Source: Terriglobia bacterium (GTDB lineage: Bacteria; Acidobacteriota; Terriglobia; 20CM-2-55-15). Taken from it: a DNA stretch of 42,640 bases. The position numbers and the translations under genes were made by a program. The notes beneath the pieces were generated by a model. The model saw only the letters and a list, made by a program, of their open reading frames with translations, had not been told where the DNA came from and made no database searches. Within the stretch, counting starts at the first letter, position 1. Each line of letters begins with the position of its first letter. Below, in pieces: positions 1-42,640 of this stretch. The stretch lies in contig DASXLG010000159.1 in NCBI GenBank assembly GCA_036496425.1, positions 1 through 42,640 of the forward strand, read 5' to 3'.

Positions 1-1
1 A

Positions 2-286
2 GCCCTCGAAGCGCTGAAGATCGCCGTCGAAGCGGGACTCGATATCAAGCAAGCAAACTCCAAAGGCGTAACCGCGCTGCACGGAGCCGCCGAACGCGGA
101 GCCAACAGCATCGTCCAGTACTTGGCGGATCATGGCGCTCCGATGAATGTTCGGGACAGACAGAAATGGACTCCCCTGGATTACGCGCTGGGAAGGAACT
201 CGGTCGCACAGCTGCCGATCCCACACGAGAGCACCGTGGCCCTGCTACAGAAACTCGGCGCTCTCGAAGGGAAAGACATTAAATAG
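2..286 (+). CDS. Ankyrin-repeat protein, C-terminal fragment
   Basis: This is the 3' end of a gene that begins before the window; 94 codons are visible before a TAG stop. The translation carries an ankyrin-type helix-turn-helix with the signatures GVTALHGAAERG and WTPLDYAL, spaced about 33 residues apart as in the ANK family. Ankyrin repeats are protein-interaction modules, and the partner cannot be told from this fragment. Nothing can be said about localisation because the N-terminus is missing. The gene is convergent with the VOC gene on the minus strand, and a long perfect palindrome lies between the two stop codons. The fold is confident; the function is unknown. Confidence 0.8.
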   Translation, partial: ALEALKIAVEAGLDIKQANSKGVTALHGAAERGANSIVQYLADHGAPMNVRDRQKWTPLDYALGRNSVAQLPIPHESTVALLQKLGALEGKDIK

Positions 287-304
287 CAGAGAAATTTAAT
301 TCAA

Positions 305-370
305 ATTGAATCATTGCAAGTTTTTTCATTGCTTCAAATGAAGCAATGAAAAAACTTGCAATGATTCAAT
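305..370. terminator. Perfect 32-bp palindrome between convergent genes
   Basis: The arms 305-336 and 339-370 are perfectly complementary over 32 bp with only a 2-nt centre. The left arm contains a TTTTTT run and the right arm the matching AAAAAA run. It sits 18 bp after the ankyrin stop and 9 bp before the stop of the minus-strand VOC gene, so it could fold in transcripts from either side as a bidirectional terminator or 3'-end stabiliser. It is AT-rich, unlike the GC-rich surroundings, and does not match the other repeat families in the window. A role as terminator is inferred from position and structure. Confidence 0.6.
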
Positions 371-379
371 GGTCCAATA

Positions 380-1177
380 TTACTTAACAGCCTTTAGCCC
401 CTGGCTCACTTCGATGGAAGTTCCCCACGGATCGGTCAGTTGCACCACCGACAGGTTGGCTGCAGCGGCAGTTGCAATCTGAGAATCCAATTTGCCGCCG
501 GCGTCCTGATACTTCTGAACGAAAGTCTTGAGGTCGCTCACTTCGAAACCCAGCAGGCCGAGCGAATGACCTTTTGTCGGAGCGATGGAATCCTTTGTCG
601 CGCGGAAAACGATCCTGGCGCCGGGAATCTCGCCGATCGTGTCCTGGCCATTCTTGCTGACTTTGGCGCCAAACCATTTCGCATACCACGCGGACACTTC
701 CGCCGCGTCGGCAACTTTCATCACAAGGCCGTCGGAAGCAATCGGAATTGCCAGTTTCTTATCCTCGGTGATGCGGACCTGAACATCGTCGGGTCCCATC
801 AGCGTGATGGCGCCCTTCTCGCTCTTGGCCGCGATCCCGGCTTCAGTCAGCTTTGCAAGGGTCGCCTTGAGGTCCTTCGACTTGAAGGTGATGTACTCCA
901 CCGTCGTGCCGTGGTTGCCGCCGAGCGACGGCGCCGGGTTCGCGCCTCGCGGAGCGCTGATGAACAGCAGAACTCCGGGGAACTTCATCAGCTTGATATT
1001 CGCCAGCGCCGCCGGTTCGCCGCCGAGAGTGATCCAGAACTTGTTTGCGGCGTCCACATCCTTCGCGCGGAAGATGTGATGCCCCGCGGTAACGCCATCG
1101 GCGTTCGGTGTTGGAAGTTGAGCAAGCAAAGGGCATGCAATGCACAGCACAAGCAGAGCGAAAAGTATGGGTTTCAT
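380..1177 (-). CDS. Exported VOC-family (glyoxalase-like) protein
   Basis: This 265-aa protein starts with a signal peptide (MKPILFALLVLCIACPLLAQ) and contains two vicinal-oxygen-chelate modules. The first (about residues 27-150) has HHIFRAKDVDAANKFW and the second (about 150-262) ends with DPWGTSIEVSQG, a typical VOC final strand. VOC proteins are metal-dependent lyases, isomerases or dioxygenases, or binding proteins; the substrate is unknown here. The frame stays open to 1255, but the extra 26 residues come from the palindromic repeat at 1210-1300 and lie before the signal peptide, so I place the start at 1177. No strong Shine-Dalgarno is seen. Sure of the fold, not of the activity. Confidence 0.75.
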   Translation of the reverse strand: MKPILFALLVLCIACPLLAQLPTPNADGVTAGHHIFRAKDVDAANKFWITLGGEPAALANIKLMKFPGVLLFISAPRGANPAPSLGGNHGTTVEYITFKSKDLKATLAKLTEAGIAAKSEKGAITLMGPDDVQVRITEDKKLAIPIASDGLVMKVADAAEVSAWYAKWFGAKVSKNGQDTIGEIPGARIVFRATKDSIAPTKGHSLGLLGFEVSDLKTFVQKYQDAGGKLDSQIATAAAANLSVVQLTDPWGTSIEVSQGLKAVK

Positions 1178-1209
1178 AATTGGCGGATCATATACCAGGA
1201 CCCGAGGGG

Positions 1210-1300
1210 AGGGGAAGGAACACAAGAAGCACAAAAGGCACAAGACAGGAATCATGGAGCAACTTCTTGTGCTTCTTGTGCCTCTTGTGTTCCTTCCCCT
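1210..1300. repeat. Dispersed hairpin repeat, family A (copy 1)
   Basis: The left arm (from 1210) and right arm (to 1300) are imperfect reverse complements built from a 9-nt motif of the type CACAAGAAG, CACAAAAGG, flanked by GGGGAAGGAA. The same structure recurs at 8529-8616 and 13489-13566, and one arm remains at 41932-41954. It begins 7 bp after the stop of the minus-strand permease. Its translation gives spurious Cys/Leu-rich or Lys/His-rich peptides that extend neighbouring frames. It may act as a 3'-end hairpin or be a REP-like element; no transposase is nearby. Confidence 0.85.
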
Positions 1301-1306
1301 TTCAAC

Positions 1307-2500
1307 TCATTCATGCCGCAATGCTTCGGTAGGCTGGAGCCTCGCGGCGCGGCTGGCCGGGAGATATCCGAAGATGACTCCGGTCAGGCACGAGACCACA
1401 AAGGCGACGATCACGGACGCTCCGGAAATCGGAATCGTCAAACCCTCCGGCAGGAACGGCTGAACCAGAATCGGAATACTCAGCGCGATCAGAATTCCGA
1501 GAACCGCGCCCGTTCCGCTGATCATCAGCGCTTCGAGAAGGAACTGAAACAGAATCTCACGCTTCGCCGCGCCGATGGCTTTGCGCACGCCGATCTCTCG
1601 CGTCCGCTCGCTGACGGTGACCAGCATGATGTTCATGATGCCGACGCCGCTGATGATCAGAGTGATCAAGCCGACGGCCAGAAGCACAAGCAGGAGAGCG
1701 AAGGTAATCTTCCGCGCCGCATCGAGAATCGAGGTCAGGTTGTCGACATCGTACAGGGACCCTTGCCGATGCCTGCCGAGGAGAGTCGCGTTGACCCCTC
1801 TGGTAACAGCGGGCACATCGTCGGGGGAGGCCGCCTGAGCATATAAGGTCTTGATACTGCCGGTGTCGGCATAGCTCTTTAAAAGTCCAAACGGAACGAT
1901 GATGGTCTCCCGCGTAATCTCCGATTGGCCGAACGTCGAGATGCGTTCCTTGAAGACGCCGATCACGGTAAATCTCAATTCGCCCACTCGAATGACCTGG
2001 CCAACGGGATCCGTTCCGGCAAATACGACGCGGGCAAGCTCGTCCGTAAGGAGGCAGACCTTGCTCTTGGTCTGAAAATCGTCGATATCGAAATACCTCC
2101 CGGCAACAACGAGGAGATTGCGAATCTTCTGGAATCCCGCCGTGACGGCAACAAGCGTCACGGGCCGTTCGATGGCTCCGGCAACAACCGACATCTGTAC
2201 CTCGCGTGTTCCCGCAACCTCGACCACATTCGGCACCTCGCCGCGTACGGCATCCATATCGGCCTCGGTGATCTCATCGCTTAACGTTGAGGCCTGGCTG
2301 TGGTGCAATTCCGCCCACACAATATTCGAGCCGACACCTTCAATCTGCTTCACGATGTAGCTCTGGCCGAGCAGCGAAATCGTAACGACAAGAACGATGC
2401 AGGCGCTGCCGATGACGACGCCCAGCATCGTCAGAAAAGCCTTCAGCTTATTCGCGCGCAGCGCGTCGAACGAAACTCTCCACAGTTCGCTTCGGAGCAT
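1307..2500 (-). CDS. MacB/FtsX-type ABC transporter permease
   Basis: A 397-aa membrane protein with the MacB layout: one N-terminal membrane segment (about residues 19-45, KAFLTMLGVVIGSACIVLVV), a periplasmic MacB-PCD-like domain (about 46-265), then three C-terminal membrane segments of the FtsX domain. The signature GVGIMNIMLVTVSERTREIG is diagnostic for this family. Such permeases pair with a LolD/MacB-type ATPase to move or extract lipoproteins, peptides or other substrates by mechanotransmission. No ATPase gene is adjacent; one may be encoded elsewhere. It is divergent from the glycosyltransferase gene with only 38 bp between starts. The family is certain and the substrate unknown. Confidence 0.9.
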   Translation of the reverse strand: MLRSELWRVSFDALRANKLKAFLTMLGVVIGSACIVLVVTISLLGQSYIVKQIEGVGSNIVWAELHHSQASTLSDEITEADMDAVRGEVPNVVEVAGTREVQMSVVAGAIERPVTLVAVTAGFQKIRNLLVVAGRYFDIDDFQTKSKVCLLTDELARVVFAGTDPVGQVIRVGELRFTVIGVFKERISTFGQSEITRETIIVPFGLLKSYADTGSIKTLYAQAASPDDVPAVTRGVNATLLGRHRQGSLYDVDNLTSILDAARKITFALLLVLLAVGLITLIISGVGIMNIMLVTVSERTREIGVRKAIGAAKREILFQFLLEALMISGTGAVLGILIALSIPILVQPFLPEGLTIPISGASVIVAFVVSCLTGVIFGYLPASRAARLQPTEALRHE

Positions 2501-2538
2501 CAGGTCTTATGTTAACAGTGGTTGCAGTACACTAAGGC

Positions 2539-4179
2539 GTGTTTCGCAGTCATCGGGTTCTGGTTCCGTTGCTGATCCTGATCTATATCGCGCAATGCGT
2601 GTGGTTCATACGGACACAGTCGTTTACGAATGATGAACCCGAACATTTGGTCGCCGGCCTCGAAGCATGGAGCTACGGCGAATTTGCCCGCTGGCAAGAT
2701 CAGCCGCCTCTGGCACGGCTTCTTTTCTCACTGCCGCTGCTCCGCACGGATTGGGCGTATCACATCTCAGACGACCAGGTCCGCCTGGACCGTCCCGCTG
2801 CCGAGGTCTGGCTGTACCGCGCACGGCCACTAAACATGCTGCTTGGCGTGGTATTGCTGATTCTGATCTGGACCGCCGCCGCCGATCTCTATTCGGAATC
2901 GGCCGCGACATTCGCTGTCGCCCTAGCGGTTTTTTCCCCCGACCTGATCGCGCATTTCTCGCTGACGACGATCGACGGAGTGGGCACGCTCCTTTTCTTC
3001 GCTTCCGCCCTCCAGTTTGTTCGATGGTGGCGCAAACCCGGACTGACGAATGCGATGCTGCTTGGCCTCGTCCTTGGGCTGTTCCTTATTTCGAAGTTCA
3101 ACAGCCCGCCGATCGCCGCGCTTATGGTTCTTCTGGTCTTGATCCGCGGTGGCTGGCGGCGCGCCGCTGCGTTGTCGACGATCGCGTGCCTGACGGTATG
3201 GGCCGGGTACTTCTTTCATATTTCGCGAGTGGTGTTCGCCGGCCAGAAGGTCACGATCCACTTCGCCGGGTACATGAAGCAACTCGTGCAGGAAATGCCG
3301 ACGCTGGCGAATCCGATTACGATCTTCCTGCCGGCTTGCGAATGGATGACGGGGCTGGGCATGGTTGTCTTTCACGATATCGAGGGCCATCGCGCATTCC
3401 TGCTTGGCCACTATTCTCCGAACGGATGGAAACTGTACTTTCCCGCCGCCATGCTTCTGAAGTGGCCGCTGATCACCATTCTGCTTGCCATCACAGGCGC
3501 CTGGTGTATCCGGCGGATGCCGAAGCGGCGGGATCTGCTTCTGATGAGTCTGTTTCCCGTGGTGTACTTTGGCTTCGCGATCTTGACGCGCATCGATATC
3601 GGAGTGCGCCACGTCCTCCCGCTCTACCCTTTCGTACTTCTCTTCGCCGCGGCGGTTTGGGAATTCGCCAGGGAGAGGCGCTCCCTCCGGGTACTACTCG
3701 CCGCGCTGGTGATCGTGCAGGCTGCCGATATCGCCCGCTATGCACCGGACTACCTGGCTTACTTCAACGCGGCCGTCCCATCTGAACAAAGCTGGCAGTA
3801 CCTGAGCGACAGTAATACCGACTGGGGACAGGGAATGTTCGCGTTACGTGAATATCAGCGCGAACATCCGGCGGAGAACATTTATCTCGCGCCTGTTGGC
3901 GAGGTGGATCCGGCCTTCTACGGAATCCGCTATACGCGGCTGGGTGAATCGGACCATCCTTCGGGAACTGTCATCGTGAGCGCGACACATCTCTCCGGAC
4001 AACTGTTGAAGGACCACGATGCGTATCGCTGGCTGCTGACGTATCCGCGCAAAGCGATCCTGGATCACGTGCTTTACGTCTTCGACACCACAGGCGGGCC
4101 CTCAGTGAATTCGGCAGACAGCGGCCGCGCTGTTCCGGAACGGACAGTCGAGACTGACCTTCGAGCCGCCGGGAAGTAG
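2539..4179 (+). CDS. GT39/ArnT-like membrane glycosyltransferase
   Basis: A 546-aa polytopic membrane protein starting with GTG. It has the first extracytoplasmic acidic motif NDEPEH (residues 31-36) found in the GT-C group (PMT/ArnT/GT39), which uses polyprenyl-phosphate sugars as donors. About ten hydrophobic segments follow, then a soluble C-terminal part containing DSNTDWGQG, also typical of these bacterial GT39-like proteins. It probably transfers a sugar to an extracytoplasmic acceptor (lipid or protein); the acceptor is unknown. Its last 78 bp overlap the 3' end of the convergent membrane-protein gene. GT-C membership is well supported; the specificity is not. Confidence 0.8.
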   Translation: MFRSHRVLVPLLILIYIAQCVWFIRTQSFTNDEPEHLVAGLEAWSYGEFARWQDQPPLARLLFSLPLLRTDWAYHISDDQVRLDRPAAEVWLYRARPLNMLLGVVLLILIWTAAADLYSESAATFAVALAVFSPDLIAHFSLTTIDGVGTLLFFASALQFVRWWRKPGLTNAMLLGLVLGLFLISKFNSPPIAALMVLLVLIRGGWRRAAALSTIACLTVWAGYFFHISRVVFAGQKVTIHFAGYMKQLVQEMPTLANPITIFLPACEWMTGLGMVVFHDIEGHRAFLLGHYSPNGWKLYFPAAMLLKWPLITILLAITGAWCIRRMPKRRDLLLMSLFPVVYFGFAILTRIDIGVRHVLPLYPFVLLFAAAVWEFARERRSLRVLLAALVIVQAADIARYAPDYLAYFNAAVPSEQSWQYLSDSNTDWGQGMFALREYQREHPAENIYLAPVGEVDPAFYGIRYTRLGESDHPSGTVIVSATHLSGQLLKDHDAYRWLLTYPRKAILDHVLYVFDTTGGPSVNSADSGRAVPERTVETDLRAAGK

Positions 4180-5568
4180 AACCCAATCCGCACCGAAACG
4201 TCTGCGCAGGTCCTCGAACTGACCGGCAGTGAACTTTTCAATCCCGCGCTGCGCTGAAACCTGCTGCAGCCATTTCGGCGCCATCTCAGGAAAGACGGTA
4301 GCTGCACCGGGGTCCTTTTGATCCTCGGCGAGAATACTGCGCTCTGCCCATGCGCGAAAACCGTAAGCTTCCTCTCCAGGCAAATCCATATATTTGGGAT
4401 CGAGCGCAAATACCGCATCCCGCGGCGTGTTCGCTCGAATCCAGAGAAAAGCCTGCGCCCAAGGATTCCGTGGCGCCCGGCCGGGCCACTCGATGTGGTC
4501 GCTGTGCGCGAAGAGGCTCAACTGAACGCCGAACATGACGCAGGCCAACCCGCCGAACATCAGAAACCAGGCCCAGATGCGGCGCTTCAGGAGGAATTCA
4601 CCGGCGAGGCCTCCGGCAATGATCAGGAAGAAGAAATAAAAAATGTGCAGCCAGCGCATCGGCTGGAGAGCAGCCAATTCGATCGTGGAGGCGGGCACGG
4701 TCATCACCATCGCGATGAGAAACTGAAAGACAGCAAACGCCACCAGTCGGACGGCGATGCGATCGAGCGCGAGCCATCCCCGCCGCCGGGCAACCCGTCC
4801 GGCCCACCAGACGAAAGCAACCGGCGCCACCATCCCGAGCCACTCGTACCATTCCCATCGCAGCGGAAAGTAATAAGACCTGGCCAGCGTCGCTTCTTTC
4901 CAGGCAGGTGAAACCTTTTCGAACAAGCCCCAGGGCAGCAGCGCGAACACCGCTGAAGCTATTACCGTCGGCGATCGCCATGGTATCCACAGAAACACCA
5001 GCAGCGATATTCCGAAAGCGGCCATCAGCGGATGCATCGCCGCAGCAAACGCCATCCAGATGGCAGTTCGCGTCCATCGCCGTCTCAGCGAAGCGGCGAT
5101 GGCAAGCAGAATTGCGGCGGCAGCGGGAGCCCGCGGATGCAGATATTGATCTACGGGGTAGAGCGCCGTTCCCGCGATCGGCATCGTCAGCATCACGGTG
5201 ACGAGCAGGACTGCGGCCCAGCGCGCATGGTTGCCGCTGAAACACAATGCCGCGAACCTCCAGCATCCGAGCAAAACCAGAAAGATGGATGTGACGTGCC
5301 AAAGCGCCAGAGCCCACTCCATTCCCACAACGCGCGCCGTCAGACTGAGCGCAGGAATGAACAACGAAGCTTTCATCTGCTCGGTGAAGAATTCGGCGTT
5401 TACCGGATATAGCGAAGGATCGAGCCACTTTTTTGCGGCGGCGAGATAGACGTCCTGATCCTCCACACCGATCGAGTAACCATGGATCGCGACGGCAGCC
5501 ACGGTAAGCAGAATTAGGCCAGGAATAAGGCGCAGCCCATGGCCTTCATCCGCGCGGAAACGGCTCAC
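4102..5568 (-). CDS. Polytopic membrane protein, GT-C-like architecture
   Basis: A 488-aa protein with about ten hydrophobic segments and a C-terminal soluble tail (about residues 385-488) containing ANTPRDAVFALDP and FGADWVLLPG. The early loop IGVEDQDVYLAAAKKW resembles the acidic first loop of GT-C glycosyltransferases, but I do not recognise a defined family. It begins with GTG, and its GTGA overlaps the stop of the upstream 40-aa miniprotein, which implies translational coupling. Its 3' end overlaps the convergent GT39-like gene by 78 bp. A role in envelope glycan assembly is inferred only from topology and neighbours. Confidence 0.75.
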   Translation of the reverse strand: MSRFRADEGHGLRLIPGLILLTVAAVAIHGYSIGVEDQDVYLAAAKKWLDPSLYPVNAEFFTEQMKASLFIPALSLTARVVGMEWALALWHVTSIFLVLLGCWRFAALCFSGNHARWAAVLLVTVMLTMPIAGTALYPVDQYLHPRAPAAAAILLAIAASLRRRWTRTAIWMAFAAAMHPLMAAFGISLLVFLWIPWRSPTVIASAVFALLPWGLFEKVSPAWKEATLARSYYFPLRWEWYEWLGMVAPVAFVWWAGRVARRRGWLALDRIAVRLVAFAVFQFLIAMVMTVPASTIELAALQPMRWLHIFYFFFLIIAGGLAGEFLLKRRIWAWFLMFGGLACVMFGVQLSLFAHSDHIEWPGRAPRNPWAQAFLWIRANTPRDAVFALDPKYMDLPGEEAYGFRAWAERSILAEDQKDPGAATVFPEMAPKWLQQVSAQRGIEKFTAGQFEDLRRRFGADWVLLPGGSKVSLDCPFRNSAAAVCRIH

Positions 5569-5687
5569 TGTTCGCGATTTTCCCGTCCGCGGTGACGAGA
5601 CCTGGCAGCAATGATCATGTTAAAGATCGTCATCAACGCGAGGACGACAAGAACTGCTGCGAGGGCGAGGGCTCTCGGTATGCGCAT
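5565..5687 (-). CDS. 40-aa single-span membrane miniprotein
   Basis: A short open frame starting with ATG encodes 40 residues: a basic start (MRIPR), one hydrophobic span of about 22 residues (ALALAAVLVVLALMTIFNMI) and a charged tail (RSRHRGRENREQ), giving an N-in or N-out single-pass membrane peptide. Its TGA overlaps the GTG start of the 488-aa membrane protein by four bases (GTGA), the arrangement expected for translational coupling. It has no recognised family. It may be a small subunit or stabiliser of the larger protein; that is inference from the overlap alone. No good ribosome-binding site is visible upstream. Confidence 0.6.
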   Translation of the reverse strand: MRIPRALALAAVLVVLALMTIFNMIIAARSRHRGRENREQ

Positions 5688-5772
5688 CGGCCGAAGTCTA
5701 TCGCGCAATGGCTTCCACCGCGAGCGGCTTTACACACGGGATGTCCAGCTGTGATTTCTGCCATCACGAGAT

Positions 5773-5804
5773 AAAAAATCCCCTGCGGTTGCCCGCAGGG
5801 GATT
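5773..5804 (-). terminator. Rho-independent terminator (minus strand)
   Basis: A 12-bp GC-rich stem (5777-5788 with 5793-5804, loop TTGC) is followed on the minus strand by a run of six T (complement of 5773-5778). It lies 37 bp after the stop of the gene ending at 5841, closing the minus-strand run of GHWEG/DUF6152 genes. Confidence 0.9.
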
Positions 5805-5840
5805 GGACTTGGTTCCACCCGTCGATTCGTGGACGGGAAT

Positions 5841-7103
5841 CTACCGCGGGCCGGGAGTGGGAGGTGTGGCTGGTACGGGAGGTGTTGCGCCGCCTCCACC
5901 GCCTCCACGGCCCGCACGTCCACCTCGGCCACCGCCGGCAGGAGCGGCAGTGGCGGGCTTTGGATGCGCTTTAGCGAAACGCGCTGTTTCAATATAGTTG
6001 CGGATGGCCGTATTGCCTTCGTGGCAGGCGTACTCGAACATCTGATAGCTGTTGTCGAGCATCATGGGGTACGCCACTGTGAAAGATCCCGTTGCCAGGA
6101 CCGTCGGGTCGTCGACCTTGATCGAGTAGTCCATCCTGCCCGGACCGGTGGGGGTGAAGCGCTCGATGGTCTTCATGTTGACCGTTGACGGCTGAAGCGG
6201 GCCGGGAGAACCGGGAACGCCGGCGCTTGTCAGCTCGGTCTGGCCGTTGAAGTTCGTGGTTTCGACAATAAGCGTGTTGCCTTCCCAGTGCCCGCGCGAT
6301 TCCCCGAGCCACTCCTTGATCGCGGGATCCAGCCTGGGAAGCGGGGTTGTGGGAATGATGCGGGATTCGTGTGCCATCTCCGTTGTAATAATGACGTAGC
6401 CGGGAGACTGCGTGATGCGGATGCCGTTGTTGTAATTGCGCGGCTCCATCGAAACCGGCAGGCCGCGCGTGATGCAGCGATCCCACGGACCGAAGTCTTC
6501 AATGCCGTCATAAGAGCCTTCGGCGTCTTTACCCGGCTTGTAGGTGCTGTTCATTTTCGACTGCAGCTCCTTACCGTAAGGTGTCAGAGCCGGAAAACGT
6601 CCGTTCGGCGGATCGACGATCAATGAGGTCTGCCGTATCTGCGCGCCGGACTCCGAGGAGGGCAGAGCTCCCTGCGTTCGCTGCTTCTGTTGTGCTTCGG
6701 CACGGGCTTCCGCCACCTTGAACTCCTCATCGGTGAGGAAGGCACGATCCCCATATTTCGGGTCGCGCTCCAGGCGCGTCGTGACCAGGTGGTTGATCGG
6801 CCACATACCGGAAATATCGGGCTCACCCCACGACGTCAGTCGTGGCTTGTAAGCCGCCGCCGCAGGCTTTGGTGTAGACGTTGCGGGCTTTGCGGCAGAC
6901 GTGGCCGGCTGCGGCGCCTTCGCCGGTTGTTGCTGCTGTGCCGCGACAGTGCCTGGGCTGGCAACCAGCATCAGGACGGCGGCAATGCTCAATCCAGCAA
7001 GACTAAGAACATGAGCGGAGCGAATGCAAGCCCGACGCGAAGCGCAAGCGCAATAGCGCGCAGCCTCAAGATAACGCGCAGCCAGTAAATTATGTTTCAT
7101 CAT
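5841..7103 (-). CDS. Secreted acidobacterial GHWEG-family protein
   Basis: A 420-aa exported protein of unknown function. After a long basic N-terminus and hydrophobic signal (LSLAGLSIAAVLMLVASPG, about residues 33-51), it has a Pro/Ala/Lys-rich linker, then the conserved body: PDISGMWP near residue 94, and EWLGESRGHWEGNTLIVETT about two-thirds along. These are hallmarks of a very common acidobacterial secreted family without assigned activity. The C-terminus (about 388-411) is a Gly/Arg-rich then Pro-rich low-complexity tail. It is the last gene of a minus-strand run with a DUF6152 gene (12 bp away) and a second GHWEG protein, and has its own terminator. The true start may be further in, for example at Met2. 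Confidence 0.7.
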   Translation of the reverse strand: MMKHNLLAARYLEAARYCACASRRACIRSAHVLSLAGLSIAAVLMLVASPGTVAAQQQQPAKAPQPATSAAKPATSTPKPAAAAYKPRLTSWGEPDISGMWPINHLVTTRLERDPKYGDRAFLTDEEFKVAEARAEAQQKQRTQGALPSSESGAQIRQTSLIVDPPNGRFPALTPYGKELQSKMNSTYKPGKDAEGSYDGIEDFGPWDRCITRGLPVSMEPRNYNNGIRITQSPGYVIITTEMAHESRIIPTTPLPRLDPAIKEWLGESRGHWEGNTLIVETTNFNGQTELTSAGVPGSPGPLQPSTVNMKTIERFTPTGPGRMDYSIKVDDPTVLATGSFTVAYPMMLDNSYQMFEYACHEGNTAIRNYIETARFAKAHPKPATAAPAGGGRGGRAGRGGGGGGATPPVPATPPTPGPR

Positions 7104-7115
7104 AAGTTCAGACCT

Positions 7116-7526
7116 TTACTTCGGCTGTTCTGCATCCGGATTGGACCCGCCCATCGAGAGCTTTTTTCCGTCGGCGAACTCAATGCTTCGTGTGTTGAGG
7201 CGAAGGCTGCCATCTTTGGCTCGGGCGCCCGTGATTTTTATCTTTGTGCCCGCAGGAAGCGTGTCTCTGTTCCATCCGAGTCGAAGCAACACGCTAGGCG
7301 ATCCGCCTTCCGCCATCCAGTGTTCAACAGTGCCGTCCGGCTTCGTGACATCGAAGTGCAGCCAGGAATGGGGATTGACCATCTCCAGCTTGGCAACCTT
7401 TCCTTCGAGTGTGACCGTCTGCGACGCGTCGAATTCGGCGGCAAAAGAATGGTGAGCAAGCAACGGCAAAACCGTTGCCAGAAGGATGCCGGCACTCGCC
7501 ATAACAGTGATCAGTTTGTTGCGCAT
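7116..7526 (-). CDS. DUF6152-type exported protein
   Basis: A 136-aa protein with a signal peptide (MRNKLITVMASAGILLATVLPLLA) followed directly by the conserved AHHSFAAEFD start and NPHSWLHFDV, the signatures of DUF6152. The mature part is a small beta-rich domain; its biochemical function is not established. The invariant His pair right after the signal cleavage site suggests metal or ligand binding, which is inference. It lies between two GHWEG-family secreted proteins, 12 bp from the downstream one, so the three probably act in the same periplasmic or extracellular process. Confidence 0.8.
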   Translation of the reverse strand: MRNKLITVMASAGILLATVLPLLAHHSFAAEFDASQTVTLEGKVAKLEMVNPHSWLHFDVTKPDGTVEHWMAEGGSPSVLLRLGWNRDTLPAGTKIKITGARAKDGSLRLNTRSIEFADGKKLSMGGSNPDAEQPK

Positions 7527-7619
7527 GGTTTTCTCCTCGATTTAGCGTCGGGCCCAACGGCCGTCCCTCTGTCGGTACGGACTCCATGATCGGTTCGGCC
7601 GGTTCCCCACGCCCCTGGA

Positions 7620-8492
7620 TCACGGTTTCGCTTTGTCGCCGATCAAATCATGATACAGAAGCATATCTGCAAATGGGACGCACTTGTGTTCGAATGCTTG
7701 TGCATTGTCGTCAATCAGACGATACAAGGGCATTTCGATCGTCCAGGGTTTCGTGTACGTTTTGGGATCGTCGAGCGTTGCTTCGTACTGAATGTGGGTC
7801 GAGTCGATCAGTTTGAATCGCTCGGTGACCTTTAACTCATTGCTGTGAAAGTTGCCGGCACGATCCAGCATGGTGTCGGCCAGCAGATCCGTGGTCACGA
7901 TAACGAGAACATCGCCTTCCCAATGACCATTGGAGCGTCCCATCCAGGAATCGACGGGGTCACGGGCATGATCGTTCTCCCTCATATGAACGAATCGGTT
8001 TCCGGCCGCGAACGGATAAATCATCTGAATGTCGAGATCGCCCTGGGAAATCTGAAACGGAATATTGTGGTAGGTATAACGCGGGATGCCGAGCATGTAG
8101 CATTTCGCTTCATTGTCCGACTCGGGCCACTTGGCGCGATTTTCGTCGCGCTGCTTGAGCGCTTCTGCCGTATACGGGATCATGCCGCCGCCGCGAAGCA
8201 TACTTTTTCCCGCCGGAATCGAGGCGATTGCTCCGAGCTGCCAGAATCGGGAAAGGCCGGTGACGGAATGCGCTTCAAGATTCCAGTTGGCGCTGTTCAG
8301 CGCCTGCCAAATGCCGTTCAAATTCGGGTGCCCCGCGATTCGCGCCGGTCGCGCCGGGGATCTGGGACTCGCTGTCTGCCCACGCGCGGCAGATTGGGCC
8401 GTCTGCTGTGCCTGTAGTGGACATGGTCCGGCTCCGACGGTAAACGCAATTGCTGCGGTTATCGCGATCGTGCCGATGAATTGTTTTCGCAT
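7620..8492 (-). CDS. Secreted GHWEG-family protein (second copy)
   Basis: A 290-aa exported protein starting MRKQFIGTIAITAAIAF, a clear signal peptide. The body has GHPNLNGIWQ and SWMGRSNGHWEGDVLVIVTT, which match the PDISGMW and GHWEGNTLIVETT signatures of the 420-aa protein two genes downstream; the two are distant paralogues. Function unknown. The frame is open to 8690, but the additional 66 codons translate the family A hairpin repeat (8529-8616) and part of the antisense of the methyltransferase gene, so the start is set at 8492. It is the first gene of the minus-strand run ending at the 5773-5804 terminator. Confidence 0.7.
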   Translation of the reverse strand: MRKQFIGTIAITAAIAFTVGAGPCPLQAQQTAQSAARGQTASPRSPARPARIAGHPNLNGIWQALNSANWNLEAHSVTGLSRFWQLGAIASIPAGKSMLRGGGMIPYTAEALKQRDENRAKWPESDNEAKCYMLGIPRYTYHNIPFQISQGDLDIQMIYPFAAGNRFVHMRENDHARDPVDSWMGRSNGHWEGDVLVIVTTDLLADTMLDRAGNFHSNELKVTERFKLIDSTHIQYEATLDDPKTYTKPWTIEMPLYRLIDDNAQAFEHKCVPFADMLLYHDLIGDKAKP

Positions 8493-8528
8493 GGTATCCG
8501 GATTATAGAGCAGCATTTCTGCACGAAA

Positions 8529-8616
8529 AAGGGGGAGGAACCACAAGAAGCACAAAAGGCACAAGAAAGGCCCGCCTTTCTCGTGCCTTTTGTGCTTCTT
8601 GTGGTTCCTTCCCTTA
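8529..8616. repeat. Dispersed hairpin repeat, family A (copy 2)
   Basis: This is the best preserved copy: the two arms are nearly perfect complements over about 40 bp, each made of three 9-nt units (CACAAGAAG, CACAAAAGG, CACAAGAAA) plus a GGAGGAAC or GGAAGGAAC end. The right arm runs into the TTA that is the stop codon of the minus-strand methyltransferase gene, so in that mRNA it forms a hairpin right at the stop. Confidence 0.9.
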
Positions 8617-9738
8617 ACTCCGTACCAGCCGCACGGCCGTTTCAATATGATCGGTATGCGGAAACATGTCGACGGCGCCGAGGCGCTCAACGCCGTATCC
8701 GGCCCTCAAAATAACCGGCAATTCAGCGGCCAGCATATCGGGATTACACGAGACATAGACCGCGCGCGACGGAGCAATGCCTTCGAAGACAGCCGCCAGT
8801 ACAGGCTTCGGACAGCCCTGTCTTGGAGGATCGAGAATGACGGCGTGCCAGGGCTCTCGCGCGACCCTTGCAAGCCCGTCTTCGACACGGGCGGAGATAA
8901 AGCGAGCGCGGCCCGCGGGAATGCGGTTCAGCCGGACGTTGGCTTCGGCGTCGCGGATCGCCTGGCGGTTTTCGTCGATACCCGTCACGCGGGCGTCTCC
9001 GGCAGCGAGTGGAAGTGAGAAGAGGCCGCTGCCGCAGTACAGATCGAGCACGCGTTCAGCCCCGGCAACACCTTCCAGAACGAATCGTTGGAGCGCACCG
9101 GCGGCGCGGACGTTCGTCTGGAAAAACGCGTCCGGCGAAATCAGATAAGAGAACCCGCCGACAGTTTCGCGAACCTGACTTCGCCCATCGATTCGGATCG
9201 TTTGCGGCCCGGTCATGAATGGGCCCGGGCTGTCGTTGATATTGATGAAAAAGCCGTCTGGCCGATTCGTGGAATCCAGCAAGGCGCGCACGGGCCGTCG
9301 CAGGGATTTATCGTTGCGGGTAACGACCAGCATCGCAACGGCTTCACGATCATCGAGCGTTGTTCGGATAATCAGGTGGCGAAGGAGACCCGGGTGGATT
9401 CCGGCACGAACCAGATGATCGCGCAGAGCGAAAGCGATCCGGTTGCCGCGCGTGCTGTGGACCGGGCATTCCTCGACCGGGACAATCCGCCGGCTACCCC
9501 GCTCGTAGTGTCCCATCACAAGCCCGCGTCCGCCAGATGCCGGACCAAAAACGAATGCGACTTTCTGGCGGAAAGCCGATGGCGTTTCGGAATCCATTGC
9601 GAAAGGGATAAACGCAGGAGACGGAACAGGAATGGATAAATGCTTCCGGAGCGCCGCTTCCTTTGAAGCCAGCTGCTGCGCGTAAGGGAGATCCTGGATG
9701 CTGCATCCTCCGCAGACCCCGAAGTGGCGGCAAATCAC
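8614..9738 (-). CDS. RlmD/TrmA-type RNA m5U methyltransferase
   Basis: A 374-aa class I SAM-dependent enzyme that methylates C5 of uridine in RNA, most likely 23S rRNA. Cys3, Cys9, Cys12 and Cys91 fit the [4Fe-4S] cluster ligands of RlmD/RlmC-type enzymes. SPDAFFQTN precedes the SAM-binding DLYCGSGLF; DPPRQGC follows. The catalytic nucleophile is in YVSCNP (Cys331), and Glu366 in HTDHIE is the expected general base. The N-terminal TRAM domain of E. coli RlmD is absent. The start is GTG at 9738: an in-frame TAA lies two codons upstream, and the ATG at 9740 is out of frame. Family certain, exact target base not. Confidence 0.9.
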   Translation of the reverse strand: MICRHFGVCGGCSIQDLPYAQQLASKEAALRKHLSIPVPSPAFIPFAMDSETPSAFRQKVAFVFGPASGGRGLVMGHYERGSRRIVPVEECPVHSTRGNRIAFALRDHLVRAGIHPGLLRHLIIRTTLDDREAVAMLVVTRNDKSLRRPVRALLDSTNRPDGFFININDSPGPFMTGPQTIRIDGRSQVRETVGGFSYLISPDAFFQTNVRAAGALQRFVLEGVAGAERVLDLYCGSGLFSLPLAAGDARVTGIDENRQAIRDAEANVRLNRIPAGRARFISARVEDGLARVAREPWHAVILDPPRQGCPKPVLAAVFEGIAPSRAVYVSCNPDMLAAELPVILRAGYGVERLGAVDMFPHTDHIETAVRLVRS

Positions 9739-9816
9739 ATCTTATTTTATTGCACCACGCACTGATCCAATAGATGCTAGTGCACTATTGCAACCGTTTC
9801 TTTCGAGGAGCCCACG

Positions 9817-11382
9817 ATGATTGCCACCATCGCTTTGATGATGTTCGGTGCTGCAGCAACCGCTGCCCCGGCGCCCTGCGACAGTCTCACCAGCATCAAG
9901 CTCGACAATGCCACCATTACCAGCGCCACCGTCGTTCCGGAAGGACCGCCTCCGGCGCGCGGGGGCGGCGGGGGTGGAGCCGGTGCGCGCGGCGGGGCGC
10001 GCGGAGCCGGGGGCCGCGGAGCGGGGGCGCCACGGGGTAACGGATCTGCGCCGCAGGCCGGACAGCGCGCGGCCGCGCCTCCTGCAAATATTCCGGAGCA
10101 CTGCCGGGTTCAGATGGTTCTCAAGCCGACTCCCGACTCGCTGATCAATATGGAGCTCTGGTTGCCGACTCAAAACTGGAATGGCAAATTCATGGGCGTC
10201 GGAAACGGCGGTTTCGCAGGCTCCATTCAGGGGCTTGCGAACGATATGCCTCAGGCGCTGAGGCTCGGCTATGCGACCGCAGGCACAGATACCGGCCATC
10301 AGGATCCCGGCGGCGACTGGGCGATCGGCCATCCGGAAAAAATGATCGACTTCGGATACCGCGCCACGCATGAAATGACGCTGAAGTCCAAGCAACTCGT
10401 CAAAGCATATTACGACGAAGCGGCGAAATACGCCTATTTCAAAGGATGCTCCACCGGCGGCCGCATGGCCCTGATGGAAGCTCAGCGCTATCCTGAAGAC
10501 TACAACGGCATCATCGCCGGCTCGCTGGCAAACCGGCACATCCATATGTGGACCTCCGGTGTTGCGCGAAGCATCGAGCTTTCGCGGCATCCCGAGGAAG
10601 CCCTCTCCGCCGAAAAAGCGGCGCTGGTAAACAAGACGGTCATGGGCACCTGCGACACGCTGAAGGAAGGGTTCCTCAACAACCCGAACCAGTGCAAAGT
10701 GGACTTCAGGAAACTGATGTGTCCCGCAGGCAAGGACGACAACACGTGCCTGACTTCTCCGCAGTTGAAAACAGTCGAGACCTACTATGGCGGAGTGAAG
10801 AACTCGAAAGGCGAACTGATCTTTTCCGGCCAGGCGCTCGGCAATCCCATCGGGGCGCAGCGCAGCACGGGCCAGGCGCCGGGCGGCACATTCGACATCG
10901 TTCGCATTGCCTTGAATGATGCCAATCTCGACTGGCACAAATTCGACCTCGACCGGGACATGCCCCTCGTTGACAAGCAACTCAGTTACGTCGACGCCGT
11001 GAATCCGGATCTCGGCAAATTCAAGAAGGACGGCGGCAAACTGCTTATCACTCACGGCTGGTCCGACACGACCATCACTCCCGAAACGACCCTCTGGTAT
11101 TACGACTCCGTCCTCAAAAAGATGGGCAAAAACCAGAGCGAATGGATGCGCCTCTTCATGGTGCCCGGGATGGCGCATTGCGGCGGCGGGCCTGGTGTGA
11201 ATACATTCGACTCGATCGGCACTTTAGAGAAGTGGGTTGAGAAAGGCGTCGCTCCGGATCAGATGATGGGCATGGGAGCGCAGGGTCTGACGCGTCCGCT
11301 TTGTCCTTATCCGCAAGCGGCGGAGTATAAGGGAAGCGGCGACCTGAAGGACGCGGCAAACTGGGCCTGCAAGGCGAAGTAG
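9817..11382 (+). CDS. Tannase/feruloyl esterase family protein
   Basis: A 521-aa exported serine hydrolase. A signal peptide (about residues 1-17) is followed by Cys21, a Gly/Arg/Ala-rich low-complexity insert (about 45-90), then the tannase/feruloyl esterase domain. The nucleophile is Ser212 in KGCSTGGR, with a cysteine next to it as in this family; Asp417 (GWSDTTITP) and His454 (GMAHCGGG) complete the triad, His454 followed by a cysteine that can pair with Cys211. It probably releases phenolic acids from plant polymers or tannins. A GAGGAG ribosome-binding site lies at 9805-9810. It is divergent from the methyltransferase gene. Confidence 0.9.
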   Translation: MIATIALMMFGAAATAAPAPCDSLTSIKLDNATITSATVVPEGPPPARGGGGGGAGARGGARGAGGRGAGAPRGNGSAPQAGQRAAAPPANIPEHCRVQMVLKPTPDSLINMELWLPTQNWNGKFMGVGNGGFAGSIQGLANDMPQALRLGYATAGTDTGHQDPGGDWAIGHPEKMIDFGYRATHEMTLKSKQLVKAYYDEAAKYAYFKGCSTGGRMALMEAQRYPEDYNGIIAGSLANRHIHMWTSGVARSIELSRHPEEALSAEKAALVNKTVMGTCDTLKEGFLNNPNQCKVDFRKLMCPAGKDDNTCLTSPQLKTVETYYGGVKNSKGELIFSGQALGNPIGAQRSTGQAPGGTFDIVRIALNDANLDWHKFDLDRDMPLVDKQLSYVDAVNPDLGKFKKDGGKLLITHGWSDTTITPETTLWYYDSVLKKMGKNQSEWMRLFMVPGMAHCGGGPGVNTFDSIGTLEKWVEKGVAPDQMMGMGAQGLTRPLCPYPQAAEYKGSGDLKDAANWACKAK

Positions 11383-11388
11383 TTCTCG

Positions 11389-11509
11389 TTTGCACAAAAG
11401 CGCCGATTTCAACATGGTGTGTGAGCGACCCCCTGCCGGCCGCTTCGCGGCCGGCTCTCCCCCTGTATCAGGGGGAGAGTGGACTGTCACAAGTCGTCTT
11501 GAAATCGAT
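11389..11509. repeat. Dispersed hairpin repeat, family B (copy 1)
   Basis: A composite palindromic element: outer arms related to CGATTTCAA...TGTGA (11404-11422 and around 11488-11507), inner hairpins GCCGGCCGCTTCGCGGCCGGC and CTCTCCCCCTG/CAGGGGGAGAG. It begins 7 bp after the tannase stop and lies between convergent genes. It matches 33306-33461, and its outer tail is also at 16750-16789. Likely a REP-like element that may also serve as a transcription terminator. Confidence 0.85.
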
Positions 11510-11521
11510 GACCCTTCGCCT

Positions 11522-12784
11522 TTACTTTACGGCGTCACCTTCAGCGATTCGCTCTCGGATGCAGCGGAAGCCCATCGCATCAAAGCCGCCGTCAGGTTGG
11601 ATGGCGTCCCGATATGAGACACGGCCGTTGAGCGGAAGGTAGAACCAGGAACCGCCTCGAAGTGTCCGGCTCTGTCCGGTTGGCGGCCCGGAGGGATCGG
11701 TATCGGGACCGTACTGGTAATATTCGGCGTCGTACCAGTCCTGTACCCACTCCCAGACGTTGCCGATCGTGTCGTACAGCCCCCAGGCGTTCGGTTGTTT
11801 CTGGCCCACGGGATGGGTATGCGATCCCGAGTTCCCTCCATACCAGGCAATCTCGTCGAGAGAAGCCGAGCGCGCCTCGCCGGAACCGGCGCGCGCCACA
11901 TATTCCCATTCGGCTTCGGTGGGCAGACGATATTGATAACCGTCCTGAAGCGCGTTCAGTTTCTGGAAGAATTGCTGGACGTCGTTCCAACTGACCTGTT
12001 CGACAGGCAGGTCCGGACCATTGAAGTGACTGGGATTGGATGGCATGACCGCCAGCCATTGCGCCTGCGTCACCTCATAGATTCCGGCTTCGAAATCCTT
12101 CGTAATGCGGACGTGCCTTGGCGGCAGTTCATCGAAATCGCACTGATTCTGCCTGCCCGAGCACCCCATTGTGAATTCTCCCGGCGGAATATGGACGAAC
12201 TCCATTCCAGTGGCTGCATTTTTTGCCGTCGGTGGCGGCGTGAATCCAGCGCGGCTGTTTAATGGAGCGGCGCGCCGCAAATCACGGGCGATGACTTTGA
12301 TCGTCTGCAGATCCTGAATCAGGTCGGCGGCGAGACGCGCGTTGATTTCATCTTTGCGCTGTCCGGCGACGTACTGTTGGACTTTGCGAACGACCGACGA
12401 GGCCGTGGTGTCCAACACCATAAGACGGTCCGGAAGCGATTTGTCATTGGTCTTAGGGAACTGTTGCAAGCCGGGAGCCTCGGCCCCGTCCAGCAGGTAG
12501 TCGAGCATGTGATCGACACGGTCTTCGAGGGCCTTGGCACTCTTGTTGATCTGTCTTTCGGCTCCGCGGTCGGGGATCCCACGAGTCCGGTATGCCGCGA
12601 GAGTGCGGCTGAGCTGGCTGAATTTATCGACGTCCTTCAGAAAATCCGGCAGCAGCATGGCATGCACGGCGGGCAAGTCGTCGGGCTCCGGTGGGCCCGC
12701 ACCCAGATCCTGCCGGGCTGCAAAGGCGGCTGTCGCGATACTGAAACCAACCACTGTTAACGCCAGCCTTGAGCAAAAAAGCAT
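11522..12784 (-). CDS. FGE/SUMF1-fold exported protein, not a true FGE
   Basis: A 420-aa exported protein. After the signal peptide and an alpha-helical region (about residues 40-175), a formylglycine-generating-enzyme-type domain starts at about 194 (MEFVHIPPGEFTMGC) and includes YEVTQAQW, YRLPTEAEWEYVARAG, NVWEWVQDW and TLRGGSW. These are standard marks of the SUMF1/FGE fold. The copper-binding cysteine pair of real FGE, normally just after RGGSW, is missing (the sequence reads FYLPLNGRVSYRD), so formylglycine formation is unlikely. More likely a ligand-binding or regulatory relative. It is divergent from the peroxiredoxin gene, 107 bp apart. Confidence 0.85.
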   Translation of the reverse strand: MLFCSRLALTVVGFSIATAAFAARQDLGAGPPEPDDLPAVHAMLLPDFLKDVDKFSQLSRTLAAYRTRGIPDRGAERQINKSAKALEDRVDHMLDYLLDGAEAPGLQQFPKTNDKSLPDRLMVLDTTASSVVRKVQQYVAGQRKDEINARLAADLIQDLQTIKVIARDLRRAAPLNSRAGFTPPPTAKNAATGMEFVHIPPGEFTMGCSGRQNQCDFDELPPRHVRITKDFEAGIYEVTQAQWLAVMPSNPSHFNGPDLPVEQVSWNDVQQFFQKLNALQDGYQYRLPTEAEWEYVARAGSGEARSASLDEIAWYGGNSGSHTHPVGQKQPNAWGLYDTIGNVWEWVQDWYDAEYYQYGPDTDPSGPPTGQSRTLRGGSWFYLPLNGRVSYRDAIQPDGGFDAMGFRCIRERIAEGDAVK

Positions 12785-12852
12785 CTGTGCAAATTCTTGA
12801 ATTGATCAGCCGGATCGTCAATAAAAAAAGACAAACACAAACGTCATGAGTT

Positions 12853-12887
12853 GTCTCCCAGGTGCTATTCTACGCAGCATAGGAGAC
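12853..12887 (+). promoter_or_regulatory. Hairpin that can mask the peroxiredoxin RBS
   Basis: GTCTCC (12853-12858) can pair with GGAGAC (12882-12887), and inside it TGCT (12863-12866) with AGCA (12876-12879). The 3' strand contains the Shine-Dalgarno of the peroxiredoxin gene (AGGAGA, 12881-12886, 5 nt before the ATG). Folding would hide the ribosome-binding site, so translation could be modulated. The structure is modest and this is inference. Confidence 0.35.
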
Positions 12888-12891
12888 CTGA

Positions 12892-13437
12892 ATGAAGAAA
12901 AGCATCCGACAAATTATTCTTGTCCTGGCTGCGATCGGCGTTTGCGCCGCCGGCGCCTGGGCTCAGGAGTTGAAGGTGGGCGACATGGCGCCCGACTTCA
13001 CTCTGAAAGCCAGCGACGGCCAGACGTACACGCTGTCGAAGCTGAAGGGGAAGACCGTCGTCCTGGCGTGGTTCCCCAAGGCGTTTACCGGTGGCTGAAC
13101 GGCCGAGTGCCAAGCCCTCCGTGAGAGCGGCAGTTCGATCAAAGCATTCGACGTAGCCTATTTCATGATCAGCGTGGATACGCTGGAACAGAACACAGCG
13201 TTCGCAAAGCAGGAAAATGCGAACTTCCCCCTTCTCGCCGACCCCACTCAACAGACAGCCAACAAATACGGTGTGCTCCGGGATTATGGCGAACTCGGAA
13301 AGCTTGCCAACCGCTGGACCTTTTATATCGGTCCGGATGGAAAAATCGAAGCAATCGACAAGACGGTGAATCCTGCAACGTCCGGCCAGGTCCTGGTGGA
13401 TAAGTTAAAGCAACTTAAGGTCCCGGCAAAGAAGTAG
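12892..13437 (+). CDS. Exported peroxiredoxin, probable selenoprotein
   Basis: Read through one in-frame TGA (13096-13098), this is a 181-residue protein. A signal peptide (residues 1-24) precedes a thioredoxin-fold peroxiredoxin: VGDMAPDFTL, WFPKAFTGG-U-TAEC, VDTLEQNTAFA, and NRWTFYIGPDGKI. The TGA falls exactly where peroxiredoxins have the peroxidatic Cys (position 69), and the frame continues with clean homology for 112 more codons, so selenocysteine is far more likely than a nonsense mutation. Cys73 is the only mature cysteine and could form a selenenylsulfide with Sec69. It would reduce peroxides outside the cytoplasm. Shine-Dalgarno AGGAGA is at 12881-12886, and a SECIS-like hairpin follows the TGA. 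An annotation stopping at 13098 would miss most of the protein. Confidence 0.85.
13108..13132 (+). promoter_or_regulatory. Candidate bacterial SECIS hairpin
   Basis: Ten bases after the TGA a stem-loop can form: TGCC (13108-13111) with GGCA (13129-13132), an AA bulge, GC (13114-13115) with GC (13127-13128), a C-A mismatch, CTC (13117-13119) with GAG (13123-13125), and a CGT loop at 13120-13122. The loop G (13121) is 23 nt from the TGA. Bacterial SECIS elements lie just downstream of UGA, with a G in the first two loop positions at about this distance, so it fits a SelB-binding hairpin. No selA/B/C/D gene is in the window. Confidence 0.6.
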
Positions 13438-13488
13438 CCGGGAGGCGGCAGTAGGAAAAATGTCCTCTTATTCGGCGCGCAAAGCGAC

Positions 13489-13566
13489 GAGGGGAAGGAA
13501 GCACAAGAGGCACAAGAACTACGGTTTTTCTTGTGCCTTTTGTGCTTCTTGTGCTTCCTTCCCTCC
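13489..13566. repeat. Dispersed hairpin repeat, family A (copy 3)
   Basis: The same GGGGAAGGAAGCACAAGA-type palindrome as at 1210 and 8529. Here the left arm has lost one 9-nt unit relative to the right arm, showing that the element changes by units of nine. It lies 52 bp after the peroxiredoxin stop and upstream of the next gene on the same strand, whose open frame it extends artificially. Confidence 0.85.
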
Positions 13567-13604
13567 TCCGATGGTTCTTGGAAGGGGAACTGCCCTTCTA
13601 CTCT

Positions 13605-13610
13605 AGGAGG
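13605..13610 (+). promoter_or_regulatory. Strong Shine-Dalgarno fixing the next start
   Basis: AGGAGG, 7 nt before the ATG at 13618, is a consensus ribosome-binding site. It decides that the small exported protein starts there and not at the upstream start inside the family A repeat. Confidence 0.85.
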
Positions 13611-13617
13611 TGAAATC

Positions 13618-14013
13618 ATGCGCGGATCGTTATTTTTAACGGCTGCAGTCGCCGTTTTGCTGGGTGTAGCTCTTGCAGCTCCTAACGCCCAGGCCCAAGT
13701 CTCAGTAGGTGTTGGTATTGGAGCGGCCCCCGTTTGCCCATACGGTTATTACGACGTCGCGCCTTACAATTGCGCACCTTACGGTTACTATGGACCAGAG
13801 TGGTTTGACAACGGCGCCTTTCTTGGCGTTGGCCCATGGTTCCATGGCTCCGAGCACTTTCGAGGCCATGTGAACAATCATTTTCATCCGGAGCACGGCT
13901 ACAAAGGCCCGTACCCGAACCACGGGGAAAGGGCGTCAAAGTCCGTTACCCGAATCGAACATTTCAAGGGGAATGAGATGCGCGACGGGCACGGCCATGT
14001 GATGCACAAATAG
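13618..14013 (+). CDS. Small exported Tyr/Gly/His-rich protein
   Basis: A 131-aa protein with a clear signal peptide ending near NAQAQ (about residue 24). The mature part begins with alternating Val/Gly (QVSVGVGIG), then CPYGYYDVAPYNCAPYGYYG with two cysteines, then WFDNGAFLGVGPWF and a His-rich C-terminus (HVNNHFHPEHGY, DGHGHVMHK). I recognise it only as a type of small envelope protein common in Acidobacteriota; function unknown. The cysteine pair could form a disulfide and the His-rich tail could bind metal. A perfect AGGAGG site supports the start and suggests high expression. A terminator-like hairpin follows at 14046. Confidence 0.75.
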   Translation: MRGSLFLTAAVAVLLGVALAAPNAQAQVSVGVGIGAAPVCPYGYYDVAPYNCAPYGYYGPEWFDNGAFLGVGPWFHGSEHFRGHVNNHFHPEHGYKGPYPNHGERASKSVTRIEHFKGNEMRDGHGHVMHK

Positions 14014-14045
14014 GCGTCCGACACAAAAACGGAAAAAAGAAAAAC

Positions 14046-14100
14046 GGGGACAGTGAGCAATTTCTCGTGTCGTAGAAATTGCTTAACTGTCCCCCTTTTT
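14046..14100. terminator. Palindromic repeat/terminator, family C
   Basis: The arms GGGGACAGTGAGCAATTTCT (14046-14065) and its near complement (14074-14094) form a stem of about 19-20 bp with one extra base, followed by CTTTTT (14095-14100). On the other strand the upstream A-rich tract would give a T-run, so it could work in both directions. It ends the small exported-protein gene. Only one copy lies in this window; the type resembles palindromic repeats dispersed in related genomes (from memory). Confidence 0.7.
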
Positions 14101-14229
14101 GTCCCCGCTGAAAACGTCATTCGCGACGAACAGAGTCGTGCCGGGAACGGCCACGGGCTTCACATAATGAGTTTGATTTGCCGGTTCCCGGAACATACCG
14201 GCGGGATGCCTCGTACAATGAAAGGGCCG

Positions 14230-15474
14230 ATGAAAACCGTATATACGTTTTATACCGAAGCCTTTCGCATTGCGCTGCAGGCTATTCTTGCGCACAAGCT
14301 CAGGGCGTTTCTGACGCTGATCGGCATCATTATCGGCGTCGCTTCAGTCGTGGTCGTGGGGGCTGCCATCAGCGGCCTGGATACCTATGTGATCGACCGC
14401 GTCTCGCGGGTACTCGGCGTCAACCATTTCATGATCGCCCGGATGGCCAATGTCGGACCTTTGAGCGACGAGGAATGGGACCTTCGAAACCGGCGAAATA
14501 AGCGCCTCACCCTGGACGACTTCGAGTGGGTCCTGCAGAACTGCAGGCTGTGCCAGGAAGTCGGGGCCGAAGTGGATCGAAACGTCGATCTGAAACACGG
14601 AACCGAAGAGCTCTTCGGCACGGGTATCATCGGAGTCACGGCCAACGTAGCCGACATCGAGGACAAGACGATCGACGACGGGCGCTTCATCCGCACAAAC
14701 GATCTGGATACAGCGGCTCCCGTTGTCGTCATTGGCGACGAGTTGCGCGAGAAGTTCTTCCCCGGCCTCGATCCCATCGGGAAGACGGTCAAGATTGCGG
14801 GATTTCCAATGGAGATCGTCGGCGTGGAGCAAAAACGCGGCTCCCTGTTCGGGAACTCGCTCGATAACCACGCCTACATCCCCATCACCACCTACGGCCG
14901 AATGTTCGGCCGGCAAGACAGCATTCAAATTCATGGAAAATCGCGCGATCGCGAGCAGTTCGACGCGACCTTCGAACAGGGCCGGCTTTCGATGCGGATA
15001 CGCCACAAGCTGAAAGGCAATCAGGACGACGATTTCGGCGCTGTCAACGTACAGCAGGTGAACAATCAGGTCGATCAGTTCACCGGAAGCATTGCCGCCG
15101 TCGTGACGCCGATTACGCTCATATCGCTGGTTGTCGGCGGCATCGTCGTCATGAACATCATGCTCGTGAGCGTCACCGAGCGCACCTTCGAGATCGGCTT
15201 GCGCAAGGCCCTGGGAGCGAGGCGAAAGCAGATCATGCTTCAGTTTCTGATCGAGTCCGCGTTGCTCTCCGCACTGGGTGGAATGCTGGGCCTCGCGCTC
15301 GCGGCAGGTATTTCCTGGGTCGTCGCGGCGACGACACCGATTCCGATGACCATCACGGCCGCCTACATTGTTCTGTCGCTCGTGGTGTCGGGCGGCATCG
15401 GAATGATCGCAGGGATTTATCCGGCTTACCGGGCGGCGCGGCTCGATCCCATTGTCGCGCTGACGAAGAGTTGA
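14230..15474 (+). CDS. MacB/FtsX-type ABC transporter permease
   Basis: A 414-aa permease with an N-terminal membrane segment ([20 protein letters not shown]), a periplasmic MacB-PCD-like domain, and three C-terminal segments including [20 protein letters not shown]. The open frame extends back to 14053, but the first part translates the family C palindrome, so the real start is ATG 14230 (GAAAGGG just upstream) or ATG 14218 or 14206. The next gene is a paralogue starting 14 bp after this stop; the pair probably forms a heterodimeric permease. No ATPase is encoded next to them. Likely role is export or lipoprotein-type extraction, substrate unknown. Confidence 0.88.
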
Positions 15475-15488
15475 GGCTCAGGAGAAGA

Positions 15489-16736
15489 ATGGCAACCGTT
15501 CCGCGTAGAGAAATCGTATCGATGGCGCTCGACAGCCTCCGGGCACACAAGTTCAGAAGTGTGCTGACGGTGCTCGGTATCGTTATCGGCGTCTCTACGG
15601 TGATCGCGATCGCTTCGATCCTCACGGGCCTGCGCGACAACCTCGTCAAAGTGATCGAAGAATATGGAACGGACAATATTTATGCCTTCCATCTTTCGAC
15701 CGGCTTCACACAGAACCAGGAACGCGATGAACGGACGCGGAAACCGCTCACGGAAGACGACGCAGCCGCCGTCCGCGCGCAGGCGCCGAGCGTCCAGGGT
15801 GTCGCGCTGGCGGAGTTTCCGGATTTTGGTCTCAGCTCAGTGCTCACCTATCGCGGACGCACTTACAAAAGGGGCAACCTGCAGGGTGTCTCCGCCAACT
15901 ACGCCGAGACCACCAATGTAGCGACCAGCAACGGCCGTTTCATTTCGGAATTCGACGATCAACACCGCCGCAATACCATGGTGATCGGGTGGAGCGTCGC
16001 CGATGCCTTTTTTCTGGATCATCAGAGCGCCATCGGCGCCGAAGTCAAAATGGGCGGGCACACCTTCGAAATCACCGGCGTCCTGCAAAAGCGAAAGAAC
16101 GCGTTTCTCGGTGAAAACGACGAGGACAACGCGATCTATATCCCGTTCCGCACCATGCGGCAGATATCTCCCGGCCGGCATTGGATGTTGCTCACCATTC
16201 AAGCCAAGTCCGGGCAGATTCACGAAGCCCTGGGCCAGGTGGAAGGTATCCTGCGGCGGCAGCGCGGGGTGAAGTTCAATGAGCCCGATAACTTCGATCT
16301 CGGCACGGCGGACCGGTTCATCTCGGAGTTCGACAACATCACGAAGTTGGCAGGCCTGATCGCCATCGCGATGTCGAGCGTCGGCCTGCTTGTCGGCGGG
16401 ATCGGCGTGATGAATATCATGCTGGTCTCGGTCAAGGAACGAACGCCGGAGATCGGCGTCCGCAAAGCGATGGGCGCGCGCAAAAGCGATATCACGATGC
16501 AATTTCTATGCGAAGCGATGACGCTGACATTTCTTGGCGGGCTGGCCGGCGTCCTGTTCGCGATGGCCGCCAGCCAGGTGATCATGTTTTTTATTCCGTC
16601 GCTGCCCGCGTCCGTGCCGATCTGGGCGGTAATCGCCGGGCTTCTGGTATCGATCGCCGTCGGATTGCTTTTCGGAGTCTGGCCGGCGCAGAAAGCATCC
16701 CGGCTCGATCCCGTCGAATGCCTGAGATACGAGTGA
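15489..16736 (+). CDS. MacB/FtsX-type ABC transporter permease
   Basis: A 415-aa paralogue of the preceding gene, with FRSVLTVLGIVIGVSTVIAI as first membrane segment, a periplasmic domain, and [20 protein letters not shown] plus two further segments at the C-terminus. The start at ATG 15489 is supported by AGGAG at 15480-15484; a TTG seven codons upstream is possible but would overlap the previous stop without a ribosome site. It probably dimerises with the upstream permease. The missing LolD-like ATPase must be supplied in trans or lie outside the window. Confidence 0.9.
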   Translation: MATVPRREIVSMALDSLRAHKFRSVLTVLGIVIGVSTVIAIASILTGLRDNLVKVIEEYGTDNIYAFHLSTGFTQNQERDERTRKPLTEDDAAAVRAQAPSVQGVALAEFPDFGLSSVLTYRGRTYKRGNLQGVSANYAETTNVATSNGRFISEFDDQHRRNTMVIGWSVADAFFLDHQSAIGAEVKMGGHTFEITGVLQKRKNAFLGENDEDNAIYIPFRTMRQISPGRHWMLLTIQAKSGQIHEALGQVEGILRRQRGVKFNEPDNFDLGTADRFISEFDNITKLAGLIAIAMSSVGLLVGGIGVMNIMLVSVKERTPEIGVRKAMGARKSDITMQFLCEAMTLTFLGGLAGVLFAMAASQVIMFFIPSLPASVPIWAVIAGLLVSIAVGLLFGVWPAQKASRLDPVECLRYE

Positions 16737-16749
16737 TCAAACGCCCCGC

Positions 16750-16789
16750 TTTGCACAAAATTCCACACACCATATTGAAGTCGATTTCT
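16750..16789. repeat. Family B repeat remnant (tail only)
   Basis: The stretch TTTGCACAAAA...ACACACCAT..TGAAGTCGATTT matches the outer arm of the family B elements at 11389 and 33440. The GC-rich hairpin core is absent. It lies between the convergent permease and MBL genes. Confidence 0.6.
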
Positions 16790-16801
16790 TGTTGGAAAGC
16801 C

Positions 16802-17797
16802 TCAGTTCGCCAGTGGAAGGCGGGCCTTGGCACACTCCTCGGCCACTTTGAGAAAGTTCAAAACCTTCGCATTGCCCACCACGTAGGGATTCGGCGTGAC
16901 GGAGCCCTTCGCCAGCAGCGGGACGTTGATCTTGGTGTGGTCCCAGTCCGTGTGATTAGCAAGGATAATGTCCGCTCCGGCCTGCCGGACGATGCCGCTG
17001 AATCGCTCGGCCGAATCGATGTAGTTCTGGAGCGACGCCTTGTCCGAATTCAATCCCACACCGCCCCAGAGTGCTGCGATGTGCGTCCGGCCATTCTCCT
17101 TCACCGGAAACACGGTGGAAATCGTACCCGGCGTATGACCTGGAGTGATGTAAAGAGTCAGCGTGGTGTCGCCGAGCGTGAGTTTCTCTCCGTCGGTGGC
17201 GATCAGGTCGCGGTTCGGTTTCGTACCGTTGGAACGGTCGAGCATGTCGTAATCCGCGGGCGACATGATCACGCGCGTGCCGTAATGCTCCTGCAGAAAC
17301 CGGGCGCCGCCGGCATGATCCGGATGCGCATGGCTGACGACGGCATATTTGATGTTGGCCGGATCCAGGCCCAGCTTTTTCATCCCGCCGGCGACCTCGT
17401 CCTCGACGGAATAATCAAAGATCGTGTCGAGCACGATGATGCCCTGCGACGTCGTGATCGCCCACACGGCATACTCGGTCTGGCCGAAGAAATAGAGGTT
17501 GTCGAAGACCTTCGCCGGCTCCATATGCCAGGTCGAGCGGTCCGGCGCGCCCCTTTGCCCACCCGCGCGCTGCCCGCTTCCAGCTCCCCGTCCGCTGCCT
17601 TGCCCGCGGGGCGCTCCTGCGCCAGCAGCTGCCCTCTGCCCGCCGGGCCCGGGTCCGTAGCATTGGAAATTGAGCAGATTCTGGAAATCGTCACCGGCTG
17701 CGGCCCTCGCAGCAGCGAAGTGTGCTTCGGGCGTATCGTTTGTCGTCTGAGCCGCCAGCATCGAAACCGCCAGCAGCAAACCAAGGGCGATCTTCAT
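16802..17797 (-). CDS. Exported metallo-beta-lactamase-fold hydrolase
   Basis: A 331-aa exported protein with signal peptide MKIALGLLLAVSMLAAQ. An unusual Gly/Arg/Gln-rich low-complexity insert (about residues 48-84) precedes the MBL fold. The metal site motif is HAHPDH (156-161), followed by H221 in GHTPGT and H282 in ANHTDWDH, the layout of subclass-B3-like zinc enzymes. It hydrolyses an unknown substrate in the periplasm; beta-lactams, lactones or nucleotide derivatives are all possible. It is convergent with the permease pair. Family certain, substrate not. Confidence 0.88.
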   Translation of the reverse strand: MKIALGLLLAVSMLAAQTTNDTPEAHFAAARAAAGDDFQNLLNFQCYGPGPGGQRAAAGAGAPRGQGSGRGAGSGQRAGGQRGAPDRSTWHMEPAKVFDNLYFFGQTEYAVWAITTSQGIIVLDTIFDYSVEDEVAGGMKKLGLDPANIKYAVVSHAHPDHAGGARFLQEHYGTRVIMSPADYDMLDRSNGTKPNRDLIATDGEKLTLGDTTLTLYITPGHTPGTISTVFPVKENGRTHIAALWGGVGLNSDKASLQNYIDSAERFSGIVRQAGADIILANHTDWDHTKINVPLLAKGSVTPNPYVVGNAKVLNFLKVAEECAKARLPLAN

Positions 17798-17923
17798 AGG
17801 CCTCCTTGAAGGCCCACATTATCCTCCGCTCGTATGAGAATCGAGAATGAATGTTGCGCGGGAATTCGGGAGGACGCACCTCTGAATTATGCCTTGACGG
17901 CGGGAGTCCCGGCTATTGCCGCC

Positions 17924-18673
17924 CTATGCGCCAGTGGTTCTGCGCCGATGCCATCTGTATCCGAACAGACCGGCGACGCCAAGCGCGAGCAGTGTAAGGC
18001 TTCCCGGTTCGGGAACCGAGGCAAGCTCTGCGAACGTGCCGATCGACATGTCATCAAAGGCAAACCCGTCAGCGGTATTGGAGTTGGTAAACGTAATACT
18101 GGTGAACTCGTCCGCGGCCGTGGTCCCGTAGAAACCAAAATACAACACCGAGGAATTATCCTCGGCTGGGATGGGCCCGGACGGTACCATTAACGAAGTG
18201 GAGCTACCGTTCGCCAGTTGCAAGGTCAGGATACCGCCCATGTCGCCGATATCGACTCCATAGAAACCAAAAGCATCCACTGGTTGCGAGAAACTGAGCG
18301 AGAACGAGGGCGCGTCGTCTTCCAGGTACTGGTTACCGGAAATCGGGTAGTGGCCATTCGAGTCGGTCCCAGTCGGCACATTTTGAACAGTTACACTTCC
18401 GGTCAGCGTCGCCGTGGTACCGGCGCCCGGAAATGTCAGGGTGCTTGATATCGGGCCCGGAGTAAGGTTTTCGAAATCCTCGGTGCCAACGCCGGTCAGA
18501 TTCGGCAGAAAATGAGCGAGTGCGGCATCTGAATTCGGATGGTCGATGCGTACGCTCATGTCGCCGGGGTTAGCGTCGATACCGGAGAACGTCATGATCG
18601 ATGCCCGGCCGGGTATCGAGGAAAACAATGCGAATACAATACCAAAAACTAGCCGTAGAGACGATTTGGACAT
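17924..18673 (-). CDS. PEP-CTERM sorted exported protein
   Basis: A 249-aa protein with signal peptide (LRLVFGIVFALFSSIPGRAS), a beta-rich body (FENLTPGP, FSLSFSQPVDAFGFYGVDIG, FDDMSIGTF) and a C-terminal PEP-CTERM tail: VPEPGSL, a hydrophobic span, and the basic cluster RWHRRR. PEP-CTERM tails direct surface sorting by an exosortase, often in exopolysaccharide producers. The frame continues to 18829, but MSKSSLR at 18673 directly starts the signal peptide and has AAGGAG about 11 nt upstream. No exosortase gene is in the window. The body is a sugar-binding-like beta-sandwich by appearance only. Confidence 0.82.
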   Translation of the reverse strand: MSKSSLRLVFGIVFALFSSIPGRASIMTFSGIDANPGDMSVRIDHPNSDAALAHFLPNLTGVGTEDFENLTPGPISSTLTFPGAGTTATLTGSVTVQNVPTGTDSNGHYPISGNQYLEDDAPSFSLSFSQPVDAFGFYGVDIGDMGGILTLQLANGSSTSLMVPSGPIPAEDNSSVLYFGFYGTTAADEFTSITFTNSNTADGFAFDDMSIGTFAELASVPEPGSLTLLALGVAGLFGYRWHRRRTTGA

Positions 18674-19009
18674 AGGCCTGACTTCTCCTTGCCCGCCACT
18701 CCTTAGCTCGACGGTAAATATTCTTCTATGTTGCGCCGCGGAAGTACAGAGCAACTTCAGCAACCGATGCACCACTCCTATAGCTATGGCGGCAAAGATC
18801 GTTAAACTCTTAGGGAATAGTGATTTCACCTGAAGACCTCATTTCGTGGAATAGCCCGCTTGCACTCGATTTTTGTAAAGATCTCCGACACTCCGCGGTA
18901 GCAGATACGACAAACGATAGAAAAAGAAAACGATTTGATATTTTTGATTTCCGTAAGATTTGCCGACACCGCGTCGTGAAAGATTTGACGCGAGTGACCT
19001 ATAAACCCA

Positions 19010-19894
19010 TTAACTCGCGGGCCACAGATTCTGGCTCTTCAGGAAAGCCTCGATGGCGGCAAAGGCGCGCTCATTTTCCGCGCGGCTGAAGCCGCCGTGC
19101 TTGCCGCCGGGGATGGTGATCATTTGCTCTTTCACATGAGCGGCTTTCAACTTTTCATGCAATCGTACCGACTGTGTATAGGGGACCGTGGGATCGGCAT
19201 CACCGTGAATCGAAATCGTCGGGGGCGTAGAGGCGTTCACCACCGGCGCGAGCATTCGCGCGATGTCCAGCGGATTCGGCAGATTTTGAACCCAACCTGC
19301 GGCGTAGTCTTTTTGATTCGGACCCTGCAGGATATCGGCGAAATCCCAATTGCCATACCAATTCACGACTGCCGCAACTTTCGGAATTTCATTTCCGGGA
19401 CAGGCCTCGTCCCAGTGTTCAAATCGCGGCGTCATTGCCGCTGTCACGGCGAACCATGAGCCCGACGATGCGCCGGATATGACGATCTTCGCCGGATCAA
19501 ATCCATACATGCCTGCATTGTGAGCAACCCAGCGCAGAGCGCACCATGTGTTTTGCAGCGTCGCCGGCGCCAGAGTCACACCCTGGAGGCGAGGCTCAAG
19601 GTTGATGACACTCCAACCCGCTTCCAGATACGGCATCAGTGACAACAGTTGACCATCTTTTGTGCCGGCGGTCATCGATCCGCCGTGGATCCAGATCAAG
19701 GTGGGTTGCGGTCCGGCGCCTCGCCTGGCGTAGAGATCCAATTTGCCTTCCCAGGCACCCGATTTCATATAAGTGACATCCGAAGCAATGCGGTAATTGG
19801 CCGTAATCGCACGCGAGAAGTTTTGGCCGAAACCCTTTGCAACAGGCATGCAAAGCAGCAATGTACCGGCGGCTATCGCCATTCGAAGGCGCAT
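19010..19894 (-). CDS. Exported alpha/beta-hydrolase (esterase/lipase type)
   Basis: A 294-aa exported hydrolase. Signal peptide (MRLRMAIAAGTLLLCMPVA), then LIWIHGGSMTAG (oxyanion-hole HGG of the hormone-sensitive-lipase/BD-FAE group), nucleophile Ser in ISGASSGSW, acid Asp in SIHGDADPTVPY and His in PGGKHGGF. It likely cleaves short-chain or acetyl esters on carbohydrates. The start was set at 19894 because GAGG lies 8 nt upstream; two further starts (19900 ATG, 19903 GTG) exist. It stands alone, with about 300 bp without genes upstream. Confidence 0.85.
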   Translation of the reverse strand: MRLRMAIAAGTLLLCMPVAKGFGQNFSRAITANYRIASDVTYMKSGAWEGKLDLYARRGAGPQPTLIWIHGGSMTAGTKDGQLLSLMPYLEAGWSVINLEPRLQGVTLAPATLQNTWCALRWVAHNAGMYGFDPAKIVISGASSGSWFAVTAAMTPRFEHWDEACPGNEIPKVAAVVNWYGNWDFADILQGPNQKDYAAGWVQNLPNPLDIARMLAPVVNASTPPTISIHGDADPTVPYTQSVRLHEKLKAAHVKEQMITIPGGKHGGFSRAENERAFAAIEAFLKSQNLWPAS

Positions 19895-19903
19895 CGTCAT
19901 CAC

Positions 19904-20202
19904 CTCAATGTTGGATTCTGTGACGGCCCGTATCTTAACCTGAAAGAACGTTATGACGAAGCGGACTGCGAGGCGCCAGGCAATTCGGACGACAGATTGA
20001 GCATTTTCTGAACGCTTAACGGAAAAACGGGAGCGGTGATTTGAACCCTTCCGGCAATCCGATAATTACGCATCCCACAGGCGCGTTATGAGACAACTGT
20101 CGTCGGGGAACCGGGGCGAAGGGATAGAAACATCGCCGTCACCGCAAGAACAAGTAATCAAACCAGATCCCCCGCTGCCGTGAAGCTTGCTATCCTGGCG
20201 CC
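19904..20202. other. Gene-free intergenic region
   Basis: About 300 bp between the divergent esterase and DUF4288-like genes. I see no open frame worth calling, no terminator and no good RNA gene. A short tRNA-end-like string on the minus strand around 20028-20060 does not fold as a tRNA. Probably holds promoters for both flanking genes. Confidence 0.5.
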
Positions 20203-20682
20203 GTGAAACGAACAGCGAAACTGAAATGGTTCGCGGTCAAGACTGCGTATCGCACCTCGGTCCAGGGCAAACCCAAAGGAAATCTGCCGGACTACGATGC
20301 CGCCGTCACTCTAGTTGAAGAACGTGTCATTCTCGTCCGTGCGCATGACCATGAACGCGCCATGGCAATAGCGGACAAGGATGCGGACCGCTATACTAAG
20401 AAGCCGTATACAAACGTCTACGGACAACGCGTAACCTGGCGGCGGTTGAAAGGCTGCATTCTATCGTATGAACTCCCGGAAGACCGGCGGCCGGCGCATC
20501 TGAACGAGGTATGGTCTTTAACTCAGGTCATTGCCCGCGGGGTCAAGGACGCGTACATATCTGATAATCTCTTCGGTCCGCCCGAGAATGATCGGCTCAC
20601 ACGAATGAAATTCATCGATGCAAAGGTTTTCAACCTGAAGGGCGGCGACGTTTGGCTGAAGGCCCGGAGATCCAAGTCGTGA
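20203..20682 (+). CDS. DUF4288-like cytoplasmic protein
   Basis: A 159-aa soluble protein beginning at GTG. The N-terminal half (WFAVKTAYRT, EERVILVRAHDHERAMAIAD, YTNVYGQRVTWRRLKGCI) matches the pattern of the DUF4288 family, where a beta-hairpin is followed by an acidic/basic helix and a W-x-x-x-G strand. The C-terminal 50 residues (about 108-159) are not part of that pattern. No function is known for the family. No Shine-Dalgarno is visible at this start; an alternative start is not obvious. Confidence 0.65.
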   Translation: MKRTAKLKWFAVKTAYRTSVQGKPKGNLPDYDAAVTLVEERVILVRAHDHERAMAIADKDADRYTKKPYTNVYGQRVTWRRLKGCILSYELPEDRRPAHLNEVWSLTQVIARGVKDAYISDNLFGPPENDRLTRMKFIDAKVFNLKGGDVWLKARRSKS

Positions 20683-20838
20683 AGCCCGGATTCAGTTCAA
20701 CCCAGAGACGTCCCATTGGAAGATGCACTGTGAACTTGCGTAGAGGTATTTCGAGTCCGGACTGAACTGAACGGAGAATTGTCTGACGTGGTTGCGTACC
20801 ACATGTATTTTGAGATCCTGCGGATGTTCGTCATAGAA

Positions 20839-21720
20839 TCAGTTCTCTGTCGGCTTTTGAACGGAATCCACAACTAAAACCTGAACCGGACCTTTGGCGC
20901 TTTCTAGTTTCAATCCAAGTTGTTCCTCAAGCGCGGTAAACAGGGAAGGACCAGATGGTTCTTCCGCCGATGGCGGACCTGCGGTGGATGTAGCCGATAG
21001 CGTTTCAAAAGCCCATTGCAGAGTGATGTCGAAGAATCCGTCCAGATTGGTCTTATCGACAATGGGACGCCTGGCATAAGACTGCAGCAAATTTGCTAAA
21101 TTCGGCAGCGATTCATGAGTATTCGTTAGCTTGAGGGTCATGCCGCCCGAGGGGGAAGGCATCCCTAAAAGTTGTTGCTTACCGATCACTTCGTCAGCGG
21201 ACGATTTCATCTTCGGACCATCCTTCGCGACGACGAGATTGTATAAAGGCAACTCACGCGTCTCAAAGTGGACTCTCAATTGAAAACGATCCGTTAAAAG
21301 CGATTGGACCATGAGCCGTACTTGGTCCTGTGAGATTGCCGCGCCGTTGCCTCCCACTTTGGCTTGAATGTCAAAGCCATCGTCATCCGCCCAAGCCGGT
21401 GCTCCGATAATGTCACTGTTTCTCAATGTGCTTGCATCGGACCGCCTGTAGGCGAATTGCAATATCGAGGTGATGCTTGCGCTCGTAGTGATAAAGCGGT
21501 CTCGTTCAACACGGATTGGGGCCACTCGCCCATCTCGTCCAGTAGTGTTCGCCTTGACGGAAGCCACTTCGAACACGGGCTTCTCACCTGCCGTTTGCGA
21601 TGCAATCGGCATCACGGCAGCCACAACCATGGCTATTCCCGTTATGACTGAAAATGAGAGGCGGCGTTTCGCATCCGGATGGATACAAGCGGCAGAATAG
21701 TCGTGATCCAGCATATGCAT
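20839..21720 (-). CDS. TIGR03435 family protein
   Basis: A 293-aa exported protein of the Acidobacteria-specific TIGR03435 family. A signal segment (about residues 24-43) precedes the diagnostic FEVASVKAN, DRFQLRVHFETRELPLYNLV, RRPIVDKTNLDGFFDITLQW, and a C-terminal LFTALEEQLGLKLES...VLVVDSVQKP. The family is highly expanded in Solibacter-type genomes and has no demonstrated function. It is divergent from the VWFA gene and near the double-domain TIGR03435 gene. The frame could begin at Met3 instead. Confidence 0.88.
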   Translation of the reverse strand: MHMLDHDYSAACIHPDAKRRLSFSVITGIAMVVAAVMPIASQTAGEKPVFEVASVKANTTGRDGRVAPIRVERDRFITTSASITSILQFAYRRSDASTLRNSDIIGAPAWADDDGFDIQAKVGGNGAAISQDQVRLMVQSLLTDRFQLRVHFETRELPLYNLVVAKDGPKMKSSADEVIGKQQLLGMPSPSGGMTLKLTNTHESLPNLANLLQSYARRPIVDKTNLDGFFDITLQWAFETLSATSTAGPPSAEEPSGPSLFTALEEQLGLKLESAKGPVQVLVVDSVQKPTEN

Positions 21721-21904
21721 AAGAAGTTCCGGGTGCCGCCCATCATACTCCCGCTGCTGCGCGGAAAATAGAAAAACAAAGGCCGTCTTCGAAACAACGG
21801 AGACTGAGATTGCTGCTACAAGTCGGAGACTAGCGAATATCCTTTGTTATCACTTCAGAGCATGAGTATCCTTTCGGAAGATCTCAGTGCCAGAGGGCGT
21901 AATC

Positions 21905-22795
21905 ATGCGCACATTCCGCATTGCGTGTTTGCTTGCCTGTATCGCAGCCTCCTTCACGACGCTCGCAGAAACTCGCGCACAGCAATCGCCTTCACAGATT
22001 CTTATCCCGGTAGCCGTCACCGATTACAAAGATCGCTACGTCAGCGGCCTTCAGAAACAGGACTTCGTCGTCTATGACAACGGCCTGCCACGCGATGTGA
22101 CCGAGTTCACGGCAATGGCTCAGGGTCCGATTTCAGTAGCCTTCGTCATGGATCTTTACGGCGACAAGGGCAATGAGCGAGTTGAGGAGGTAGCCACTCA
22201 ACTCGTTAACGCAGCGCGGCCAGGTGATGAGTTCTCCGTCATTGATTTTAAGAATGGTTCCGCCATTGCGACCAACTTCCAGCAGGACCTTCATGAAGTG
22301 ACAAAAGTGCTGGCCGCTCCGCACATGGAACAACTTCCGGCTCTAAAGGACGGCATGCGCCTCGCCACAGAGCGCATCAAGCAAGCTCACAATCCACGCA
22401 AGTTCATACTTATCGTCTCGGACGGCAATGCGCATACCCGGGTGTACTCAAGGGATGAGATCGATGCTCTGGCGAGTACGACGGACGCTGCGATCTACAC
22501 CATCACCCGAAATTTCACCGGTATTTCTGCTTTAGCGCCCGGAGAGGGACAAGCACGCGCAAGCCTGGATGAGTTTACGCAGCGTACAGGCGGTCGTCAC
22601 TTCACGATGGAGAGCACAACTGAAAGCCGCGATTTAGCCATGCGCATAAGTGCGGATTTGCGCACATCATACGTGTTGGGATTTCAATCGCAGGACACAA
22701 ACACCACCTACCATCAGGTTGAGGTACAGATCCGCAATCCAGAAGTTCAGTTCTTGTGGGCACGACATCGTCCAGCATTCGTAGTGCAGAAGTAG
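21905..22795 (+). CDS. VWFA-related Acidobacterial domain protein
   Basis: A 296-aa exported protein: signal peptide (FRIACLLACIAASFTTLAE), an N-terminal region with VTDYKDRYVSGLQKQDFVVYDNG typical of TIGR03436, then a von Willebrand A-type domain (about residues 80-260). The usual DxSxS metal motif is replaced: the strand reads FVMDLYGDKGN, so Mg binding is probably weakened. The start at 21905 follows AGAGGG at a good distance; the earlier GTG at 21887 has no such site. Function is unknown; VWA domains usually bind proteins. It lies between the two TIGR03435 genes. Confidence 0.82.
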   Translation: MRTFRIACLLACIAASFTTLAETRAQQSPSQILIPVAVTDYKDRYVSGLQKQDFVVYDNGLPRDVTEFTAMAQGPISVAFVMDLYGDKGNERVEEVATQLVNAARPGDEFSVIDFKNGSAIATNFQQDLHEVTKVLAAPHMEQLPALKDGMRLATERIKQAHNPRKFILIVSDGNAHTRVYSRDEIDALASTTDAAIYTITRNFTGISALAPGEGQARASLDEFTQRTGGRHFTMESTTESRDLAMRISADLRTSYVLGFQSQDTNTTYHQVEVQIRNPEVQFLWARHRPAFVVQK

Positions 22796-23008
22796 ATCAT
22801 CAGAGTTTCAAACCGACGATGCCATGCCATTGAGGCTTATTCCGGCCGCTGTTTGCGGCCTCCGATGCGAGTTCCCTCACATGTAATTTCATGACAATCG
22901 CTTTACAAAAAAAGTGCAAACAGCGGACGTACTGATGACGACTCGCGCGGCTTTCCGCGTTATTGTCCGTTCTCATCGAAAAGGTTCTCCAATTCAGCAT
23001 CAAAAGAA

Positions 23009-24688
23009 ATGAGATCGAAACGTAAGAGGAACCGATTGAGCAGTTCGAAGAAGGCCCTTGTGTGCCTCGCTGGGGCTGCGACAGCGGGTCTCCTCATCTT
23101 CATCGCAATGTGGAGCGCCCCCGAGGTTCTGGCGCAGGCTCCGGTCGCTTCACAAAAAGTGACGCGCAGTCAGCCTCGTTTCGAGGCGGCGGACGTCCAC
23201 CTCAGCCCGCCCGCAAACAATCCCTACAACTATGCCTCGGGCGGCGTGTTGCGCGGCGAGCGCTACGATCTGCGCAAAGCCACCATGCTGGATTTGATCA
23301 AAATGGCCTGGAACGTCGATCCGGATACCGTCTTTGGCGGACCGAACTGGCTGGAGTTCGACCGGTTCGATATCTATACCAAAGCGCCGCCCGAGACGCC
23401 GCCGGAAACCATCCGGCTGATGCTGCAGGCGCTGCTCCGGGACCGCTTCGGTCTGGTCGTTCACGAAGACACGCGCCCGCTGCCGGCCTTCGCGCTGACG
23501 GTGGGGGAAGACAAACCGAAGATGACGGAATCGAACGGTTCGACCGTTCCGGGATGCCAGTACCAACCAGCGGTCTCCGGGTTCCTGGTTAACGTGTGCC
23601 GCAACATCACCATGGACGCGCTCGCACAAAGGCTGCGGCAAATAGCGCCGGACTATCTGGCCGCTCCTGTCGTGAATGAGACGGGTCTCGAGGGCACTTG
23701 GGATTTCGACTTGAAATGGAACACCCGGTCCCGGATTCCGCAGCCGGATGCGACCCGCACGACGATCTTCGATGCCGTAAATCAACAACTCGGGCTGAAG
23801 CTCGCTCCGAAAAACGCGCCCGCGCCGGTGCTTGTGGTCGATCGCGTGAATGAGAAGCCAATCCCCAATCCTCCCGATACCGAGAAACTGCTGCCGCCGC
23901 GCGCGGTTCAATTCGAAGTCGCGGACCTCAAGCCGAGCCCGCCCGGCCAGGTGAACGCCTCGCGGGTTTTTCATGACCGTTATGAATTGCGCGCTCGCAC
24001 GCTGGGCCCTCTGATCATCGACGCGTTCGATATCCCCGGCTCGCCGATGTACACGTCGGACCTGATTGCCGGTACACCGAAGTGGGTCTGCTATCGTTCA
24101 GATTGCGGTCCGCGTTATGACATTACGGCAAAACTTCCCGACGATATGATCGGGCCCGCGGGGGACGCGTGGAGCGATGATCTGCGGCTGATGCTGCGCA
24201 ACCTGCTGATTGAACGATTCGGGATCAAATTCCACTACGAAGACCGGCCCGTCCCCGCGTATACGCTGGTCTCGGCGAAACCGAAAATGAAGAAGGCCGA
24301 CCCGTCACATCGCGCGAGCTGCAAGGAAGCCCGCGTGATCGCCAACGACCCGAGAGATTCGAATCCGCGGCTCGACCGGCTCCTCACGTGTCAAAACGTC
24401 ACCATGACTCAGTTCGCCGCGGGCCTGCAGAGACTCGCTCCCATCGAACTGGAAACGCCCGCCGAGAACGCCACGAAACTCGAGGGGGCGTGGGATTTCA
24501 CGCTTAGTTTCAGCAGCCCGCAGTTCTTATCGAGCCAAGCCATGGGCGAGAACGCGCCCGACGCGAATGGCGCGATCTCACTCCAGGATGCAATCAGCAA
24601 GCAACTTGGGCTGAAGCTCGAAAGACGCCAACGCCCCGTGCCCGTCCTGGTCATCGATCACATCGAAGAAAAGCCGGCGGACAACTGA
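23009..24688 (+). CDS. Tandem double TIGR03435 domain protein
   Basis: A 559-aa membrane-anchored or exported protein with two TIGR03435 domains in a row. After a basic start and hydrophobic segment (about residues 17-42), domain 1 (about 55-290) has PRFEAADVHLSP, DRFGLVVHEDTRPLPAFALTV and GLEGTWDFDLKW; domain 2 (about 300-557) repeats these as FEVADLKPSPP, ERFGIKFHYEDRPVPAYTLV and LEGAWDFTLSF. Each ends with a VLVxDxxxEKP strand. This looks like an internal duplication of the family. Most members have one domain. Function unknown. It is followed by the 20-bp repeat array. Confidence 0.88.
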   Translation: MRSKRKRNRLSSSKKALVCLAGAATAGLLIFIAMWSAPEVLAQAPVASQKVTRSQPRFEAADVHLSPPANNPYNYASGGVLRGERYDLRKATMLDLIKMAWNVDPDTVFGGPNWLEFDRFDIYTKAPPETPPETIRLMLQALLRDRFGLVVHEDTRPLPAFALTVGEDKPKMTESNGSTVPGCQYQPAVSGFLVNVCRNITMDALAQRLRQIAPDYLAAPVVNETGLEGTWDFDLKWNTRSRIPQPDATRTTIFDAVNQQLGLKLAPKNAPAPVLVVDRVNEKPIPNPPDTEKLLPPRAVQFEVADLKPSPPGQVNASRVFHDRYELRARTLGPLIIDAFDIPGSPMYTSDLIAGTPKWVCYRSDCGPRYDITAKLPDDMIGPAGDAWSDDLRLMLRNLLIERFGIKFHYEDRPVPAYTLVSAKPKMKKADPSHRASCKEARVIANDPRDSNPRLDRLLTCQNVTMTQFAAGLQRLAPIELETPAENATKLEGAWDFTLSFSSPQFLSSQAMGENAPDANGAISLQDAISKQLGLKLERRQRPVPVLVIDHIEEKPADN

Positions 24689-24734
24689 GCTGGAATAAAA
24701 TATGCGCGCTGTGCGGAGCTTTGTTGTGAATTAA

Positions 24735-25741
24735 GAGCCCGATATTCTTGGCAACTCCGGGAGATTTTTGACATCCGTCGGGCACCTGGTTTTGCTGATA
24801 AAGATGTGCCAATTCCACGGATGTGTCGAATTGTGTGGCAGGAAATCAAAATCTTCGCCGGAAGATTTTCGACATCGCTTGGGCGGCAGGTTTTTCATCG
24901 ATTGTTTCGTGGTGCCGGCCGCTTTTGGAATTCCATCGCCCGGCCGCCGAATCTTTGGCCGGAAATCCGAGCTTCCGCCGGCACGATCGATTTGCAGGCT
25001 GGAAAACAAATGCTGCTCATGCATAAGAAAAATGTCCGCGAGATTCGGCGTTTATCTGCTGCGCGCAGAAAAGATTCGCTGGAAATATCGAACCTCGACA
25101 GGATTTTCTCCGCTGCCGGCCGCCGGTCAAACGTTCTCCTGAAAATCGCGTTTTTCTGCGGAAGTGCTGGAGTTGTCGGCGGCATTTCGCCTTTTTCGCT
25201 GGAGATGGAAATCGTCAGCCGGAAATTCAAAAGAATCGCTGGAAATCCCCCGAAGTCCCGGAACTTTTCTGCTCGTGCGGAAAGTTTCAGATCTTCAGCT
25301 GAAGTTTTGAATCTTCAGCCAGAAAGCCGAAACTTCGGCTGCAGTTTTGATTTTCCGGCCGACGACTTCGTTTTCCGCCGGCGGCCTGGATTTTCGGCTG
25401 AACTTTTCAATTTTCCGGAAATGCCGTCGACGGTCCGCTGAAGATTTAGATTTTCGCGCGGCAATTCAAATCTTCACCAGACAAGTTTGCCCTCCGCCGG
25501 AAGATTTCAATTTTCGGTGGACATCGCAGATTTTCGGCGACAAAACCAATTTTCCGCCTAGCTTTTGAATTGTTCCGCTGAGGTTTCGAATTTCCAGCGG
25601 AACGCCCGGCGTTCGGACGAAGATTTGAATTTTCGGCCACGGTTTTCGATTTTCCCGAGTTGTTTTGAATTTTCAGCGGAACTTTTGAAACTTCGGCAAC
25701 ATTTTTAATTTTTCCCGGGATTCGATTTTTTTGCCTCCTGG
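24735..25741. repeat. Diverged tandem array of about 20-bp units
   Basis: From 25262 to 25741 the sequence can be divided by eye into 24 successive units totalling 480 bp (18-22 bp each), approximate consensus AARNTTTNRATTTTCSSCSG: an A/T-rich half with TTTTC followed by a G/C half ending in CGG. Weaker units with the same CxGG-AAA junction extend upstream to about 24840 and perhaps 24735. Individual units are strongly diverged, so this is not a recent minisatellite or a CRISPR array. No frame on either strand spans it, so the short open frames inside it are not called. The alternation of A/T and G/C tracts about every half unit could favour phased bending or protein binding, which is speculation. 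Confidence 0.7.
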
Positions 25742-25769
25742 CGGAGCCGCCCGCCGCGAAAAAAAAGGG

Positions 25770-25813
25770 GAATCCGGCCAGAGTTCTCAATTGCTTGAGA
25801 ATCGGCCGGATTC
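25770..25813. repeat. Hairpin with poly-T on the minus strand
   Basis: GAATCCGGCC (25770-25779) pairs with GGCCGGATTC (25804-25813), and inside, TTCTCAA (25784-25790) with TTGAGAA (25795-25801). On the minus strand the stem is followed by CCCC and eight T (complement of 25759-25766), so it resembles a terminator for a minus-strand transcript, although no minus-strand gene lies just upstream of it. Confidence 0.6.
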
Positions 25814-25845
25814 CATCGAGTCGGATTCCATCGAGTCGGATTCCG
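25807..25845. repeat. 15-bp direct repeat, 2.5 copies
   Basis: CGGATTCCATCGAGT occurs twice in tandem (25807-25821 and 25822-25836), followed by a partial third copy (CGGATTCC). The first copy overlaps the right arm of the preceding hairpin, so the repeat grew out of the hairpin arm. Confidence 0.8.
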
Positions 25846-25980
25846 TGCGCGGCGGCTGCGTGCGATGGTGCCAGAACACCGAATTCGTGGAGGCGAGCGA
25901 CACCAAGCCGTAGCGGAATTTGATCGGAATTTCCGTCACTGCGCTTGCCGGTGCCATTCCTTTAATATGTAGGAGGGTTA

Positions 25981-26376
25981 ATGGCAGACACTAAGACCAT
26001 AATTGAGCAGGCGTATTCCGCATTCAACAACCGGGACATTGACGGTGCATTAGCGCTGATGGCGCAAGACGTGAGCTGGCCCAAGGCTTCAGAGGGCGGC
26101 AAGATTATCGGAAAAGAAGAGATCCGTGCCTATTGGACTCGACAATGGGTTGAGTTCGATCCCCATGTCGAACCGCTCGCAATGACCGAGGAAGACGGAG
26201 GCAAGACCCGCGTCAAGGTGCACCAACTCGTCAAAAACCTTCAAGGGAATGTTCTTTCGGACAGCCAGGTTATCCACATATTCACTATAAGCGGTGGTCT
26301 TATCGCAGCCATGGACCTCGGGGATGAGGCCGAAACAACCGCTGGTCCGTCTGGCGCCTTCCCACATCGATCCTGA
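25981..26376 (+). CDS. SnoaL-like (NTF2-fold) protein
   Basis: A 131-aa soluble protein with the SnoaL/NTF2-like pattern: IIEQAYSAFNNRDIDGALALMAQDVSW at the start, GGKIIGKEEIRAYWTRQW in the middle and VIHIFTISGGLIAAMDLG near the end. The cone-shaped fold houses small-molecule isomerases, hydratases or plain binding proteins; activity unknown. A very good ribosome-binding site (AGGAGGG at 25971-25977) fixes the ATG. The gene stands alone after the repeat region. Confidence 0.85.
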   Translation: MADTKTIIEQAYSAFNNRDIDGALALMAQDVSWPKASEGGKIIGKEEIRAYWTRQWVEFDPHVEPLAMTEEDGGKTRVKVHQLVKNLQGNVLSDSQVIHIFTISGGLIAAMDLGDEAETTAGPSGAFPHRS

Positions 26377-26521
26377 TTGGCCATCCACCCTGGTGCGTGA
26401 GTGTGGTCACATTGGACAAGGATTTTGCCGGCCTCGTTCTGCTTCGTGGAGAACTCCCCCCATTAATTTGGATGAGATGCGGCAATAGAACCCGTGGCAA
26501 GCAGTTAAGCATCGGCCGGAA

Positions 26522-26950
26522 TCACACGTTTCGGTGTGGAGTTTTTCGCGGCGGTTTGTGCGGTTTGCGGTGAAAGATATGGCGTTTGATCCAGTTCCGG
26601 TGCTCCACCACCTCAACGCCTGCACTGCCGGCCGGTCCCGCCACAGCCCCCGCCGCGATCGGCGCCGCAATTTTCGCGACCGCTTTCGTTCGCCTGGTGC
26701 CGCCGGCCTTGAGATCTTTCCTATATTTGGCCGCACCTACGGCAGCACTCCCTGCCGGCCCGGCGGCCTCTCCGGCAGCGAATCCGGCACCTGCCCACCC
26801 GCCTTTCTTTATCAATTTCTTCCGGCGGGTGTGACGGTGCTTCACAACCCGATGTTGGGCCTGCGTCGTGTCCGCCATCGTGACAAACGATGTGGTTCCC
26901 ACTAGTGCGGCCAGCAGAAGCCCGACCGCGGGAAGCCGTCTGATTTTCAT
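26522..26950 (-). CDS. Exported glycine-zipper protein
   Basis: A 142-aa protein: signal peptide (MKIRRLPAVGLLLAALVGTT...), a basic His/Arg-rich stretch (HRVVKHRHTRRKKLIKKG), then two glycine-zipper-like segments (AGAGFAAGEAAGPAGSAAVG and AAPIAAGAVAGPAGSAGVE), separated by a basic linker, and a basic C-terminus (HIFHRKPHKPPRKTPHRN). The two zipper segments look like a duplication. Such proteins insert in or associate with membranes; function unknown. The open frame continues to 27067, but ATG 26950 begins the signal peptide. No known family name. Confidence 0.7.
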   Translation of the reverse strand: MKIRRLPAVGLLLAALVGTTSFVTMADTTQAQHRVVKHRHTRRKKLIKKGGWAGAGFAAGEAAGPAGSAAVGAAKYRKDLKAGGTRRTKAVAKIAAPIAAGAVAGPAGSAGVEVVEHRNWIKRHIFHRKPHKPPRKTPHRNV

Positions 26951-27122
26951 TATAAAAACATAGCTGCACGTTCTGTGCCGTGCCGAAAAGCGAAGACTCC
27001 CGCTTCGGCGCAAGTATTCTGCTTTCACTCGCGGGTTCCGGCAGCTTGGAGGAAGCGGCTGCCGCACGCCATCTCGAAATCGAGTTTTTGTTCAAATCCC
27101 GCCGCTGCGATATCTTAGCCGG

Positions 27123-28001
27123 GTGCTGCTCCTCTATCTTATGCTGCTTTCCCGGCTCCTTTGGGCGCCTGCGGCGGCCAACGACCGGCTTCAGCGCGCC
27201 TTCGACGACTCGATGAATCGCCGGAACGGAGCCGCCGTCGCGCTCGACGTCGAGACCGGGCGGGTACTTGCTTCCTATCATATGGATGTGGCGGCCCGCC
27301 GCCTCGTGCCGCCAGGATCGGCCATAAAACCTTTCACGCTGATGGCTTTGATGGAGGCCGGCCTGGTTCAGGAGCATACGGCGCTGTTTTGCCCGCGAAA
27401 GCTCCGGATCGGAACCCACGTCCTCGACTGTTCGCATCCGGTCAGTCCGGATCCGCTCGACGCCGTCCAGGCTCTGGCCTACTCGTGCAATCACTTTTTC
27501 GCTACGCTGTCCGGTCGACTTCCGTTGAACGCGCTACCTCAGGAGTTTTCCGGTATGGGATTGGGCTCTCTGACCGGCAAGTGGGGCACGGAATTGCCGG
27601 GCGTCGTCGAACAGCCTCCATCCACGCAAGCGATGCAACTCATGGCCGTCGGAGAAGAAGGCATTCAGGTGACTCCCCTGGGTCTGGCCGAAGCCTACCG
27701 CCTGCTGGCACGTCCTTTAAGAGAATCTCCAATCCCAACAAGCGAGCTTCAACTCGTATTGAAGGGCCTCGAGGCCGTCGTGAATTCCGGAACTGGACAA
27801 GCCGCGAGCTCCAGGTATGTCCAGGTCGCCGGCAAGACCGGGACCGCCGGCGGCCACGCATGGTTTGCCGGGTTCGTCCCGGCCGAAGCCCCCGAGATTG
27901 TCATCGTGGTGTTCCTCGAACACGGAACCGGGGGAGTGGATGCGGCCCCGATCGCCGGCCGCGTGATCAACAGTTATTATGCCGGCGGAAAGGCGCCATA
28001 A
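27123..28001 (+). CDS. Minimal penicillin-binding transpeptidase
   Basis: A 292-aa protein with an N-terminal signal/anchor and a bare transpeptidase domain. The three catalytic motifs are present: SxxK as S66-A-I-K69 in PPGSAIKP, SxN as S121-C-N123 and KTG at 238-240 (AGKTGTAGGHAWFAGF). It lacks the N-terminal dimerisation domain of classical class B PBPs, so at about 292 aa it is half the usual size. It should cross-link peptidoglycan or act as a carboxypeptidase or beta-lactam sensor. It is the first gene of the six-gene block, 3 bp before the SpoIID gene. Start is GTG 27123; ATG 27141 is an alternative. Confidence 0.85.
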   Translation: MLLLYLMLLSRLLWAPAAANDRLQRAFDDSMNRRNGAAVALDVETGRVLASYHMDVAARRLVPPGSAIKPFTLMALMEAGLVQEHTALFCPRKLRIGTHVLDCSHPVSPDPLDAVQALAYSCNHFFATLSGRLPLNALPQEFSGMGLGSLTGKWGTELPGVVEQPPSTQAMQLMAVGEEGIQVTPLGLAEAYRLLARPLRESPIPTSELQLVLKGLEAVVNSGTGQAASSRYVQVAGKTGTAGGHAWFAGFVPAEAPEIVIVVFLEHGTGGVDAAPIAGRVINSYYAGGKAP

Positions 28002-28004
28002 ACC

Positions 28005-29045
28005 GTGAGCCGCCGTTTCTATCTGTGCCTGTTACTCCTGGGGACATTCTTATGTTTGCCCGCTTCGCAACAGGCGGCCTTGAGTCTGCCGGACACCGTT
28101 CGGGTCCGCCTGTTCTCGACGACCCAGCCCTCCGAGCTTCGCCTGACGACTGCCGGCGGAGAGAGCATCCTTATCAATGCCCGTCAAACAACGCTTCCCT
28201 TCCGGAGTGCGGGTCCCGTCACGATTCAGACCGTCGGTGGTAAACCGATCCGGCTTCAGTATCCTCTGGAGATTACGGCCGACCACGGTGTTCTGGTTAT
28301 CGTCAATGAGATCCCGTTCGAAGAGTATGTCGCTGCCGTCCTCGCCGGGGAGTCTCTCAGTTTCAAGTCGGATGAATCGTTGAAGGCGATGGCCGTCGCC
28401 GTGCGGACCTATGCCGCGCATTTTCTGAACCGCCACCAGCGGGAGGCTTTCAACTTCTGCGATACGACGCATTGCCAGGACTTTCGCATCACGGCCGTCA
28501 CGGAACGGCTGCGCAAAGCTGCCAACGATACCCGCGGGGAAGTTCTGCTGTACGACTCCCAGCCGATTACCGCCTATTATCACGAGGATTGCGGCGGGAT
28601 TACCGAAGCTCAAGGTCCATATCTGCAACAGCTGAAAGATCCATTTTGCGTTTCCCGCGGCAGGAAACAGTGGACGGCCGAATTGACTGCTGCGGACATC
28701 CAATCCGTTTTCGGCCTGAGCGGCGCAACCGCGATCGAGATCGCCGGGCGAACCAATTCGGGGCGGGTTCAAAAACTCCGGATCACAGGTAATGAGACGC
28801 GGGTCATGACTGCGGAGGCGTTCCGTCTGGAGTTCGGCAGGAAACTCGGCTGGGACAAGATCCGAAGTGATCTCTACGAAATTCACAATTCCGAAGGCCG
28901 GTTCCGTTTTGATGGATTCGGCGCGGGACACGGTATCGGGTTATGCCAGGACGGAGCGGCCGTCATGGGCGAGCAAGGGTTCACCCATCAACAGATTCTG
29001 GCTTATTACTATCCCAACACGCAGCTCACACGCCTGGGTATCTGA
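28005..29045 (+). CDS. SpoIID/LytB-domain exported protein
   Basis: A 346-aa exported protein starting at GTG, 3 bp after the transpeptidase stop. After the signal peptide the SpoIID/LytB domain has IPFEEYVAAVLAGE (Glu116 is the expected catalytic acid of the SpoIID glycosidase), ALKAMAVAVRTYA-type helix (LKAMAVAVRTYA), and the C-terminal GFGAGHGIGLCQDGA and YYPNTQL. SpoIID cuts denuded peptidoglycan glycan strands as a lytic transglycosylase; related LytB proteins modify cell-wall enzymes. No sporulation is implied in this phylum. With the adjacent transpeptidase it suggests local peptidoglycan remodelling. Confidence 0.88.
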   Translation: MSRRFYLCLLLLGTFLCLPASQQAALSLPDTVRVRLFSTTQPSELRLTTAGGESILINARQTTLPFRSAGPVTIQTVGGKPIRLQYPLEITADHGVLVIVNEIPFEEYVAAVLAGESLSFKSDESLKAMAVAVRTYAAHFLNRHQREAFNFCDTTHCQDFRITAVTERLRKAANDTRGEVLLYDSQPITAYYHEDCGGITEAQGPYLQQLKDPFCVSRGRKQWTAELTAADIQSVFGLSGATAIEIAGRTNSGRVQKLRITGNETRVMTAEAFRLEFGRKLGWDKIRSDLYEIHNSEGRFRFDGFGAGHGIGLCQDGAAVMGEQGFTHQQILAYYYPNTQLTRLGI

Positions 29046-29062
29046 GTTGCTGAGGAGCGGTC

Positions 29063-30991
29063 ATGCGAGAGAAGCTGCGCTGGACAGTTCCAATCATTCT
29101 GGCAGTGGTAACGGGTGTTGCCCTCGTCTCGATTGTCCGCGCCCGGCGCGCCATCGAAGAAGCGCGGGCCGATGTCACGCGGTCCGCGATCGCGTTCGAT
29201 GTGCATCCGTTCTCGGCTTCGAGGCCGGCGATGATCGATCCTTTGCCCGCGCCCCCGGATTTCCGCGCCGCGCAATTCTTCCATAACTCACTCTATATCG
29301 CGGGTTCAGGCGGGCTTTGGATATACGATCTCACCGGAAATCTTCAGAAGACCTATGAAACCGGGCTCGATCTGCCTCCATCGCCCTTGGTTGCCGTGGC
29401 TGTCGGGACGGTCGCCGGCGACGCGGAGCCGAAGCTTTGGCTCGCGACGGCAAATGCAGGCATCCTTTCGTTCGACGGGGAGCGGTTCTCGCAAATCCGC
29501 CTTCAGAACAATGGATTGGTGAGGGGCCTGGGAAACCCCACATCCTTATTAATCCTGCCCACAGGACTTCTGCTGATCGGCTTCTCTGAAGGCGGCGTCA
29601 TCCGGTACGACGGCGCGACCCTTGCGCCGCTCCATCCGGACCTTCGAAACATCCCGGTGACGGTTCTTGCCGGAACCGAGGGAGACCTGTGGGTTGGAAC
29701 TCGCGATCGTGGAGTCATGCACCGGCAAGCGGGGACCACGGAAATATTCCAGGACCAGACGGGTCTTCAGGACAATCGCGTCCTCTCGATAGCGGTGTTC
29801 GGAGAGCGGGCTTTCGTTGGAACGCCGGTCGGCGTTACGGAATTCCAGGACGGAAAGCCGCTCCGCAAACTTGCCGATGGCATCTTCAGCCAATCGCTGC
29901 TGGCGGCCGGCAACAGTCTGTTCGTGGGAACGGTCGACGCCGGCATCGTCGAGGTCCGTCTTCAGAACGAACGGCCGCAAGCCTTAATTCCGGCTTCGGA
30001 CTTGGAGCCGCGCGCGGTCCGGCATTTTATGGAGGCTGACGGGAAGGCTTTCGCGCTGACTGCCGGCGGTCTTTTTGAACGCGAACCTGGCGCCGGGGTA
30101 TGGAACCGGCGCATCAACATTCCCGGGTCGCGCTGGACCGACCGCAACATCTCGGCCTTGTCGGTCGATCCGGACGGCAGGCTGTGGATCGGCTACTTCG
30201 ACCGTGGCATCGATATCGCCGGGACGGACGGCAGCCTGAATGTCACCCATGTCGAAGACGATCAGATCTTCTGCGTCAACCGCATCGTCCAGGACTCCTA
30301 CCGGAACATGACCGTCGTCGCTACAGCGAACGGGATCGCGCTGTTCAATCCCCAGGGCAAGATCTTGAAGCGGATACGCGAAGCAGACGGCCTCATCTCT
30401 AACCACGTCAGTGATGTCGCTGTCCGGGCGGACGGGCTCGCGGCGGCGACGGCGGGTGGCGTGACATTCCTGGACGCTCGCGGCCCGGAGTCCATCTACG
30501 CATTTCACGGCCTGGCGAATAACCACGTTTACACGCTCGGGCTGAACGGTTCGCAGTTGATGGCGGGGACGCTCGGCGGGTTATCTGTTATCGAAGACGG
30601 TTTTGTCCGTAAGAGCTATACAACGGCCAATTCCCAGTTGAAGCAGAACTGGATTACGGCGGTCGTCCGGGTGAATGACTCCTGGTTTATCGGCACTTAC
30701 GGTGGTGGCGTAATGGAGCTTGATTCCCATGGACAGTGGTCCGAATTCCCGGATTTTCCGGCTCAAATCGTGGTTAATCCGAACGCTATGCTGGTGGCCG
30801 GCAATCATGTCCTGGCCGGAACGCTGGATCGCGGACTGTTTGTCTATAACATCCCGGACCACCGCTGGACTCCGATGACGGACGGGCTCCCTTCGTTAAA
30901 CGTGACGGCACTGGCCCAATCCTCGGGCAATCTCTTTATTGGAACGGACAACGGCATCATTCGAATGCCGATCGAAAGGCTTACTCCATGA
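29063..30991 (+). CDS. Beta-propeller (reg_prop-type) protein
   Basis: A 642-aa protein with an N-terminal membrane segment (about residues 8-24, VPIILAVVTGVALVSIV) and an extracytoplasmic region made of repeated propeller blades, as in two-component regulator propeller domains: LWLATANAGILSFDG, LWVGTRDRGVMH, LWIGYFDRGIDI and FIGTDNGIIRM. It has no histidine kinase or other output domain, so it is probably a periplasmic binding or assembly platform rather than a sensor kinase. GAGGAG at 29052-29057 is 5 nt before the ATG. Its TGA overlaps the next ATG (ATGA), so translation of the VIT/VWA gene is coupled. Confidence 0.85.
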   Translation: MREKLRWTVPIILAVVTGVALVSIVRARRAIEEARADVTRSAIAFDVHPFSASRPAMIDPLPAPPDFRAAQFFHNSLYIAGSGGLWIYDLTGNLQKTYETGLDLPPSPLVAVAVGTVAGDAEPKLWLATANAGILSFDGERFSQIRLQNNGLVRGLGNPTSLLILPTGLLLIGFSEGGVIRYDGATLAPLHPDLRNIPVTVLAGTEGDLWVGTRDRGVMHRQAGTTEIFQDQTGLQDNRVLSIAVFGERAFVGTPVGVTEFQDGKPLRKLADGIFSQSLLAAGNSLFVGTVDAGIVEVRLQNERPQALIPASDLEPRAVRHFMEADGKAFALTAGGLFEREPGAGVWNRRINIPGSRWTDRNISALSVDPDGRLWIGYFDRGIDIAGTDGSLNVTHVEDDQIFCVNRIVQDSYRNMTVVATANGIALFNPQGKILKRIREADGLISNHVSDVAVRADGLAAATAGGVTFLDARGPESIYAFHGLANNHVYTLGLNGSQLMAGTLGGLSVIEDGFVRKSYTTANSQLKQNWITAVVRVNDSWFIGTYGGGVMELDSHGQWSEFPDFPAQIVVNPNAMLVAGNHVLAGTLDRGLFVYNIPDHRWTPMTDGLPSLNVTALAQSSGNLFIGTDNGIIRMPIERLTP

Positions 30992-33298
30992 GGGCCTGGC
31001 TTATCTTCCTGCTCGTTTTGCCTCTGGCCGCGGCGGACTCCGGCGTGCTCGTTCCTGGAAACCGCAATACTCCGGATCCTGCGATCCTGTCTCTGGAAGA
31101 GATGACGATCAACATCGCGATCGACAATGGCACGGCGCGTGTGTCGGTGAGAGAAATCTTTGCGAATCACACGAATCAGAACCAGGAAGGAACGTACAGT
31201 TTCGCTCTGCCGGTCCGGGCGCTGCTTTCGGACTTCGCGGTCTGGGATGAGCTGACCCGAATTCCCGGAGTCATCCTCGAACGGAAGCGGGCCAACGAAA
31301 TCTATGACCAGCTTCGATCGCAAACCATCGACCCGGGTCTCCTTGAAATGGGAGAACGCGGCGCCGAGGAAGCGGCTCGCAGTGCAGAATTCACGGCTAA
31401 AGTCACGCCGATACCAGCGCGAGGGACCAAGCGGGTCGAGATGGAGTACAACGAGCGGCTTCCGGTCGAACAACTGTCCAGCGTATTATCCGTGCCTTTG
31501 AAGCCAGACGCTTATCAGGCGCAGGTCGCCGGACGGCTGGAGATCAATATCAATGTTCTTTCGGACCGGCCGATCCAGACCTTTGAAGGTATCGCCAAGG
31601 CGTATCCGTTAAAGATCGACGAACGCACTCCGAATCGCATTCGGGCGTCTTTTTCCGGCAACCGGGTCGCGCTGACTGAAGATCTCGGCGTCAAGTACAC
31701 TTTCGATCCAGCCACGGCGGATTCACTTCGGGTCCTGACATACCGGAATCCTTCGGATATGCCTGCGACCGGGTTTTTCCAGGTCTCCTCACTCTTCGGC
31801 TCCGGCGCAAATGCTCCGGATGCGGCAAATTCCAATCCCCGCACGGTCGTCCTCGCTTTCGATTCGTCGCTCTCGATGCAGTGGAACAAACTCGACAGCA
31901 GCTTTCAGGCGTTCGAGACGGTGCTGCATGCTCTTCGCCCTCAGGATCAATTCAACGTGGTCCTGTTTAATTCCGATGTATCGCTGTTCGCGACCTCGCT
32001 TCAGCCGGCGACGGCGGATCAAATCGAACATGCCCTCGCGTTTGTAAAGCAAAGCCGCCTGCGCGGCGGCACGAATCTCGGAACAGCGCTGGAACGGGCG
32101 CTGGGGCAGGCAGGCCCGAACTCCTACGTGGTGCTCTTCACCGACGGCGGCGCGACCCAGGGTTCCATCCGGAATTCCAGGCTGCTTTCGGCATTTAACG
32201 CGCAGTGGAACAAGGTTCCGGCCACTCAGCGGCCGCGCATGTTCGTGTTCGCCGTCGGCGATGACGCGAATCTGCCGCTATTGAAGCAACTGGGCAGCGA
32301 TAACGGGGTTTTCGAATGGGCTCGAAGCTCCGAGCCGATTGATTTCAAGATCCAGCAATTTATTGCCAAGATCGGCCGGTATCCGATCTCGTCGCTGCGC
32401 CTTTCGGTCGCGCCTGCTTCGGATACCGATATGGTTTATGCGCTCGAGCCTTCCGTGTTCGGCGGCTCCCAGCAGGTATGGATCGGAGAGTATAAAAAGC
32501 CGGTGTCGTCCGCGAAGTTCACCGCAAGCGGGCAGCGGGACGGCAAGAACCTGACGCTTACCGCGAATGCGCCGCTGCCGGCGGATGCGACCGATCACGA
32601 CTTGCTTCCCCGGACCTGGGCAAAAGGCGCGCGTCGATGCCCTGTTGGAAAAGATCAATCAAAACGGCGAAGACAAGGCATCTATAGATGAAATCATTCG
32701 CCTATCGCGGAAGTACAAGTTCGTCACGCCATACACATCATTTCTCGCCGCACCGCGATCGCTGTTGCGGCCGCGATTGATCCGGCCCGGCGATCCGGTC
32801 CTCCGGGTGAAGACGGATCCGTCGATCCAATCGGTGGTGGCGGTTTTTCCGTTCGGGTTGGTGAAACCGCTGAAGTACCTGAAGGATGAGGATATCTGGC
32901 AGACGCGATTTCTGGCGCCTCCCGACACGCCGGACGGAACGCACGCGGTGGAGCTTGTGCTGCGGGACACGCGCGGCAATGCATACCGCGAACAGAAGAG
33001 CTTCATTATCGCAAGCAAGCCTCCGATCGTCCGGGCAAAGCTGGACCGCGCGAGCTACAGACGGGGCGAAGGGGTGCGGTTGCAGGTCAGCGCTTCAGCA
33101 ACGACACGCACGATCGTGGCGAGAGTGTATGGAGTCGCGCCGGTCCGGCTGACCTGGAACGCCGAAGCGCGGTCCAACACCGGAGAATTTCGAATCCCGG
33201 ATACGCTGCCGGCCGGCCAATACACGCTGACTGTCTCGGCTGAGGACTTTGCTCACAATATCGGAACCCAGGAGGTGAACCTTGTGGTCCTTCCTTAA
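30988..33298 (+). CDS. VIT/VWA-domain exported protein, +1 frameshift
   Basis: Two frames form one protein of about 769 aa. The first (30988-32691) has a signal peptide, a VIT domain (about residues 27-175) and a VWA domain with intact metal motif DSSLS (in LAFDSSLSMQW). The second frame (in phase with 33298) holds the usual downstream part ARVDALLEKIN and KYKFVTPYTSFLA, then a C-terminal beta domain. The join is at AAAAGG (32622-32627): removing one G at 32626-32627 restores TWAK-ARVDALLEKI. It is either a real mutation or a one-base assembly error. VIT/VWA proteins bind partners at the cell surface. ATGA overlap with the propeller gene. Confidence 0.8.
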
Positions 33299-33305
33299 GA
33301 TAGGC

Positions 33306-33461
33306 TTCACACAAAAAGTCGTCGTGAGCGACCCCCTGCCCGCCGCTTCGCGGCTGGCTCTCCCCCTGTATCAGGGGGAGAGTCGCTTGACTGTCCCCCT
33401 TGGAAAGGGGGACAGTCGCGAAGCGGCAGGGGGTCGCTCACACGCCATGTCGAGATCGATT
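33306..33461. repeat. Dispersed hairpin repeat, family B (copy 2)
   Basis: The longest copy. GTGAGCGACCCCCTGCC (33324-) pairs with the complementary GGCAGGGGGTCGCTCAC (to 33442), enclosing the hairpins CTCTCCCCCTG/CAGGGGGAGAG and GACTGTCCCCC/GGGGGACAGTC. The tail CACGCCATGTCGAGATCGAT corresponds to the outer arm of the copies at 11389 and 16750. It sits inside the six-gene block, 8 bp after the VIT/VWA stop, and its tail contains the ATG used by the giant TPR gene. Confidence 0.9.
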
Positions 33462-36400
33462 GTTCGGGTATCCGCGCTGATCGCGCTGCTCGCCCTCACC
33501 GCATACGCCGAAGCCCCCTCCTGGGTCCAGTGGCTGCCGGCAAGCTCGCCTGCCATGGCCATTCTCTACCGTATGGTTCCCTCACTCGCAGGACCGGTAC
33601 CGGTGCGGCGCCCGCCCGCTGAAACCGCGGCTCAACTTGCGCTGATCGGCCTGAGAAATCCGTCCGATACCGAAGTCATCGCGCTCTCGGCGCGGGAGTA
33701 TGAAGCTCAACTCGATTTCAGCAATGCCGAAGCCCGTTGGAAGCTGCTGGACTCCGTCTCTCCGGATCGAGCTGGTAATCAGATCCAATTGGCCGATTAC
33801 TACCATCGCCGCCTGCAACCCGAACCGGAACTGCAGGCGCTGACATCTGCAGAAATGCTTTCTCCTGCGACCGATGACCCGCTGAAGGCCGAAACGGAGC
33901 AGCGCGCCTGGAAATTGCACGAACGCGCACAGCAGTTGATCCAGGCGGAAGCCATGCCCGCCGTCAGCGCAATCCAGGACTATGAATCCTGGATTGCAAA
34001 GTATCCGGCCGCAGAAGCCCTGCAGCGCCGGTACTTCGAATTTCTGTTGAGCAGCGGCATGATCGCCAAAGCCGAAGAGGTCCTGAAACAATACGAGAAC
34101 GCCTTCCCCAATGACCGGTCCTCGATCGTTCACGAACGGGCACGACTTGCCGAAAAGCGGGGCACCAAGGGAGGTGCGATTGCCGTTTACGACACCGCAT
34201 ACGACGCCCTCTGGCCCGAGGACCTGCTCAACGACTATTTCAAGCTGCTCGACGATTCACATCGATCCTTCGAGTTCTACCAGAACGCCCGCCGCGCCGC
34301 GATCAGCCGGCCGCTGGATCTGAACCCGGCGACACGCTTGTTTCACTACTTCCGAAGGCAGGGTGACATGAACGCGGCGCGCCGGGAACTCTCGGAATTC
34401 CGCGCGCGGAAAGAAGCGGCGAAAGCCCAGTGGAAAGCGCCGGAACTGAACATCCTCGCCAGGCTGTCCGACTCGGTGAATGACTACGACGAAACCATCC
34501 GCTATGCCTACGCCTTGTATTCGCTGCCGGGAAGCGACAACGCCTCCGCCGAAGCCGCGGTCGTTGAGATCATCGGTGTGCTGCTGAAGGCTCCGGACCA
34601 GCCGATCCGATTCGGACGAGGGGACTTGTCCTTCTACCATGACATCGCGACGATCGACTCGTCTCCGGGCTTCCTCAACGGCATCCTTTCCCTGGTTTTC
34701 AATTCGCAGTACCCGGACGCTCAGTTCAGGACACAAGAAAGGAAAAGCGAAACTTACTTTCATCGGGCAAAAGCAGCCGAGCTCTATAAGTTACTGTCGG
34801 ATCGCTTTCCGAACGCATCACAGCGTTCCGAACTCCTCTCACGGCTCATCGAAAGCTATGCCGGATATGGAGAGGATGAAGCCATCATCCGGCAAGGGAA
34901 CGCTTTTATCTCCGAGTTCCCCAACGCGGAACAGCGGACAAAGGTTGCGCTCCAGGTAGCGGATGCGTATGCCCGGCGGAAGCAAGTGGCCGACGAACTC
35001 GGCATTTACGACCGCCTGCTGCGCGAACTTGCGGCGAAAGCCCGGCAGGTTCCGCTCGGCAGCGGCCAGCAGCCGCGCTCTCCCGAATATGCCCAGGTTC
35101 TACAGCGGTATCTCTCGCGGCTCAGCCAATTGAATCGGATACCTGAAGCCCTTGCGCTTTACCGCGCCGAAATCGATCGGAATCCCAACGATCCGGGTTT
35201 GTACGATGGACTCGCAGGCTTTCTGGGAGCGCACCAGAGAGCGGGCCAAGTCGAGCAGGTTTACCGGCTGGCGATGCAACGTTTTCAAGACCGGTCGTGG
35301 CGTCAGAAGCTGGCGAGGTTCTATCTGCGCAACCGGATGACCAGCGAGCTTCAGACACTATCCCATCAGATGATCGACACGTTCGCCGGCAGCGACGTCG
35401 AAGCGTATATGTCCGACGTCATCGCGGATCGAGATCTGGAACGCCGCCTTCAGGTCGACATCAACCTGTATGCGCTGAACCGCTTTCCTCACGATCTGAG
35501 ATTCGTCCACAACCTCGTTTCACTCTATTCCGGCGATGCAACGGCGAACCCCACCGCGCTCATGCGGCTGCTCGGAGAGCACTGGTATGACGATGAGAGC
35601 ATCCGGCGGATGTATTTCGAGCGTCTGGCAGCGGCGGGCTCGCTCGACACTGTCTTGCGAACTGCAGCGAATCTGCTGCCGCCCGCAAGCGCGATCAACT
35701 GGCGCGACGCAGAAGCGGCAAACCCGCTCATCACGCGGTTCATCGGAGAAGGTACGGCCTGGCAGTCGCACTTTGAGAGCGCAGCAACCATCATGCAGGC
35801 CGTGGCGGCGGCATACCCGTCCGACGTCCAATTTGCGGGACGTACCTCGGAGTTGTATCGATCGCTGGCGGATTACGACAAAAACCTCACGGCGGTTGCC
35901 GTAGCGATCGCGGAAGATCTGTCGCGCGCGGAACCGCGAGACCGGCAGCGGTTGACGCGCATCGGAGAGATTTACGCCGACCATGACATGCCCGGAGCGG
36001 CTGCGACGGCATGGAAACGGATTCCCGCGATCGAACCCGGCAAACCGGACGGCTATCTCGAAACCGCTACCGTCTTCTGGGATTACCTCCGACCCTCCGA
36101 TGCGCTCGATTGGCTCCGCCACGGACGCGTGCAACTGAAGAATCCAACGCTGTGGTCGTACGAGGTCGGCGCCATCCTCGAGTCGGAAGATCTCCGTCGG
36201 GAGGCCGTCGCTGAATACATGCAGGGGGCGCTGAGCGGTTCCGATAACCGCTCCCGATCCCGCCTGATTGCGCTTGCGCCGCGCCCAAACTATAAGACTC
36301 TGGTTGATGAGCAGACGAAACGGAGGCTCGATGCATCACCGGCAAATCCGGGTGTGCTCGAACTGCGTCTCAGTGTGCTCCGTACCCAGAAACGCAATTC

Positions 36401-39400
36401 CGAAATCGAGCCCCTGCTGGCACAGGCGGCCGCCCACACGTCATCACGCGAACTGCTGCAATATGTCCGGAAGGTCGCAGACGAATCCAGCTTGAAGACC
36501 GTTCAAGCCACCATATTCCGCCGCGAAATCCAACTCGAAACGGATCCCAAGGAGAAATTGCGCCTGGGGATCGAGCTCGCCCGGCTCCTGGAAGCCGGCG
36601 GTGATCTTGCTGCCGGCCAGGCGCAGCTCGACTCTGTTTATCGGGCGAATACACTCATCGCCGGAGTCGTGCGCGCCACGGTGGACTACTACTGGAGGCA
36701 CGACAAACCACGGGCGATTCGTGTGCTGTCCACGGCTGCAGACCACGCGCACCCGGCTCTCAAGAAAGATTACCTCGTCGAAACGATTCATAAATCGATC
36801 GAGGCCGGCGAGGCGGCCGAAGCTGTTCAGGCGGCGCAGCAGCTTCTCCGGATCGATCCGATCGATGGACAGTTTGTGGCGTTGATGGCCGACGCCCTGT
36901 CGGCAGGCGGCAGGCAGGCGGAGATTCAACAACTCTACACGTCGAAGATTTCGGAAATCCAGCAAGCCCAAATCGCGGCGGAAGACAAAACCGATCGCAT
37001 TGCCGCCATGCGCCGCGGTTTGATTCCGGTGTTAACGCGCGAAAATAAATTCCTGGAAGCCATCGATCAGTACGTCGAGATTATCAATCGCTTCCCCGAC
37101 GATACGAATCTTCTGGCGGAGGCCGGACGCTTTGCCACGCAGCACGATTTGCGGGCCCAGCTGATCGATTACTACACGAAGACGTCTGTGAACTCGCCGA
37201 AAGACCCGCGTTGGTTCATTGTGCTCGCGCGTCTTCAGACCCAATTCCGGGATTACCCTGCAGCGATCGATTCGTACGCAAAGGCCATTACCGCGCGCCC
37301 CGAAAGGCAGGATCTGCCCCTTGCCCGGGCGGACCTCGAAGAACGCACGCTGCGATTCGCGGATGCCATCAATACCTACAACCGCGTTTATGAGCTGAGC
37401 CACAGAAATCCAATCTGGCTCGAACACGTCGCAAAGCTTCAGGCGAGACTCGGCCAGAATCGCGAAGCAATCAATACCCTACAACGTGCCTATATCGATA
37501 ACAGGCCGGAACCGGAGCGGCAATACGGAAAAGTCGCGACGATCCTGGAGGAAGCCGGCATGATCGACAATGCCGTGGATTTCATCCAGCGGCAGTCCGA
37601 AGCCAGTGAAGGCTATGTGCGGATCATGGCGAAAGCACGAAGGTACGACGACGCGATTCAACGCGTTTTCGACAACCAGGATATTAATGCCGCGCGCATT
37701 CTTGGAGAGACGGTCGCCACCTACTTCACACCTGAGGAAAGACAGACATTCTCCGCTCGTCTGGAGCCAAGACGGCAAAGAGCCAATCAGGCACAGCGCG
37801 CGCTCCTGATCAATATTGCGAGCGCTGCGCGGCTCTATGATCTCGAGGTTGCATTACGGATGGATGAAAATCCCGGATTTGGCGGCACCTTTGAAGTCCT
37901 GCAGGAACGCCGCATGCGCTTTGCGGAGCTGGCGCGCCAACTCGAGGACGTGGCGGGGCGGTCCGCCGTCGAGGTGAGGCTGAACTTGCTGATGTCCGCA
38001 ATGCGGTCGTATGAAAGAATTGGCGCAACGGCGGACGAGCTTCAATTTTTTGAAAGACATCCCGAACTTCAAGTCAACGCCCAGCAGCGCTACTATGGAC
38101 TTCTGGCGGAACAGCGGCCGGATGAACTCCTGAATGCCGCCGCCCGCTCAGGTCCCGATACGTCCAGCCTGATGGCAACCCAAGCGTTGATTGCGGCCGG
38201 AGATTCGTCTCGCGCCATTCAGTCGATCGAGCGGCAAAGAAGAAGTCCTGTCTGGACGAGCGCCTATACCGGTCTGACCGGCGTGTATTTCGGCTTGAAC
38301 TCCCCGGAAGTGCCGGCAGCTTTCCAGAAAGCGCTGGGCTTGCCTCTGATTCAAGACCGCCTTGGCAAATCCGTCGATCGCAACAGCCAGCTGGCGGGGA
38401 GCATCTGGTTCTATTACGGACAACGGTTCGGCGAGTACCTGCGCAGCGAAAATCAGCCGCAGGCGGCAGACGACTATCTGTGGTCGGAGCTGGAAGCCCG
38501 GCCGGGCGATCCGCAAGCGTACCTGCAGATCGCGAGATATTACCGGCAAACGGCAGCGTCCGAGCGTGCGATCACCGAGTTCGGCCATGCCCTGGAGTTG
38601 AATCCGAATCAGCCGGCGGTTCATTCTGAGATCGCGCTCGTCGAATGGGATGCAGGCCGCCACAACGAAGCGCTGGTGGAATGGAAAAGCGCTTTGGACC
38701 AGCTGGCCAACCGGCCCAATGCGGGAGACGGCGCCCGCATCCTCAGCGATATTCGATCGCGGCAGCAGGAAAGTGTACTGCACCCCGAGATCGACAAAGC
38801 CCTCCGCGCCGCGGCACGCGGGCTGCAAGCCTGGGAATTTCCGCCGCTGCTTCAGGCTGCCTTCGAAGGTTCAACAGACAATCAGGAACTCGTGGATATT
38901 ATCCAGTCTTCACGCGCGCCGAGCCAGTTGTTGATGACCTTGCTGAATCTCAATCCCTCGACTCCATGGCTCTCTGAGACCCAGCAGAAGCTGGTGTTCG
39001 AAACATCGATGAACCTGCTGGCTACGTCTCCGCTTGAACGATTCCAGTACCAGCAAATACGCGCGCAGTATCTGGGATATCTGCTGGACCACGACGATGC
39101 GGCTGGCGCCAGGAAGGTTCTCGATTCTTTCAGCGACGCAGAAAAGCGAGTCGATACCGTGCAAGTCGCCGAACTCCGCCTGGCGGCGATAGAGAACAAG
39201 CTGGCCGATGTCCTCGCGGGCTACACGCAAAGCCCGGCGGAAGCGCCTGCGGATTCGGCGCTGCAACAAACTGCGGAAATTCTCATCCATCTCGGAATGA
39301 CGGATGCAAGTCAACAGGTTCTGGAGTTCCTGTACACCCGGCAGATTGAGAGCTCCGCCAATCCGGCAGCTTATCTGGGCCTTGCGGAAATCCGCGTGAA

Positions 39401-40232
39401 GCGGGGCCATCTCGATCAGGCAACGGATTTACTGACAACGCTCAGCCAGATCGACGCCGTACCATTCGATCATCTCATCGCATCGGCCCGAGTGTTTTCA
39501 GAAAACGCCCATCCCTCAGAAGCACAGCCATTTCTGAAGGTCCGAGTTCAAGCCGTACCGTGGGATTATGAGGCCCGGCTGGAATTGGCAAAGGTGGAAG
39601 CAGCGCTGAACCAGCTCACTCTCGCAATGGATGACCTGCAAAAGATCGTGAGCGCGTCCGCCGCTCCATACGACATTCGAACTCAGGCGGCGCAGGAACA
39701 GGCGAAAAACGGCACGGCGCCGGCGGATTCGACGGGCAGCCGAGAGCTGGACGTCCTCTCCAACAGAACTCCAAGGACAGCTGCCAATACGGATGCTCCA
39801 TTCTTCTTCGCGGCCAGGCTCGCAGCGGCGGAACAGAGCAACGATCCGAACGTGAAAGTGCAATTGCTGCTCAACGCGATCGCCGAACGGCCGGATGACA
39901 TGACCGTTCAACGCTCGCTGTTCTCCGCTGCAATGGCCGCGCGGCAATATCGTGTGGCACTCGCCGTAGACTCCGCCCGGTATCCGCAGGATCCCGAAAT
40001 GGCGGCAGGCGTGGCCGAAGCTCACCAGCAAATCGGGGAATTCGACCAGGCCGTCCGGTTCTACAAAATGGCCGCAGTGCAGGAAAAAGACGCAGGACGG
40101 CGGCAGGCTCTGGAAGCAAAAGAAAAAGAAGCTCAGGCGGCAAACGACCGCAAGATCGAAAACGAACGCCGCCGGCCTGTGATGCGGGCAGACTTCGATC
40201 AACCCAACGTCGTCGGAAGGAGGCTGCCATGA
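33447..40232 (+). CDS. Giant exported TPR-repeat protein (2,261 aa)
   Basis: One uninterrupted frame of 2,261 residues: signal peptide (VSALIALLALTAYAEA), then TPR-like helix pairs almost throughout, with recognisable units such as YLQIARYYRQTAASERAITE and FGHALELNPNQPAVHSEIAL, and a charged coiled-coil-like C-terminus (AGRRQALEAKEKEAQAANDR). No catalytic domain is seen. TPR solenoids are protein scaffolds; at this size it could hold the PBP, SpoIID, propeller and VWA proteins together in the periplasm, which is inference. The frame is open to 33282, but that part is the family B repeat; ATG 33447 precedes the signal peptide although it lies in the repeat tail. The stop overlaps the next ATG (ATGA). 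Confidence 0.85.
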   Translation: MSRSIVRVSALIALLALTAYAEAPSWVQWLPASSPAMAILYRMVPSLAGPVPVRRPPAETAAQLALIGLRNPSDTEVIALSAREYEAQLDFSNAEARWKLLDSVSPDRAGNQIQLADYYHRRLQPEPELQALTSAEMLSPATDDPLKAETEQRAWKLHERAQQLIQAEAMPAVSAIQDYESWIAKYPAAEALQRRYFEFLLSSGMIAKAEEVLKQYENAFPNDRSSIVHERARLAEKRGTKGGAIAVYDTAYDALWPEDLLNDYFKLLDDSHRSFEFYQNARRAAISRPLDLNPATRLFHYFRRQGDMNAARRELSEFRARKEAAKAQWKAPELNILARLSDSVNDYDETIRYAYALYSLPGSDNASAEAAVVEIIGVLLKAPDQPIRFGRGDLSFYHDIATIDSSPGFLNGILSLVFNSQYPDAQFRTQERKSETYFHRAKAAELYKLLSDRFPNASQRSELLSRLIESYAGYGEDEAIIRQGNAFISEFPNAEQRTKVALQVADAYARRKQVADELGIYDRLLRELAAKARQVPLGSGQQPRSPEYAQVLQRYLSRLSQLNRIPEALALYRAEIDRNPNDPGLYDGLAGFLGAHQRAGQVEQVYRLAMQRFQDRSWRQKLARFYLRNRMTSELQTLSHQMIDTFAGSDVEAYMSDVIADRDLERRLQVDINLYALNRFPHDLRFVHNLVSLYSGDATANPTALMRLLGEHWYDDESIRRMYFERLAAAGSLDTVLRTAANLLPPASAINWRDAEAANPLITRFIGEGTAWQSHFESAATIMQAVAAAYPSDVQFAGRTSELYRSLADYDKNLTAVAVAIAEDLSRAEPRDRQRLTRIGEIYADHDMPGAAATAWKRIPAIEPGKPDGYLETATVFWDYLRPSDALDWLRHGRVQLKNPTLWSYEVGAILESEDLRREAVAEYMQGALSGSDNRSRSRLIALAPRPNYKTLVDEQTKRRLDASPANPGVLELRLSVLRTQKRNSEIEPLLAQAAAHTSSRELLQYVRKVADESSLKTVQATIFRREIQLETDPKEKLRLGIELARLLEAGGDLAAGQAQLDSVYRANTLIAGVVRATVDYYWRHDKPRAIRVLSTAADHAHPALKKDYLVETIHKSIEAGEAAEAVQAAQQLLRIDPIDGQFVALMADALSAGGRQAEIQQLYTSKISEIQQAQIAAEDKTDRIAAMRRGLIPVLTRENKFLEAIDQYVEIINRFPDDTNLLAEAGRFATQHDLRAQLIDYYTKTSVNSPKDPRWFIVLARLQTQFRDYPAAIDSYAKAITARPERQDLPLARADLEERTLRFADAINTYNRVYELSHRNPIWLEHVAKLQARLGQNREAINTLQRAYIDNRPEPERQYGKVATILEEAGMIDNAVDFIQRQSEASEGYVRIMAKARRYDDAIQRVFDNQDINAARILGETVATYFTPEERQTFSARLEPRRQRANQAQRALLINIASAARLYDLEVALRMDENPGFGGTFEVLQERRMRFAELARQLEDVAGRSAVEVRLNLLMSAMRSYERIGATADELQFFERHPELQVNAQQRYYGLLAEQRPDELLNAAARSGPDTSSLMATQALIAAGDSSRAIQSIERQRRSPVWTSAYTGLTGVYFGLNSPEVPAAFQKALGLPLIQDRLGKSVDRNSQLAGSIWFYYGQRFGEYLRSENQPQAADDYLWSELEARPGDPQAYLQIARYYRQTAASERAITEFGHALELNPNQPAVHSEIALVEWDAGRHNEALVEWKSALDQLANRPNAGDGARILSDIRSRQQESVLHPEIDKALRAAARGLQAWEFPPLLQAAFEGSTDNQELVDIIQSSRAPSQLLMTLLNLNPSTPWLSETQQKLVFETSMNLLATSPLERFQYQQIRAQYLGYLLDHDDAAGARKVLDSFSDAEKRVDTVQVAELRLAAIENKLADVLAGYTQSPAEAPADSALQQTAEILIHLGMTDASQQVLEFLYTRQIESSANPAAYLGLAEIRVKRGHLDQATDLLTTLSQIDAVPFDHLIASARVFSENAHPSEAQPFLKVRVQAVPWDYEARLELAKVEAALNQLTLAMDDLQKIVSASAAPYDIRTQAAQEQAKNGTAPADSTGSRELDVLSNRTPRTAANTDAPFFFAARLAAAEQSNDPNVKVQLLLNAIAERPDDMTVQRSLFSAAMAARQYRVALAVDSARYPQDPEMAAGVAEAHQQIGEFDQAVRFYKMAAVQEKDAGRRQALEAKEKEAQAANDRKIENERRRPVMRADFDQPNVVGRRLP

Positions 40233-41923
40233 AACGTCTTCGATTTAAGCTCTTCCTTCTTACCGCAGTCGCAGCTGTCGCCGCCGGTGTGTGGACGGTC
40301 GCCCAGGTCCAGCCCTCTCCCCAACCGCTTTCCCGCTGGATGCCGGGAGGCGCGCTGTTCTACCTGGAGTCTGCCGATTTCGCCACGCAACTACAGGATT
40401 GGGATCGCTCGGAAGTGAAAACGCGATGGCTCGCGAGCAAGAACCATGAGCAGTTCCTGACCACGCGGCTTGCGCTCAAGCTCACCGATGCTTACGGCGA
40501 GTTTGCCGCCGCGGCCGGGTTTCCGCCGGATCTGACGGCGCTCGAAACTTTTGCCGGGACGGATACGGCGCTCGCGGTGTACGACATCGGCAAGCTGGAC
40601 CTTATATATATATCGCGGCTGCCCGCCGCCCAACTGGCTCAGAATGCGCTCACTCGCGTTCGTCCCGGTTACCAGGCGAGAACGGTCGCCGGCCAATCGT
40701 ATTTCGTCCGGCAGTCCGGCAGTCGAACGGCGGCGTTTGCGATTAACGGCGACTACGTCATTGTCAGCACGCGTGAGGATTTGCTGTCCGAAGCGCTCGA
40801 ACTCATTCAAGGCAACACCACCACTGGATCTATCAGCAACGAAACCTGGTATCAGGACGCGGTTCGCGCCATGGGGCCGGATGCCGGCAATCGCGTCGCG
40901 CTTCGGCTGGTCATGGACCTGCCCACGGTGATCAAGACGCCGTATTTCCGGTCGTACTGGATACAGAGAAACACCGCGGATCTCCGCCCCTACTCCGCCT
41001 TGTTATCGCAACTGACCCGGCAAAACGGTGTACTTCAAGAGGATCGCGTACTGGTGCGTGCCGCCGCGGCTTCCGCCGCCTCACATGATGCAGCCACGAT
41101 CGAACTCCAACGATTTATGCCGGGCAACGCGGGCCTCATCCGGTTGTGGGACACAACCTCAACGGATTTCGCGATGGATCTCATCCGCGAGAAGTTCTTC
41201 GCCGCGGGACCGCGGCAAGCGGATGAAAGGCGCTTTGCGCCGGCTATAAGTCCGGATGCTTCCGCAAACTCCGAAGGTGATTTTCAGACCCGGATCGATC
41301 AAGCGCCGAAACCGTCTCTTGCCGGAGCTTTGACCCTGCAACCGATGCGCGCACTGGTGGAGTCTGGTGGCATCCAGGCGGTACTGCAGCTGGAATCCAG
41401 TCTGCCTGCGGACGACACCACGTTCGTTCGAACCGACGCGGTCCTTGCGCTTCGCGCATCCAAGTCCTGGAACCCTGCCGATGTCCGATCGGCCCTGACG
41501 GCAGCCGCAGCTTCATATCAGACCGTGAACAACATCGGTTTGCAGTGGCGGAATGTTACGTCGGGAAGCCGTATGTTGTCGCAGTGGGACGGGCTCATCC
41601 CATTGACCATCTATGTTGATGGTCAAACTTTGTGGATCGGAAGAACCGCCGGCTTGCTGGGTTCCGCTCTAAACACCCCCGCCAACACAGGCAACCAGGC
41701 GGCAACTTACCTTGCGCGTTATACGCACAGCGCCGAGCTTGCTCCCTATCTGAAGATGATGCGGATGCTCGATCTTTCGGACCAGGCGAACTACTCCGCA
41801 TTCTTTTCCGACAACATCGGCAGCCTGGCATCAACGCTTGACGTGATTCAATCGGTTTCCATAAAAATCAGCGACAGCGGCCCTGTCCAGCGGCAGGCGA
41901 TACGTTACGATCTCGCGAGATAG
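40229..41923 (+). CDS. Exported DUF3352-like protein
   Basis: A 564-aa exported protein with signal or anchor (FKLFLLTAVAAVAAGVW). The body begins with LSRWMPGGALFYLESADFA and has repeated alpha/beta stretches (LETFAGTDTALAVYDIG, AFAINGDYVIVSTREDLL), a pattern like DUF3352, a family of unknown function often found in surface-related loci; the match is from memory and moderate. Its ATG overlaps the stop of the giant TPR gene by 4 bp, with AAGGAGG just upstream, so it is the last gene of the six-gene block and is translationally coupled to the TPR protein. Confidence 0.65.
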   Translation: MKRLRFKLFLLTAVAAVAAGVWTVAQVQPSPQPLSRWMPGGALFYLESADFATQLQDWDRSEVKTRWLASKNHEQFLTTRLALKLTDAYGEFAAAAGFPPDLTALETFAGTDTALAVYDIGKLDLIYISRLPAAQLAQNALTRVRPGYQARTVAGQSYFVRQSGSRTAAFAINGDYVIVSTREDLLSEALELIQGNTTTGSISNETWYQDAVRAMGPDAGNRVALRLVMDLPTVIKTPYFRSYWIQRNTADLRPYSALLSQLTRQNGVLQEDRVLVRAAAASAASHDAATIELQRFMPGNAGLIRLWDTTSTDFAMDLIREKFFAAGPRQADERRFAPAISPDASANSEGDFQTRIDQAPKPSLAGALTLQPMRALVESGGIQAVLQLESSLPADDTTFVRTDAVLALRASKSWNPADVRSALTAAAASYQTVNNIGLQWRNVTSGSRMLSQWDGLIPLTIYVDGQTLWIGRTAGLLGSALNTPANTGNQAATYLARYTHSAELAPYLKMMRMLDLSDQANYSAFFSDNIGSLASTLDVIQSVSIKISDSGPVQRQAIRYDLAR

Positions 41924-41931
41924 TGAGAAAA

Positions 41932-41954
41932 GGGAAAGGAACACAGGAAGCACC
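41932..41954. repeat. Family A repeat, single-arm remnant
   Basis: GGGAAAGGAACACAGGAAGCAC matches one arm of the family A hairpins. The second arm is absent. It lies between the convergent stop of the DUF3352-like gene and that of the TonB-dependent receptor. Confidence 0.6.
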
Positions 41955-41965
41955 GTCTTACATCC

Positions 41966-42640
41966 TCATTGCATCAAAGTGAGTTTTATGTAGGCTGTGC
42001 GGCGGACTTCGAGGGGCGCCTGAGTGGGGTCGCCGGTTCCCCATTCGGGATGGTGGGGCTGGAGCAGGTTGCCTCCAAACAGGGAAATTTGAATATTAGG
42101 CCTGGGATTCCAGCCCAGGCGAAGGTCTGCGGTTTCGTAAGCCTTGACGTTTTGAGCCGGAAGAGCGCTCGCGTACCGGACCATTTGATCGAATTCGAAT
42201 TTCTTTGAAAGATTGACGAAGGAGTGCATTTCAAGGTGATGCCGCGGCGTCGACCCTTCATATGTCCGGACGGAGCCCGTGGCACTGATGTCGGATGAGG
42301 GTCCGTTGGCATGCACGTCGATATTTACAAACGAATAGGATCCCGCAATGCGCCACCAGGAAGCGGCCTGCAGAACGGGCGCGATCTCGAAACCATTCGC
42401 TGAACCGGCAATCGAATTCTGGTACGGGGTCGTTATCAACATATGAGGCGGAGGCGGCGTGATCTCGAGGCTGACAACCGGCACGCCGAAACTTTGCAGC
42501 CGCCGATAATGGCTGGAAAACGGCGTGACGTCGAGATAGAGCGCCGAGGTCAGAAATCGCCGGTATCCCATCTCGTAACTGACGACGGACTCCGCCCTGA
42601 AATTGGGGTTTCCGCTGACGAGGAGAAAAGCCGGCGGATT
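41966..42640 (-). CDS. TonB-dependent receptor, C-terminal fragment
   Basis: The window ends inside this minus-strand gene; 224 C-terminal residues are visible. They contain NPNFRAESVVSYEMGYRR, a typical conserved strand of TonB-dependent outer-membrane receptors, followed by alternating beta-strands (YSFVNIDVHA, HHLEMHSFVNLSKKFEFDQM, VKAYETADLRLGWNP) that fit the last part of the 22-stranded barrel. It ends LTLMQ, without the usual terminal aromatic residue. The receptor would import a ligand using TonB energy; the ligand cannot be told from this part. Confidence 0.8.
   Translation of the reverse strand, partial: NPPAFLLVSGNPNFRAESVVSYEMGYRRFLTSALYLDVTPFSSHYRRLQSFGVPVVSLEITPPPPHMLITTPYQNSIAGSANGFEIAPVLQAASWWRIAGSYSFVNIDVHANGPSSDISATGSVRTYEGSTPRHHLEMHSFVNLSKKFEFDQMVRYASALPAQNVKAYETADLRLGWNPRPNIQISLFGGNLLQPHHPEWGTGDPTQAPLEVRRTAYIKLTLMQ

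Follow-up and report, generated by a model that had tools for sequence, protein, structure and literature searches.

A giant, apparently exported TPR protein in a conserved acidobacterial gene cluster: a candidate periplasmic scaffold

Acidobacteriota abound in soil, and little is known about the biology of their envelope. A stretch of 42,640 nucleotides from a Terriglobia bacterium (contig DASXLG010000159.1 of assembly GCA_036496425.1; hereafter the window) encodes a protein of 2,261 amino acids that a sequence-only reading took for a periplasmic TPR solenoid tightly coupled to its neighbour. What could a TPR protein of this size do outside the cytoplasm, and with which partners? Its gene lies in a conserved acidobacterial cluster that is apparently undescribed; a literature search, with most subscription journals outside its coverage, found no paper on it.

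The TPR gene and its neighbours

The features of the window discussed below are as follows.

27123..28001, + strand: PBP with a single transpeptidase domain, probably exported (Pfam Transpeptidase, E 2e-35)
28005..29045, + strand: SpoIID/LytB-domain protein, a predicted lytic transglycosylase (TIGR02669, E 1.8e-47; Pfam SpoIID, E 3.8e-19)
29063..30991, + strand: beta-propeller protein (Reg_prop repeats, E 2.2e-8) with an N-terminal hydrophobic segment (hydrophobicity 2.83)
30988..32691, + strand: VIT/VWA protein, 5′ part, frame-shifted in the assembly (VIT, E 1.2e-18; VWA_3, E 1.6e-12)
32567..33298, + strand: VIT/VWA protein, 3′ part, in the other frame, with a C-terminal Ig-like segment (Big_13, E 8.9e-7)
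33324-33441, no strand assigned: palindromic repeat element separating the VIT stop from the TPR start (repeat search)
33447..40232, + strand: giant TPR solenoid protein, 2,261 aa, apparently exported (Pfam TPR, relatives, AlphaFold2)
34614..34715, + strand: conserved hydrophobic loop, TPR codons 390-423 (alignment A4; residues 396-423 with pLDDT <50)
40161..40226, + strand: C-terminal tail N..RRP......Q..VV..L, TPR codons 2239-2260 (pattern in 54/62 relatives)
40229..41923, + strand: protein D, 564 aa, N-terminal helix and TP0453-like predicted fold (ATGA overlap with the TPR stop)

Related loci were gathered by scanning a single genome per species, 84,980 species in all, with a VIT alignment, and the best 80 of 115 relatives were kept; 79 of these 80 are labelled as Acidobacteria-type organisms. 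The other, L091, is labelled Betaproteobacteria; it carries a typical acidobacterial cluster with a VIT protein 67% identical to the query, and is suspected to be a mislabelled MAG. Carriers of the cluster include Bryocella elongata DSM 22489 (L097), in which SpoIID was not found, and Bryobacterales F-183 (L094). The propeller, VIT/VWA, giant TPR and D genes are colinear in the 80 loci wherever the sequence reaches far enough. The propeller lies beside VIT in 77/80, the three misses being at a sequence edge; the TPR gene is present in 77/80, with too little sequence on that side in the remaining three; and D is found in 62/80, while in the other 18 the sequence stops inside or ahead of the TPR gene (as read from the table). 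Upstream, no gene family is common to more than four of the 59 loci, and the conserved block is therefore taken to start at the propeller. PBP is present in 48 of the 62 D-bearing loci and is mostly downstream of D, while in the window it is upstream, giving the order PBP, SpoIID, propeller, VIT/VWA, TPR, D. The 14 D loci without PBP comprise six that end too soon and eight that show none, two of them with ~500 nt left. The tight coupling proposed earlier is borne out by a 4-nt overlap of the TPR stop and the D start in 50 of 56 loci, where the D start is the methionine nearest the aligned start; in the window the two share ATGA.

Across 396 Acidobacteriota genomes, D was found in 30, VIT (E up to 1e-100) in 32 and both in 29. 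The corresponding hypergeometric values (2e-39; by genus, with 24 common to 25 and 27, 3e-27) are not true probabilities because the genomes are related. D occurs without VIT in G108, and VIT without D in G217, G373 and G406. Within a set of 44 hand-picked genomes the giant TPR protein was present in 31/31 that have VIT/D vs 0/13 that lack them, and separate TPR searches also matched it in the remaining two VIT/D genomes, G000 and G051. The three genes are retained even where they are scattered. They lie at 1.50, 1.77 and 1.99 Mb on one contig of G140, and the closest two of the three are ~170-180 kb apart in G166 and G206; G434 (L157) has a contig break and was hence not counted as dispersed. 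The propeller, VIT and TPR genes are together in G217, G373 and G406, where the VIT gene of L151 was placed by the VIT profile search of the 396 genomes. A D-sized frame comes next in two of these three, matched by the D profile at E 0.0037 in L152 and without a match in L153. Because the set is co-retained when dispersed, and because of the 4-nt overlaps, these genes are very unlikely to be mere neighbours, and there is good support for a single functional unit made up of VIT, TPR and D. The spread is patchy, with TPR in 8 of 61 near-relative genomes and three of six from the genus of the window, in a search that scored six candidates per genome and may include misses. A gene set kept together even when scattered offers a direct entry point to acidobacterial envelope biology.

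Export and architecture of the TPR protein

The frame at 33447-40232 (+) translates without an internal stop. It is open upstream to a TTG at 33282, from which it would encode 2,316 aa; the ATG at 33447 is taken as the start because 33324-33441 is the palindromic repeat element. Such a long frame is not due to chance: 62 full-length relatives have stop-to-stop frames of 1,982-2,677 codons. Those relatives also mean that its size, thought unusual at first sight, is not so at least among relatives. A TPR search found the protein as the sole match within its own genome. The TPR frame of L021 has a Wzz-like segment (by eye) ahead of it at a contig edge (L021 1-500), possibly in a chimeric contig, and was excluded from the alignments.

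The protein looks exported, as the earlier reading held: the N-terminus, MSRSIVRVSALIALLALTAYA followed by EAP, resembles a Sec signal peptide by eye and has a hydrophobicity of 2.29 over 14 residues. By eye it has no lipobox, and a lipobox-like pattern occurs in just 3/72 frames of TPR relatives. Hydrophobic N-terminal segments are found throughout the cluster, in 64/69 propeller, 67/72 VIT, 67/72 TPR, 56/57 D, 40/47 PBP and 10/10 SpoIID proteins, while the interior controls that pass the same test number 15, 0, 1, 13, 5 and 0, respectively. Set against these controls, the hydrophobic N-termini make all six proteins look exported or anchored, more firmly so for VIT, TPR and SpoIID than for the propeller, D and PBP.

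Is the chain one continuous solenoid, as had been proposed, or a string of unrelated domains? Pfam TPR_19 matches it at E 4e-15 (56.4 bits against a gathering cut-off of 25), and further TPR models match as well. The profile autocorrelation peaks at lag 34, with lags 68 and 102 among the top eight; the 34-residue lag ranks among the strongest for residues 1600-2261 but not for residues 1400-1700. An AlphaFold2 model of residues 1-1190, built from 59 aligned sequences, has a mean pLDDT of 88.9 and a pTM of 0.77. Between residues 57 and 1189 it contains 64 helices (76% helical), with alternate helices 34 residues apart (median), and pLDDT falls below 50 in the signal peptide and residues 396-423. 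The model thus supports one continuous TPR-type solenoid for residues 57-1189, the N-terminal half of the 2,261-residue chain, and in the part covered the prediction gave a single solenoid where separate domains had been the alternative. Pfam and NCBIfam scans found no enzymatic domain in the protein, in agreement with the sequence-only reading. Two other approaches were set aside: an iterated repeat HMM for counting TPR units was overfitted and matched only its three seed sites in the window protein, and a hydrophobic-moment proxy for helices was at odds with the later all-helical model.

Fold searches, made against the PDB with the models of TPR residues 1-1190 and of D, return eukaryotic TPR scaffolds as the best Foldseek matches of the N-terminal half. 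These include an IFT-A subunit (8fgw_D, E 1.6e-14), Ski3, Ctr9, Naa15 and OGT; the TM-score is at most 0.33 among the 50 matches listed, which indicates a resemblance of repeats only. A PDB sequence search with the TPR protein returned OGT and designed CTPR only.

Two conserved elements stand out from the repeats. The first is the loop at residues 390-423, seen in alignment A4, for which 58 of the 62 long TPR relatives were used (L029, L054, L059 and L066 were excluded). D404, P407, G408, N411, S415 and N419 are invariant in its 59 rows, and residues 391-420 are the best-conserved stretch of 30 residues across 14 TPR proteins from organisms outside the taxonomic class of the window. Within the mature chain, the model of residues 1-1190 is nevertheless least confident at residues 396-423. 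The second lies at the C-terminus, where a charged coiled coil had been expected; a charged stretch is found instead, followed by a conserved linear tail. Its residues N2239, R2242, P2244, Q2252 and V2256 are each conserved in at least 90% of 63 rows. The pattern N..RRP......Q..VR occurs in 54/62 TPR relatives vs 2/3,052 other frames of the same loci, and those two appear to be split-off ends of the TPR gene. The eight relatives without the pattern comprise near-variants, by eye, in L044, L070 and L094 and five that look broken or cut. In a slightly looser form the tail was absent from 14 of 15 TPR proteins from organisms outside the taxonomic class of the window and was found in L150, whose contig is as long as that of L041, one of the 62. 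We propose the loop and the RRP tail as the best candidates for docking sites, as we infer from these patterns.

Partner proteins and possible functions

The wall enzymes vary more than the rest of the cluster. The window PBP has the motifs SAIK at 66, SCN at 121 and KTGT at 238, and its relatives retain SxxK in 46/48, SCN in 47/48 and KTGT in 45/48. The SpoIID protein scores 162.6 bits against NCBIfam TIGR02669 (cut-off 83.3) and shares its domain with the SpoIID lytic transglycosylases; two active-site patterns match just 6 and 3 of 15 SpoIID frames, 10 of which are partial. In 20 cluster genomes chosen from the 80, SpoIID is present in 14, one gene each, and absent from six. In 12 of these it comes immediately after D and PBP, and in the remaining two PBP and SpoIID are side by side on another contig. 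Since the pair is variably downstream, elsewhere, absent or, in the window, upstream, PBP-SpoIID is best regarded as a module joined to the core that has at times been lost or relocated. SpoIID is widespread without the cluster (320/396 Acidobacteriota genomes) and was rejected as a co-occurrence marker on that count; given this and its absence from six of the 20, its link to the cluster rests on neighbourhood only. The three distant genomes G217, G373 and G406 each have one frame that is matched by the PBP profile and the SpoIID profile alike (L151 12888-16397, L152 15020-16822 and L153 14466-16331), an apparent gene fusion. The L152 frame shows, by eye, SLQK, SCN and KTGT followed by a SpoIID-like part. 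Pfam sees almost nothing in the three frames (no SpoIID, and a sub-threshold transpeptidase in L152 only), so the fusion rests on our custom profiles. A SpoIID homologue outside sporulation is described as degrading peptidoglycan and localizing to the septum in Chlamydiales, and the SpoIID domain as retained in many non-sporulating bacteria (PMC6635528). The link seen here, of SpoIID to a PBP (apparently fused in three genomes) near a giant TPR protein, is not mentioned in the accessible part of that source.

How might these products work together? NlpI of E. coli is described as a TPR lipoprotein that scaffolds peptidoglycan hydrolases (PMC7049810). It is thus an envelope TPR adaptor that gathers wall enzymes, a role that for the TPR protein here is a proposal. 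NlpI is an outer-membrane lipoprotein, whereas the TPR protein shows no lipobox by eye, has 2,261 residues and is clustered with its proposed partners; NlpI is far smaller. On the best reading, the giant TPR protein may work like NlpI without being a member of its family. We infer a physical complex, its location and its role at the wall: the TPR protein would be the periplasmic scaffold of a peptidoglycan-remodelling complex, a proposal on which we are evenly divided. The exported solenoid would be periplasmic and would bring together what its cluster encodes: the N-terminally anchored beta-propeller, the ITIH-like VIT/VWA protein, TP0453-like D and, in most lineages, the PBP and SpoIID pair, which would cut or trim peptidoglycan locally.

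D points to a different possibility. Its predicted model (pLDDT 86.3, with an N-terminal helix) matches TP0453 of Treponema pallidum (3k8i) at Z 11.7, with 218 of 247 residues aligned, 4.8 Å and 11% identity. This is its only strong fold match: the next family reaches only Z 7.8 (rows with Z <8 were unused), and Foldseek finds TP0453 at E 4.3e-6. TP0453 binds lipids and is associated with the outer membrane. D might likewise be lipid-binding or membrane-inserting, the solenoid would bridge the membranes in trans-envelope lipid or polymer trafficking, and PBP and SpoIID would only open the wall. The lineages in which the wall enzymes are missing suit this reading, as does a weak match of the TPR protein to PEP_TPR_lipo (PrsT, TIGR02917), also a long bacterial TPR protein, at 84.9 bits, far under the cut-off of 312.2 bits. 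Even a common fold with TP0453 would show no function, however; D differs in its N-terminal helix, and with 218 of its 564 residues aligned it could accommodate a further domain. Recurrent gene families are also missing upstream, and we judge trafficking unlikely, if still worth weighing.

The sequence-only reading had called the neighbour of the TPR protein DUF3352-like, and this is not upheld: none of six D members matches PF11832 at E up to 10, and the D gene was not among the matches when 61 genomes were searched with PF11832. Aligned by hhalign with the PF11832-matching proteins, D gives a probability of 4% and E 0.01 over 183 colinear columns, with only four rows on the DUF3352 side. DUF3352 proteins of L105-L108, which by eye have a FecR-like N-terminal part and adjoin ABC transporter ATPase-like genes, are by the tests made a family separate from D; a literature search found no DUF3352 paper. 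A PDB sequence match of D (4bgf, E 0.73) was ignored, and no wall-binding or catalytic feature was seen in D.

VIT/VWA proteins are best known from animals. The bacterial profile aligns to inter-alpha-trypsin inhibitor heavy chains (ITIH) over positions 34-588 at E 1.6e-30, and a DxSxS-type pattern is present in 71/80 VIT frames. The bacterial protein has the same VIT-VWA architecture and adds a conserved C-terminal segment that matches Ig-like domains. Both the alignment and the DxSxS-type pattern speak for a system of surface adhesion or matrix binding centred on the VIT/VWA protein, for which the TPR protein would serve as secretion or assembly scaffold. Such a system would leave PBP and SpoIID unexplained, and Pfam and NCBIfam scans detected no sortase among the cluster genes; we regard it as improbable.

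The presence of VWA, beta-propeller and TPR proteins together could also mark the cluster as a relative of MoxR-vWA-beta-propeller ternary conflict systems or of Bat-type operons, and in G140 the TPR gene has a MoxR-type AAA gene as its neighbour (L155 5094-6083; AAA_3, E 1.3e-65). The ternary systems are defined with a MoxR ATPase partner (PMC7159879). The cluster genes of the window have no MoxR/AAA match, no upstream family recurs and the components look exported, which makes such a relationship very improbable. Least credible of all is that inertia alone has kept the genes side by side and that the TPR protein acts on its own in some unrelated role: many of the loci come from MAG contigs and the position of PBP-SpoIID varies, but co-retention when dispersed and the 4-nt overlaps contradict it.

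The NlpI-like scaffold can be extended to a broader proposal, which we place slightly short of an even chance: a phylum-specific envelope machine, hitherto undescribed, whose complex would be assembled in the acidobacterial periplasm on a solenoid exceeding 2,000 residues, and in which an ITIH-like metal-binding sensor or adhesin would be coupled to a dedicated PBP-SpoIID wall-opening module. If true, this would place VIT/VWA proteins in a bacterial envelope machine.

Irregularities of the window copy

The VIT gene of the window is split between two frames that overlap at 32567-32691 and cover profile A1 positions 1-549 and 547-771. Relatives, including genomes of the same genus as far as their contigs extend, have one intact VIT frame. 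Because of this frameshift the window copy of the cluster may be decaying or mis-assembled. The distance from the VIT stop to the TPR start is 148 nt, most of it the palindromic element, of which a partial second copy lies at 11421-11480 (97% over 60 nt). The TPR frame is open before the VIT stop in 61/62 relatives and also in the window, from 33282. Another dispersed inverted-repeat family, with arms of ~36-40 nt, occurs at 1208-1300, 8532-8614 and 13527-13566, and a perfect 32-nt inverted repeat with a 2-nt gap lies at 305-370 of the window.
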